Shown: piece by piece, positions 1-64,000 of the stretch
Layout of the letters: each line of letters starts with the position of its first letter
Position numbering within the stretch: position 1 is the stretch's first letter
NCBI GenBank assembly: GCA_025526995.1
Contig: JAHLKG010000011.1
Coordinates: 1-64,000, forward strand
Length of the DNA: 64,000 nt
Direction of reading: 5' to 3'
Origin: Powellomyces hirtus
Lineage: Eukaryota > Chytridiomycota > Chytridiomycetes > Spizellomycetales > Powellomycetaceae
Program-made: the position numbers and the translations under genes
Notes under the pieces: model-generated
Databases searched by the model: none
Told to the model about the DNA's origin: nothing
The model's input: the letters and a program-made list of their open reading frames with translations, nothing else

Positions 1-237
1 GACGCGATAAACTGCCTCCAAGGAAGAAAAATGATCAGTACGGTTTGGCGACGCGTACACTAATTTGCACCGTAAGTTTTTGATTGGGAAGATTGATTGG
101 GTTTTAATCTTTCCGATACCAAGGGAGTTTCCATCACTGAGATGAGAAGCGGAACCATTGATTTGGCACTCTTGTTTTTCTACCTCACTTATCCCACCGA
201 ATGACAGATGGAGCTACAATTTTGAACACTATTGGAA

Positions 238-921
238 ATGAGTACTGAAAGCAAAAAAAGCTGCTTTAACTTGCTTCTGCAGCTCCAAGTGCGGAAGAAG
301 GACTTGACCCCATCCACCAGTGAGGCAAAACAGATAATACAAGATTTCACCACCAACGTTGTGGAACTCGTTGAAGGCCTTCACACCAGTCTCTACGACT
401 CGTCCGACCAGGATACGCGAACAAGCAACAAAAACTCTTCCGAGAACACTGAACAGTTTCAAGTCGAGTTAGGCTGGACTATACCCAACCATGTGACCCC
501 TGCGACACTTGAACCTTTGGCGGATACTCCCACCATCCACATCCTCTTTGCGGATGACGATGTCATTACACAACGAATGTTTGAGCGTTATTGGAAAAAG
601 TACTCCCCTCGCGTTTCAGTGTCTACTGCATCAGATGGCGTCCAAGCCATTGCTCTATTTAAGAAACAACGCTTCTCCATTGCATTTACCGATATTGAAA
701 TGCCATTTAAGGATGGCCTTACTGTTGTTAGTGAAATACGGGCTTTCGAAAGAGAGACCTCTTCACCACCGGTACCCGTCATCGGCGTAAGTGGTTACTC
801 TACGCGTTCGTACCAAGAAAAGGGTATGGCTTTGGGATTCACTGATTTTGTACAGAAGGGGGTAGGCTTCCAAATGAAGGATTGTCATACTTTAGTAGAG
901 CGTTACTGCGGCGTCATCTAA
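238..921 (+). CDS. Stand-alone response-regulator receiver protein
   Basis: Single-exon 227-residue protein. The first ~98 residues have no recognised domain. Residues ~99-225 form a receiver (REC) domain: acidic cluster DDD at 106-108, phospho-acceptor Asp152 in FTDIEMP, switch Ser185 after the VIGVS strand, and conserved Lys207 in FVQKG. All the residues needed for phosphotransfer are therefore present. Such proteins take phosphate from histidine kinases or phosphotransfer proteins, and no output domain is visible. The ATG at 238 is chosen over an upstream in-frame TTG. Family knowledge gives two-component signalling in the cytosol or nucleus. The partner is unknown, although a double hybrid kinase lies 13 kb downstream. 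Fairly sure of the domain, not of the pathway. Confidence 0.8.
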   Translation: MSTESKKSCFNLLLQLQVRKKDLTPSTSEAKQIIQDFTTNVVELVEGLHTSLYDSSDQDTRTSNKNSSENTEQFQVELGWTIPNHVTPATLEPLADTPTIHILFADDDVITQRMFERYWKKYSPRVSVSTASDGVQAIALFKKQRFSIAFTDIEMPFKDGLTVVSEIRAFERETSSPPVPVIGVSGYSTRSYQEKGMALGFTDFVQKGVGFQMKDCHTLVERYCGVI

Positions 922-988
922 ACGTCGGCGTTTGTTAAGCTTCAATGAACCGCGCTTGTAAATTTTTCAGTATTGTATAGGTAAAACA

Positions 989-1339
989 ATGTACTTTAAC
1001 CGAGAGACATCTACATTCAAAGACAAGGCTTCTGTGGACGCTATTGTTAAAACTTTTGAAGACGACCCAGTGTTCTCCATTGTCCCTGAAAATGTCAGGA
1101 GGGAGATCCTAGATGCCTTCTACAAGGACTTGGCAGAGAACCGCGTCGAAGAACTACTCCGCGAATCCAAGCCAAAGACGCCAAGGAAACGAAAGGCAGC
1201 CCCAAAGAAGGAGGATGAAGATTCAAAAAAGAAGTCAGCCCCAAAGAAGAAGTCGTTTGATGTCCGCCGTGCAGCAATGTCTGGGAAGGAAGAGGAGCCT
1301 GTTGCTATCTTTGGCGACCAAACAGAAGACAAGGAATGA
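989..1339 (+). CDS. Small basic protein with FF-like motif
   Basis: 116 residues, single exon, starting 68 bp after the receiver gene on the same strand. Residues ~15-52 read like the C-terminal half of an FF domain (the Prp40/CA150 helical module that binds phosphorylated partners), with a D-P-x-F-x-x-I...R-R-E-I-x-D-x-F pattern. Residues ~60-90 are very rich in Lys and Pro (repeated APKKK blocks) and look like a nuclear localisation or nucleic-acid-binding tail. The C-terminus is acidic. The FF assignment is by eye on a short region and could be wrong. A small nuclear protein is the safest reading. Confidence 0.5.
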   Translation: MYFNRETSTFKDKASVDAIVKTFEDDPVFSIVPENVRREILDAFYKDLAENRVEELLRESKPKTPRKRKAAPKKEDEDSKKKSAPKKKSFDVRRAAMSGKEEEPVAIFGDQTEDKE

Positions 1340-1393
1340 AAAGCATTATGTCTTATTGAAAAGTGTTTACATCGTTGAGGGATAACTATCCTA

Positions 1394-1966
1394 CTAGTGG
1401 AGAATCTTAATATCTGTAATAGGGTGACGGCACAGGGGGCAGAACATGTCATCAAAGGCATCTAGTTCAAGCATGCATTTTCCGCATGTATGGTGACCAC
1501 AAGCTAAGACGACAATGGTAAGTTGCTCATATGTTTCGAAACATACAGGACAGTCCAACTCAGGTTTCTCCAATGATTGACTTTGTGCGATTTGTTGCAC
1601 TCGAAGCCTGCCGAGCTGTTCTTCCAAATGCTCCGCGTTGCGTTGCTCGAGTTGTGCATCCTCTTCCAAGCGAGACGTGAGCCTGGCCAGACGGAGTCGA
1701 TAGTGGCGGGCAAGTACTCGATAGTGTAGTCTTGCGCCCGACACGGTGAGCCTTTGAAGGGCAGCCTCTGCGAGCGGTGCAAATTGACGGTTGCGTTGAG
1801 CTGGCATTGCGTGACTGAGGAATTGGTTGGTGACTTGAGCTGATGGTTGGTGACTTGAGGAATTGGTTGGTGACTGCGCTGATGGTTGGTGACTGCGCTG
1901 ATGGTTGGTGATTGAGGAATTGGTTGTTGCCCGAGGAATTGGTTGGAGGGCAGTTTTGGCCTGCAT
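1394..1966 (-). CDS. RING-finger protein, probable E3 ubiquitin ligase
   Basis: 190 residues, single exon, convergent with the preceding gene and only 54 bp from its stop. The C-terminus holds a C3HC4 RING: CPVC, then C-x-H in ACGHH, C-x2-C in CGKC, and final CPLC, with near-canonical spacing. RING fingers recruit E2 enzymes for ubiquitin transfer. Residues ~60-125 are Arg/Leu/Glu-rich and likely a coiled coil. The first ~55 residues are a Ser/Pro/Gln/Asn repeat encoded by the 19-20 bp tandem repeat listed separately, which runs to the start of the gene. Substrate unknown. Confidence 0.75.
   Translation of the reverse strand: MQAKTALQPIPRATTNSSITNHQRSHQPSAQSPTNSSSHQPSAQVTNQFLSHAMPAQRNRQFAPLAEAALQRLTVSGARLHYRVLARHYRLRLARLTSRLEEDAQLEQRNAEHLEEQLGRLRVQQIAQSQSLEKPELDCPVCFETYEQLTIVVLACGHHTCGKCMLELDAFDDMFCPLCRHPITDIKILH
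1817..1949. repeat. 19-20 bp tandem repeat inside RING gene
   Basis: About seven copies of a 19-20 bp unit built on GGTTGGTGACT, alternating between GAGGAATTGGTTGG and CTGATGGTTGG starts. Because units are 19 or 20 bp, the encoded peptide changes frame between copies, giving mixed SPTN, HQPSAQ and NHQRS stretches in the N-terminus of the RING protein. Confidence 0.85.
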
Positions 1967-3504
1967 TTTTCCGTTGGCTTTTATCCAAAAAAATTTCCCA
2001 CTTCTATCGACAGAAAACCGCGCTTTTGGCGATTACCGGTTGCCTGGCCATGAGTGTCCCACCAGTCGGGTTGTGCGGGAAGAGACAGTACGTCACTGTC
2101 CCACCTGTCGGCTTGCGCGGGAGGAGACAGTAGGAGACTGTCCCACCAGTGAGCAGTGCCAAGTCGGCCATTTTGATCGATCAATGCAAAAGAGAAAACA
2201 GGGGAAAGAGCGGGGTGGACAGAATCCCCCCTCGAGTAAGCCCAGGAAACCCAGTACCCAGGGGACAAAGAAAGCTGCAAGTCAGGCGGGTAAGAGTGGA
2301 AAAGAGAGTTGAGCACGTGTGAGAGAGAGAATTCTGAAAAAAGGAATCCTAGTATAAGAAGTTTATAAAATTTGTGTTGGGTTTCCTGGGTTTGGTAAGC
2401 GAGAAAGGAGTGGCTATGAGAAAGAAGGAACGCGTTGGACATTGGACACACCGGTAGCCAAAACGCGTGAAAAAAACAAGACATATGCAGCTCTGGGAAT
2501 CTCAAAGGGACAGAGGAGGATGCGGAGGCCAGGATGTGAAAGGCAGAGCTTAGAATCAAGTGGGGCACAAGGCTCCCATATTAGCAGTAGAGGGAGTGGT
2601 ATGTAGGGAGAGTATGGAGGAATGGGTCAAGTTGGGTAACGTTGGGAAGGCTTATGGAGAGGGCATCGAGAGGCAACCCAAGAAACCCAGTACCCAAAAG
2701 GAATATTAATCTTGACAGAAGAGAGGCAAAGTGGAAAAAAGAAGTTGACAACTTGTGAGTGAACAAAAAAATATGAAATACGATTTACAATATAAGTTTT
2801 TTATAGAATTTGGGTTGGGTTTCTTGGGTTTCTTTCGATGAATGGAAACAAATGGAACATGGGTATAAGGCGTTACCTCGATGGAGCCATGGAGGCATTT
2901 GTCAATGGAACCCAAGGTACCCAGGGTCTAGAAGAGGCAATGGATGAGAAAGGGGGATGGATGGGGCGGGAGGGGATAAGGGGGTCAGCTGTTCAACTAC
3001 AAGTGTATCAGCTACGACGGGAAGCTATCGATAGGCGGAAGAGGTGTGAATAGAATCCTATTTAAGCAAAGTCGCAACTGGTGGTAGCCTCAGTACAGTG
3101 GGAGGACGAGGAGGCCAAAGAGCCATATAGGACAAGGAGCCAAGCGGCTCATTTAGGACACATACATCAAGCTATGGGATGCGCTATAAACAATACAGCG
3201 CTTCTACTTAGACCAAGTGGAAGAATACAACTGGTGTCCGTTTGGATGCTGGGGCATAAACCCTTCTTTCCCAGGGGGGTTTTGCTGTTTTGGCGCAAAG
3301 TACGCACAGATGAGAGAGGGTGCTTACGTAATCAAAGTCGCGGGCTTTCGGACAAGGTGTGGCTTGGGCAAGGACAGACGCGTCGGTGGAAGGGAGGCCA
3401 AAAGGGAGCACACGGCAGCTAAGTGACCTTTGAGTAGACACAGCTCCAAAACGTCGCAAAGTGTTAACTGAACTTGTACTTAGGTCGCCAAAAGTGCCTT
3501 CTCA
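1967..3504. other. Gene-poor stretch with diverged repeats
   Basis: No supportable gene. It contains a 42-43 bp tandem repeat at about 2055-2157 (two and a third copies beginning GTCCCACC), and a diverged tandem duplication of ~435 bp (about 2235-2665 and 2665-3000), each copy opening with AAACCCAGTACCC and carrying a TTGGGTTTC-CTGGGTTT block about 135 bp later. Open frames here are short and lack recognisable motifs. Confidence 0.6.
2235..3000. repeat. Diverged ~435-bp tandem duplication
   Basis: The block at 2240-2400 (AGCCCAGGAAACCCAGTACC, then AGTGGAAAAGAGAGTTGA, then TTGTGTTGGGTTTCCTGGGT) recurs in order at 2672-2832 with substitutions and small indels. A third partial start (AACCCAAGGTACCCAGG) is at ~2909. 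Within each copy the AAACCCA box and the later TGGGTTT box are inverted relative to each other. Confidence 0.6.
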
Positions 3505-3600
3505 TCGGCAAACCATGGCAAATGTACCAATGGCCCTGGGCAAACCGTGCTAAATGTACCAGTGCCCAAAATAGGCACAAACCATCCAACTGTACCTGTC
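3505..3600. repeat. Three imperfect ~31-bp direct repeats
   Basis: GGCAAACCATGGCAAATGTA, GGCAAACCGTGCTAAATGTA and GGCACAAACCATCCAACTGT begin three successive units ending in ACC(A/T)-GT/AT. They abut the 52-bp palindrome and may mark the left border of the mobile element. Confidence 0.6.
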
Positions 3601-3648
3601 GCAGGCCACTGATCCAACTCACGTGAGTTGGATCAGTGGCCTGCGACA
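3597..3648. repeat. Perfect 52-bp palindrome, no spacer
   Basis: 26 bp from TGTCGCAGGCCACTG onward are followed directly by their exact reverse complement, centred on CAC|GTG at 3622/3623. The pairing breaks immediately outside (C/C mismatch). Perfect palindromes of this length without a spacer are rare and cruciform-prone. It sits just upstream of the Ulp1-like exons and at the likely left side of the element. Confidence 0.95.
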
Positions 3649-3710
3649 CCGAGATTTCATCACAAATGGCATCATTGCCAACCGCGTTGGTCACGGACAA
3701 ATCCCCTGAG

Positions 3711-4497
3711 ATTTTTGGATTGACGACACAACCATTCATGAGTGGATGGTTCTCCTCGAACATCAAGGACAACGGCATGTTGAGCACTATCCGCAGGTCT
3801 ACACGATTGAGCCTTCCATTTGGAAAGCAAATGTTCAAGACACTCAGAACTACCATAAAATCCTTCCGGTAGGTCCAAAACAGGCGCTTGTCGAACAGAA
3901 GCGCTCATCAAAGAGAGGCGCTTATCGGAGGGAATTTGGCGCTTCCAATCTGACTTGACATTGTTCTTTCAAACAGGCCCGCCTCATTGTTGAGTCTTAC
4001 GACATCATTGCGCTCCCATATAATCATGGCGGCAACCACTGGAACCTCATTTGGATCGATAGGAGGGTTGGGCAGGGTTTCCTCTTTGAGCCGATCAAGA
4101 GCACGCATCTTGATGCCGAACAGAAGAGAACGGTTAGGGTGCTTGTCCAGGAGGTTTGGAAGACGCGTCTCGGTCAACCATCAAAGCTTCCTTTCACGGC
4201 GATCTATGGGAATCAGACGGACGTGATCAACTGTGGGGTTTACTGTTGCATGATGGCAGATGCCATTATCTGTCGAGGCTGTGGTCAGAATGAATATGGC
4301 GCATTCTCACCCTTGATGCCATGTGGGCAAGGATCATCATCGCAGCATCACTGATGACCGGGCGCATTCTGAATGACCACGACACGGCACCATATTTTGG
4401 GCCGGTGCGGTACAATGTGAGGGAAAAAACCAAGAATGGCTCTTCGTCCAGAAATGGCAACGGCACTGTGTTGCAGATCATTGATCTGGACGACTGA
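3711..4497 (+). CDS. Ulp1-like (C48) cysteine protease, possibly disrupted
   Basis: Two exons give a Ulp1/SENP fold. Exon 3711-3868 encodes the typical opening (DFWIDDTTIHEWM), and intron 3869-3976 (108 nt, GTAGGT...AAACAG, phase 0) joins the second exon. There the catalytic His is in NHWNLIWID, an acidic residue is in FLFEPI (Glu where Asp is usual), the oxyanion Gln is in GNQTDV, and the nucleophile Cys is in INCGVYCC (codon 4232-4234). These proteases remove SUMO from conjugates, and transposons capture them repeatedly. Oddities: an in-frame TGA at 3707 just before the first exon, and a frame stop at 4354 although a family-like C-terminus (ARIIIAASLMTGRI) continues in another frame to 4497. 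An unseen intron or a frameshift is needed. Start not determined. Confidence 0.6.
3876..3945. repeat. RGCGCY cluster, left side of element
   Basis: Four spaced copies (AGGCGCTTG, AAGCGCTC, AGGCGCTTA, TGGCGCTTC) in ~70 bp, lying inside the Ulp1 intron. Comparable clusters occur at 4520-4575, 6010-6070, 6745-6825 and 11,655-11,735. Confidence 0.7.
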
Positions 4498-4499
4498 CA

Positions 4500-4600
4500 G
4501 TGGCCCGTTTGAAAAAAGAAGGCGCTTGGTGGAAACCGTAAGCGCTTGGTTGGAAAGTGTTTGGCGCTTGTTTGTTTACATTGAACTTAAATTAAAAAAG
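4500..4600. repeat. RGCGCY cluster between convergent genes
   Basis: Three copies of a GGCGCTTG/AGCGCTTG motif, each followed by G/T-rich sequence (AAGGCGCTTGGTGG, TAAGCGCTTGGTTGG, TTGGCGCTTGTTTG), in the gap between the Ulp1-like and dioxygenase genes. The spacing is about 25 bp. Confidence 0.7.
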
Positions 4601-4646
4601 GTCTAGTGAGCACTTGTTCGTTTACAATTAAATAATGGTCGAAAAA

Positions 4647-5984
4647 CTAGCGAGCGCGTCCTCCTCCCGGTTTTCGCGCCGGGCCTTCCCCAATTTCACC
4701 TTGCCCATATTTCCGGATCGCGGCGGCTGTGATTGATGGGACTGTGATTGATGTTGTGTAACGCGGGCCACCTGATGTGTCCAGTTGGGCCGTGCAATGA
4801 AATCGGCCAGATTGCCACGTCCAGAAGCAATCCGGCTCCAGGAGGATGTAAAAGCCTTCCTTTGGGTATACGAAGACCCAATCACCTTTGATTTCAGGTC
4901 CAGCAGCACAATAACCCAAGGCCCAACGCGCTTCCAACTTGCGCTTGGTTTCCGTCGGGTCAAGCAAGTCATCGGGAGGTGTCATTCCCATTGGCTTTCC
5001 AGTTGCCCTCAAGATCTCGCCACGAAGCCCGTCATCAAGGTCATCTGTATGACAAACGGCCACGTAGTCCTCCGTTGCAAACATGGGTGGAACAATTTCC
5101 TCAAATTCAGCAAGCGCCTGGTCAGCGGCAAGGAGGAGGTAGCTGGCACATTCTGGATGGCGCAAGGAGGCTTCCGCTAGAAGCTCTTTTGCGAACGAGT
5201 GTTCCGTTGCAACAAGGAACTTGGCGTCAGAAGCTGAGATGTTGTGCTTCAGGGTGAACTTCAAGACGGTTTTGTCGTATACACACCTCGAAGACCCCCG
5301 GCGGAGTCCGGCGCCTACCATGATGCCAGTCGCCTTCCGGATGGCGCCTTGAGTGACTGGAGGGCGGGAGCTGCAAGATGTCCTCAAAATGGCCAAGCGC
5401 CTGTCATGTTCTTTCTGCCCATTGGAATTGTAACAGATTGTGCCAATGAGCTCGCCACCTTCGTCGTAGAACCAGAAGTCCGTTCCAGGACTGGGCTCGA
5501 TGCGTTGCAGACCCTCGAGGTTCCGGGAATTTGGCAGCTTGTCGCCAAAACTGGTGTCAATATATCGCCCTTTGAATTCAGCGAGTTGGGCCGTGGGTGG
5601 CGTCTTGATGATGATGCGGCGATGAGGGCGTCGGCCGGGAGCACCAGAACCGGAAGCGCTTGGGCCATCCTTGCGATATGTAGTCGCTGTTATGGTGCCA
5701 TCAAGAACATCCGCTACTCGCTGCTTGACGTCCTCTTGACGGAACTTTTTTCGACGGTGCTGGACGCGCCCAAGCTTCCCACGGAGGCGCCAGTCCTCAT
5801 GCAGGTCAGGGTGGTCATATTCCAGATGCTTGATGATGCGGGAAACTGCGGCCGGTGGGTCACCTTCGTCAACAAGTTCAAATCCTCGAAGGAGTGGGAT
5901 GAGGCCATTGTTGACATCTGAAAACGTGGCGCAGCACTGTTCTGAAGACATTTCCGGGAGAATATGAACAACCGGCGCATGCAT
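4647..5984 (-). CDS. 2OG-Fe(II) dioxygenase, TET/JBP-like candidate
   Basis: From the Met at 5984 the protein is 445 residues. The C-terminal half has a double-stranded beta-helix signature: His312-x-Asp314 in CHTDD, His396 in RFHC, and Arg408 twelve residues later in GPRYTTS, which fit iron and 2-oxoglutarate binding. The stretch DWVFVYPKEGFYILLEPD between them matches the 'gG.fv.p..g..v...pGd' strands of the fold. N-terminal residues ~20-120 are charged and may bind DNA. Family role: oxidation of a substrate such as 5-methylcytosine (TET), thymine (JBP) or protein. The position inside a transposon favours a DNA role by analogy with fungal KDZ elements. The frame stays open upstream to 6518, but only through DNA repeats, so the later Met is preferred. 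A prolyl-hydroxylase-type enzyme is the alternative. Confidence 0.65.
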   Translation of the reverse strand: MHAPVVHILPEMSSEQCCATFSDVNNGLIPLLRGFELVDEGDPPAAVSRIIKHLEYDHPDLHEDWRLRGKLGRVQHRRKKFRQEDVKQRVADVLDGTITATTYRKDGPSASGSGAPGRRPHRRIIIKTPPTAQLAEFKGRYIDTSFGDKLPNSRNLEGLQRIEPSPGTDFWFYDEGGELIGTICYNSNGQKEHDRRLAILRTSCSSRPPVTQGAIRKATGIMVGAGLRRGSSRCVYDKTVLKFTLKHNISASDAKFLVATEHSFAKELLAEASLRHPECASYLLLAADQALAEFEEIVPPMFATEDYVAVCHTDDLDDGLRGEILRATGKPMGMTPPDDLLDPTETKRKLEARWALGYCAAGPEIKGDWVFVYPKEGFYILLEPDCFWTWQSGRFHCTAQLDTSGGPRYTTSITVPSITAAAIRKYGQGEIGEGPARKPGGGRAR

Positions 5985-6000
5985 TTCGGCATTCGCTTCT

Positions 6001-6078
6001 AGAAAGGCTTTTTTCTGGAGGAGAAAAGGAATGATTAGGCGCTTGATTGAAGAATGATGAGGCGCTCGATTGAAGTAG
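6001..6078. repeat. RGCGCY cluster upstream of dioxygenase
   Basis: ATTAGGCGCTTGATTGAAGA and ATGAGGCGCTCGATTGAAG repeat head to tail about 27 bp apart, just 5' of the preferred dioxygenase start. The similarity extends beyond the hexamer, so each is a ~19 bp element. Confidence 0.7.
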
Positions 6079-6117
6079 GGGCACCATTTTTCATCTTTCA
6101 AAAGAGGGGTTAGGAAG

Positions 6118-6490
6118 GGCGCCATGGTTGTTGGGCCCACAAGGCCTTTCATTCTCACGGTGCCATGTTCCTGAGCAGGCGCCAAGGTTGTTGGGCCCGC
6201 AAGGCCTTTCATTCTCATCGCGCCGCAATCCGAAAACAACTCCAACGAAAAGCCCGAGCGGAACGGAAGAGGCGCCAAGGTTGTTGGGCCCGCAAGGCCT
6301 TTCATTCTCATGGCGCCGCAATCCAAAAACAACTCCAACAAAAGCACGAGCGGAACAGAACGGGTGCCGAGGTTGTTGGGCCCGCAAGACCTTCCATTCT
6401 CACGGCGCCACGTTCCCGAGCTGGCGCCAAGGTTGTCGATTGTCGGACCCGTCGGGCCTTTCATTTTCATGGTCCCACCACAGGAGCGCC
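6118..6490. repeat. Five tandem copies of a 60/92-93 bp unit
   Basis: Units start at 6118, 6178, 6271, 6363 and 6423 with GGCGCCAAGGTTGTTGGGCC or close variants, continue with CAAGGCCTTTCATTCTCA, and are 60, 93, 92 and 60 bp apart. The two long copies carry an extra ~33 bp (CAATCC-AAAACAACTCCAAC...). Both edges carry GGCGCC, linking the array to the element-wide hexamer. On the minus strand parts read MKGLAGPTTLAP, but unit lengths break the frame, so it is more likely DNA signal than protein. Confidence 0.85.
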
Positions 6491-6537
6491 AGCGACAAAG
6501 CGAACAGGGCCAGAACACTCACCAGCATTTGAGGGGA

Positions 6538-6552
6538 GGGGGGGGGGGGGGG
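6538..6552. repeat. G15 homopolymer
   Basis: Run of 15 G after GAGGGGAGGG, in the gap between the divergently transcribed dioxygenase and transposase. It could form a quadruplex or exclude nucleosomes; function not shown. Confidence 0.8.
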
Positions 6553-6744
6553 TAATAGAGGGGTTGAAATGCTGTGGAAGATGTGCCAGAATTGACGTGA
6601 GAGTTTTGCCTGAGAGGTGACTATGGGAGTTCATCACTTGGGAGTTGAGGTTGACATGAAAGTTGTGACGAAATTCCATCTTTTGAACCACTGGTTCAAA
6701 CCGGAATGGCAGATTCGAATCCACACAGGCGCCAATCTTTGAAC

Positions 6745-6826
6745 ATCAGAAGCGCTTGAGTGAGTCGCTGATTCGAACCATGAAGCCAATGAGGCGCCAA
6801 CAACGGATTTCGACAAGCGCTTGAGC
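6745..6826. repeat. RGCGCY cluster before transposase
   Basis: AGAAGCGCTTGAGTGAG, ATGAGGCGCCAACAACG and ACAAGCGCTTGAGCTGG lie within 80 bp directly upstream of the transposase ATG. Two of them share AAGCGCTTGAG. Confidence 0.7.
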
Positions 6827-6835
6827 TGGAAAATC

Positions 6836-9800
6836 ATGAGGTCCGCAAATGAAGGGCCTCCATCTCAATTCCAACTCAATTCGGAGTCTCATCTGATGGA
6901 TCGACACACCACGGGACTGAGCTCCTTCTTTTGTTGCTGGAAAGGACCGGATGGGGTCAAGTTCTGGGAATGCCGACTTTGTAACTCTTGGCTCGGCTCG
7001 TCCAGAACGCTGAGAGAAAGTCGTCGGCAGCGACATCTTGCAACCCGAAGACACCAACGGCGCATTGCACATCTGGAGTTTGAAAGCGGACAGGATGACA
7101 TCGAAAGGCATGTTCCTGGCATCCCAGAGCCTGAAGATGACAACTTGGATGACATTAGTCCCAACTCTGACCTGTCCAGCCATGCCATTACTACATGCGA
7201 CTTTGATGACCTTGTCTCCCTTGAAAGTTTTGATGGCGACAATTCCGAACAAGCACCAGATTTGGCGTCTCCAGAGTCGCCTGATCGGTCAGTCACTGCA
7301 TCACCCGATGTCTTCATGAGGTCCATGCGGTCCGAATATTGGCCATTTTCAACAAAGGAGCATTTCTTCTCAGCTCTTTTGTTCAGTGGGACGCGCCAGC
7401 GCCTGTCAGTTCGAGTGCGGAAATGGATTTGGTGGTGGGCGCGTAGCTTGGGGCTCCGTCTTCCATCCCTCAAGTCTATTCAAAAGGAGATGCATGCCGC
7501 CCGCAATGTAGCAGGATGCCACACATATGAAGAAAACTCGGTCTCTGGGCGCCCTTTCTTTCAAAATTCCCTTTTGGACACTATTCGGCGGGCGATATCA
7601 AATCCTGTGGTTGTGGGGCTGTTGGAAACATATCCTGAAGAGACTACACGGCCTTCAGAACTGTGGTATGGTGTGAAGTGGCATGAGGAACCCATTCTGC
7701 GAACGCCTATGGTCAGGGTTAACGGTCTTGATTTCTATACCGGGGAAACGGCGATGACTGGTGATGGAACACTTATCAGAATCATGAAATTCTTCAAAGT
7801 CAAAGGGAAACTGTCCTTTTCGGGGACAATATTGACGGAACTGCCCGCTCTTCCAGAGACTCCGGTTGGACAATTGTTCGCCCTTGCACGCCATCCATTA
7901 TCCTCCATTACAAGGCCCGTGGAAGATCTGTTACCGAGCGCCTCAATAACAATGGTTGTCGAACAGGAAGCCGATGGAGCCATCTTGAACATCCAAGCGC
8001 CTGTGAATCATTGGCGCCAAACTGCCAATGGTCGTCGGATTCTCGTTGTTCCCCTCATGATGTTCTGTGATGGTTCTTCTGGCAACATATCAAAACAATG
8101 GAACAATCATGACACTTGGATATTCACGTTGGCTGGTCTTCCATTTGACCAACGAAGCTCAGATTACCATCAGCACTTTGTTTGCACAAGCAACGGACTT
8201 GATGGGATGGAAATGACAAGCGCCATTGTCGCCCAATTGAAGCAGCTCACCGAGGGCATCTCATGTGTTCATGGCGTCTCCCATGAGCCATTGCTTGTGA
8301 TTGGAGGACTGCTATGTCTGCTGGGCGACAACCCCCAGTCGAGCAAGTTTTGCTGCCACAGTGGGTTAATGTCCTTGAAATGTTGTCATCGTTGTGAAGT
8401 GAGCCGCAAGCTGACAGACGCCGCTGGCCTTATTGAACTCGTCTCAACGCCCACAACACAACGGAACTGGCAAACAACGGCGGCCATCATTGCTCAACAA
8501 CTGCAGCTGTTATTTGAGAGACGCACCAAAACAAAAATCCGGGAGCTTCAGACTGCAACGGGCGTCAAATGCGTGCTTGCTCAAAAGGTCATTGACAAGG
8601 CGAGTCCCCTCCATTCATATTGGCGCTTGCAACTGGCGGTTGGCGCTTAACATCATGTCTTTTCATAAACATTCCAGATGGGCGCCCAAAGTGGAGATTT
8701 CCCGGCCGATTTCATCAGAGAGGGTCTCCCTTCCTTACTGCAGAGACGCAATCCCCTCCTTCAATTGCCGGGGTTTAATGGGCATTTGGATACCTCGGTC
8801 GAAGTCCTCCACACTGTGCTGCTTGGGTTTGTCAAATATGTTGGCAATCAAACGATCAAATATGGCCTTGTGACAGGCGTCAACCGAGCGACAAACAAGG
8901 CGACAGTCATCGCCAGGATTGACTCGTTTGATGCTAACGGCACAGATCGAGGACCAATGCGGGGGTCCACATTTGTAACCTATGTCGGATCTCTCATTGG
9001 AAGGGACTTCAAAGCTTTCATTCAAGCCGGGGTCTTCATTTTTCATGGGCACATTGCTGATGATGTGATGGCGATGTGGGAAAAACTGGCCGTGCTTTCC
9101 GTGTTGGTTTATGAAAACCGAATCTCGAACCTTGATGCATACTGTGATCAATTGGAAGCTGCAACAGACGCTTTCTTCGCCGCAGTCGCCAGCTTCTCCA
9201 TTCGACTTTTCAAAAAGACAAAATATCACATCTTTCGTCATCTAGTTCCGGACGTTCGTCGTTTTGGACTTCCTCGCCACTACCATACTGAAACATCTGA
9301 GAGGTTCAACCATGCGATACGCAGTCAGTCCGTACATAGCAACAGACAGGCGCCATCATTGGACATCGCGAGCGGTTTCTCTCTTCTCGCCACTATGCGC
9401 CATATTGTCTCGGGAGGCATTCTGCGAGCGCCAGCAGAGCCTGAAGCCCCGTTGGAGCTGATTCATGCGTCCGAGGCGATAACTTGTCTTGCAGGTGACC
9501 CCACCGTACAGGCGCTCTTTGGCATCCAACTGAAGGCGTCAGCGTTTGTCCTGCAAAAAGGAATGTTTGTCCTTCTCTAAGACCGGCGCTTAGCTCGGAT
9601 TGCAGGTCAAACTAAGGCTGAGCTCGAGGTCGACCTTCTCCGGCTCGTCCCTGATGTTGTCTTTCATGGACTGCCCATTGTTGAGGAAACACCACATAGA
9701 CGCTCGGTCTCACCTGCCGATGTGAAGGCAATTCTGAATTTCCAGCACCACTGTGCGGCCGCAGGATGCGCCATCGCTGTGACGGGACGGAAGCGTTTGG

Positions 9801-10048
9801 AGCGTTGTGAAACCACCATAATGAGGCGGTCTATTTTGCATGGGCCTCTCCAACAGTTTGTAGTGAACCTACATTGCATTAAAACAGCCCAAGCGCTTCG
9901 GACAATGGTTCCAAAACTAGATCGGGAGGAAAATGCTGCCAGATTGAAGGAGACCCTGAGCCGAACATGGTCAAGCGCCAAGGACACAGGCGCCAACACT
10001 CCCCGGTTGGTCACGGGCGCTAGTGGACGGTGCCTCAAGCGCCAATGA
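6836..10048 (+). CDS. RNase H-fold transposase with N-terminal zinc finger
   Basis: Exon 6836-8587, intron 8588-8677 (90 nt, in phase, removes a TAA), then frame 2 open to 10048 apart from one TAA at 9578-9580; about 1040 residues. Residues ~45-75 form a C-x2-C...H...H finger (CRLCNSW...RHLATRRH). Asp412 lies in MMFCDGSSGNISKQWNNH, the motif that fungal transposon proteins of this size share as C-D-D-x-S-G-N...K-W-N-x-H. The second exon has HLDTSVEVLHTVLLGFVKY and later SERFNHAIRS-SVHSNRQAPS, both hallmarks of the same basidiomycete/chytrid family, and the end has the expected Cys/His-rich FQHHCAAAGC and FVVNLHCIKTAQAL. It probably cuts and joins the element's ends, in the CACTA/Plavaka/KDZ orbit. 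The internal TAA means either an unseen short intron or inactivation. Confidence 0.75.
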
Positions 10049-10129
10049 AGAGGACAAAGGCGCCAAGAGCTCCACATAGGTGCCATAGCAACAGCGCTTA
10101 AGTCTACACCTTCTGTCTACCACACCAAA

Positions 10130-10136
10130 TATAAAA
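10130..10136 (+). promoter_or_regulatory. TATA box for accessory gene
   Basis: TATAAAA in CCAAATATAAAATC, 67 bp before the ATG at 10203 and 82 bp after the transposase stop. It is followed by the C/T-rich tract usual before fungal start sites, which suggests a separate transcript. Confidence 0.55.
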
Positions 10137-10202
10137 TCTTGGCCTCCTCCGTTGGACCCTTTTTTCCTTCTCACTCACACCCTGAACCCTTAATTGTCCT
10201 TC

Positions 10203-11651
10203 ATGACCCATCCGACACATCCAGAGTACTCCCCCAATCCATTTGACACACCAGCAGCAAAGAGACGACGAACATCAAGTAACAGCCACAGGCAGCTCAT
10301 GTGGAGTGCCCTGCAACCCGCCGAAAGTCCAACACCCACAAGCTCAAATGCAGGCTCAGATATCCGGCCCTCATCTGGGGTTGCCAACCAGTCCTCTCTC
10401 CTGGCACAAGCACAAGCGCATGTGAAACAGTTAACTGGAGAAATGGTGGGTGGGTGGCGCTTGATTAACCCCCACATGGATGAAATGCCATAACTCTTCG
10501 TTCAGGTCCCAGCTTTAGCGGGGATGGGCTCTATGTCACAAGGAGAACTGGTGATACTGGGGGTTGTCATCCGTCTAATGGCAGAAATGACAAAACTTCA
10601 GGGTCAGTTGGCGGCTAGCTTCTCCTTAAGCGCCAGTGATATGGTATGCATTCAGTTGCGGCGCCTGTTGACTCTCACAACATACTTATGGCGTCTTCAT
10701 TTCTAGTCAGTGATTCGAGCCAAAGTTGGAAAGCACATGAGTCGGCCAGACCTTCCCAGTTATAACAACCGCGGTCATGGCATCTCAGACGAGATCTGGA
10801 AACAGATGGTGGAAGCAGAGACGTTTCCCCGTTCTCTTACCCGAAAAGATCACGTCAAGACCACCGTTCAAAAGCACATCAGTTATTGCATCTCTCAATG
10901 GAAAGCAGCGCGGAAAGCAGATGTAAGTCTCTTTTGGCGCCAATGTAAGCGCCAAACTCATTTGAGCGAGCGCTTCTCAGCTCCTAGGATCGGCGAGGGG
11001 CCAAATCAACCGATATGATCTTCCCACTTTTACCAAGCGACTGTTCGTCATTCGATCCTCGCCCACAAGTGACCAAATGGCACGCGCTGCGCTCTTGGTG
11101 AGAAGTCGGAACTGGCGCCTGATATCGTTGAATGCCATGTGTGTTCACCATTATGTCGACAGCGTCATGTAGTTGAAGCGCTTGAGAAGAAGGGAAAAAC
11201 ACCAGACCAGAAGAGCGAGCTTCTGTGGTCGACTGTGGAGGATTATTTAGCGGCTATCTTCAAGTGTCCACCCTCGGAACAGGCGACATTCCTAAGCACG
11301 GTTGTCTCTCAGGATCTGGCGCTCTGGAAAGGTGCGGCGCCAGACTCGGATGAGGGCGAAGATGAAGACACTTGCCGGCGCCAGTCCATGGCCACTTCGA
11401 AAGCCAATTTCAGAATGGAGCCTAGCCCAATCCTGCCAGAGGACGAGGATTCTGACAATGAAGTCGATCATCTCCCCCCAATCTCGGCGTTCGCAGGTCC
11501 CGCCAACTCTGCTCCGCCCTTAACCTATGGCAACTCTTTCACCGTGGATAGCGGGTTCCCGGGCCAGTTTGCACATTCTACCAATATCCAGGACTCAGGG
11601 ATCTTTCCCAGTCAAGCATTAACCAACGACTCCCTTACACAATTGGATTGA
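10203..11651 (+). CDS. Element accessory protein, unknown function
   Basis: Multi-exon frame following the transposase: exons 10203-10445, 10506-10643, 10707-10922 and 10988-~11,070/11,097, with a last exon ending 11651. The first three introns are 60, 63 and 65 nt with good GT-AG ends and keep phase. Residues ~15-25 carry a basic patch (AAKRRRTSS) that could be a nuclear signal. Exon 2 is an amphipathic helix, possibly dimerising. Exon 3 has a basic region (DEIWKQMVEAETFPRS, then HVKTTVQKHISYCISQWK). The last exon starts helical (HVVEALEKKGKTPDQK) and then becomes acidic and Ser/Pro-rich. No family recognised. By position it may be the DNA-binding helper protein that CACTA-like elements encode beside the transposase, or an activator. 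The intron 4 boundary is unresolved. Confidence 0.55.
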
Positions 11652-11654
11652 TCC

Positions 11655-11735
11655 GTTTGGCGCTTGTGGGAGTCCATAAGCGCTCGATTAGCTGCCATAG
11701 GCGCTCAATTAGCAGCCCATAAGCGCTCAATTAAA
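11655..11735. repeat. RGCGCY cluster, right side of element
   Basis: Four copies spaced 22-28 bp: TTGGCGCTTGTGGGAG, CATAAGCGCTCGATTAGC, CATAGGCGCTCAATTAGC and CATAAGCGCTCAATTAAA. The last three share CATARGCGCTCRATTA. This is the best candidate for a subterminal repeat array of the right end. Confidence 0.8.
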
Positions 11736-11739
11736 TCTT

Positions 11740-13532
11740 TTTTGCAATAAAATCACATATGCTCCGCAACAAAATGTGAACTATTTCCGCTGTTTGTCCC
11801 CGGGTTTAATGGACGTTTTTGACAATCGATGGCCGTGCCGCCACATTGATGCAAAAAATCAAGGACAGGAACGTGCCTCGAGCGCCAAATTCCCGAAAGG
11901 GAGAAGTGGAATTCCGGTGAATCACCGGCCAAGATTGTCGCCAAATAACGTTGGAAAGAAGATGGGGAAAAGCGCTGTTCCACTCACATTTGGAACGGAA
12001 TGTTGGTGTTGGATTTGTATCCGAAACATGGTGAACCCGCCATGGTATGTCCGGCTTTGTCACATTGGTTTTGTCTGAAACTGGCGTCTAAACTTCCATC
12101 TGACGAGCGTTTGCCGGGCAGTGGTTGACCCATATCTCCTCTCAAACGTGGAAACACGTCGACATAGTGGTGACCTTTTTTAATGGGTTTGCGTCAAAAG
12201 TGGGACGTATGCACACGCAAATTCTTTTGTGTGTCCAACGTCAAAAAAGCACGTGGATTGGTCGCTGCAGGGGTTCACGGTGTAGGGTGTGGTGCAGCGG
12301 TGAGGAAGGGGCATGTGAGTCACTTGGACGGAATCCAACCGAGTCAGAACGAGACCATGTGAAAAGATTAGGCACATTCCAGGACACGTGACAGAGTTCG
12401 CAATCCGCCGAGGGTATTCCTTAACCCCCCTTGAACAAGGCGCACCCAGTCGGTCGTGTGCGCAGCCTATATAAACGCTGGGAATAGCAAAGGCAAACGC
12501 ATGCGGTTTCATTCACTTGCGACAGGTGTCCATTGCGTATCGATATCGAAATACATCGCAGGCTGCAGTTGCCCCATTGGTTCCTACAGCGATCCTTAGA
12601 TGATACTGGATGTAGGTCAGATACGAGGCTGGTGTATGGCTGAGTCTAAATATAGGGACGGGGTGAGTCATGGAGGGATGGGGGGTGCCAAGTCGTGGGT
12701 TACCAGGCAGTCGGATGTGTGTGTGCAACGCTGTCATGCTTCCTTCTGTCCGGGTACCAGCAGTACGCACGCCGACGAAAGCAAGTCTTGCAGGTCGAGA
12801 CTCCTTCCTCTTTCACCCAGTTCCAAAGGGCATGCATGGAGCCGTGGGGGTGGAAGCAGCAGCAGCAGCAGCAGCCGCCTCAGCCTCAGCCTGACGCACG
12901 TTAACGAACGCTCAATCCCCCCATCGACCATCCACGCCCCCCATCAACAATCCCATCCCTCGCAGTCGTTTCATGCCGTGAGTACCGTATTCTTATCGTT
13001 CTCGTTGGCTGTCTGTCTGTCTGTCTGTCTGTCTGCGGGTTTGTTTGTTGTTCTTGTCCCGTCAGTCCGTCTGGCCTTGTTACCAGCGGAACTGCACGGA
13101 ATTAAATTGTCTCGCAACAACCAACCAACTGACTGACTGACTGACTGACTCGCTTGACTGACTGACTAAATCCACCTCGCCTCACGACTTTTGTTTGTTT
13201 TGCCACCCTCGCCCTCTCTCCCACACACACACACACACACACATCACTCCCACACGCCCGTCTACTTTCCTCCCTCCCGTTGTGTTTTCGTCCATCTTCC
13301 GTGGCCGTTGCCGCGAGAGAAACAAGCCAGCCCTGCTTTTCATCCGCCGGCCGCCCTCGCCCAGTTGTGCACACCCTTCTCATCAGCGCACCCGGTTCCC
13401 TGCTCCAATTTCGTCTCTCAGCCTCAGTCTCAGACTCGCCATCGTCCCTGCCTTGTCCCCCGTTTCCAGCGCGCTGCCCAGCACTCTCGGCTGCTTGAAG
13501 GTCACCGCTTCAGCACATAGACTGCTGTTGAC
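11740..13532. other. Element right flank and kinase 5' region
   Basis: No supportable gene. RGCGCY occurs only sporadically (about 11,883 and 11,970), so the element border lies before ~12,100. A TATA box (TATATAAA, 12468-12475) stands ~1 kb before the kinase start. From 12,990 the DNA becomes a microsatellite-rich, C/T-rich leader. Confidence 0.5.
13011..13243. repeat. Microsatellites in kinase leader
   Basis: (GTCT)6 at 13011-13034, (GACT)n at 13128-13150 and 13154-13167, and (CA)11 at 13221-13243, all in the probable 5' leader or promoter of the kinase gene. Confidence 0.85.
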
Positions 13533-16500
13533 ATGGCCTCCGCTTCGAGGGCTCGGCCGAACCGCTCTGCTGCCAACACCACCTCGTCTTCCCTCGGCCT
13601 TGTCGAATATCTGGACTCGCTGCCAGCACCTGCTCTCATTCTCAAATCCAACGACAACACCTCCCACGAAACCATTCTCCATGTCAACCCGTCGCTCTAC
13701 TCCATCACAAGGTCCACGCTGGATTCCAAGACCTTGGACGTCGAGGGCGCTCCTCTGGCCGACCTGCTGCGTGTCGACAACCCCAACAACATGGAAGACT
13801 GGCTCCGCCACGCAATGCACGTCGGCTCTTCCACAACACCGTTCAGAACCGGCCTAGTCTTTTCTTACAATTCGGAGAATGGAAAGGCTCAGTCTCCACG
13901 AGAGCGGCTAGAAGTGGATTGGACCGCTGTTGTCATGCAGAGCACGTTTGTCGTCCTCACCGGTCAGGTCGTTGGGCAAAACACAAACTCGCATCGGGAG
14001 CTGCTCATTCCCCCAGTACAACAGCAACACAAGGAATTGTTAGAGCGCAACTCTCACACACTCGCTGGTCCAAGTGACCTGCACAATGGAAAATGGACAG
14101 AAATCGACAGGGTGAGTAATACGCGAGAAACCCAAAAGCCGAGTTTCCCTTATCAGGATGCAGGCGGTGGTTCTTTTTGTCCTTTACTTCCTCTGATTGT
14201 TCAATGGTGTTTTCCAGCTGGTGGGATTGTTGACTGGAGGCGGCATCATGGGTGACATTCTTCGCAATTTCGATTGGGCTTCCAGTCCTCTGGGACCTAT
14301 TACGACGTGGCCACAATCTCTTTTGACAGCGTTGTCTCTGATGCTGGGTTCCCCATCACCAATGTCAATATGGTGGGGACCGCAGTTTGTCCTCTTTTAG
14401 TAAGTCATATGAGACGTGTGCCGCAGCAGGAGCAATCCCCAAGTCGTTGACAAAATTCTGTGGATGGCTCTACTTTTTCGTGACTGACATGAGTTGGGTT
14501 TCGTAGCAACGATGCCTACATCCCAGTTACATTCGGCAAACATCCGTGGATTTATGGAAAGCCGGGGTCGGAAGGATGGAGCGAGGTGCGCATGCCGTAA
14601 TGATGTGACAGCTTGTCCCAGCTAGCCCACCTGACCATTAGATACTACTTGGATAGATATGGGAAGAGCTCCTGCCTGCGGCTTTGACCACAGTCGAAGG
14701 GAAAGGATCTTTCAATCCTGAAGATCTTCTTTTTATGACCAGGAGGGGATTTACGGAAGAGACCTATCACACCGTAAGCCATCAGATGTTTTCTTCGCAT
14801 GTTTTATATCAGGCGTGCTCGCTAGACGCTGCCCTGACGTTTTTCTTAGTGGTCGTACGTTCCAATCCGCCAAGAGGATGGTACCGTCGGAGGGCTACTG
14901 AATCCGACTACCGAATGCACAGGTGCAGTTTGACCCAGTTCCACGTCATGATCAAAGTCTTACGTACTCAAACGCTTTTCTTGCATTGTCAGATCAAGTC
15001 TTACTCGCACGCCGCATGAAAACTCTTCGGGACTATAGTGTCCTTGCTGGTCAGACGAAAACTGCGACGGAATTTCTTGCCATAGCTGCAGACATGTTGA
15101 ATGCCAGCAATAAGGACATCTCCTTTGCCCTCATCTACACTGGTGCTGTCGATCACAGCGATTCCGCTTCCCTCCACTCGGCAGCGTCAGTATCCAGCCA
15201 AGACAACATGGGGGAAGGCACACAGTCGTATGTTCTGACGCTTTGCGAAGCGGTGGGCATCCCTCGTGGGCATGAGGCCGCGCCTGAGAAAGTGTTCGTG
15301 GATCTATCGAGCAAGCTGAAGGGCTCCCACATCTGGCCGTTCCAAGAGGTCTGCAGACAGCGAATTGCGATCGAAACAGCAAACGCGGGGTTCGTGGAAG
15401 GCATACCAGGACGAGGTTGGGATGACCCATCCCGAACGGTGGTGACGTGCCCTATTATCGCAAGTGATGCAGACGAAATGAGGGGCATTCTTGTCTTTGG
15501 TACTAGCGGACGATTGGCTTATGATGATAACTTCAAGTAAGGGCGCCATCTCGTTTGGGTGATTTACGCAGAGATTCTTTCGTGAATGATGACTCTGACA
15601 CATGTATCGCTTGGCGTTCCCAGGAGCTTTGTAGAATTGTTCACTCGTCAAACAGCAGCGAGCATAAGTGCCGCTGTCGCGTACGAGGACGAGGTCAAGC
15701 GTGCACAAGCTCTCGCGGCTATTGATCGGACCAAGACTGCTTTCTTTAGGTATGATGTCAGCAGTAGTTGACAGTTTGTAATGCGAGCGGCTCGTTGACT
15801 TTCTTTGGCATTCCTCAGTTCCGTTTCACATGAGCTCAGAACCCCACTCACCCTAATTCTTGGGCCATTGGAGGAAATGATCAGCGATCGCGTTAATGCG
15901 GCAACGCCGTTGCAACTGCAGCGTCTTTCTCTGATCAGCAGAAATGCCAAACGGCTCCTCAAATTGGTCAACAGTTTGTTGGACTTTAGTCGGCTTGAAG
16001 CCGGAAGAATGCAAGCATCGTTTAAGGAAACCAACGTGGCGGCCTTTACGCGAGATCTCGCCAGCGTTTTCAGGAGCGCTGTCGAAAAAGGCGGCGTTGA
16101 ATATCTTGTGGAGTGTGACGAGGACAGGAAGGCATATGTCGATCGTGATATGTGGGAAAAGATTGTTTTCAATCTCATTGGAAACGCCTTCAAATTCACA
16201 TTGCGCGGACGGATAAAAGTTAGTGTGCGACACTCGGCCGACAAGGCCGGTCTGGTTTTTGCCGTAGAGGACACTGGGACTGGTATACCGTCCAGCGAGG
16301 TCAGTAGGGTTTTTGAGCGGTTTCACCGGGTTGAAGGACAGACGGGCCGGAGTTACGAGGGATCTGGCATTGGTTTGGCGTTGACTGACGAGCTAGTCAA
16401 ACTCCACGGTGGAACAGTCAACGTGACAAGTGAGCTTGGTAAGGGGAGCGTGTTTTCTGTGACAATACCGTACGGTACTGCTCATCTCCCTCCGGACATG

Positions 16501-19500
16501 GTATCGAGCGATGACGGTGGAACAGGCATGGACGTGGAAGTAACCCCCCCACGCAGTTATGGGGCAGCCGTGGTGGAGGAGGCAAGATACTGGTTGTCGA
16601 CGCATTCGGAGGACGACTCGACCGATAATGGTAGCATTGCCGAATCATCCGACTCGTCCTTGACACCGGGCAGAAGCATGCCGATGACGACTCGCGGATG
16701 CAGGGTTCTTCTGGCGGACGACAATGCCGATATGAGGAAGTACGTCAAGATGTTCTTGAGCACCTGGTGGAATGTTGTCGAAGCCAAAGATGGACAGCAC
16801 GCTCTGAACATGATTTTGAAGAATCCACCCGATATCGTTGTGAGCGATGTTATGATGCCGATACTGGACGGTTTCGGCCTTTTGAAAGCCTTGCGGTCCA
16901 ATCCCGCAACAAAATCCCTGCCGTTCATCCTGCTCTCTGCGAGGGCCGGTGAAGAAGCTCGCGTTGACGGACTGCGCATGGGTGCAGATGACTATCTTGT
17001 GAAGCCCTTTTCGGCCAAGGAGCTGGTTGCCCGTGTGCATTCCCACCTGGAAATGAGCCGTCTTCGAGTGGAGCTGGAACAGAGGGTGAAGGAGCGGACT
17101 CAGGAGCTAGCAGAAAGTGAATGGCGCTATAAGGCCATGGCGACGATGAGTCCAGTTGGAATCTACAAGACGAATCGAGTTGGACACCTGACGTTTGCCA
17201 ATGACAAATGGTGGGAAATCAGCATGCACAACCGGCGGTCTGACCCGATCGGAGCGCGATACATCGAGTCAGTACATCCTGATGATCGAGAGCGCGTCCA
17301 GGACGGATGGGCTATGGCCTTGCGTACAAGTTCCTGGTCATGCGAGTTCAGATGGCAAAGTCAAAAGACGGGAGTGATACATCATGCCTTGAGTGAGACC
17401 ATCACAGAACTGGACGAGGCTGGCAACATTGTTGGACTCATTGGCACGCTCACTGATCTCACGGAGAGAAAGCGGTTGGAGAAGGAGAAGATGGATGCGC
17501 TGGAGATTGCAGAAAAGTATCAAAGACGAAGAGCAGAAGAGGCAGAATCGGTCCGAAGACAGCAGGAACTGTTCATCGGTAAGTAGTCTTGCTATTGCCA
17601 CCCGGGATATAGGTTGCGCATGGCCAAGTTCTCATGAGAGACGGGCACAAGGCCGTATAGTCCGAGCGGGACCAGACATGATTTCCCATGAAATAAGGAA
17701 TTCGCTAAAGGCATCATGAACCATTCTAATCTTTATTTTTTTAAAATCTCATCAGACATGACATGCCACGAACTTCGTAACCCACTCAACGGCATATATC
17801 ACAATGCCGATTTGATCCACGAATCGCTGGAGAAGGTGCAATCGGAGGTCAACGTTATAAGAAAGGCTGTCAGCTTCTATAATCGGACTTCTGACGATGC
17901 CGAGTCCGCGAGAATCGGCAAATCCTTGACGCGTATCAACAGCGATATCTTGCAGAGCATCGAAGCTGTCGAAACGATCAATCAGTGTGCTCAACATCAA
18001 AAGAACATTGCTGATGACGTTTTGCAGGTCTCGAAGATCAGCATGAATCTGCTCCGCCTTTCGCATGTCGACTATCAACCGCGGCAGGAGATCCAAAGCG
18101 TTGTGCGGATGTTTGAAACTGAAGCGAACGCCAAGCAGATCAACCTGGAACTGACTGTGCAGCCAGGATTTGAAATGATGGAGGTGGATTGGGTGCGGGG
18201 TGATCCAAAGAGATTGGCGCAAATCATGATCAATCTCTTATCCAACGCCATCCGTTTCACGGAACGCATGGAATCTCGAAATGTAACCGTTACGCTGGAT
18301 GCGACGGCAACGCCACCGACCATGCCCGCGCGGGCGTACGCAGACACGAGCAGTTCTCGCTCCGGTTCGGTACATGAATCCGAGGATGGAGACACGGAGC
18401 GAAGAACAGACGGCCTTTGGGGTAGAACAAGTCCCAGCATATCCAGCTCGAACAGTGAGGGACATTTGCAGGCACTCCAACGTGCGGAATCCATCACATC
18501 AGGTAGGATTTACGACCTTGAGAAGCATGTTCGCACGCTGCATCCTTCCCCTCGCATCCTCTTGGTCGTTCATATGCTCAAGATACTGTGTTTCGTCATC
18601 AATTTTTAGGTGGCACACATGAGACTCTGAAAGCATCTCCTGGTGCTTCTGCGTACATATGTATAACCATCAGCGACAGTGGGGTCGGGATGACCTTGGA
18701 AGAACAAGCGCTGATCTTCCGACGATTCTCGACGAGCCCCAAAACGTACGGAGAGTTTGGCGGAAGCGGGCTTGGCCTATTCATCTCGAAACGACTCGTG
18801 GAGCTGCAAGGAGGACAGATTGGAGTGGAAAGCACCAGCGGTGTGGGAACCACATTCAAGTTTTACGTGCGCACCGAGATGCGCGACTCGCCACCACCGG
18901 GTTCAGTCACGGGTGGCAAGAGCCCGGCCCCGTCGCGGAGCGATCCGATTGGCTACAATGGAGGAACGCGGGCCTCCATCTCCCTGCTTTCTCGACGCAG
19001 GTCGAGCCATGCGGATGGACCTGTTTCATCCGTGGCCCTACCGCACTCGGTCTCTCAGGAACCCGCTACCTCGCACGAGGAACCGCAACCGCAAACCCCT
19101 CCACCACCACCACCACCGTCCGAGGATAAGATCATGGTCTTGATTGTCGAGGTTTGTTCAAAAGCTCCAAGCTGCACATGATCTTTAACGTCCCATGTGG
19201 ATACCAAATAACGTGTCTGTCTTGTATCTCCTCTAGGATAATGTCGTCAATCAGAAAGTGCTGAAACGGCAACTGGAAACCGCAGGCTACAATACGCGGA
19301 TAGCCAACCACGGCGGCGAAGCCCTTGCGCTCCTGCAGCGCCAGTCGACTGACGCCCCAGAAACGCCCGTTTTCTTCGATGTCATTCTCATGGACATTGA
19401 AATGCCTGTCATGGACGGCCTGCAATGCGCGACGCGGATCCGGGCGACGGAAAAGGAGCTGACGGCGATCGACACGACATCATACGCGCCCAGTGCGCGT

Positions 19501-19665
19501 GTGCCGATTATTGCCGTCACGGGCAATGCGCGAAAAGAGTACCTCCACAAAGCCATGGAAGTCGGCATGGACGACTTTATGGTCAAGCCGTACATCAAGA
19601 AGGAGCTCGTGAACAAGATTGAGCAGCTTGTGAGCGCACGAAGAAGCGTGAGAGTGACGGGATAG
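13533..19665 (+). CDS. Double hybrid histidine kinase
   Basis: Eleven exons: 13533-14111, 14218-14399, 14507-14585, 14657-14773, 14850-14922, 14993-15536, 15624-15749, 15819-17578, 17756-18502, 18610-19151 and 19237-19665. All junctions are GT-AG and keep frame, giving 1725 residues. Order: N-terminal PAS-like region; a PAS-type domain with the WASSPLGPITTWPQSL and WGPQFVLFYNDAY motifs; a GAF-like region; HisKA (SVSHELRTP); ATPase (N in NLIGNAFKFT, DTGTGIP, GSGIGLAL); REC1 (Asp in VVSDVMMP, Lys in LVKPF); PAS; a second HisKA (DMTCHELRNPLNG) and ATPase (LLSNAIRFTE, DSGVGMT, GSGLGLF); REC2 (LIVEDN, LMDIEMP, MVKPY). Every catalytic residue is present in both modules. It autophosphorylates on His and relays to Asp, then probably to a phosphotransfer protein. 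A comparable two-kinase/two-receiver layout is known in Cryptococcus Tco2 and in some early-diverging fungi. Signal unknown; no membrane segment, so probably cytosolic. Confidence 0.9.
17676..17719 (+). other. Cryptic duplicate H-box exon in intron
   Basis: Inside intron 8 of the kinase, after a good acceptor (GGACCAG at 17669-17675), the frame reads DMISHEIRNSLKAS then TGA. The true exon 80 bp downstream starts DMTCHELRNPLNG after a similar acceptor (CATCAG). The phase from exon 8 fits both. Use of the first acceptor would truncate the protein after the first hybrid module. Confidence 0.7.
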
Positions 19666-21014
19666 GATCCGGATGCGGCACTTGCCCTGTTGCCGCAACC
19701 CCCCGCGCTCTGTTAAATGGGCTCAGCCCTCCCTGCCTCGTACGACATCCATGCCGACCGGTGAACAGTTCTGACAGGCCCAACCGACATCTGAACTCAC
19801 TTACTGCATGCCTCCTTCCCGCTTTGATGTTGCCGGACCCTAACTCAAGGCTGCCCTCAGGATACGTGAAGAGCGCTGTAGGCAGGGTTTTCGGATAGAT
19901 GGATGGATCCGAATAGGCCGGACATCAGGCCCACGACCTTCCGCTTACACATCTTGCAACCAAAATGCGACACCAACAGCAAAATCCACACTAGCACGCA
20001 CGACGTCGTCGACCTGATCTTCGAAGACCGTGTGCCCCCCCCCCCCCCCACTCACCATTGTAGTTTTTTTTTTTTTCTCATCCCTCATCCCCCGAACTGC
20101 TCCGTTTCCATCACGGACTAGTCTATATCTACTGTACTGAATCTGTATCCCCCCCCCCCCACGCAGCTCACCTACATCTCCTCCCCATCCACCCATACCT
20201 CCCGTTCCCCATCGCATCCATGTTTGAGTCTCATTGCGTGCTCATTTTTTTGTTTTGTTTATTTTGATTTCATTTTTTTTTTTTTTTTTGCGTTTTTTTG
20301 GGTTTTGGGCTTTGGGTTTTTACCCTAACCATTTTGCTGTGTTGGTGCTTTTTATTCCCTACATATATATATGTATCTCTTCTTTTATCGGAACTTGGGC
20401 TTTGGTTAACGAACCGCTTTTTTTTTTTTTGGTTTTCCTCACGCTTGGCTCTACATTGTATTCTCCTGCTCTAGTAACGTTGGATGTGTTTGAGTACGGC
20501 CGTTTTTTTGTGACAATTTAGACATTGCTGTGACGTAGAGAGTGTGGGTCTTCCCAGCAAAGTGGTGGCCCCCCACCCATTCCTCAAGAACTTGCCTTCG
20601 ACAAGCCAAGAAGCCAGAGGTGTAGGGGAGAGAGCGTACGGTACGGTAAATGGCATGTGTTAAAAATTCGGAGTTGGCTGCGAACACACTGCTGACGTCA
20701 GCCAACAGAGCCGCCGTTTGCGCATTTTCACACCTACGCACGTTTACGCTTATCCCTAACGTCCATTATCGTTGACGAAATACTTGTAGAGTGGGGTTAT
20801 GACCCGCAACGATCTAACTATAGAACGCCAGTGACGCAAGAAAAAAAAAGTCTCCGAACTAACGTTTTTTTTTTTATCTCCCGGCTGCTCCGCTTTTGCT
20901 CTCTTGTTCTATTCCATTTCCATCATCTCATCGTGACATCAGCAACCTGCACCCCATCTGAAAGAGCGACACACGTTTTCGTACCGACGCATTCCGTAAC
21001 ACTACACTGCAGCC
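19666..21014. other. Intergenic, homopolymer-rich
   Basis: Kinase 3' flank and promoter of the next gene. Runs of C (20036-20050, 20151-20160), T (20059-20070, 20272-20289, 20420-20431) and A. No coding or RNA feature recognised. Confidence 0.6.
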
Positions 21015-23793
21015 ATGTCGTCGGTTGATCTAGACCGGGAACAGAAATTACGGGCGGGGCGGGAGAGGTTTTTGAGGATTAAGCAGGAGAAGGAGAGGAG
21101 GGCTGGGCAGGTAACATACATTCGGCAAACGTCAAAAAAATGGGTTGGATTTTTTCGTAGATGGGGGACTGATGCTGTGTGTGCGAATTATACAGGGCCA
21201 GCAACAACCGTCGCAAGCCCAACCTCAACAGCAGCAAGTGAAAACTGACAAACCGGCCAGTGCCGTCCCCAATTTAATCACTCCCATCGAGCCTATCGTT
21301 GAAGTCGCCCCCAACCGCCCATCGTCGGCAACGCCGTCTGGCGGGCCTCCTCCGCCTTCCGCCGCCCGGCCTCCGCAGGCATTTGGGATGCCGCCGGTTG
21401 GTGCGGCGGCGCCAAAAGCGTACGGTGGAGCTCGCCTCGCGCGACATCATCACCACCACCATCATTCGCAGGATCAGGTTCAGCAGTCACAGCACCAGCA
21501 GGAGCATCAACAGCCGATGATGCAGATGCAGACGGAGCATGCTGCGCATCTCGGTACCCCGACGGACGAGAGCGGCTTCCAGGACGTGGTGTGCGTCGCG
21601 GCAGCTGCGGCCGACAAGAACCGTGGAAGCAACACAAGCTCGACTATGGGTGGCGCGCTCAGTAGTCCCAGCGGCGGGCTCGCGAAAGGCTTCTCGATCC
21701 CAACGGCTGGATTCGATGATGATTTCGTGGACGACTACGAAGGCGCGATCAGCAACCTCGGTCACGAAGATACCTTTTTGAACGGCAGTCCCGGATCCAG
21801 CAGCATCATGCTGGCGTCCCCGCCCGCGACTGTCGAAAATGCATTCTTGCCCGTGGCCTCAGCATCGCCTACTGAGCACCACCAACAGCAGAATCAGAAT
21901 GGGTTTTACACATCCCAGCAGTCGTCGTCGTATGCGACGGCGGACTGGAACAATGCGTCTACTACACCAACCTCCGCCCCATTGCCGCCAACCACCGGAT
22001 CGCCAGCACTGGCGTCCGTGCCCCTGACCGCATGGCAGCCACCGCCGGCCCTCGATTATGTGTCACCGTACTCGTACTCGGAACCGGACCCGCCTGCTCC
22101 TACGTTTTCCGCGGCGGCGACGAGTGCGGCTACACCTGACACTCGGCCTCCATCTTCGTCGGGTGGTGGTGGTGGTGGTGGGTGGATGGGATGGATGGGT
22201 AAAATGATTGAAACGATCGCGCCGCCGATTCCGACCACCTCACAACAGCAGCAATCACACCACCATCACGAGTATCAGCAACAGGAGCAGCACCAGCAGC
22301 AGGAGACACAGCACCAGTCTGCTGCAGAGGAGATCCCGTTCACCAGTTTTGACAACTCGACGTACGGAGGCGCGTTTGATGCCTTTGCCAACACCACCAC
22401 CACCGCTGGCGGTGACCAGTATCAGCACAACCATCATCATCCGTTGCACGAGGAGCATTACACGGGCTTTGATGAAATGTTTCGCGGTGGGCAGCAGAGC
22501 GGATATGAGGGCGATGCGTTTGCGAGTGACATGTTTGTTGCTGCTGAGGGGGATGGAGTAGACTTCTCTCCCCAGGAACAGCACCAGCCGCAGCAGCAAC
22601 AGGAGCAGTATCCCCAGCAGGAACAACATACCGAACAACAGCACTACGATTTTGGAGCGTTGCAGGGCCAACATGAGCAGCAAAGCGCCAGTGTGTTTGA
22701 TCAATTTCCTGGAGCCCAAGATGGGTCGGTACAGAACCAGCAACACGAAATGGACGCCAAGCTCGCAGAAGGAAACGCTGACCGCGAAGCGCTCCGCGCG
22801 CACATTGCTCATCTCGAGAACGAGGTTCGGGATGCCCAGCACCAGCGCGAACAGCTGCTGAAGGAGAGCGAGGACGAACGCGAGGCACTCGGGGCGCAGG
22901 TCGCGCATTTGGAACAGGAGGCACGCAATTCTCAGCAGAATTGGGAGGCGGTGCTTGAGGAGGCGAACAAGGACCGTGAACGGCTGAGGGAGCAGGTTCA
23001 GCAGCTCCAGCAGCAGCAAGAGCAGTGCTATAGCAATGCTGTCGACAACAATAGAGACAACGAGCGTGCTGTTGCGGAGTTGCGGTCACAACTGGCGGAT
23101 GTCACCGCCGAACGCGACCAATTGCGCCACGAGCTCCAGCAGCAACAGCAGCATTCCAACCACCACAACAACGACAAGGACAAAGATACCTCTAGTGCTG
23201 CAGAACAAATCGCTGGTTTGCACACCCAGCTTGCGCAAGCCACCTCCGAACGCGACCAGCTCCGCGCGCAACTTGTCCACACGCAACAAAACCAGCATCA
23301 CAACAGTCTCTACTCGCACCGCCCGCGATCCACCTCCCCGCCCACCTTTATCACCGAGCAAGGCCTCCACGCTGCCAGCGACCTCCATTCCCAGCTATTT
23401 GCGCAAAGCTACCCCCACCACCACCACGCCCACTCGTCGCCGCCCCGCATCATCACACCCCCACCCCTCCCCGTGTCCGCCTCCACCGCGGACCCGGCCG
23501 CTCTACTCGCTGCGATCCGCACGCTGACGGAAAACCAACGCATCATGGCGACGCGCCTGGAGGAAGTGAACCAGCGACAGCAGCTCTCCTCCTATGCCCC
23601 CTCGATTGCAGCGTCGCGAGCAAGTAGGCGACAGAGTCTCTATTCTCTCCATAAGAGTGCGACCACGGCCGGCGGCGGTGGCGGCGTGTCGGACCTCGGA
23701 GACCCGGATCTGGCCGCGGCGGCGCAAAAGGCGGCCCAGGCCCGCACCGCGGCCGTGAGGCAGAAACTCAGGGCCCTGAAACAGGGAAATTGA
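21015..23793 (+). CDS. Gln/His-rich coiled-coil protein, golgin-like
   Basis: Exons 21015-21110 and 21196-23793 (85-nt intron) give 897 residues. The N-terminus (EQKLRAGRERFLRIKQEKE) resembles the short basic helix that begins golgins and some centrosomal proteins. About 480 residues of low-complexity Q/H/P/S/G sequence follow. A coiled coil of ~170 residues (about 575-750; leucine heptads such as ALRAHIAHLENEV and LGAQVAHLEQEA) comes next, containing two related pairs, LRSQLADVTAERDQLR and LHTQLAQATSERDQLR. The Ser/Gly/Ala-rich tail ends in a basic helix (AAVRQKLRALKQGN). A Golgi-tether or scaffold role is a guess from architecture; any large coiled-coil scaffold would look similar. Confidence 0.65.
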
Positions 23794-24070
23794 GAACTGT
23801 GTGTGTGTGGCCGCCTTTTTGCTTTCTTTCCTTTTGTTTTCCTTTTTTTTTTGCGTGTATGTGTGTGTGAGAACGAAATGGAGGTTGCACCTGCGGTTTG
23901 AGGGAGAATGGAATTTTGACATGTTCGCTTGGGGCCTCATATACACTCTGCTGTGATGTTTTGTCGAAATGAGATTTTTTTTTATTTATTTTTTATTTTT
24001 TCCCTTCGTATACCCCGAACGTCGTTTGCTTCATACACTGCGGCTACTTTATTTGATCGATAGGTCGCTG

Positions 24071-24101
<31 letters not shown>

Positions 24102-24749
24102 CTTTTTTGCTTCCGTCGTGAGTGATCGAAGCTAGATAAAACAGAACTGCACGCAAGGTACTGTATTGGATGTATTCCCAACGCCCCGTTCACGATATGG
24201 ATTGTGCAACAGTACTGAACACAAGGGTATTGTCGTGCTGATGCATTTGGTGATGCGAACAGCTACGGTAGTTCAGTTGCACGACAAAAGGAGAGAATGA
24301 GATAGACTTTGGAATTTTTTTTTATGTTCTTTGGCTCCTTCGCGCTCCGCTCCTGTCAGTCAGTCAGTGGGTGCACAAAGACGCACAGCACACCATACAA
24401 CAACCACAACAAAGTGGGTACGAATGGGGGGAGGCGGGGAGACCATTTTTATACTGACGCACAAGAAAAGATAAGAAAAAAAAAAAAAAAAACAAAAAAA
24501 AACACAAAAATATACAATAATGACAAATGAAGAAAAAACACAAAAAAAACAAAACACACAATGACAAAAAAGGATAGCAAAAAACAAAAAAAAAAAAAAA
24601 ACAGGGATAAGCGAAAGAAAATAGATGTTTGAGGTGGGTTGCTGGATCAGGGTTTGTGTTGGTGCTGTCGCGGGCTTTTTTTTGGATACCGTTCTGGGGT
24701 AGTTGGGAGATCGTGAATGGGAAATGGGTTTGCGGGGGGTTGGATATCA
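23794..24749. other. Intergenic between convergent genes
   Basis: A/T-rich 3' flanks with long poly-A tracts (24476-24600) and a (GT)n repeat. Frames translating as Phe- or Lys-rich peptides are artefacts of these tracts. Confidence 0.7.
24074..24101. repeat. (GT)14 microsatellite
   Basis: Uninterrupted TG dinucleotide repeat in the 3' flank between two convergent genes. Confidence 0.9.
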
Positions 24750-27700
24750 TCACTGCTCTGCTGCGGGAGGGGCGGCTGCAGTGGCGGTTGCGTTCGACAC
24801 TGCACCGACGCGGTTCCACAGACTGGCCACGAATCGCTCGAGGACGCGTCGGTCTTCGTCCGTCATGCCACGGGGATGGTGGGGATCGTCCTCTTCGTCA
24901 CGATGGCCGGCGTGGTGTTGCTGGTGCTGTTGATGGCGGGCGTCGTCATCTTCCTCGTCGAGTGTCAGGAGCGCCTCAATGAGGAGGATAGCGTGGCGGT
25001 AAAGATCTTCGCAGGCGGCTGGAGGTGCGATGTGGGTGGATGACGACGACGTGGACGAGGCCAGGGAAGCGGGTGGCTGGTGTGTCGAGAGTTCTAGGAC
25101 GGCTGCACGGCGTGACTGTGAAAAGGAAAAACCGAGCACTAATGGTAAGACAACAAAGGCCAGAGCAGATGTACAGAAATAGAGCGGGCGGCACTGACCA
25201 CTTCCAATGCGCCCTCGTAAACCACCATCTCCACACGTCGCGGACGGTGCGGCTGGTCTTGCTGATGATGCAGTCTCTCATCTCCTTCGGCTTCCTGGCA
25301 GCGCTCTGCACGTTCCAAACACTCATTGAACCGCTCACGAACCCATTGGACACCGACGCTCAAGACCCTCAGATCCACAGCTGGGGTGCTGGAGAACGCA
25401 TGTGCTGCCGCCGACGAGGCCGCGGTCATTGACGCGCCCATGAACATGCTGATGGTACTGCTGGCAACATTGCTGTTGGTGCTAGTCCGAACGCTGTTCC
25501 AGATGCCTTTTGCGACTTCCATGCCGGTTTGATAGCAGCGGAGGGCTAGGAGGTAACATCCGAGTGCTTCTGAGGGCGACTGCGGGAAGATAGAATCAGC
25601 GAGCTGCTGGACCGCATGTCCGCGAAGTGCGCAGAGATTGAGCGGAGTAAGGAGCGGGTGGTTTTGCGGGTCGGTTGTCGATGCGGAAGAGGAGGACGCC
25701 CTGCGTTGAAAGAATGCCATGCCGGTGGCGCTGCGCGTAGGAGACCCAGAAGCAGCCGTCGCGGCGGCGAGATACGCAGCCGGCGGAGTGCTGCCCGACT
25801 GGGGCGACGTTGACGAAGAAGAGGAAGCCGCTGCTACAGCAGCCGCGACCGCAGGATTTAGGAACTGATGCGTTGACTCGCGCAGCGATCCGAAAATCCG
25901 CGATCGCTGTTTCGGTGACAGCCGCAGTGGACGTGGCGACGTTCCAGATGGTGGAGATGGCGGAGTACCCGGTGCGATTGTTGCCGGAGTAACTGACATA
26001 AGGGGCGTTTGCCGCCATCCATGTGGGTCTTGCTGAGGACTGTACTGTGCGTGTCCGCCAACAGGGTATCCGGATCCGGGAGGGCTGTGGGTTGCGTCGT
26101 CGCCGACGGCGTCTGCAACTTGGTCAGCCAGCCAGTTGACTTCAACGACACGTTTTTCAACAACCACGTATTCTTCTATGCTCGACTTGCCGTTTCCGCT
26201 GCCGTGGCTGTCCGTTGCAAACAAAGGCCGGGGATGGCTTCCCGACCCAACGCTACCACTTTCACCACCACCACCACTGACACCAGCACGGCCATTGCCC
26301 GTATCAGTGTTGATGTTGTTCGTATTGCCGTCGCCGACCAACTCGTCATACACATCCGGGTCGTCACCTTCACTCAGTTCCAGACTGCCTAAAGAAGAGA
26401 GCGACGAGTTGTTCTCATCCCCCTTATAGTCATCCTCGACGTCGATGTTGTCCCCGTCCTCGCCGTTCGGATTTGGTTGTTCGGCTTGCGAGGAAGATAA
26501 AGGTTCTTTGACCTCGGGTGTCTGAGAAAACGCGGCAAAAATGACCGGGTCCACTCCTCCATAGCCCGGAAACGGCGGCTCAACCGCATCCGCAAATTCG
26601 GTCGGTACTCTGCTTTTGCCCTTGCTGATAGCGCTGCCCTTACCACTCTCCTCCAAGATCATCGAAGAAATCCTGGTTGTAGCCGCTGGGCGCCCCTGCG
26701 CGGCACGGGCATTGGCTGAGCTTCCACCGCCGCTGCCCGAACTGCTTTGCAGCGTATGGAACACCGGAGCAGAGCTTTGTCTTGCCATATCCGGCATTCC
26801 TGGCGCGAGGTGATGTCCGGATGCTGAAGAGGATGTTGCGTATCTGAGCAGCTGATCGGGGTGCGCAGCAGACGCCGGCGCATATCCGGAGGATCCCTTC
26901 TCTTGGACACCAGCAGCGCTCGAACCTCTGTTGTGTCCGACGTCATGTGGCATTCCCAAGACAAGCGTCTCGCCCCTCTTGAACCCAGGCCGTGCGGGAG
27001 ATGTATGAACCCTTGTCAAACCAGGTGGCGGTAAAAGTACTGGATTGCCTATATGCTCCATCTTGACAAACCCTTCGGAGACGGTTCCCACGGCGGTCGA
27101 AGCGGCTGCAGCCCCCTGAGTTACATGCGCAAATGGAAGATCGCCTTGCGGAGGTGTGCCGTAAGATGTCGATCGCTGAGATCCCGTCGAGGATTTTCTC
27201 CGCAACATGTTCAAACCACCGTCCATGCTGTTAAACGAGCCGATCGGTGGCGTGCCGATGCCACGATTGCTGATCACGCAGGAATGTGAGAAGAAAGCCT
27301 CGAAGGGCATACGTTCCGCGGGGTTCCGTTTAAGAAGTCGTCTGATAAGATCCTTCAGATCTTCCCCAATCGGAGGCACTCCTTTCATGTTTGGCGGAAA
27401 GCGCGGGCTGTTGGATCCTGGACTGGTGCCAAGTCGAGAGCTGGGAGACGATGAAAGCGCGCTGCTTCGTCTGGCCGTTAGAGATGCCATGTCTTCACCT
27501 GGAAACCGGATGATTCCTTCACCGCGCTCTATCTTGCGCAATAGATCGATGTAATTCTGTGCCTTGAAAGGCGGACGGCCACAAATCATCTCATACAGGA
27601 TTGCACCAAATGACCATAGGTCCGCCGACGGACCGTACTTGTCCCCGCGCAAGATCTCTGGCGCCATGTACAACGGCGATCCGCAGAGCGTGGAAGCCAG

Positions 27701-28692
27701 GGAATGAGACGGCAGAGCACGAGCAAAACCAAAGTCGGCGAGTTTTAGCACTGGCAAGGCCGGAACGCTTGCCAGGAGTCCCGGCTGTGAAGGCGATGGA
27801 ATTTGGATGTTGGTGGCATCAGCAGGGGCGGGGCAAAGCAGGACATTCTGAAAGAGTTGAAATAAAGCAGACATTAGACGAATCTTCCAGCATACGCCTA
27901 TGTACTACTTCAAATAGTGAGGAACGTACCTGGGGCTTCAAATCACGATGTATCAAGTTGTGCGCTCTGAGAAACTCCATCGCTGATGCAAGTTGCCGCA
28001 GGAAATGTCTGACGACAATTTCATTGAGGCCACCCCACGGACCGGACAAAGGATTCCACTGTCCGCCTTCCACAGTCGCTCCTCCAACAAGACCTCGCCG
28101 TTTGATGTAATGTGACAAGTCGCCTAACGAGCAGTATTCCATGATCAGATGAATGTGCTTCTCCGTGCTCTGTTTGGGAAGCGGCCGAGAACGTTTGATG
28201 AGTACATCAGCCATGAGACAGCAGACACAAGGACCATGTTTGTTCAGAGAGGACGTTTTAACAACAAAACTCTGCTACGCTGTCTGAGAGATGACTTGGA
28301 TCACCCAAGGCTGCACGCTCACGTCTCTTTAGCGAAAAAGCACTTGATCAGGTGAACACTCGCGGACCTCATTGTCATTGTCCGATGTGTCTGAGTTTTC
28401 GCGTCACTTTCTTCGCTCTCTAAACACAAGCCTGGATACATACCACAATATCGAGGAGGGCAACAACGTGGTCGTGCTGAATTCCCTTCAAGATTTTGAT
28501 TTCGCTTTCCAAGTTTTCTGCCAGTTTCCGGTTCAGCTTGTCACGGGAAACCGATTTGACCGCGACGGGTCGGCCTGTGGAGATGGCCTTTCCCATGTAG
28601 ACCGTGGCGAACGAACCGCGACCAATCTCGTGAGAGACCAGGTAGTCCCCTATCGCGGTCGTGGGCGCGGTCGACGGATGGACAGACGACAT
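24750..28692 (-). CDS. ATG1: Autophagy-initiating Ser/Thr kinase Atg1/ULK
   Basis: Exons (5' to 3') 28692-28444, 28169-27930, 27847-25199 and 25115-24750, all in phase, give 1167 residues. The kinase domain is N-terminal: GRGSFATVY glycine loop, VAVKSV lysine, [18 protein letters not shown] hinge (the Atg1/ULK signature), HRDLKPQN catalytic loop, [13 protein letters not shown], and [18 protein letters not shown] long disordered Ser/Gly/Pro region follows. The last ~200 residues ([17 protein letters not shown] onward) form the helical C-terminal tandem-MIT region that binds Atg13. Family role: phosphorylates autophagy proteins at the phagophore assembly site. The activation-loop Thr (STLCGSP) is present. 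Human ULK1 and yeast Atg1 are shorter (~900-1050), the extra length lying in the disordered linker. Confidence 0.93.
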
Positions 28693-30203
28693 ATTGTGCA
28701 GCCACCGCTTCGAGTGGGTATCTAATATATGTACAGGTGGTCCAGGCCCCGCGAAGAGGCTAGACTAACGTTGAGCGAGAGTGGCTGAACTTGTTTTTAC
28801 GTGTATGCAGCGGAAGAAGAGTGAACGTTCTCGGCCGAGTTTGAGGGAATGCTAGGAGTGCTGGTGGTGCGGATGAATGGCAGAGGCTGCCGTTCCCATA
28901 CTACACGCTCCTGGGCAGAAGAGTTTGGCGAGGGACAGCCGGGAGGAAGGGAAGCCGGGAAGCTACCCCCAGGGAGTGCTCCGGCGGTGAAGTTCTGGTT
29001 CTATGTCTCAAGTAGCGCCGACACACAGCAAGAGAGGAAATGGTATGTGTGGTTTTGTATGAGGGGTGGTTGACAGAGAAAAGTTCAGAGAGTGGGAGGT
29101 AGGAAGTCTGGCTGTGCGTTCCGTAGAGTAAGGGGATGTTGAGGGGTTGAAAGTAGGCGGCACAGCAGGGGTGGGGAAGGGAGACGTTGACGTTGCGCGG
29201 CGGTCTGTGAGCGAGCGGGTGGTGCCAGGCGTGGAAATGGGTCAGGTCTCAACTTCCAACGAGCGGGAGACAACGAGGAAGCGCAGAGAAAGCGCAAGGG
29301 AAGGTACACGGGAGTGGTATGCGGAGAGACAAGGGCGAGGAGCGAGGCTCTTTGTGCTTTTGAGGAAGTGGGGTTTGTTGAGGACAAGCTTGTTTTGAGA
29401 CTGTTTGTTTGAAGCGAATAATATGATGCGATATGATGCGATTTGGGCTTTTGACACACAAATAACCAGTTGATTGAGGGAATTGTCTGATGAAGAAGAG
29501 GGGAATTAAGCACAATTGATACTCACAGAGAGAGAGAGACGGGCGAAATAGACATGTACAGTATCATAAGATTTGATGACACACACATGGCCCGATTGCG
29601 CGAACGGCAATGGATTGATGCTATGAATAATATCGATATATGCGTTTGTTGGTCGACAAGTCACTCGCTCACTCCCCCCCACGTGACCTCCGAGTGACAA
29701 ATCACATGTCATATCTAGCATCCCTACATCAAGCACATTGCATGCATTTGAGACTGACTGACTGACTGACAAGCGTCTGGACGGACGGACGGACAGCAAG
29801 AAAGAAGGTGGGAATTACGGACATTAGCGATTCCCTCCTGACTCTATCGATATTCTCCTATTATTCAAATACAGTCGAGTCGCCTCTTCGCTTAGGCCTA
29901 GTCGTGGAGTTCATATAGCATCCATCAATCGTGGAGTTCATATAGTCTACAAGTCAGCTGACTCCAACTGGGTGGCTGTGGAGAAGCGCTTTCCCACTTT
30001 TGTTTTTGCTGACTCATCAATCATTCCCAAGGATTTGATTTTAGCTCAAAGCCAAAAAACAAAAACAACAAACGTCCACTTTGACAAACTGGAAATTCGG
30101 CACTTTCTCACTTGGAGTTTCTGCAATAACATCCCGTTTCCTGAGGAAATCACTTTACGAGCAAGAACGTTTTCGACCCTTCTCCATCCCCGTCTCAATC
30201 GCA
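28693..30203. other. Divergent promoter region ATG1/NMD3
   Basis: About 1.5 kb between divergently transcribed genes. G/A-rich near ATG1, with small GACT and GGAC repeats near 29750-29790. Short open frames have no recognisable content; no gene supported. Confidence 0.6.
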
Positions 30204-32137
30204 ATGGAAGGCATCGAGCATGACCCCGCCCGCACAGAGCAGCGCATGTATGTCCCACTAGAATGACCACTGTGGTTTCCCTTTGACCAAAGAAGCAAAC
30301 TTGCTCATGACTCTTGTTCTCTTTGCTCCCTCTTTTTCTCGCTCTTCCAGTCTCTGCGCTTCTTGTGGAACGGTCATTGCTCCCAACCCTGCCAACATGT
30401 GTGTCAACTGCATCCGAGGAGACGTCGATATCACTGAAGGAATCCCAAAGCAGGCCACCATACATTTCTGCAGAGGCTGCGACAGATACCTCCAACCCCC
30501 GAATATCTGGGTCAAGGCAGACTTGGAATCACGAGAATTGCTTGCCCTCTGTCTCAAGAAATTGAGAGGACTCAACAAAGTCAGGCTCGTGGATGCGGGA
30601 TTCATCTGGACGGAACCTCATTCAAAGCGAATCAAAGTCAAACTGACGATCCAAAAGGAGGTAAAATGGCCAAGAAAATGCAGGTCTATGTCTGTGTATC
30701 TCGATAGGGTCCCCATATTGATATCATCTTCTTTGTATGTGTCACCCAGGTCTTTGCCGCGACAATTCTTCAGCAGGTCTTCGTGACTGAATTCATTGTC
30801 GCCTCTCAGCACTGTGAGGAATGTCAGCGTGTCGACGCCCAGCTGACATGGAAAGCAGTTGTCCAAGTCCGTCAGAAGGTCTTGCACAAAAGGACCTTCC
30901 TGTGGCTTGAACAGCTCATCCTCAAGCATAATGCTCACAAGGACACCACCAACATCAAAGAGTACCGCGATGGGTTGGACTTCTACTATGTGCACCGCAA
31001 CCACGCCGCGAAAATGGTCGACTTTTTGCAGGCGGTCGTGCCCATGAAAATGAAGACATCCGAACAACTCATCTCCCAAGATATACATAGTGGGACAAGC
31101 ACCTACAAATTTACATACTCTGTGGAGCTCGTGCCCATTTGCAAGGTATGCGCAACATCAGCAACAGAGAGAATCACATTCAAATCTGTCTTTTTCTGAC
31201 TTTCCTCCTTCTTCCGCTGTAGGACGATCTCGTCTGCCTCCACCCGAAGCTCGCTCGCCAACTGTCGGACACCAACCCGCTCGTCCTTTGCAACCGCGTG
31301 AGCAACACAATCAACCTGCTAGACCCCAATACGCTCCGCGTTGCAGAGCTGCGATCTCCAGTATACTGGGACGCGCCCTTCACTTCCTTGTGCGAGGCCA
31401 AAGACCTTGTCGAATTTTACGTCATTGACTCCACCCTCGAAGGACCGCAGAATGGGCGCTTTGCCCTCGCAACGGTTGAAGTTTGCCGATCCAGTGACAT
31501 GTCGCGCACGTTCTTTGCACGCAGTCACCTCGGCCGCATTCTCAACCCAGGAGACCACGTGTTGGGCTACGACCTTACCCATGCCAACTTCAACAGCGAC
31601 AACTGGGACAAGCTCAACCGCGCCGGCAAGCTAGTCGGTGGCATTCCGGACGTCATGTTGGTCCGCAAATCGTATCCGAACGCCCGCAAGAAGGGCAAGT
31701 CCCGAGGCTGGAAACTCAAGACCCTCGGAAAGGAAGAAGAGCTCGAACTAGTCAACCGCGGAAAATCCGAAAAGGCCCGCCAGGAAATGGATTACGAACT
31801 CTTCTTGCGAGACATCGAGGAAGATGCGGAACTGAGAGGAATGATCAACCTGTACAAGGACCCCAACGCCCGTGCCGCTGCCGAAGCGGCACTCGCAGCC
31901 CAGCAGCAGCAGCAGCATGAGTCGCCGAATGAAATGGACCACGATGGAATGGACCAAGACGAAGGAGACAACGACGACGACGAGGAAGAGCCTGAAGCAG
32001 ATTTCCCGGAAATTGATGTCACTGAGCTCCTTGAAGATATGGAGGCCCTCAAGATTGATGTCGATGATGTCGATGCGGAAGATGAGCAAGCAGCCGAGCA
32101 CACCGCCGAGCACACCGACGATCAGATGATGGAATAA
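30204..32137 (+). CDS. NMD3: 60S ribosomal export adaptor Nmd3
   Basis: Exons 30204-30247, 30351-30660, 30750-31145 and 31223-32137 (GT-AG, in phase) give 554 residues. The Zn-binding N-terminus has the expected paired Cys motifs (LCASCG, MCVNC, FCRGC, HCEECQ) and the PNPANMC signature. The middle matches the Nmd3 core (RTFLWLEQLILKH, then YYVHRNHAAKMVDFLQAVVP). The Gln-rich and very acidic tail includes leucine-rich short segments (ITELLEDMEALKIDV type) consistent with a Crm1 export signal. Nmd3 binds the joining face of the nascent 60S subunit and carries it out of the nucleus. The first exon is only 44 nt, supported by the I-L-C-A-S-C junction. Confidence 0.95.
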
Positions 32138-33626
32138 AGCCCGTACGCGCATTATCCCTCCTCCGCACCCATCTCACATTTGACTCCACAATCTCCTTCA
32201 TCCCGCCCCTGCGCACACATACATAGCACGTGCTATCCATAACTCGCGCTCTACGCGCTCTCTGCATTTTCTCTTTTATTACACAGCCCCTACGCTCGCA
32301 TCCTCATCCCGATGCGGTGCCTCCCATGGCGTCCTTCCAAAGTGTACATACACTTTAGAGGCAGGCCAGCGCCCATGTGTACGTTCAGTCATATGCAACA
32401 GTTTTCTCCGTTTCGTACTTCTAATTGACATCATACATATGAACTGCTGCTCTTGTTTGCTTCGTACTCTTGAATTCAAAAGGTAAAGGAAGCTAAATAT
32501 ATGTTATGCCAAGGGCAACTTATCGATACACCTATCCTGGTGGCCGATCGACTTCGCCAGGGCGCGCGAGCATTTCGACATAACAAGCCAAATTCATTTA
32601 GACATCTGGCATTCATTTTCACCGCTGTCAATTGACCAATTTCACGCAAACTGCAATTTGAGATCGCCATTTCACCATTTCACCATGTTGCTCTCTTGCC
32701 ATTTCAATTTCACCATCTCGCCATTTCACCATTTCGCCATCTCAAAGCGACGAGCAGTCTCAGATTCAGTGAGGGATTGTTGCATGGATGACTTGATGAT
32801 TTTCTCCCTAATGTCATTGGGAATGCGGTTGTTGTGGCAGGGCATTGTTGAAATGAGGGACCAAGAGATGGTGAAAATGAATTTCTCGGGATGGTGTTAT
32901 GAACTGCTGCTTGTCGAAAGCAAGCTGCTTTTGCGTGAAGTCAAAGTGCCAAACTGTTGATGTCATTATGCCGTTGTTTGATTTTATTTGTGCGCGCGCG
33001 AAGTCAATCGGCCACCAGGATATGTCGAGTACTTTTTGTCACGTGAGATTTTTTGTCATGGCGGCGGCAGTGGCTTTTGTGGCGAACGCAACTGTTCTGC
33101 AACGAGATCTTTGCGGTCGCGACAACAACGATACTGGTCACAGCTCACAAAAGGTATGTGGCATGTAGCAACCAGGGGCCCAGCCGTGCCGCTATCCCTC
33201 CCCGCACACGACCTGATGAAAAACATCAAAATCATAAAACCTCCTGACTCGATTCACGTACTTTGGTCGTGGGCAACCCCCAATGGAGATACATACTACA
33301 TGGAGCCATGTCTGATCTCGTGCACAATGACTGATCGTTGAGGGCCTGGATTTGTTTGTGGAGTTGATAGTTTGGCTGACTAGCATTTGTCCGGTTTAGG
33401 AATGTGAAGCGACCGCGGCGGTGGGGTAGGTTGAGGCAAGTATCTAGGGCGTTGGACTACGGGGTATCGTGGACTCAGCCGGATGAATTCATACTATTGG
33501 TACAAATGCTATGCACTATATCATGTCTGCATTTCTGATGGTTGACCCTCACTATACAAAAAGAACCCATGGTCAAACGTGCCCAAGGGGTAAGATGTCA
33601 TCCATATTACGCGAAATCCATCAAGA
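32138..33626. other. Intergenic between convergent genes
   Basis: Contains the CCATTTCAC repeat listed separately and otherwise unstructured sequence. No ORF with recognisable content. Confidence 0.6.
32664..32745. repeat. CCATTTCAC-type tandem repeat
   Basis: About eight degenerate 9-11 bp units (CCATTTCAC, CCATCTCG, CCATTTCG and similar) in 80 bp. Non-coding. Confidence 0.75.
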
Positions 33627-34098
33627 CTATGGTAGTTCCGCCTCGAACCATGCGCTACCATAACGCTCAAACATCTCATGATCGTACTCCTGTGCTTCCA
33701 ATTCGTCCCGCTGCTCTCGGACTCCAGCGAGAAACAGAATCCCTGTCAAGCCAACGTCGCCGTCGACAAATCTTGCAGCGCACAAGTGGCACAACTTGTC
33801 ACTCGGAGCGTCTTCAAATGTCCGAGTCCGCCGCCACCCACGGCGTCTCATGCAGAGAGTGCGATTGCCCGGTTGCCAACACCGAATCTTCGCCGTAAAC
33901 ACATCGAAGGGGTCGTCATCGTCCTCTCTCGCAACAAGAGGCGACCAATTAGAAATTTGTCAAGCTTGCTCTCTGACCATACCAATTGTATACAAAACGC
34001 AGAAACTCGACATCGGTTTGCGCGAGATTGAGGATGTCCTCCATTGTGAGGTGCTCGAGCACGCGCCCGATGATTTCGTGAGGAAGGGATAGCAGCAT
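33627..34098 (-). CDS. Small F-box protein
   Basis: Two exons: 34098-33994 and 33923-33627, with a 70-nt intron (GTATAC...GAGAG) containing a TCTAAT branch-like site; 133 residues. The first exon alone gives an F-box: LPHEIIGRVLEHLTMEDILNL followed by AQTDVEFLRF, starting at residue 5. F-boxes bind Skp1 and recruit substrates to SCF ubiquitin ligases. The remainder has an acidic start (DDDDPFDVF) and a C-x2-C pair (LCHLCAARF), but no recognised substrate domain, and is short for the family. Tightly packed between NMD3's 3' side and a hydrolase on the same strand. Start codon and F-box are fairly clear; exon 2 is less certain. Confidence 0.65.
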
Positions 34099-34319
34099 CT
34101 CGCACGGGGAGGAGCCGGTTAACAGAAATACCGCTTTGGCAACGCAAGAGGAGCCTGCCCGTGCTCGTCATATATCCTGCGTGACAAAGAATGACTGCCC
34201 TACGATATCGGTCGCTGTGCTTAGCAAAGCGCGTTGCCAACGCGGAAAAGCACATGTATATGATTATAACAAAAAGAGTACCAGATGTACAGCTCTTTCC
34301 ACTGTCCATCGGCTCCTCT

Positions 34320-35743
34320 CTATAACTTATACGCCTTGACCGGTGCCTTGACATTCCTCGGGCGCGGGGCCGGGATATTCAACGGATGGTCTTTCAGCCA
34401 ATTGCACGCAGCCTCAACGGTGCCCGGTGCAGTATCGTGTTCGAGGTGGAGATGGTGAGCTCCAGGGAGGGTGGTGACAGTGAGGCGCGGGGTCCCATTG
34501 TCCCAGTTGGGAGGCTGTGGGAGACCGGGTTCTTGGGGGTGAGGTACAAAAAGACCATCCTCGCCTAAAATGACCAAGACGGGGCAGGTGATGCCCGTGA
34601 AGAGCAGTCGGCTGATGCTGGGGGTGGGGCCGTGGGGGGTTGGGTCTTTGAGCCGTTGATCTGGAGGCACGAAAGAGGTCAGGCGAGTTTGAGCATGGAC
34701 GGGAACCCTTCCATGCAAACGTCCCCTCTCACACATCCCCACAGCGTCCAGCCAGAAAAAGCAAATCAAAAATACTCACCAGTAGTGAACTGCACACCAC
34801 CATCAACATGCATGCTGTTCCGTTCCGTCAACACTGTCGCCGCGTCAAGCGACAAGGGCATTCGCTTCGATCCCGCTGCTCGCACGACCGCCGCGGCCTC
34901 AAGGGTGGGATATATCCGACGCCTTGGTGGGCGGCCAGCGGCTTGATTCACAAACTGGGTGTTGTGGAATGTGGCGGCTTCGATCAGGGCTTTGGCGGAC
35001 CGCGCGTCGTCCCGTGGAGGAGGACCGAGGTTTTCGACGCTAATGAGATGGGAGACGCGCGAGGGGAGCGTGGCAGCGAGGAGGAAGGAGACACCGGCCC
35101 CCATTGAGTGGGCTAGAAGCGCGAATCGTTGCCAGCCTAGGGGGCGAGCGATAGAACAATGAGCGCCGATAACGAAGCGATATATCTTGTACCCAACAAG
35201 AAGACAAGCAAATGGGATAGAAGCAATGTTTGCCCCGCTTGGCAGTCAAGACGCTCGTCTACACATATCGCTGTCTCGCAAAACCCTCGCTCCCTCGCAT
35301 GTCCCCATCGGCTTTATTTTCCAGTGCACGTACCCAGCAGATTGATGACGGTAATCACATCTTTAACATGGTTGAAGAGCTGATACTCTGCCTGAGGATG
35401 GCGATGCGCGGAGCGTCCATGGCCGGCAAAGTCGAGGGCGATGATGTGCAAGTGGTTTGGCGGAAAGTTTTGGAGGAAGAGGGGGAGGAAGTTGTCCCAT
35501 GTGTTTGAGTTGTCTAACCACTGAGGAGTTGAAAATGAAAGAAGAAACGGGTTTAGCGGTTAGAATATAATACTTTGTTGAAATGCATTGAATTCGCACA
35601 CGTACGCCATGGAGGGCCAGAATCGGCACGCCGCCTGGGGAGCCCCACTCCTTTGCGGCAAGCTCCATGCCATCGGGAAGGGTGAATCGCCGTTCGCGTG
35701 GGGTAGTTGAGGACGGAGATAGGACGGTGTTTTCCACATCCAT
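34320..35743 (-). CDS. Alpha/beta hydrolase (serine-hydrolase type)
   Basis: Exons 35743-35606, 35520-35334, 35136-34780 and 34660-34320, all in phase, give 340 residues. Features of the fold in order: beta-strand and oxyanion HG in GVPILALHG, then WLDNSNTWDNFLP, the DFAGHGRS loop, nucleophile Ser in LLAHSMGAG, Asp region in CPVLVILGEDGLF, and late His in LPGAHHLHLEH. This resembles the SERHL/MhpC group. No signal peptide, so cytosolic or peroxisomal; no clear C-terminal peroxisome signal (ends AYKL). Substrate cannot be deduced, and no neighbouring genes suggest a pathway. Confidence 0.85.
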
Positions 35744-36281
35744 TTGTTTTGCAGAAAAAGAGAAGACGAAAAGCGAGAGGCAGTCGGGAAGACGGAAGGA
35801 ACAATTGACGGGGGTTCTATAGAGTGTAGAGGCAGCAGCGACTTTTGCATATATATACTATATGATAAGATAAGATGAAATAAAAAAAAAGTGCAAGGAA
35901 AAGAAAGCTGGAGGGAGGTCAGCGGAAGCGGAGGGGGGCAAAACAATCAAGCCGAAGTGCGAGACGCGTGCGAATCATGAAGTGTGACGTGTGGCTTGGT
36001 GCGCAGCAGCATCATGTGCCGTTGCTGATTATGTAATTAACAATAGTTGTCGGTGTGTAATCCCTTTTCCCACCTCGCGCCGCGCGTTTTCGGGTTGAGA
36101 AAGCGCGTCGTTCCGTTCTTTGCCTCTGCAGTGTTTAGGGTGTGGTTTTGAAAGCATTGGACCTGCTTGCGGAAGAGGAAGAGGGAGGACAATAAAAGAG
36201 GCAGATAGTGGGCGGGCTACCGGTCTTGTCATTGGGTGAACAGCTCGACAACGATAAGTGGTCGGTCCGGTCCCGACCAAG
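35744..36281. other. Intergenic, divergent promoters
   Basis: A 538-bp gap between the hydrolase and the next gene, C/T-rich on the hydrolase coding strand near its start. TATATATA at 35851-35859 could be the hydrolase TATA element. Confidence 0.5.
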
Positions 36282-39248
36282 ATGTTGAAGATGCAGCAGC
36301 GCACATTTCACCACTCGTGCTGCAGCGACAGCCACTTACCCCCGCATCCACCGCTATGCGACTGCTACCCATTTATATCGCAGCCTCACTGGGAAAAACT
36401 GCCAACAGTCACAATACCCCTTTCCGCAAACCCCCCTCGCACCACCAGCAAGGATGTATCCGTCCCGACCTTTCAACCGGCCCGTGCTCGCAAGCCCCAG
36501 CAACAGCAGCAGAAGACTTCAGCGCTACTGCAATTCCAGCAAGGCGGCAATGCGTATGCCCCCACAGCAAACAAAACCCGCCCGCCACCAAATACGCGCT
36601 CGGCTCACCAGCACGCCGCTGGAATAAGTTTCGGAAGCGGGTTATCAGCCACCACCAACAACACAGCTACCATTGCCGCTCTCTGTGATGAGGACAGGAG
36701 TCGACTCGCGGCCCTGGTTTCTCACCTCGCACTCGCCCAGGACCAAAAGACGGAACTCAAAATGGAACTGGACGCGTTGAAGGAAGGGTTGAATGAGGTC
36801 ACTCTGCAGCTGGAAAAGACCAATGCCGAAAAGGGCTCCGTCGTGGCCAGGAACAAAGGTAAATGAATGGAACAAATAGAACGAGGTGGAGGGAGAAAAT
36901 GAGCGCTTCCAGATGCGAGCTCGACGATGACGGTCTCTTCGGGTCGTCTCGCGAGGCGACAATTTGTTTTTTCGTACTCGTGCGGGGGGATCAACTATAT
37001 CCGTGTCGAGAGGACAAATCAGTGAAGCGAAATGTATTTTGAAAATGGAGACACAAAGCTCGTCTCTGCAGTCGCAATAGGAAGATCATTCTGATGATGG
37101 TTTGCTCATCAGAGTGTCGGCGAGTCTCTTGCTTATCTGCGATGCACACGCAAAGGCCCTTGCGCTGGTCATCTTTGGCGTTTCCCATCGCCATGTCGAC
37201 TTGACTTTCGTACACTTACCCGGCATCCTTCCTCCTTCACTCTCCCCATTTATTGCAGCAATCACGCGCCGCCTCCACAAGGCCGAAGCTCTGTTGCGAC
37301 AATACCAAGTCGAAATCGACAATACCAAAGCGCAAGTCCTGAATTTGCAGGACGGCGTCGCTGCGACTGCATCTGGCGATGAAGCGGCTTCGCCGCCAGA
37401 TTTGGAACGAGTGCACCGGAAACAACATCACCCGCAAGGTGGTCCGCCGCAACCGCAACTGGGGGAAAGACACGAGGACCAACAGCTGTCGACAGAGAAA
37501 GAGGAACTGATACCGAATCTGGCTTTGGGTAGATCACAGGCTCTGCAGGAGGAGACCTTGACAAAACTACAGGTGCACGCTCGAATGTTCTGCTACTCCT
37601 AATTCATGCCTGTTCCTCACCCTATCATGCACACTGGTCTCAATCAAAATTATAGCAAGAAATGGCCAACCTCACAGCTCTGCTCTCGTCACAAAAGCAG
37701 TACTTCTCGCAACCGCCGCCGTCACCTCCCATTACCGCCTTCACGCGACCACCTATCTCACTGCCAGATCAAGGACCGCACATCTCTTCCTTCTTCTCTA
37801 GCGACGGCCACATCCCGCATCCAGTCGAGAGCGGTGAACGGTCAGCCTCCGAATCCTCGTCCACTGCAGGACTCAACAATGCAAACATTGACAACAACAT
37901 GCGCGTCATGGGCAAAACGAGGGATATTAATATGAATAATAATAGTAACAAGAATGCGTCGCGCCCGGCAGCAGAAACTCCCCTTCCAACCATGTCCGAC
38001 GTCCTCCGGGGCATCCTCCAATCACAAGCGGAAAAGGACAAAGAGAAACAGTCCGCAACCCGTCGTGAAAGACGCCACCCCCACCTCCACCAACGACGCC
38101 GAACACGTAGCCGTGAACACTACCACCGTTCCAAAAAGACGCGCTCCCCCACCCGCCGAGCTAAACTTCATGACCATAATATGGAACCACTCCCACCACG
38201 GGCATCCTCACCCCACAGATGGCGCGACACGGCCACGTCCCCAACTCCACCGACAACAAACCCGCCAACGACGCTACCATCATCGTTTTCGGAAGACAAT
38301 CCGGCGGCCTCGATCCGTATTACAGTCCCTCTTACCCAGGATAACCATTCATCACCCCTCTACACCAATACCGACAATCGCACCCCCGCCGAAACCGCCG
38401 ATGCCCTCAGCGATACGAGCGAAGATCTGTTGTTACTGCCCAATATGTATCCGCCACCACCACCCGTCCCGCAAACCTACCCGCAGTGCCCACTTTGCCC
38501 GCCGTCACCCACCAAAACAGCGGCACATCCACCACCACCACGTCCTCCACGGCAACCACAACACCAGCAACATCACCAGCACTATGCACAGCCGGTGGTG
38601 ATTCATCCTACACGTTCTTCACCCGACGCTTCCCTCCTGTTCCCCAACGACACGTCGATGATCCGCCCGCTCATCGATATCCTCGATGAAATCGACGTCG
38701 ATTCCTCCGCGACCACAAATCCTCCTCCCAATCGCAACAACAATATGACGCAACAACCATCTCCCGCTCTACATCAGTCCCGTGGCAATCAGAGATCGCA
38801 GCAGCAGCAGCAACAACAACGTCGTCAGTATCGGGCTCATCAGCAAAACCAACAGCAGGAAAATGATGATAGTGATGATGTCCCGCTCCGGAAAGTCCCT
38901 GGAAGTGGCTCCACGCGGCGTCAAACCAACAACCAGAATAACAGCAACAACAACAACAACACCCGCACACAACAACTCCTCAACGCACTCTCCGCCGCGG
39001 ACCACAACTCCTTCCCCTTCAATGATGACGACTTTGATGACCCAACCTCCACCACATTCACCACCACGTCATCCCCATCAGCGCCGAGTCGAACCGCAGA
39101 AGCAGCAGCAGCACCAACCAGACCACGTCACCACCCCAACAACAACAATCGCACACGATCGTCTTGGCCTACTGGGAACGGGAATGCGGACGCGGATGAA
39201 GATGAGGATGAATTGGCCGGTTTGATTAGGAGCTTGAATTTTGGATGA
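36282..39248 (+). CDS. Low-complexity coiled-coil protein, unknown
   Basis: Exons 36282-36858, 37259-37572 and 37656-39248 are in phase, giving 827 residues. Exon 1 ends in a coiled coil (AQDQKTELKMELDALKEGLNEV). Exon 2 continues it (ITRRLHKAEALLRQYQVEID) and exon 3 resumes with MANLTALLSSQKQYF. The remaining ~500 residues are disordered: basic Arg/Ser patches (RRTRSREHYHRSKKTRSP), Pro/His/Gln/Asn-rich tracts, and an acidic end finishing DEDELAGLIRSLNFG. No family recognised. The basic RS-like patch hints at a nuclear or RNA-linked role. The first intron (400 nt) is far longer than others in the window, so an exon may be missed there. The start could be another upstream Met. Confidence 0.55.
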
Positions 39249-40199
39249 AATAAACAAAAAATAAAGGCCTATTGAATCTTTTGAGCCAGAAAATGCGCAG
39301 ACATGTTGTGGTGTGTATGTGCGCAATAGTGGTTGAAAATGCACACATAACTAACATACAATTCCATCCGTTCCCACTTGTTTGTTTGGGCTATTGGAGG
39401 TTCCCATACGTTTGGTATTTTGTGGTGCTAATCTGGAACTTAAAAGTAAATTAAACAGTATTCGTCTTTTTCCGGTCACTTATTCAACCAATAGATTGAG
39501 ATTCACTATCCAACCAAGAATTAGAATGAGTGTGCATTTAATGGAAGCAGTCAACGCATACTCGCTCAAAGAGAGTACTAGATAGACATCTGGAGGTCGT
39601 GAATTTCAAACCCGGGCCCAGACTGTTTGCTTGCATATGACCTTTGACCAGGATTCTGGTACATTTGATAAGGAAAATTGAGGAAATTCTAACAATTGGT
39701 TGGCAGCCGTAGTTCCCAATGATTATCTTTCTTTCACAAAGTGGTTCAGCAAGCCAACGGTAGATAGCTTGTTTTTTTGGTTTTTTCTTTTTCACGTTCA
39801 GTTTGATATTCACAGATGGCGGTGACTGATCTGGATCTGCTCGCGACTGAATTCTCTCTTAATCTCCCTCCATTCTAGGCTCCTTCATCAACAGTCAAGC
39901 ATGTGTGATGCTGGGCGCGGGACGCAGAGAGTGGAGCTGAGGGAAGACAACCGCAACAACAGACTGACCTCCAAACCCAAAATCAAAATATCTGTGTGTC
40001 CAGAGGCAGACCGCAATGGGGATATGTGTTGTGTGTGCATATACGGACCAAATACCAAAATGTTAGGTGAGACGACCGGCTGGACATTCTATTGTCATGT
40101 GAGTGAACCGACGGGAAATGAAATGGGATTGGGATGGGTGGGATTGGCGCAGTTATGCTCCTGACTGCCTCATCACTCAGCCTCGTTTCACCCTCGCTC
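39249..40199. other. Intergenic, nothing recognised
   Basis: Convergent gap of ~950 bp. A polyadenylation-like AATAAA lies at ~39246-39270 just after the preceding stop. No coding, RNA or repeat feature found. Confidence 0.6.
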
Positions 40200-43100
40200 T
40201 CAGAAGGATTCGATGATCTCGCGGATCTGGGGCGCAAGGGCGGCTGTGACTTGTTCGTTCGTGGAGCGGAGTGTCAGGCGGAACATCTGATTTGAAGATT
40301 TCGTTCAGACAATGAATGAGGAAAGGCAGAGAGCGCGTGCCGGGGACGAAGGTAAACAACACCAGCAATCAATCACACATACCTTCTGCGCTACATTCAG
40401 CTCAATCCTAATCAAACAACCCACTTTACCCACTCCACTCGCCGCGTTCCATACAGCGGCAGCCACAACCGCGTCCTCAAACTCGCTCAACACGCTAACG
40501 GCCAGATGCTGTTCAACTGCATTTCTCAATTGCCCCACATCGGTGCACACGGATGGGCCAGTGGGTGCGACAATTTGCATTTCGCGCGGCGGGCCGCCGA
40601 TCTGGGTCCAGCGCGCGACAAAGTCTTGGCGCGAGAGCGGTGCTGGCGTAAGGAACTTAGTGGGGACGATGGGGAGGCGGAGAGAGAGGGTGTTGTTGTC
40701 GGTGGTGGGGTTTGAGGAGGAAGAGAAGGGTTGGTGGGCGGTTTGGACTGTGTAGCTGATTTTGAGCGTGGCGTGGAGGTTGACGGGGGAAAGGCACTCG
40801 ATGTTGTACATCTAGGCGATAAGACACAAAAGAATTAACGTCGACAAACGTGTACGCCACAAGATATCAGTAGAAAGCGCACCTGGTGAAGCTGTGTAGC
40901 GGGCGGTATCGAGCTCGCAATCGGTTGCAAGAGGGTAACTCGTACCCCATCGCCAACATCCATGTCCGTGGCAAGGTTCGCAATGGTGGCCGTAGATTTG
41001 TTTCCATAAAAGATGGCGATGCGGCCGAGGGCTGCATGGTACTCTGTCTTGAGTCCAATCTGAATGTTGGCATCTTCGTAGAGGACGCCATTGGGTTCGC
41101 GGACCAATCGAGCGTAGGAGGCTGCGGTGGTGGCGGCCGTTTGTTGCGCTTGTTGCTGTTGCAGCTGTTGGTGGAGATGGTGCACTGGGGGTTGCTGGGC
41201 GGGGACGTCGTCCGACAAGTCCAGCAGTCCAGAGTTTTGGCGTTGTTGTTGCTCCTGCAGCTGTTGTAATTGCATGTCTGTCGACTCCACAACCGATCGG
41301 CGGCGACTGTGGCGTTTGTAGGATGCGGCCAGAAGGTTCTCCTTGTTAGCGTCCAGCCCACCAATCTGCCAGGTGCGTTTGTCTTCTGTGTCCTGGGTCT
41401 TGCGCTGCAAGCGGCTGAGGAGGGCCGACTCGCGTTGCGGGAAGGGCGGCATTTCCTCGCACGCGACCTGGAGAAGTTCGTCGGAGGCCAGCGTCGCAAT
41501 GGATAGGTACTCGCACGCGCGCTGTTGAAGCTCAACATCGAGCACGAATCGGTACTGCTTGAACACGGCGACGACCTGGTCTTTGATTTCCGGGAACACA
41601 TTGATGAATTTGAGGTAGGTGGAAAGGAGAAGTGCGCGGGTAGGCGTGGTGCACATGGTGAATTTTGAGTGGAGGGCCATGAATTGTTCCGCGGGCGTGC
41701 AGCCGGGGTTGTTTGCGATGAGGTGACCGTACTCGCCGAGGATGTAGCCGCCGACTTTGAGTGCCGTTTCGTGGCAAGTTGGGGATTTCAGGGCGGTGAG
41801 GACCGTGCGTACGGCATACTCTTGCAGATCCTCGTTGTTGGTGACAATCTGCACGACACGGTACCAGACTTCGTCGCTGACATTGTCGCCCGCGATGGTG
41901 ATGAGCTGCAAGATCACGTCAACGTACCAGCTGTAGTCCGTGGCAAACTTTTCGGTGAGAATGGCGATTTTCAGTACCATTTCTTCGCGAATGGCATAAT
42001 CGGCAATCGCGAGGTATTGCAGCAGTTCGTGCACAATGACGCGCGCATTGCTCACGTCGCACATGCTATACAGGAGATCCAAGGCCCGGCGACGCACACT
42101 AATGTCCTTGTCCTTGAGGGATGAGATGATGGTCTCTTGATGTTTCTTGACCGTGGACACTGATTCCGCAAATCCAGCCAAGTGCGCCATTGTTTCCAGT
42201 CCCAGATACCGAATGTTGGTTTCCTTCGATGAGATGAACCGCCCGAGCAACTCTGACGCTTGCACCACAGCCTCAGATTGCGGGTCCATGTGAATTGCCA
42301 GGTTGATGGCTTCGAACAGGATCGCGTTTTGTGCATTGTTGTGCTGGATGTTTTTGGGGATGTCACGGGCGTTTTTGAGAATGGTCTGGATGATATTCAT
42401 GACACGGCCTCGAGTAGCGTTGTCCTCTGGTGGCGGATAGTATTGCAAAAGGCGTAGGAGCTTGACCTGCAGCCACGGTACAGGAACTTTGTAGTATACA
42501 TACTCAGGGCTGTACTGCTTCTCCATCACAATCTAAAAACCACATGTGAGATCAACACAATACCACATAGGGTAGATAATAAATCCTGTCTACCTTGTGC
42601 ATGCGGGAAATGGCTCTCGGAACACAGCCAGCCATGTGATCAGGATGTGACTGCGCGACCGCAACCACTAAGCTTGTCACTGCGAGCGCTACACCCTGCA
42701 AGAATGAACGACCTTAAATCAGACAATCCCGCCCATTCGTCGCGAAATACAACTTGCTCCCTACCATGTCGTAATCCTCCATGCCAACCATAATCTTGTC
42801 GGCCCAGTCTTTTGCTGGGATCAAATCCGGGTGACGGCGGAACAGACGGAGCAGACAGAGGGCCGCCTTCTTTTTAACAAAGCTTTTCGCTTGCCTATAT
42901 GCCGCAGAGATCCGCTTCGTCAACCAAATGCGCTCGAGGATCCCACATAAAACACCCTCGACATGCTTTCTCGCTAGAAAGTGCCCCTTACCCAGAAGTC
43001 ATCAGCCGCATCACGTCTGTTGAGAGAGCCTCTGCCATTTCTCTCGCGCTGATGTTTGCAATAGCTTGCAAGGCCAGACACTGGTGGATCTCGATGTGGT

Positions 43101-43767
43101 CGTCCAGATCCTTCCGCATCGAGTTGACCACGAGACGCACCAGCTCGTTGCTTTCACTGATCATCAGTGTTACAGCGAGATATCCCTTCAAGCAAACAAT
43201 CACAAATACGCGTCAGTACACACATGCTAGTAGACTGTGCTGGAATCAACCGGACCGGATGTTGCTTGCCAACTTACAATCTGCTTTTCCGAATATTTCG
43301 GCGACGAGAGCAGGTTGACGGCTTCCATGTGTCCGAAATCCACATCCCATCCGAGAATGTACATATAGAGCAGCTTGCAGACATACTTCTTCTTCTGCCG
43401 GCCACTCAGTTGCGGATCTTTTAATCACATCAAAGAGTCAGTGTCAGTAATTAAATCCATTAATGATTGGAAGGAACGGCCCCCCAAACGCTGGCGCGGA
43501 ACGTCCATTTGCCGCTTTTCAGCCTTGCCGAGCTTTCACAGTCCCCACCTTTGAATTTAGATCTGATGTTTGCGAGTTCCTTATTGACTCGTTTCTCCTC
43601 CAACTCCCGCGCGCGGCCTGAGGGAATCGAAGAATGGTATTAGGGAGAAGCGCCTTGTGGCAATACGGCTCCAAATGCATTGGAAAACCCCTGCCCCTTG
43701 CACGAGAACGCATTTATCAAATCGTACAATTTCGCAAGTCCGCTATAAACACAGTCAATCCTCGCAT
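40200..43767 (-). CDS. AP-2 adaptor complex subunit alpha
   Basis: Nine exons: 43767-43728, 43617-43549, 43417-43278, 43185-42992, 42894-42765, 42695-42594, 42532-40883, 40811-40383 and 40286-40200, all in phase, give 946 residues, the usual length. It starts [13 protein letters not shown] and continues with the diagnostic [53 protein letters not shown] and [19 protein letters not shown], then the HEAT-like trunk. A Gln-rich hinge (about 640-690; [13 protein letters not shown] resembles a clathrin box) precedes the appendage domain. AP-2 alpha links cargo, phosphoinositides and accessory proteins to clathrin at the plasma membrane. The 40-nt first exon is supported by exact match to the conserved start. 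Confidence 0.95.
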
Positions 43768-44143
43768 AGACTGCAGATTCAACCCATAACGGTAAAATGA
43801 AAACAGTAAGCAAAGCCCAGTTGTCACACTCTGCCGCCATCCCAAGATTGGCGTCGTATATCAAAACGCTGACATACCATGACGAGAAGATATTCGACGT
43901 TAACCTAATCGCAGTTTGATACTGTTCGTCGGTGGTGAAGGAGTGATGGTATCTCGCTGGTTATTGCTTGCGGTGTTTCAAAGGGTGCAGGAAGTGTATT
44001 GACACTACGGAGGTCGTAGCGGCCTTTGTCACTTGGGAGACGAGGCGTGCGACCAACGCGAAGCAACAGGGCTTTGCAGCTTACGCGCGCAACATTTGTG
44101 ACAGGTTGCAAAAAAGAATTCTCATTTAACACATTCCGCCAAA
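43768..44143. promoter_or_regulatory. Divergent promoter AP-2 alpha/TRM10
   Basis: 376 bp separates the two start codons of divergently transcribed genes, so it should hold both promoters. No TATA box is obvious; nothing more specific seen. Confidence 0.5.
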
Positions 44144-45453
44144 ATGACGTCCACAGAACAACTACACGCAGAAGAGCAACCACCAGCAAACCCACCATTA
44201 GCTCCCTCAGCACCTATTGAGCAGCCCGCCGACTCCACTACCACGACCACAACAGCAACGGAAGCGGTAGAAGCACCAGAGGTCCCATTATCCAAGAATG
44301 CGCGAAAGCGAGCCCTGAAGGAAGCGAAATGGGCGGCGGGCAAAGAGCAGCGGGATGAGGAGCGACGCAAGAAACGAAAATTGACTAAAGAGCATCGCAA
44401 GGAGAAAATACAGCAAGGTAGGTTAAATTAAATTGATTTGACAAAGAATATTCGTCCTGCACTTATCTCGGTTGATTGATTGTCTTTTACCTTTCAGGCC
44501 TGATCCAAACCCGTCCCCGGTTTGCCAAAGATCAAATCGCCTCCAAAGTTGGTATCATCATCGACCTCGATTTCGAAGGCAAGATGAAATTGCAAGAGGT
44601 CCGCAGCACCGCCCAACAAGTCAGCCGCTGCTACAGCATCAACAAACATTCCTCCATCTGTGCCCAACTGCACCTGTCCACGTTCATCGGCACAATCAAA
44701 GATGCTGTGGCTAGCACCGACCCAAACTACCTCCGCTGGGAAGCATCGAAATGCCCGGCCCGGTTCCATGAAGGCGATTTCACGACGGTTGTGGAGAATA
44801 AGGATGATATCGTGTATCTGACGGCGGATTCCCCTGACACGCTCACGGAGTTGGAGGAGGGAAAGTTTTACGTCATCGGGGGTTTGGTGGATAAGAACAG
44901 ACACAAGGTATGGCATTGCTGGGTCCCTCTGCTCCCTATGGCAAGGCCCCCTGTCTCACCAAACTGCTTTGTTTCATTAGTTCTTGTGCTATGAGCGAGC
45001 AAACGAACTTGGCATCAAGACGGCGAAACTGCCCATCTCAGAGTACCTCTCCATGCAAACACGGCAAGTTTTAACCATCAACCATGGTATGTCTGCCTGT
45101 CTCTCGCTCATTCGCTCCCTTACTTATATTGTCTAACAACTCGCCCAGTATTTGAGATCATGGTGAAGTACCTCGAAACAAAGGACTGGCAGCAATCTTT
45201 CCTAGCCGTCATGCCGCAGCGGAAAAAGGTGACCGCAAAGGTCCCGGCAGCCGGAGGAGAGGGAGAAAGGGATGAGGAGGAAGAGGATGACGAGGAGCGG
45301 CGCCAAGATGGGGAGGACGACTTGGTGAAGGTCGAGAAGAACAACGGCGGGGATGACGATGATGCAACGGAAGAGAAGCACGAAGACTCGGATTACCTCA
45401 CGGAACAGCAGCATCAAAATGGCGAAGATGATCATGAAGGAAAAGAAGCATAA
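44144..45453 (+). CDS. TRM10: tRNA (guanine-9-N1)-methyltransferase Trm10
   Basis: Exons 44144-44417, 44498-44907, 44981-45086 and 45149-45453 give 364 residues. The N-terminus is acidic/Thr-rich and then strongly basic (KNARKRALKEAKW, RRKKRKLTKEHRKEK), as in Trm10. The SPOUT domain follows, with VGIIIDLDFEGKM, the conserved YLTADSPDTL, and the knot motif FYVIGGLVDKNRHK, then LPISEYLSMQTRQVLTINHV. It methylates N1 of G9 (or A9) in tRNA using S-adenosylmethionine. The C-terminus is a long acidic tail (E/D/Q-rich), common in fungal members. Confidence 0.95.
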
Positions 45454-45856
45454 GGATGGGCTTGAAGCAATCTGTATATATGATTGTGCAAGCAAGCGCT
45501 AACGCATATGCAATGTCGGACTCGTCACGTAAACACAGCCGGCGGCAAATGCTCAAGCTCCGTACGTTCCGGACTACTGTTCGCACACCTATCTATGGGA
45601 TCGGTTCACGAGATATTTCCCCATTGTAGAACGCCCAAGTAAAAGGTAGTTACATAGACCAACCAACCAAGTCATCAATCAGAACAGAATAATGATCGTA
45701 AACAAAATGAATCGATACAAGAACAAGAGATGATTGGGCAAGTGATTGGACGCGTGCGCTTGTGATTGTTATTAAACAAGAATGACACCAGATATATATA
45801 CAATGGGATTTCCGACTCTGCTCGCCGTTCGTTTGGGCATTGGTCGCGTCAGCTGA
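45454..45856. other. Intergenic between convergent genes
   Basis: About 400 bp of 3' flanks; no feature recognised. Confidence 0.6.
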
Positions 45857-47209
45857 CTACTTGGAAGAGCGACATCGAGTGCAGCTTGCCTGGCTGCGGG
45901 ACTTTTTCGGAGGGGGGTTCGACACTGCTGCCGCCTCGCAGTTCTTGCGCTTCCCAGACTTGGAAGAAAGAGGGCAATCGTCAAAGTCGTCGTTGGCGTC
46001 CGCCGTGCTGGCCGGGCTAGGCGGGGGCGCGACCACAACGTTTGATCTTTTACGATGCTGATGACGGGGCGAAACACTAGCCTGATTGTGCTTGAGCTCC
46101 ATGTGTCGGTGGAGATCGAACTTACGGGAGAATGGACGGCGTTCGCACATGGTACAATTGTATTCGCGAATCGAGCAGTGGGCTGCCGCAAAGTGAGTCT
46201 TCAGGTTGTACCGTCGGACAAACGATCGTCCACATGTGGGTATGGGGCAGAAAAAAGTGCCATCGGCAACCGGCTTCGTGGACAAAATATTGGCGTAAAT
46301 CTGATGAACGTCAATCGGTCCGGATGGCGATGGGTAGTCGAAGGGGGGCGACAAGGGAGATAAGGGCGAGAGGCGGTACTGTATCGACGATGGGGGGACA
46401 TGCGTGTTTAGGATAGGTTGGCGTTCCAATGTATCGGTATTTTTAGCGGTTGGCGAAGGGAAGTCGGTGGATGTCGTTGAGCAACAGAGATCGATGTCCA
46501 GCAGCGTCTCAAGGTAGGTGTTCAAAGTCTCGTGGTCCACGGCCAACCAGTTCTCGTCTGGTTGATCGGACAGGGTAGTAGTATCCGCCGGCGACGACTG
46601 GAGTAGGTCGGCGGCATCACCGAAGAAGAAGTCAAGCGGGTCGACACAAGCAGGCAGGGTTTCCTGCTCGAACTCTGTAAGGCACGGCAGTTCGACACAG
46701 GCCTTGAGTGCCCCGTACGAGTCTCCAAAAGTGTTTTGTGTCGGAAACAGAGGCGCCACGGGCGACTGGGTAGGCGATTGAGAAAGGTGGGAAACGTCAG
46801 ACCATGTCGAAGGAGACATGAGAAAAGCAGCAACCTCCTCGCCAGTAACGTTTGTAAGGAACGCACTGTAATCGACTTGAGATAGATCACTTACGTTGGT
46901 AGCAGCAATCGGATCGTCTTCGTCATCGAGATTGGTTGCCCAATCAAGATCAGACCAGTCTGAGAGATTGTCAACGGCTGGGGACGTAGAGTTGCCGTTT
47001 GCGGTAGTCAAAGCCGGGGATATGGCATCCGCCTGCTCGGGTACTGGTGTTAGAGACGAGGCGTCGTCGACATCCGATCGGCACAAAGTAGCGAGGGAGA
47101 TCTCGGCCTCACAGAGCTCGGTACACACTGGCAAGCACGAATTGTCAGAACCATCAAGCAAAGAGGGTTCAGGGAGAGTGACTACCTGTCCAGCATTGAG
47201 TAGGGTCAT
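45857..47209 (-). CDS. Two-finger C2H2 transcription factor
   Basis: Single exon; from the Met at about 47209 it is 450 residues (the frame is open 40 codons further upstream). The first ~290 residues are acidic and Ser/Thr/Pro/Leu-rich with many D/E-W/L patches (NLSDWSDLDWATNLDDEDD), as in activation domains. Then come two C2H2 fingers: CPIPTCGRSFVRRYNLKTH...H, and CTMCERRPFSRKFDLHRH...H separated by only a few residues. Basic segments follow (RHQHRKRS, KSGKRKN, PPKKSRSQ), likely nuclear signals. It probably binds DNA and activates transcription in the nucleus; targets unknown. A degenerate relative appears to lie head to head at 47.7-48.8 kb. Confidence 0.8.
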   Translation of the reverse strand: MTLLNAGQVVTLPEPSLLDGSDNSCLPVCTELCEAEISLATLCRSDVDDASSLTPVPEQADAISPALTTANGNSTSPAVDNLSDWSDLDWATNLDDEDDPIAATNVSDLSQVDYSAFLTNVTGEEVAAFLMSPSTWSDVSHLSQSPTQSPVAPLFPTQNTFGDSYGALKACVELPCLTEFEQETLPACVDPLDFFFGDAADLLQSSPADTTTLSDQPDENWLAVDHETLNTYLETLLDIDLCCSTTSTDFPSPTAKNTDTLERQPILNTHVPPSSIQYRLSPLSPLSPPFDYPSPSGPIDVHQIYANILSTKPVADGTFFCPIPTCGRSFVRRYNLKTHFAAAHCSIREYNCTMCERRPFSRKFDLHRHMELKHNQASVSPRHQHRKRSNVVVAPPPSPASTADANDDFDDCPLSSKSGKRKNCEAAAVSNPPPKKSRSQASCTRCRSSK

Positions 47210-47619
47210 GGCGGCAGAGAAGATATCAAAAAGAGGGGAAACGGCAAAAGGCTGCAGAAAAAGCAGCGGAGTGCAAGAGACAGTGAGGAAAGCAAAACGA
47301 TAGAGCAAGAAGGAGGCGATGCGATGCAATGTCTTTGCTCTGATGAAGAAATGTTCACAGGGTTGGGCGACAGAGCGAGCTGGGAGGGGGCTGTATTTCT
47401 ACTGTTGCGGGGGGCCCAGTCGCTTTCCCTCGTCGAAGTCGTCAGAACTGCGGATTTGGCTGGGAGTACATTTTATTGCATTCGATTCGTTTCTTGGCTT
47501 GACACGTGATCCATTTGACATCAGACTACGCGAGGCTGCTGCCGTAATCATCTAGACACACTGTAGCCAATGAGACGCCGTTTCTTTTTTTTGGACTGCG
47601 CCACGCCGGATTCTCGCCA

Positions 47620-47626
47620 TATAAAA
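47620..47626 (+). promoter_or_regulatory. TATA box of plus-strand transcript
   Basis: TATAAAA in CCATATAAAACGGCG, followed by a C/T-rich leader and an ATG at 47718. It suggests that the following degenerate-looking region is, or was, transcribed. Confidence 0.45.
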
Positions 47627-47717
47627 CGGCGTGAAATCCAGCTTTCCTTCCTTCTGATCTTACCATCCGTCAACAAGACCAACCCGCCCTCACAAACACT
47701 TCTCACTTCCGGTGGAA

Positions 47718-48850
47718 TGCAGCAGCATGCGGCCGTGAGAGAACCCTCACCGGTCACTCATATGGCCGTTATATGCTCCATACCACCCCGCAGGTGCTCT
47801 TGTGGGGGCTGATACCCTCTTGGTAAGTGCCCCTTCTCCGCGGTGGATCGACGGTCTCGGAACATAGTATGAAAGATGATCACAGGCATTTGGTTGTACT
47901 GGCCCCTCGTGTTATACGGGGACGTCAGGATGATAGAAAAAATCCGAGCTACCATTATAAAACTTCATTTCTGACATACTCCGAGATCGTCCCTTTCTGT
48001 GCTTGTCACGGTCACTTTGGAAACTTATGACTTACCGTTATTTTGTCTCCTTAGATTGATTACTCCTGATCTGCCAGTGCCGTCGGCGGTAGGCCATTCA
48101 CTGCCTCGAACTTGTGTTATGATGGTGAGTTGACCTTGACCAAGAGTGACGGACACTTGGGGATTGCTGTGATTAGAACATACGATGATAGGGACATCTT
48201 AGCCTTCAACCATGCTGAATTCATCTGGGTGAACAATTTATGAGCAATCTCCTCGTCTCTTAACGAGGCTTTTGACGAAGACTTCCAAGTACAACGATTT
48301 CTTACCGTTTCTTTGTTTCTTCTCTCAGTCTCATTTACGCAGCCCCGCTCATTCGATGTCTGGTCGCCCACGCACGCATGAGTATCACAGTGATTATACT
48401 GTTGACCTACCTTCGGGCATGACGATCAAAAAACACATACACTCTAATTTTTATATGAGTGATACTCTGCGACTTCCCTTTTTCCCACCGCCACTCGGGA
48501 CACCCTCGTGCTCACTAAAACCTGCGCTCACAGAATGTCTAAGCCCACACGCGTTCAGACTGTGACCGCAGTTTTGTAAGAACGTTGGTACACCTTCGCC
48601 ACCACAATCGTCCATCTGCCCACCAAGTGCGCGAATGCGACTATCACGTTTATGATGATCATTGTATATCTGACACCTCTACTCGGAAAACCTTTTCATG
48701 GGGTTTGATGCAGATAAACCTGATTCTGAAAACGTGATCGCCAAAATGATGTTGTGCAGTATGATGCAGATACCCTTCGCAGAACCTGGCTACGCGTCTG
48801 CTGCCCGCCATCAGCGAACAAGGCCATTCAATCTTCTACTCAGCGCGAGA
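47718..48850 (+). pseudogene. Degenerate or multi-exon C2H2 zinc-finger paralogue
   Basis: Several exon-like pieces flanked by splice motifs are visible: 47718-~47800; ~48080-48228, reading VGGRPFTASNLCYDGELT and HLGIAVIRTYDDRDILAF; 48328-~48550, with THEYHSDYTVDLPSGMTIKK; and 48556-48764. The last piece contains CDRSFVRTLVHLRHHN...AHQVRECDYH, which lines up with CGRSFVRRYNLKTHF..AHCSIREYNC of the neighbouring factor, but the second finger lacks its Cys-x2-Cys and His pair. No single splice pattern keeps everything in frame. It is either a gene whose introns I cannot place or a decayed inverted duplicate of the 45.9-47.2 kb gene. Confidence 0.35.
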
Positions 48851-49402
48851 CATTTCCAAGGGTGCTGGTAAATGTTCACGCCCATTGAATGCGAAACAAT
48901 TTGAAAAAGCAAAGAGCGCAGACAAAACTTGTCCAGTGGCATTCCTCGTCTTCAAGTTCGTCGAGTAGGCGAGCGTTAAGCACGACCGCAAGATGGCAGT
49001 CGAAAACAGCCAGTATCGGTAGTACCTTAAAGCATGTCGGTTCCTGCACGCTGGTGGCGTGGTGGTCGGGCGGGTCCAGTACAGCGCTCATGTCCTTTTG
49101 TGTGTCTTTCTCACTGTTTCACTTCCCAAGTCGAGCAGTAAGACGAAGTGTCTCCCCACTGCTCTTTCGAAGCAAAATTCATTGCAGCTCATTCCAGCCT
49201 CGTTGTCTACCTTTGCCAGAGTCACTATCTGCAACATTCAATCCCAGGAAGCGTACAAAGGCAATTAGTCAGAAGGGGCGGTGAAAACAGCATTTACTGT
49301 GTGCAATAGATCATCACAATATTCAATAGCTCGTACTTCTGGCCGCATAAAGCAACAGACAAACAATCAGATACAACACTTTGTTTTGTGGTTTTCTCCA
49401 TC
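48851..49402. other. Intergenic, nothing recognised
   Basis: Between the zinc-finger-like region and the DCAF4 stop. A Ser-rich open frame on the plus strand lacks any motif. Confidence 0.5.
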
Positions 49403-52019
49403 TCACTCGGCTCCCCAGATCTGGATATCTGCTCCACACGCCTCCCACAACATGCCCTCCGTGCGAGTCAGCAGGGGCGGGTCCGCACAATCCGTCATGG
49501 TGGTGGCGTCACCAGTGGCAGTTCCCAGATTTGCTGCGGGATCGTTCATGAAGCGAACGATGGACGGTCCGACGTTTGTAGTGTTGTTGTTGTTGCTGTT
49601 GTTGGCTGGTGGGATTTGTGAGAGGAGGGTGCCGGTGCGCAGGCTCCAGGTACGGATGTAGCGATCTTGACCCGCTGCGGGTAAAAAGCAAAACCCCCCA
49701 AAAAAGAAGTTCATCATTAGCTATGTGTGATTTTTGGTTGCGAGCCGTTGTATATCACCGTGCGACGGAAACATATTGTGGATTGATACGTTACGTGTCA
49801 CAAAGACGCTCTCCTCATGATCAACAGTAAAGTTGAGTTTGGTATGGGTGTTGACCTGCCCTACAAACTCAAGGACCGGAACACGGGAGTTGCGGAGGTC
49901 CCACATGTACATCTATGAGGAATCCCCATGCATACGAACATCAGCTTTCAATGCGGGGCGGGTGCTTGCACACGAAAAACGATGTCTTACGGATCCATCC
50001 ATGGCAGCCGAGAGGAGTCGCTGTGACGATAACGCCTGTAGACAACAAATGGCGGAAGCGTGTCTGCCTTTAAACATGGCTGGGTGGTTCTGCCCTTCTC
50101 CGAAACCCGCAGCGCGAACGATGCCATGTGTGCGAAGATCGAATGCGTGAATGCGTCCGTCTCGACAGCCGTTCAACAGCAGCGTTCCCTAGACAGAATG
50201 AGAGCCGTATGACACACAGTTCAGTTCCGCCTGTCTCCGATGTCTCGGAAGAGATAGGATGGAGAAACACGTACATCTGCGTCAAAGGCTTGGGACAGGA
50301 CATCTGTTTTGCTGGGGAGGGGTATATGTCGCACAGATGCACCTTCGTTTCGGTCTTCCCAATCCTTGATCACCACAAGTTTCCCTTGTGCGCCTATCAT
50401 GAATGATGATCAATCTCCGCAGAACGCGACCGGAATAGCACTTAAAAAGAGCATGTTCGTGAGCTCCTGGCGTGCTTACCGATCGCCAAAACAGTTTCGC
50501 CCCGACTGCAACTAGAGATACTGACGGCGCTGGAGTATACGCTCATTTTGCTTGTCACCAGACGGTAGTTCAATGGATCTTTTGGACAAAGAAATTTAGT
50601 ACATAGTTTGATCCGCTATGTGGGAAGTGCTCCACATACCAACATCGAACAAGCCAGAATCGGAAGTGGGGGAGCGATACCTATTCGCCTGGACAGATCC
50701 AGGGCGGCCACCGTACCCAAGAGATGTCGTTCTATCAGAATCAGCCATTTCATAAGTGTCTAACACAAAGCGATTGAGCTGTGACGGAGGTGCTTACACT
50801 ATAGTGCTGATATCACCATATCGGCAGTATCCGTAGTTGAGCGACGTGATCTGAACCAGATGGTCAGCATCAGCCATTGATGACAAGATACACGAAGTTT
50901 CCGAACGTACTTCTGAGTTTTCCTGCCGGGCAAGGAATCCAGTGGCCTGCTCGTAACTGGTAGGTCCCTTGCCATCCACGTTGCGAGGCTGAAACGTCAT
51001 CATCCTACGTATGGGGACCGATGTGAATCAGCACTAGATACAACAAGATGTTTCGTCAATGTGACCTACACGCATACCGTACAGATCCGTCCGTGTGTCC
51101 CGTGCATACTTCATTCATGAACGGATGCATCTACAAGTCAAAGGCAATGCATTGACGTCAAAGCTCAACAGCAATGATGATATGACACCGACCCCAATGA
51201 ATCCCTACCCGAAAGTCAGTGATGTCCCCGTTCTGCATCACGAACCCCGATCCGGCTGTCTGACCACCCGCGTTCTTGATCGTCGATCGAACGCGGAGAT
51301 ACTTCATCATGCTTTCCATGGCACGACTCCTGTTGTCGAAGAAACACCAAGTCGCTCTTTAGTTAACACGTCCGCACAGAAAGGGGCGCAGGAATGACGG
51401 TACCGCTGTAGTGACCCACTGAGCTGATGCAGACTAGGCGATGCCTCTCTGTCACGCAAGAAGGAAGACAGACTCGTGTGAAGGTAATCTGATCGGTTTC
51501 GCCGGATTGGAGCTAGCTAGCATCAAAGAACCGATGGTGTCACGACACTAGTCCACCACTGTGAGTGGGAAAACGCGCATGTCTTGTACCTCCTCCAATC
51601 GCTTTTTCCGTATCTGCTCAGCGACATGATCTCTCTGTACGGCCGCTGCTTTTGCCTTGATAGCCTCAAACGTGTACTGGCTGCTGGACGGGGTTGCGCC
51701 TTTATTCGCTACTATTTTGAAATACCGGTTCTTGACAGCATCCTACCGAAATGTACTGTACCCCGTCAATAATCCATGGCTTCATTCAATACTTCACACC
51801 CATGTGGTTTGCTCATACCCAGTAGAAGCCAGGAATATTCATGGGACCAGCAGATGTACTGCTCGCTGCGTCGTTTGAGACACTACTGTCACTACTCGTG
51901 GCTTCGCTGGGTTCGTCAAAACGACTTTGCTTTCGCGGCCGGCGATTTCGCCCTCCACCACCAGACGTATATGCCCTTACGGGCTTCCTATCGTCGTCTC
52001 GTCGCCGTCCGGAACTCAT
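49403..52019 (-). CDS. WD-repeat CUL4 substrate receptor, DCAF4-like
   Basis: Reconstructed from ~12 short exons. Those placed with most confidence are 52019-51819, 51742-51590, one ending at 51209, 51130-51078, 51004-50911, 50850-50798, and the last 49674-49403. The N-terminus is a basic Arg/Gly/Ser stretch followed by MNIPGFYW joined to DAVKNRYFKI, the hallmark opening of DCAF4/WDR21. Later exons give WD blades: GCRDGRIHAFDLRTHG, AAMDGS joined to MYMWDLRNSRVPVLEFVGQV, then NTHTKLNFTVDHEESVF and GQDRYIRTWSLRTG, matching DCAF4 order. DCAF4 proteins bind DDB1 and present substrates to CUL4 ubiquitin ligases. The exon structure in 50.2-50.8 kb and around 51.3 kb is approximate. Confidence 0.8.
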
Positions 52020-52284
52020 ACTTCACAGCCCTACGTCAAATTGCCAAATTTCGGAAGGCTGGGAAGTCAATCGACGCGACCAAGCCACGCTCCGGATGTG
52101 GGCACGTGTGTAGGTGGCGCAGTGTACGTCAATGCTCAAGGTCCCTGTCCGACAACAATTATCTTTTTTGATACTCAAGATGGAGGCAGGTTGTTCAGAC
52201 GTAGTACGTGAAAGATTTGGGAACGTAATGATCAGAGCAAGGCCTTGTCTACATGGAACTGGGTGAGATCCTATCTATGCGGTC

Positions 52285-53371
52285 CTATCTACTTTTGCGG
52301 GCATCATCCGAACCACCCGCTTTTCGTTCCAACTCTACGTACCGGTCTGTGAGACGCATGTACTCGTCGTGCGTTTGCTTGGCCTGTCGCTTGATAATGT
52401 CAACCTCTTTTGCCTTTGTGCTGAGCTCCTCAATCTGTTTCTTCATATTGGAGATCTCGGTGGCGTGGTCTTGGTCTTTGTCCAACAAGCGCTGTTCAGA
52501 AGAGAAGAAATGGGCATGAGGGGTTTGATTTCCTGCGCCCCGACGGGCGTTGCATTGGGTTGCCTTCCGCCCCCCTGGACGGTGTTCCTTACTAGGTAGT
52601 CGGTGGACTGCTTGGCAGCTTGCTTCTTGAGCGCGTCGGCCTTTGTTTCATTCGCCATCAGTTCAGAAATCATGGCGAAGAAGCGGTTCAGGAGCAGGGA
52701 TAGGAAGAGCACAGCGCCCGTAAGGTACAGATTGCGCTGCTCGTAAAACAAACGGGCTCGGTGGTACGGGTCGGTGTCAGGTCGGTGGTCTTCATTGCTG
52801 CTTTTCCTCAAGACTTTGTTGAGAGAGTCTACAAGGGAAATATGTTGAGAAAAACTGTTGAATGTAATATCTGACGATGTGCTAGACCCTAAACTTACCG
52901 ACGAACATGATTGTCACATAGACAAAGACGAGTTTCAACCATGACTTGGCCTGCGTCACAAGCGGACTCGTAGACATCCATTTCTGCAAACACATAAGGA
53001 ACACGTCGTCAGGGATGTTCATGTATACCCCTGCTTCAATAATAGTCCTTTCTCAAATCTTCCGTTGCGAGGAGTTGCTCCTGCAAACTGTCATACGCCC
53101 GCACTTCTCTCAACTCACCAACATTGGTCGGCGGACCGCGAGCGGTAATGGTGCTGGAGAAGAACACGGAAGAGGTGAGCAAAGACCTCGAAACCAGACA
53201 TCAACAGTGATAAAGCAGCTCGTTCCAATGTCTAACCTATGAGAAGCGTAAAGAGGAGCATCTGCGCGAAACCTCAACCCTGTCAGTATAGCGTGCATAA
53301 GATCGCCTGACCATCTTGATACATACCTCTGCAGCGAGAACCACAAAGACGATCTGATAAAACAGAGACAT
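52285..53371 (-). CDS. ER membrane protein Bap31/Yet-like
   Basis: Six exons: 53371-53327, 53261-53237, 53153-53119, 52983-52899, 52828-52593 and 52491-52285, all in phase, give 210 residues. It starts MSLFYQIVFVVLAAE, then MLLFTLLIGAPLPLAVRR, matching the Bap31 first membrane segment and Pro-Leu-Pro loop. A second segment is LKLVFVYVTIMFVD and a third LYLTGAVLFLSLLLNRFF. The C-terminal half is a coiled coil (QIEELSTKAKEVDIIKRQAK) ending basic (DDARKSR) rather than in classic KKXX. Bap31 proteins sort membrane cargo and assist quality control in the endoplasmic reticulum. Exon 2 is a 25-nt microexon. Confidence 0.88.
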
Positions 53372-53609
53372 GTTTCGCAAACAAAATCGTAATGTGGGAG
53401 TACAAATAGGAATTGGGGTTTTGGAAAATACGGCTGTCCGGGGGTTTCTCAGAAATGCTGTCGGCGGAAGAAGGGGAGGTTGAACTTGGATCCAGGAGGT
53501 CGACGCCACGCCACGTCGGAACCTTCGCGTCTTTCAGCCGAGGTCACTCTCGCAAGACTCCAAGTTGACCTCCGCAGGACTCCAAGATCCCCCATCACGG
53601 ACCGCAGCG

Positions 53610-53696
53610 ATGTCCGCCATAGATCAAGCACTCGCCTATGCCGAGACGAACTTCCTTCGCCGCTCGTCGGCCCGAAATGCGCTCACCGACTCTTAA
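53610..53696 (+). pseudogene. Remnant resembling GSA-type aminotransferase start
   Basis: The 28-codon frame MSAIDQALAYAETNFLRR-SSARNALTDS resembles the opening of fungal glutamate-1-semialdehyde-2,1-aminomutase-like PLP enzymes (AL..AE..F..RNP.S..L...), but a TAA follows where the LPGGNTR motif should be, and nothing downstream continues the family. Short match, by eye, so it may be chance. Confidence 0.25.
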
Positions 53697-54453
53697 ATTT
53701 GATACCGCAAACGCATCAAGCTCTTTATTTCTAAAGTTCTGGGTTTTGGGATCGTTCTGGACGGAATGATTCTGAAAGTGCCTGGCCAACTGTCAGCCAT
53801 CACCGTGTTCCTGCAATCTGCAGGTTCCGCCACGCGAGTCTTCACAACCCTGCAGGAAGTGGATGACCCAGTCCTCTCACATCGGCATTGGTAGCGACTG
53901 GACTGAATGCACTGATTGCATTCCAGATGGTCAATGGTCAAATCGTCTGCCTGTTTGTTGAATATACAATACTGCAAGTCTATAATGGTACTGTGTACGG
54001 TTTGGGGATCCTCTTAACACTCGAGTTGGGCATTGGAATGTTCGAGTCGGGCGTAGGCGTGCTTTGACGTGCTTGGTTCGGGTATTGGCGATTCAATTTG
54101 GGCATTTGGCTTCCTGGAGTCGTGGCTTCGAGGATCATCCAACAAGTCATGGCTTGGATTGAGCGAGACGAAGCCATAGTTGAACACCAATGCAGTTGTA
54201 TTATATTTCCACCCAGTTCGACTCTATGCTTTCGGAGGACGCAATAATGAAAAGCCAGAGGTCAAACTTGTGGAGTTCCACGACCATAATCACAGCCTCG
54301 ATGACAGTATGGCCCATACGCGACGCGGGTTATCTTTTGATATATTTTTTCTCACAACACATGTTGGACACCAAAACACAAAATGCCCCAAACGGGATGA
54401 GAAAAGCCGTGGTTCCAATTCTTTCTATTCTACTACGGTCTACCGTTCACATC
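53697..54453. other. Intergenic, nothing recognised
   Basis: About 750 bp including the 3' flank of the S41 gene. A Tyr/Pro/Asn frame on the minus strand (53980-54177) has GTTGGGCATT/GTTCGAGTCG repeats but no gene signature. Confidence 0.5.
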
Positions 54454-57441
54454 CTACATCACCATAATCGCCGCAGCCACTGCCGCGATGGCCGCAAACG
54501 CCGGTGCGACGACGGAAGCGGACGCACCCGAGATGGGGGGCTCGACTTCATCGGGCACGGGGAAGGTGGTGTAGGTAGGCTTCCGGGTGAAGGAGGGCAG
54601 GCCGGTGGGGATGCCGACGGGAGCAGCGGTCTCGGTTTCCGTCGTGGTGAGGGTTTCGTGGGACTCTTCCTCGGTGTCGGTGGAGCAGGGGGTTTCTGTG
54701 GGGATGGGTTCGGCAGTTGCGATGTCAGTGGTGCAGGGGGTTTCGGTGGACTCGACGTCGGTTTCGGTAGGGGGCAGGACGGTCTCGATGTCGGTGGCGG
54801 TGGGGACTGGAGCGTCGGTTTCGCTGGTGCAGGGAGTTTCGGTGGGCTCCGGGGTGACGTCGGTCTCGATGTCGGTGGAAGTGGGGACGGGAGCGTCAGT
54901 TTCGGTCTCGGTGGGGACGGAAACAGTGCCGGTGACAGTGGGCTCGTCAGTGCACGAGGTCTCGGTAGGCTCGGGAGTGACATCGGTTTCGGTAGTGCAG
55001 GGAGTTTCGGTGGGCTTCGGGGTGACGTCGGTCTCGATGTCGGTGGGGGAGGGAACGGGAGCGTCAGTTTCGGTCTCGGTGGGGACGGACACAGTGCCGG
55101 TGGAGGTGGGCTCGTCTGTGCACGTGGTCTCGGTAGGGACGGGAGCGTCGGTCTCGGATGCCGTGGCGGTAGCGGTGGACTCGTCCGTGCACGAGGTCTC
55201 GGCGGGGACGGAAGCCGTGGCGGTGGCGGTGGGCTCGTCAGTGCAGGTGGAGGAAGTAGGGGGAACAACGACGGTTCCCTCGCAGCTCTCAAAGAGAGCC
55301 GCGGCTCCCTGCCAGGCACCAGCGGGGTGGAACGTCTTTTCCGTGATATCCATACGGCAGTCGGCGGCCTTGTACGCGTACTCGGCGGGGAGGTCCTCGC
55401 GCTTCGAGTATCCAACGCCCACGTTCAAGCGGTAAGCGCGGAGGTTGGCTTTGAAGGGCTGCGGAGCCAATGGGTGATTTTCGAGTCCAATCTTCTTGAG
55501 GTCGCTAAACATCTGCCCGGCCTCAAGGACGTTGCCGCCGGGGAAGGCAGAGAAGGCAAAGGGCTTCCCACCAGCCAGACCGCCCTTGACGACGGAGCGG
55601 ATCCCGACATGGTCGACGGCGAGACGAGCTGCGTGGGCGCAGGTGGAGCCGCAGAGACCGTTGGTGAGGAGGAGCACGTTTTCTTTAGGCCAGAGGGGTT
55701 CGGTGGGTTTGGGGATGCCTGTGGCGTTCCAGACGGTGTGGGGACCGAATGTGGAGAAATCGCCTCCCCCGTCCACAATGTTCATGAGACCAGAGTAGAC
55801 GGACTTGTAGCCGCCGTATTCCTGCACGGGGAGGTTCTCATTCAGGAACAGCCGGTCAATGTCGGCGTTGGTCGGGTTCTTCTCGGTCTTGGGGTCGAGG
55901 AAGTTGGCGGGACCAAACATGGTGAGGGGAGAGTACTGGTCAACGTCCTTGGTGAAGGCAACCTGCATGACCTCCCGGAAGAAAGGTGACATGCGGAAGC
56001 GGGCAACGTCGCGGACCACTTCGGGGAACATGACGGCGACATGCGCGAAACCAAGGTCGCCCCAACCACCACCGTTCTCGGTCCAGTCCAGGATAATCTT
56101 CTTGGCACCGGCCTCCTTGAGCTTCTTGAGTCCCTCATGGATTTCGATGATGAAGCAGTAGAAGTTGGGGCCCGCGGGGCCACCGGTTCCAATGTTGGCG
56201 GTGGCGTCTGGGTCGTTGAGACGGGCTTTGCATTCCGCACCATCGTTGTCGGATCCGTCGGCGTTAGTAAGTCCACTGTCGAACACGGGGAGGGCGCTCA
56301 CACCGGTCTCGGCATCGATGAGATGGAACGAGGCGTACTTGCCCGCAACCAGCATCTTGGGGTATCCGTTGCCGTAGTAGTTTTCGGTAGTGTTGGTCAC
56401 GTCCAGACCCACAGTCGGGACATCCACCAGCTTTTCCTCCCGGAGTTCCTTGAGGGACAGAAACTTGGTGTGGGTCTCGCCACCCGCGTCGCGCGCCTCA
56501 AGGGCGGGCGGGGGTGCCAGACACACGTTGTTGTAGTAGCTCTTGGCGTCCGTGAACGCGGGGACGCCGCTGCCCTTGCCGGCAAACCAAGGTGCCTCTA
56601 CCACCACATCCTTGCCGTCGGGACCCACGAGGCCGAGGGTACGAGTCGCCTTCTCGGGGGCCTCGACGTAGATACCTCGCTTGGCCTTACCGGCGGCGTA
56701 GGATACGCTGCCATCGGGTTCAACAATGTACTTGGCAGTGACTTGGTTGAATCGCACCTGGTTGTCCTTCTCGTCACCAACGTATTCGAACGCGTACTCC
56801 TCAATCCACTTGACCGCGTCCTTGCCATCAATCGTCTTCACCTTCCAGCCGAGGTAGGTCTTGGGATCCACACCCCCCATGGCCTCGGTCACCAGCTTGA
56901 GGTAGTTGGCATTGACAGACAGCGGGCCGTCGAGGAACACTTCCTGCTTCTTGGTCTCGCTGTTGACCAGCACACGCATGTCGTAGGGCTGGACAAACGC
57001 CATGGCTTGGTGGTAGCAGCGGTGGTAGTACAGACTGTGGGCATCCCCCAATTTGCGGATTGTGCGGTGCATTTCGTCGTGGAAGGCGCGGTCGTTCTTG
57101 TACGCTTTGGTCTTGGCCTCAGTCAACACTTTGCGGAGATCCACATCAACCAAGTCGTGAGCGCCGCCATCAATGGTGGACTGCACGGCCGCCATGTCCG
57201 TGAACGAGTAGTAACCGAGAATAGACTTTTCGAGGGTATCGATGGTAGATTTGCGGACCTCGTTGTCGAGACCGTGCATGTCGAGACATCCTTTCGCGCT
57301 CTTCCAGTCAGCAAAACCGGTGGTGTTCTGGGCTTGGTACGCAAGGGTGCAGTAATCAGTCGGTGTCTGCTCCTGGGCGAGGGTAGACGCTGTTGACAGC
57401 AGGAGAACGGCGGCGGTGGCCGCGGATTTGAGGGATAGCAT
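54454..57441 (-). CDS. Secreted GPI-anchored S41-family peptidase
   Basis: Single exon, 995 residues from the Met at 57441 (an upstream in-frame Met is less likely, as the hydrophobic segment AATAAVLLLSTASTLAQ then sits 6 residues from the start as a signal peptide). The region ~440-620 resembles C-terminal-processing (S41, CPAF-like) peptidases: IIEIHEGLKKLKEAGAKKI, ILDWTENGGG, and the nucleophile Ser599 in TNGLCGSTCAHAARLA. From ~715 to ~955 is a Thr/Pro/Glu stalk of repeated units (TETPCTTETDVTPEP, SVPTETETDAPVPT) with regularly spaced Cys. The end (SGASASVVAPAFAAIAAVAA) is a typical GPI-attachment signal. It probably sits on the cell surface or wall and cleaves extracellular peptides. Intronless although its neighbours are intron-rich. 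Confidence 0.85.
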   Translation of the reverse strand: MLSLKSAATAAVLLLSTASTLAQEQTPTDYCTLAYQAQNTTGFADWKSAKGCLDMHGLDNEVRKSTIDTLEKSILGYYSFTDMAAVQSTIDGGAHDLVDVDLRKVLTEAKTKAYKNDRAFHDEMHRTIRKLGDAHSLYYHRCYHQAMAFVQPYDMRVLVNSETKKQEVFLDGPLSVNANYLKLVTEAMGGVDPKTYLGWKVKTIDGKDAVKWIEEYAFEYVGDEKDNQVRFNQVTAKYIVEPDGSVSYAAGKAKRGIYVEAPEKATRTLGLVGPDGKDVVVEAPWFAGKGSGVPAFTDAKSYYNNVCLAPPPALEARDAGGETHTKFLSLKELREEKLVDVPTVGLDVTNTTENYYGNGYPKMLVAGKYASFHLIDAETGVSALPVFDSGLTNADGSDNDGAECKARLNDPDATANIGTGGPAGPNFYCFIIEIHEGLKKLKEAGAKKIILDWTENGGGWGDLGFAHVAVMFPEVVRDVARFRMSPFFREVMQVAFTKDVDQYSPLTMFGPANFLDPKTEKNPTNADIDRLFLNENLPVQEYGGYKSVYSGLMNIVDGGGDFSTFGPHTVWNATGIPKPTEPLWPKENVLLLTNGLCGSTCAHAARLAVDHVGIRSVVKGGLAGGKPFAFSAFPGGNVLEAGQMFSDLKKIGLENHPLAPQPFKANLRAYRLNVGVGYSKREDLPAEYAYKAADCRMDITEKTFHPAGAWQGAAALFESCEGTVVVPPTSSTCTDEPTATATASVPAETSCTDESTATATASETDAPVPTETTCTDEPTSTGTVSVPTETETDAPVPSPTDIETDVTPKPTETPCTTETDVTPEPTETSCTDEPTVTGTVSVPTETETDAPVPTSTDIETDVTPEPTETPCTSETDAPVPTATDIETVLPPTETDVESTETPCTTDIATAEPIPTETPCSTDTEEESHETLTTTETETAAPVGIPTGLPSFTRKPTYTTFPVPDEVEPPISGASASVVAPAFAAIAAVAAAIMVM

Positions 57442-57551
57442 TATGGGATGAGGGGGCGAACGCAATGAAAAAGGACCGGCCTTGTAAAATGCGAGACGCA
57501 GAGAGAGGTGGGGGATGCAAGTCTGGGGCACGAAAGCATGGAGGCTTGACG

Positions 57552-57560
57552 TTTTATATA
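57552..57560 (-). promoter_or_regulatory. TATA box of S41 peptidase gene
   Basis: TATATAAAA on the minus strand, about 111 bp upstream of the ATG at 57441, followed by a C-rich leader; well placed for a strong fungal promoter. Confidence 0.55.
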
Positions 57561-58710
57561 TTACCGGTGTCGGGCGTCGGCGATTATCCCAGATATTTTT
57601 GCCTTGTTGTTGTCGCCCAAGTTCATCCGCGCAAAAAGTGGGACTGTGAGGTCAGCACTGCTATCTTTTCGCACTACAAAGGGATCCCAAGCTAGGGCCC
57701 AAACGCACAACACTTTGGCGATGACGAGATCTACACTACCAGGGTTTCGCGGCGTATTTTTTTTTTTTGGCGAACATCGCGGGCTGAAGTAGTGACTTGC
57801 GTGGAGAGACGTGGCGAGCAAAATTGACAGGCGTGTGTGATCTTCACCGCAAAGAACGCGTCGCGATCACAGTGGCCTTGTACGCTGGACGCCCACTGGC
57901 AGTGCTAACAACACCCACAATCAGGATTTCCAGTTCGGACGGAGATGCGTGTTCCGTGATCGAACGGAAAAGTGAACATTCGCGGTGCGAGTGTTACTCA
58001 GGCTTTCCGGAAGAACCGTGGCCAAAGATCGCCGTGATGGAGAAGGAACAACTTGAACTCGCAAGATTCCCACCGGGTTGGGTTGGCGCCACAATGGCAC
58101 AAAGACGCCCGGCGTATGAACAGCGCACTGGCAGACCAGCCGTGGCTGGTCAGTTGATTGGGCGGTGCGGTGGGTCACCGCCCGCGCAGCGACTCTCTTG
58201 ATAATGAAGAACGCGTTATTATGAATTTTCCTTTACCGACTTGTCCCACTTTCCTTTGCTATCTTACATGTCATTCGTATAGTCCGCCTGCAACACCGCT
58301 CACCAAGGACCCGAAACGCTTCTCTGTACTCAAAGTATGTGGGCAGGAAATATGGTGGAAGTCAGTATGGGAGCGCTGCAGGGTCAAGGTGGCCCAACTA
58401 CGGTATATGCGAGTCGTTTTCCCCCATATCCAAAATGACAAATCGAACTTTGGTGCGGCACATGAAAAACGAAATACTTTTGTTCCCGTTACATAAAATA
58501 TGGCAAACACAGACGAGGGTTACGTCTACAGTACATGAATTATGTGCACATGTATGGATGTGTAGTTCTCGATGCAATGCTGGTTTCGACAAGATCACAA
58601 GGAAAAACAATTGGCGCCATCCCGGCTTGGGTATTCTGTCTACGCCATGTTAAAATATACAAAACAGTTGCACAAGAGCAGTTCCATCATTTCCAATTGC
58701 TGTATACGCC
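57561..58710. other. Intergenic, nothing recognised
   Basis: About 1.15 kb between the peptidase promoter and the end of the esterase gene. A 134-codon plus-strand frame (57797-58201) has no recognisable motif or good start context. Confidence 0.5.
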
Positions 58711-59448
58711 TCACTGCACCGTATCCAACAATTTGGCAAGCGTATCCGCAACTACCTTTGGCTGCGACAGGTACGGCGAATGCCCCGTTGGGATCTCCAC
58801 CACATTCTGGATCCCCGCTTGTTCAATCATCCATCTCTGCAATTCCGGCACCAGGGAGGGATCCTCTGTCGCGACAATATATGTCGCCGGAATAGTTTTA
58901 TACGCAAACGCGGTCGGGACTTGCGCGAACGAGGCCAGACTCTGGTTCTTAAGGGTCGGCAAGACACGCGAATATGTTTCTTCGGGTAGATCGTGGTAAA
59001 ACACTTGTCTGACCGTCTCGGGTTTGAGACTCACGTACCCCTCGTCTCGATGAATATCCACCACCTGCGGCTGGTTTTCTCTCTGAATTTGTGCACTACA
59101 TGCCATCAGCGACTGGCCTTCCAGGGGCACAAAGGCAGTGAGGTAGACGAGGTGTTTCACGTTGGGTGCGGTGGCTGCACCGGCTGTGATGACCATCCCG
59201 CCGTAACTGTGTCCCACGACCACGACATCCTGCGCGCGGAGATCGTGCAGCGTGGTGTGGAGGTTATGGGAGTCGGAGTGGAGGTCCCCGAGGAGAGAGG
59301 GGCAGTGACTGCTGGAACGGTTGCAGACGGCGTGGGTGGTGATGTTGAGGGAGGATAGATGTTGACGCACGGCGTCGAAGCAATCGGGGCCTTGCCATGC
59401 ACCGTGCACGAACACGATGCTAAGCGGGTGTTTAGGAGTATAAGACAT
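58711..59448 (-). CDS. Small alpha/beta hydrolase, EstC/esterase-like
   Basis: Single exon, 245 residues. FVHGAWQGPDCFDAV (oxyanion region), nucleophile Ser81 in VVGHSYGGMV, acid residue in VATEDPSL and His223 in IPTGHSPYLSQP complete the triad with family spacing. It has the size and motifs of bacterial EstC-type and plant methylesterase/hydroxynitrile-lyase-type enzymes, which hydrolyse small esters. No signal peptide, so cytosolic. Intronless in an intron-rich region, and closest in style to bacterial proteins, so horizontal transfer is possible but untested. Confidence 0.85.
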   Translation of the reverse strand: MSYTPKHPLSIVFVHGAWQGPDCFDAVRQHLSSLNITTHAVCNRSSSHCPSLLGDLHSDSHNLHTTLHDLRAQDVVVVGHSYGGMVITAGAATAPNVKHLVYLTAFVPLEGQSLMACSAQIQRENQPQVVDIHRDEGYVSLKPETVRQVFYHDLPEETYSRVLPTLKNQSLASFAQVPTAFAYKTIPATYIVATEDPSLVPELQRWMIEQAGIQNVVEIPTGHSPYLSQPKVVADTLAKLLDTVQ

Positions 59449-59905
59449 TGGGACGGCTTATAGTATATGCTTTTCGTCTTGTCGCGGGATTGTCGATACT
59501 TATGTTGCCCTTCTCAAGGGGGAATATCTTTGGGTACACCAATCGATTAGAAACCCCGTCATACCTTAAGAATGGAGCGACAACAGCGACAAGCCGAAAT
59601 CACAATATCAGTTATGACATCAAAAAACTTGACCATCCCTGTCATATTATAGAGCGATGGGCTATCACAATGCAAACTGTATATCCAAAATAGAAACACC
59701 AAAACAAAAAAAAAAGCCGAGAGCAAGTTAAGAATGCTTTCGGGAAGATGCGGCGGGGCGTCGGGCGGCTTGGAGACGCGTTTTTTATCTTTTGCCGTTG
59801 CCTTGCCTGCCTGTCCCCCCTCAGCATCTCAGCAGTCTCCGCTCCTTTCCCTTCCCCGCACCTCACATCTCTCCCACCAACACACACACACTTCACATTA
59901 TCACA
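59449..59905. promoter_or_regulatory. Divergent promoter esterase/phosphate carrier
   Basis: 457 bp between divergent starts. The carrier side ends with a C/T-rich leader and an ACACACAC tract directly before the ATG, typical of highly expressed fungal genes. No TATA element was identified. Confidence 0.5.
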
Positions 59906-61263
59906 ATGGGCGGATCAGCCGTGTACGACGCAACCTACTTTGTCAAGAGTGCTCTCGCCGGAGGCCTCTGCTGTGGTTTCACCCACGGTGCCGTGTGCCC
60001 CGTCGATGTCGTCAAGACCCGCATCCAGTTGGAACCCGCTGTCTTCAACCAGGGCATGCTCTCCGCGTTCCGCACCATTGTTGCTAAGGAAGGCATGGGT
60101 GCCCTGGCTACGGGACTCGGACCCACTGCTGTCGGATACTTCATCCAGGGTTGGTTCAAGGTATGTGCGACACCCATCACAACGGCATGATGCATGCCCA
60201 GTACAGCTTAGGACAGTTTTGCTGATCGGATAACGTTTGGGTCATTCAGTTTGGTGGAGTTGAGTTCTTCAAGATCAAGGCTACCCAGGGTACGTAGAAT
60301 GCATGATTTGTAATAACACCCATTGATAAAACTGTTTGCTTATATATCTATGTATTTGACATACAACAGCTCTTGGCGAGGAGGCCGCATGGAACAACCG
60401 TATCCCCATTTACCTCGGAGCCGCTGCCGGTGCTGAGGTGAGACTTTGTTCAAGTTTTCATTCAGGAGTTTTGCTGTACAAATGGATTAACATGAGCTTC
60501 CTATCCAAGTTCATTGCCGATATCTTCCTGTGCCCTCTGGAAGCCACCCGTATCCGCTTGGTGTCCAACCCCCAGTTCGCCAACGGCCTGATATCCGCTT
60601 TCCCCAAGATCATCAAGCAGGATGGTGTGATCAAGGGATTCTACAGGTATACTATATTGTCGCATTCCTTTCCCCCTTCGATTGCATCCATTAACCCATC
60701 GGTCGCGCATCATGACAGTGGTTTCGGCCCCATTCTCTTCAAGCAGATCCCGTACACCATGGCCAAGTTCGCCGTGCAAGGATGGGCCGCCGAGAAGATT
60801 TACAAGGCTGTCAACCTCAAGCCCGAAACCGCCACCGAAGCCCAGAACCTCGGTGTCGCGCTCAGCTCGGGTGTCACTGCAGGTGTGGCCGCGGCCATCA
60901 TCTCGCACCCCGCCGACACCCTCCTCTCGATGATCAACAAGGAGGGAGCGGGTGGCTCTGGCTCCATCACCTCGCGCCTGTTCAACTTGGCCCGTGAGAC
61001 TGGGTTCCGACGTCTGTGCCTCAACGGTCTCGGACCCCGTTGCGTCATGATTGGTGTCCTCACCGCTGGACAGTTTGCTATCTTCGACTCGGTCATGGCT
61101 GCTACTGGTGCTGAGGTAAAAACAAAAACACAGCACTTTCACATGGCCTTCCGATTCGGATGCCCTCCTTTCTGTTTGCTGACCCAACCACCACCCCCTT
61201 TTTTTTCTTGAATTCCTATAGAAATTCCACTTCACCGACCCATCCAAGTCGGCCACCCACTAA
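59906..61263 (+). CDS. Mitochondrial phosphate carrier
   Basis: Exons 59906-60160, 60250-60289, 60370-60437, 60510-60646, 60719-61115 and 61222-61263, all in phase, give 312 residues, the usual carrier length. Three mitochondrial-carrier repeats carry PVDVVKTRIQ, PLEATRIRLV and PADTLLSMI at the ends of odd-numbered helices. Diagnostic for the phosphate carrier are FVKSALAGGLCCGFTHG, GWFKFGGVEFFK and FKQIPYTMAKFAVQ. It imports phosphate with protons across the inner mitochondrial membrane for ATP synthesis (yeast Mir1, human SLC25A3). Introns are unusually frequent for its size, but all obey GT-AG. Confidence 0.96.
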
Positions 61264-62064
61264 GCTCATCAGTCGGGTACGGATGTCACTAGAAACCCCC
61301 GCTTTTTTTGCATCGCGGTGTGAAATATCTGGGGTTTTATTTTTCTTTTAGAAATGCATTACTTTGTCGTTCAAACTTTATTACTATGGACACTTTCCTA
61401 CGACCGTCCCTCATAAAAATTGTTGCCTCCCCCCGTGGTCTCTGATTTACCTTCCTTACCTGTGTGACACTTACACCCCTTGCCGTGATGAGTGGGAATA
61501 GGGGTCTTTTGTCGGGTGCGGTGTTTGCGCTGGGTTTGAGGCACCTGGTCCCAATAGGTTCAGCAAATCAAGGCCAAAAAGAAATGTACTTGCTTTATTT
61601 CTACAAGTCTCAAATGGACTGCTCGCGCGTGTACGACCACATAGCGCGAGGCTGTTTGTTCACAGTAGACGATTCACTACGGGGACAAGTGCAAGGGCGA
61701 AATTACAAAATGATATACAGGAATTTTCTCTTTTTTTTTTTCCCGAGTGCGTATGAACAAATCAAAATATATCCACAGGTACAAAAGAGGCGAGGTGGCA
61801 AATCCAGCGATGAGGGTGCAGGCACAAGCAACAAACAAAATTAGAACCCAACCCAGCCCCTAGCCGCCGCCCGCCGCCCTCGCCACACATGCCAAACGCA
61901 CAAACGAGGAAGGAGTTGTCCACACTGGCCGTAGAAAAAGGTCATCCAAGGGTACCCGTGCTTCTCACTCCCCCGCCCCCACAGCGGCCGTTCCCCTTCA
62001 CCCCTCATGCAACATTGCAAACGGAAAAAAAAGCTAGGTCGCGATGTGGAGTGGTTCTGGGTCC
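61264..62064. other. Intergenic between convergent genes
   Basis: 3' flanks of the phosphate carrier and the RRM gene; T-rich with a T12 run at 61730-61741. No feature supported. Confidence 0.6.
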
Positions 62065-63284
62065 TTACTGCGCCTCAGTGCCGTTCTGGGCCTCCGCGGC
62101 GGCCTCTTCATGGGCAGGTGGTGTCTGGTACGCCATGGCGACCTTGATAACCAACTCCCTTCCATCCACTTGGACATTCTTCAGCTCCGACAGCACCTTC
62201 TGCTGCTCCTCCTCGCTCGCAACTTCCACAAATCCAAATCCTTTGGAACGACCACTGCGGAGCGTGACCACGTGGGCCGACTGGACATTGTAGTCCTTGA
62301 AGATGGAGGCCAGGTCATCGTCGGTGACCTTGAAGGGGAGGTTGGCGACAAAAATGGTGGTGGAGGAGGTTTCGCCATTGTTTTCACGGGGAGGGCGAGG
62401 AGTGCGGGAGAGTCGGCGACCACGGCCGCGTCCGCTACGGCCACGGCGCGCGCTGCCGTCACCGTTCTGCTCACCCTCGCCACCAGAGGTCACAGCGTGG
62501 CCTTCCTCGCCCAGAACGGGCTCGTCCTCATCGACACGAGCCGCCTCGTCTGAGCGTCCACCGTTCTAAGACGAGAAGCGTGTGAGTGAGCGCATCACAA
62601 TTCGGACGCGCATACGAGGCCACTTACCAATCCTCGTCGGCTATGGGCACCGCGGGAGTAACCCCGACCTCCGCGACCGCGCCCACGACCACGTCCACGT
62701 CCGGATCGTCCACGGGGAGCGTTGGGGTCCTTGTCCTGCGCCCGCTCCACGTTGATCTGACGACTGGCAATTTCGCTCTTGTCGAGCATCTCGACAGCCT
62801 TGTCGGCATCGGCGTCAGACTCGAACGAGATGAAACCATAACCCAAGGAGCGGTCACCGCGGGTGATGACGTTGACATTGGCACTGCGATAATGTCAAGT
62901 AAGTGTCGCACTTTTACCTTTATGATACCTAAGGCTCTGTGGCAACACTCACATCTTTCCGGCCTTGCCAAAGATTTCCTCGAGCTCCTGCTGAGTTGTC
63001 TCAAAGGACAAGTTGCCGACAAACACCTTGGCCGTGTTGTCGTGTTCGACCGGGGCGATGGGAGCCTTGATTTCTCCCTCCTCAGCTTCCGCTGCAGAGG
63101 TAGCGCCTTGAGGAGCGTCGCCACCATCCGTCTTCTTCTCCTTTTTTCTGTGAGTCCTCTTCCTTGGCTTCTTTTGAGCGCCCTCGGCATTGTTGTTGTC
63201 GTTGAGGTTGAGGTTCTGAACAGCGTTGGCGAGTTCATCAGCGCCAGTGGGGGCCTTCTTCACTTGGTTGTTTTCGGTAGCCAT
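62065..63284 (-). CDS. RNA-binding protein, two RRMs with RGG linker
   Basis: Exons 63284-62953, 62883-62628 and 62565-62065 give 362 residues. An Asn/Lys/Ala-rich start with a basic patch (KKPRKRTHRKKEKK) precedes RRM1 (RNP2 KVFVGNLSF; RNP1 LGYGFISF, split by intron 1). An Arg/Gly linker (GRGRGRGRGRGGRGYSRG and a second RGRSGRGRGR block) follows, then RRM2 (RNP2 TIFVANLPF; RNP1 SKGFGFVEV). Aromatic RNP residues are intact, so both should bind RNA. The layout resembles fungal nucleolar or mRNP proteins of the Rnp24/Sgn1/Gbp2 kind, but the orthologue is uncertain. RGG boxes are usual methylation targets. Confidence 0.88.
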
Positions 63285-64000
63285 ATTGGAAACTGTTGTA
63301 GGGTGATCCATGAATCGGACAAGTCGAGATGAGGGGAAATGGCGAATGACGTAAGAGGTGATTGTACGGTGGGATGCAATCAATAAAAATGGGGAAATAA
63401 AAGAAGTCAGAGAAACGTCAGAAGACCCGGGTAACTTTGTTTAACTGATGCATATTTCGTGTTTGCGGACATGCACGTCTTTCTCGAGCTGTGCATCTCG
63501 AGACGATCTACATGTCATCTTGGAGCCCTGTGAAGATCAGCACCACCACATACATTGTTGTTGGTCAGGAGTTTCAATGAGCTGTATTTTGTTGGATAGA
63601 CGGGCAGGGACCTCCTCTGGGATGAACAGGAGGATGAGCTATGCGGGGTTGGGGGGGATGAGAGAGATGGATGGATGGATGGATGGATGGATGGATGCGT
63701 TTGTTCCGTTTCGTTTCGTTAGCTCTTTGTACGGGCGGCTCCGTGCACAAGCCCTCCAGCACAACCACCCCGCGTCGCGCTTTGTCCGCATGACGCAACA
63801 CCCCACAGAAAATGCTAATAAGCTTATTGTTAACCTTCATTCCATAGAATGTTGCATTAACGTTAATTAGTATATGGCACAAACTTCTGAAGAGATTAGA
63901 GTCGCTTGTTAAATAAAACAAGGACGAGGGTTCTGTCAGTGGAATTTGGAACATTGGGGCGCTTTTTCGTGGAATTGTCGTTTTGACGCGTTTGTTACAG
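63285..64000. other. Upstream flank to window end
   Basis: Promoter side of the RRM gene. Apart from the (ATGG)n repeat no feature is recognised. Confidence 0.6.
63666..63696. repeat. (ATGG)8 microsatellite
   Basis: Tetranucleotide repeat of about eight units, followed by a GTTTC(C/G) mini-repeat. Confidence 0.9.

Follow-up and report, generated by a model that had tools for sequence, protein, structure and literature searches.

We found that the genes for a transposase, a dioxygenase-like protein, a Ulp1-like protease and an accessory protein in Powellomyces hirtus form one mobile unit, and that the window (the whole 64,000-nucleotide stretch of contig JAHLKG010000011.1 analysed here) contains one copy, now damaged, of an element that is larger. 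A blastn search of the genome, as the sequence-only reading had proposed, revealed two further copies of the whole block at different sites (C11 and C23), each interrupted by inserts and with the identical gene order: Ulp1-like, dioxygenase-like (opposite strand), transposase and accessory gene, from left to right. A fourth copy, C4, retains the right half alone. The suggested bundling of four genes in one element is upheld, with four copies in all. Terminal inverted repeats of about 13 bp, (TA)CACCGTRAACCC, flank the C11 and C23 blocks, whose left ends read TACACCGTAAACCC, and the six exact matches to the repeat in the genome are the right end of the window copy, both ends of C11, both ends of C23 and the right end of C4. 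In both complete copies (C11 and C23) the element ends in CACC..GGTG with TA on either side. The outer TA is probably a target duplication; this is unproven because a search for an empty insertion site found none. Divergent remnants of the element ends lie on C6 and C18.

The sequence-only reading had taken copies without the dioxygenase or Ulp1 gene, or homologues of either sitting alone, as signs of chance adjacency, and some such cases exist. Homologues of the dioxygenase domain occur outside the element, C4 lacks both genes through truncation, and P0006, a protein named for another strain, joins the repeat region of the Ulp1 gene to the transposase. Judged from the protein alone, P0006 looks like an internal-deletion product without the dioxygenase and the Ulp1 domain, which suggests that element copies without the dioxygenase gene exist. 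Chance adjacency is nevertheless disfavoured, because the copies share termini and repeat the gene order.

Table 1. Features of the element and its surroundings in the window.
Feature	Position	Strand	Basis or remark
Element A, end portion	1..3648	+	~25-kb Maverick/polinton-like
Perfect palindrome of 52 bp that ends element A	3597..3648	.	outside the transposon
Left break of transposon	3649		C11 and C23 continue leftward there
Transposon, right-hand 8.6 kb	3649..12284	+	blastn against C11, C23 and C4; right boundary common to 4/4
Ulp1-like gene, partial exon, left side cut by element A	3649..3868	+	reading frame; GT donor at 3869
Ulp1-like C48 catalytic exon (His, Gln, Cys)	3977..4351	+	PF02902, E 8.3e-8
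Dioxygenase-like gene, with the 607 aa of P0001	4647..6470	-	within 623-aa open frame 4647-6518
Tandem repeat, MKGLAGPTTLAP-type repeats, N-terminus of dioxygenase-like frame	6113..6477	-	
Transposase exon 1, open frame with no definite start codon	6764..8599	+	C-x2-C, CDGSSGN, KQWNNH, CCHRC
Transposase exon 2	8678..9580	+	DTSVEVLH, HIFRH, TETSERF, SNRQAPS; terminal stop
Former transposase C-terminal tail	9581..10045	+	2 bases out of register with C11, C23 and C4
Accessory gene, several exons	10203..11651	+	splice sites by eye
Accessory exons	about 10203-10445, 10506-10643, 10707-10922, 11073-11651	+	splice sites by eye
Right terminal inverted repeat TACACCGTGAACCC	12271..12284	-	6 exact genome matches

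Both edges first given for the block had to be moved. On the right, all four copies place the boundary at 12284 instead of 11740. On the left, the stretch from 3597, a 52-bp palindrome, was rejected as part of the transposon; it ends element A, a virus-like sequence with further copies on C25 and C8, and the transposon resumes at 3649. Element A is a Maverick/polinton-like element of about 25 kb that interrupts the transposon's Ulp1 gene and occupies the position of its missing left part, and the window does not contain the transposon's true left end. C11 and C23 are longer than the window copy by 2.35 kb on this side, which probably represents the beginning of the Ulp1 gene, and the partial exon is uninterrupted in both. 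The window copy is defective, neither the Ulp1 gene nor the transposase frame being intact any longer. In addition to the loss of its left part, the Ulp1 gene has an exon B that differs in length by one base from C11 and C23, with a frame shift near the end. In the transposase, a codon that is sense in C11, C23 and C4 has become a stop (9578-9580), and an intron donor is GC in place of the GT of those copies. The C23 transposase also carries stops.

The transposase motifs noticed in the letters are present: C-D-G-S-S-G-N at 8066, K-Q-W-N-N-H at 8093, D-T-S-V-E-V-L-H at 8789 and S-N-R-Q-A-P-S at 9338. Read by eye, CCHRC (8381), HIFRH (9227) and TETSE (9287) fit the C(2)C and H(3-4)H that, placed ahead of the final acidic residue, define CMCT transposases (PMC12730594); in the P. 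hirtus protein the second of these is H(3)H. These motifs suggest that the transposase resembles the Plavaka/EnSpm/ESTA (CMCT) group, whose elements are also marked by 5'-CA..TG-3' ends and a target duplication of 2-5 bp. Within this group, the ends (TA)CACCGTRAACCC match neither PlavakaA (TGT..ACA) nor PlavakaB (CATCA..TGATG), whereas CA..TG-type ends with a TA duplication would fit ESTA. KDZ elements (Kyakuja, Dileera, Zisupton), which the sequence-only reading had brought up, are likewise fungal transposons able to carry TET/JBP genes, but membership was not borne out. No model in Pfam, which includes one for KDZ transposases, matched the exons of the transposase or P0005-P0007; by eye, the flanks of C11 and C23 have only TA in common and no 7-8 bp target duplication.

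In the dioxygenase-like protein, numbered from the Met at 5984, the predicted catalytic residues H312 (codon 5049-5051), D314 (5043-5045), H396 (4797-4799) and R408 (4761-4763) are all present, and HxD...H...R is identical in C11 and C23. The proposed TET/JBP-type enzyme, however, found no backing: every profile test in Pfam, NCBIfam and PHROG was negative, with no match to 2OG, TET/JBP or AlkB models, Tet_JBP (PF12851) included. Across the whole genome PF12851 gave five weak matches, all below the cut-off and all outside this element. TET/JBP identity is not shown by sequence profiles, and the oxygenase role is putative. Several other leads were set aside. A PDB match to deoxypodophyllotoxin synthase had E 1.7 over 32 residues, IMG/VR held no viral relatives, and two AlphaFold2 models (pLDDT 32.5 and 36.0) were too poor to use. 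The host Tet_JBP-like protein L044 showed no kinship by hhalign or HMM; with 2000 shuffles added, it ranked 90th of 1193 sequences reported.

Outside P. hirtus, the relatives among the matches listed come from Fimicolochytrium jonesii only. These homologues cover 94-95% of the query; P0002 keeps H-x-D, H and R, and P0003 and P0004 have H-x-D lost or changed and the Arg lost. In P. hirtus a Copia retrotransposon with a chromodomain also carries the dioxygenase-like domain, in antisense orientation; of three intact open reading frames, two have H-x-D, H and R and the third has N for D. Their dN/dS is 0.28-0.29 in all three pairs (codons with gaps or stops were left out of all dN/dS counts), which indicates that the antisense version is under purifying selection. 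A lone locus not beside Copia pol, L033, carries a homologue without the Arg, and in L034 HxD is lost or changed. It is possible, if doubtful, that an unrecognised oxygenase-like family of Powellomycetaceae was taken up separately by a CMCT-type transposon (with Ulp1) and, antisense, by a chromodomain Copia element, amid TCG-biased CpG erosion.

These comparisons also bear on whether the protein is an oxygenase at all, as opposed to an orphan fold for DNA or chromatin binding in which H-x-D, H and R are incidental. A protein of 445 aa easily has such residues by chance; some of them are lost or changed in P0003, P0004, L033 and L034, no profile in the three libraries matched, the eight-row alignment A2 matched no PDB sequence, and H396 is the sole predicted catalytic residue among its 17 invariant columns. 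Yet H396 is invariant in all eight rows, and the distance from first to second H is shared: 50 residues in all three Copia frames, 51 in L033 and 50 in L044, with R-F following the second H by 12 residues in the Copia frames and 10 in L044. In the transposon protein and P0002 the H-H spacing is 84, owing to an insert of about 35 residues, and R again lies 12 after the second H. We consider an orphan fold rather unlikely.

The Ulp1-like exon matches Peptidase_C48 (PF02902; 32.8 bits against a cut-off of 20.7), and the predicted residues were located: His in HWNLIW (4037), Gln in NQTD (4211) and Cys in NCGV (4229). The 17th residue after the His is Glu instead of Asp; Glu at that catalytic position occurs in adenovirus protease. 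Among PDB sequences there were weak matches alone (best E 0.2), the N-terminal part of the protein is repeat-rich, and a genome search with the exon found three places, all within the transposon. For the accessory gene, a remnant of which lies at C6:987310-987447, the three pieces scanned gave no profile match and no family was found.

Do these genes serve the element, or are those for the dioxygenase-like protein and Ulp1 carried along passively, without benefiting it? Between element copies, dN/dS is 0.45-0.79 for the dioxygenase-like core, where recent constraint appears weak, and 0.27-1.16 for Ulp1; P0006 resembles a derivative without both genes, and relatives live in other elements. Against this, the 623-aa dioxygenase-like frame is intact in all three copies that have it (window, C11 and C23), without an indel over 1872 bases, the F. 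jonesii homologues span nearly the whole query, and the Copia version is evidently under selection. Passive cargo seems quite improbable.

To compare the copies, we aligned the longest aligned piece of each with the window copy. CpG transitions exceeded non-CpG transitions 6.7, 4.9 and 6.4 times (p <= 1.8e-23), and TCG sites were in excess over other NCG sites (p <= 8.4e-4). These ratios were the highest of 12 comparisons, and the domain-carrying Copia was not low (3.5-4.4). This TCG-biased CpG decay suggests cytosine methylation and implies a methylation-like pressure on the element; C5-methyltransferase domains are present in the P. hirtus genome. The element is not visibly protected from CpG decay, the opposite of simple protection. 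The motif GCGCTT/AAGCGC occurs 40 times in the 8.6 kb of the window element against 4.4 +/- 2.1 in 500 shuffles, a density of 4.6-5.5 per kb in the element against 0.39-1.07 in eight other stretches. Compared with other CpG sites, those in this motif were preserved more often in C4 (Fisher p 0.0067), and not significantly so in C11 or C23 (p 0.1 and 0.093). For a closer control, other GCGC sites, the C4 counts of kept and transition-changed sites were 13 and 9, against 15 and 3 for the motif. We do not take this as a sign of function.

The decay also weighs on which base would be the substrate. The protein might act on N6-methyladenine (6mA) instead of 5-methylcytosine, altering adenine marks abundant in the host: passages of PMC11258239 name three chytrids with >1% 6mA, P. 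hirtus and F. jonesii among them, the listed relatives come from these same two species, and CcTet is described in part of PMC13297926 as acting on both 5mC and 6mA. The scar on the copies, however, is CpG/TCG, a cytosine signature, and since strongly expressed genes of Phycomyces have more 6mA (same passages of PMC11258239), erasing this mark is not obviously useful to a transposon. We regard an adenine substrate as improbable.

Taken together, our best explanation of the whole, held at somewhat less than even confidence, is a CMCT-type transposon of about 11 kb with four genes, whose dioxygenase-like protein relieves silencing of element DNA. It would be a cut-and-paste element between inverted repeats of about 13 bp, probably with TA target duplications, at whose terminal repeats the DDE-type transposase would cut. 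The dioxygenase-like protein would oxidise methylated bases on element DNA, 5-methylcytosine being the first choice, and this oxidation would relieve silencing. The Ulp1-like protease may remove SUMO or process an element protein, and the dense GCGCTT/GGCGCC motifs are candidate binding sites for an element protein. Such an anti-silencing kit is plausible because the copies show TCG-biased CpG transitions, but it is not demonstrated.

TET genes are carried by the fungal DNA transposons Plavaka, ESTA, EnSpm, KDZ, IS3EU, hAT7, PHISTA and Helitron (Kojima 2025, PMC12730594). The P. hirtus element is similarly a DDE transposon with an oxygenase-like gene, but it belongs to a chytrid, whereas the abstract of that paper names Pucciniomycetes, Agaricomycetes and Pezizomycetes; its oxygenase-like protein is not recognised by the TET/JBP profile; and it adds a Ulp1 gene, while the main text there is without Ulp1, peptidase or SUMO. 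Ginger1 and Mutator elements also bear a C48 protease domain, C-terminal on the Ginger1 transposase or within Mutator elements according to passages of PMC2836005; in P. hirtus Ulp1 is instead a separate gene beside the oxygenase-like gene. Fungal retrotransposons were reported as a class without TET/JBP genes (PMC12730594). An orchid Ty3/Gypsy element with an AlkB m6A RNA demethylase, described in part of PMC9289625, is an LTR retrotransposon with an acquired 2-oxoglutarate oxygenase and can be compared with the P. hirtus Copia, but the latter is a fungal chromodomain Copia with an antisense frame not recognised as an oxygenase by profiles. New here are the antisense Copia home of the dioxygenase domain and the TCG-biased CpG decay of the transposon copies.

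Should the protein prove to be such an enzyme, erasure of DNA marks by transposon genes would be known from chytrids as well as from the three fungal lineages surveyed in PMC12730594, and also from an LTR retrotransposon; if the separate uptake is true, unrelated mobile elements, a retrotransposon included, recruited the same counter-silencing enzyme. The bundle is a testable pairing of putative base-mark removal and SUMO removal within one element, and with the high 6mA given for P. hirtus in passages of PMC11258239 beside cytosine-type decay, it could be asked in this organism which mark mobile elements fight.

A DNA search with the block against the P. hirtus genome (60 contigs, 29.3 Mb) recovered it nearly in full at a second locus on contig C11 (98%), whose bases 1-64000 are the window, and on C23 (95% over the main piece), together with the right half of the element on C4 (92%) and further fragments. 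With flanks added, all four copies share one right end, at window position 12284 (...GGGGTTCACGGTG-TA), and the C11 and C23 copies continue for an extra 2.35 kb to the left of window position 3649, as far as TA-CACCGTAAACCC; TA stands at both ends of these two complete copies. The terminal pattern TACACCGTNAACCC has six exact genome matches, every one at known element ends; at one mismatch 27 more were found, and the reversed control pattern gave 44 at up to one mismatch. An empty site was looked for, and the flanks of the copies themselves were all that came up. The sequence-only reading was right to see a single mobile bundle here, since the block recurs on C11 and C23 with ends common to the copies; the edges that it proposed, 3597..11740, were wrong, as 3597 is a palindrome ending another element and the transposon runs to 12284. 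Inserts break up the other copies, including one in C11, two in C23 and two in C4.

The Ulp1-like gene carries a C48 domain (PF02902, E 8.3e-8). Upstream of this domain the C11 and C23 copies have open pieces with VPVPAIEEA-type repeats, which we take to be the initial portion of the same gene. Its exon matches three places in the genome, each within the transposon. The transposase, in two to three exons, displays several motifs like those of the CMCT (Plavaka/EnSpm/ESTA) group; it matches no Pfam family, and in NCBIfam one irrelevant entry only (E 0.16). The label KDZ (Kyakuja/Dileera/Zisupton) did not hold. All five transposase homologues recovered among the 7999 candidates scored were P. 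hirtus proteins. The accessory gene also matched no Pfam family. Between copies, and with gap- or stop-bearing codons excluded, dN/dS was 0.26-0.52 for the transposase, 0.27-1.16 for Ulp1, 0.45-0.79 for the dioxygenase core, 0.25-0.75 for its N-part and 0.15-1.36 for the accessory pieces, which had few changes and one undefined pair.

In the window, a second mobile element (element A) meets the transposon within the Ulp1 gene, its end being the 52-bp palindrome at 3597. The 2.35 kb missing there has full matches in C11 and C23 only, and short divergent remnants elsewhere. The lengths of the Ulp1 exon in the window and in C11 and C23 differ by one base. The window transposase runs into a stop at 9578-9580, a sense codon in all three other copies; relative to those copies its tail is shifted in register by two bases, and one intron donor is GC in place of their GT. 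The dioxygenase-like frame is intact. In element A, a perfect 52-bp palindrome closes each inverted repeat, with 5-bp duplications ACGGA and TCGGA; the ends examined code for an integrase (rve, E 1.6e-11) and for an ATPase of the Pox_A32 type (E 3e-6), and the window part for a response regulator and a RING finger. By these sequence features, we classify element A as a Maverick/polinton-like element in a chytrid.

Coordinates of the features described in the text
Feature	Location	Description
Element A	window 1-3648; C25:28544-53149; C8:760242-785197	~25 kb, inverted repeats 1.4-1.5 kb
Insert in C11 copy	435343-441525	6.2-kb element, end repeats ~240 bp
Divergent end remnants of the transposon	C6:890980-891243; C18:631311-631453; C6:987142	
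Copia antisense dioxygenase-like ORF	C23:548885-556590 (element); C12:826157-827116; C1:1818657-1819616	antisense to pol
L033	C1:1326573-1326809	lone locus with dioxygenase-like domain
L044	C6:241423-242463	weak Tet_JBP-like protein

Decay of the copies is biased towards CpG. For each pair we took the longest stretch that aligned and compared CpG with other C/G: CpG transitions were 6.7 times as frequent between window and C11 (p 2.8e-27), 4.9 times between window and C23 (p 1.8e-23) and 6.4 times between window and C4 (p 6.5e-37). For the left parts of C11 and C23, compared with each other, the factor was 5.8. TCG exceeded other NCG (p 3.3e-10, 8.4e-4 and 7.1e-8 for window against C11, C23 and C4), and it ranked first by rate in all 12 comparisons. 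The ratio was 2.6-4.4 in five comparisons of LTR elements, Copia included, and 1.8-3.3, on few events, in three of element A. A genome-wide CpG bias may lie behind these ratios, as the comparisons cover mobile elements only. P. hirtus has 14 matching pieces of C5-methyltransferase domains, and its TCG-biased decay is similar to the hypermutation at TCG that PMC12730594 cites for Pucciniomycotina. Taken together, a cytosine-methylation-like pressure probably acts on P. hirtus transposons. Effective protection by the dioxygenase-like gene is disfavoured because its bearer has the highest CpG ratios. The element contains 40 GCGCTT/AAGCGC and 22 GGCGCC, against 4.4 (maximum 13) and 2.4 (maximum 7) in 500 dinucleotide shuffles. 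Motif density is 11.2 per kb in non-coding and 2.7 in coding sequence on an approximate exon map, 5.5 per kb in the equally rich left part of C11, and 0.39-1.07 per kb in the eight stretches used for comparison, namely the remainder of the window, element A, three inserts and three flanks. Our guess is that the motifs are putative binding sites for an element protein.

The dioxygenase core gave 12 genome matches. Three are element copies and one is an element fragment; the remaining eight have E values from 9.5e-12 to 0.009. By eye, Copia-type pol sequence adjoins seven of these eight. The exception, L033, lies in a multi-exon-looking gene away from Copia pol and is possibly a host or older relative. 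A complete Copia on C23 (7.7 kb, 503-bp LTRs 99.4% identical), inserted within the C23 copy of the transposon, carries a 319-aa antisense frame between pol and the 3' LTR. Domain tests on this copy showed RVT_2, rve and a chromodomain (E 3.5e-17) in its pol. Three such frames are intact (C1, C12, C23), with dN/dS of 0.28-0.29 in all three pairs and no stops, compared with 2, 0 and 1 in the best sense frame; one has H-x-N instead of H-x-D. Other Copia copies are partial or stop-bearing.

The transposon's own frame (623 aa; 607 aa in its database protein) has no indels across 1872 bases in three copies. Beside the P. hirtus gene, a homologue search that scored 8000 candidates gave three proteins (35-36% identity) from Fimicolochytrium jonesii, of the same family (Powellomycetaceae, Chytridiomycota), and a search with an 8-row alignment, again over 8000 candidates, added no further ones. 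The H-x-D, H and R are all present in P0002. In P0003, H is replaced by L and R by C, and P0004 is without both the HxD stretch and the R. The catalytic residues that had been proposed stand where stated; the TET/JBP assignment ran ahead of the evidence, as profile searches gave no 2OG, TET/JBP or AlkB match. AlphaFold2 on four sequences gave pLDDT of 32.5 and 36.0. The two H are 50 residues apart in all three Copia ORFs and in L044, 51 in L033, and 84 in the transposon protein and P0002, which have an insert of about 35 residues. R follows the second H at +12 in the transposon protein, P0002 and the Copia ORFs and at +10 in L044; L033 has no R at the corresponding position. L044, a host protein adjoining a tandem repeat, matches PF12851 below cut-off (E 4.1e-4), one of five weak matches in the genome; formal comparison of the dioxygenase-like family with it found no link. 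The remaining support for an oxygenase is the motif and the residue spacing, from which we consider a 2OG-type fold fairly likely. The negative profile result is not decisive because Kojima's PE-type TET/JBP proteins, according to section 3.2.3 of PMC12730594, were likewise recognised by structure comparison only.

In the open-licence PMC texts consulted, no transposon is described with a TET-like gene and Ulp1 together, and no chytrid transposon-borne TET-like gene. Fungal retrotransposons are reported in PMC12730594 to lack TET/JBP genes. Because TET/JBP membership is unproven for this domain, its occurrence in Copia is a lead and not a contradiction. The most interesting lead is that an orphan domain of a DNA transposon recurs in an unrelated retrotransposon.
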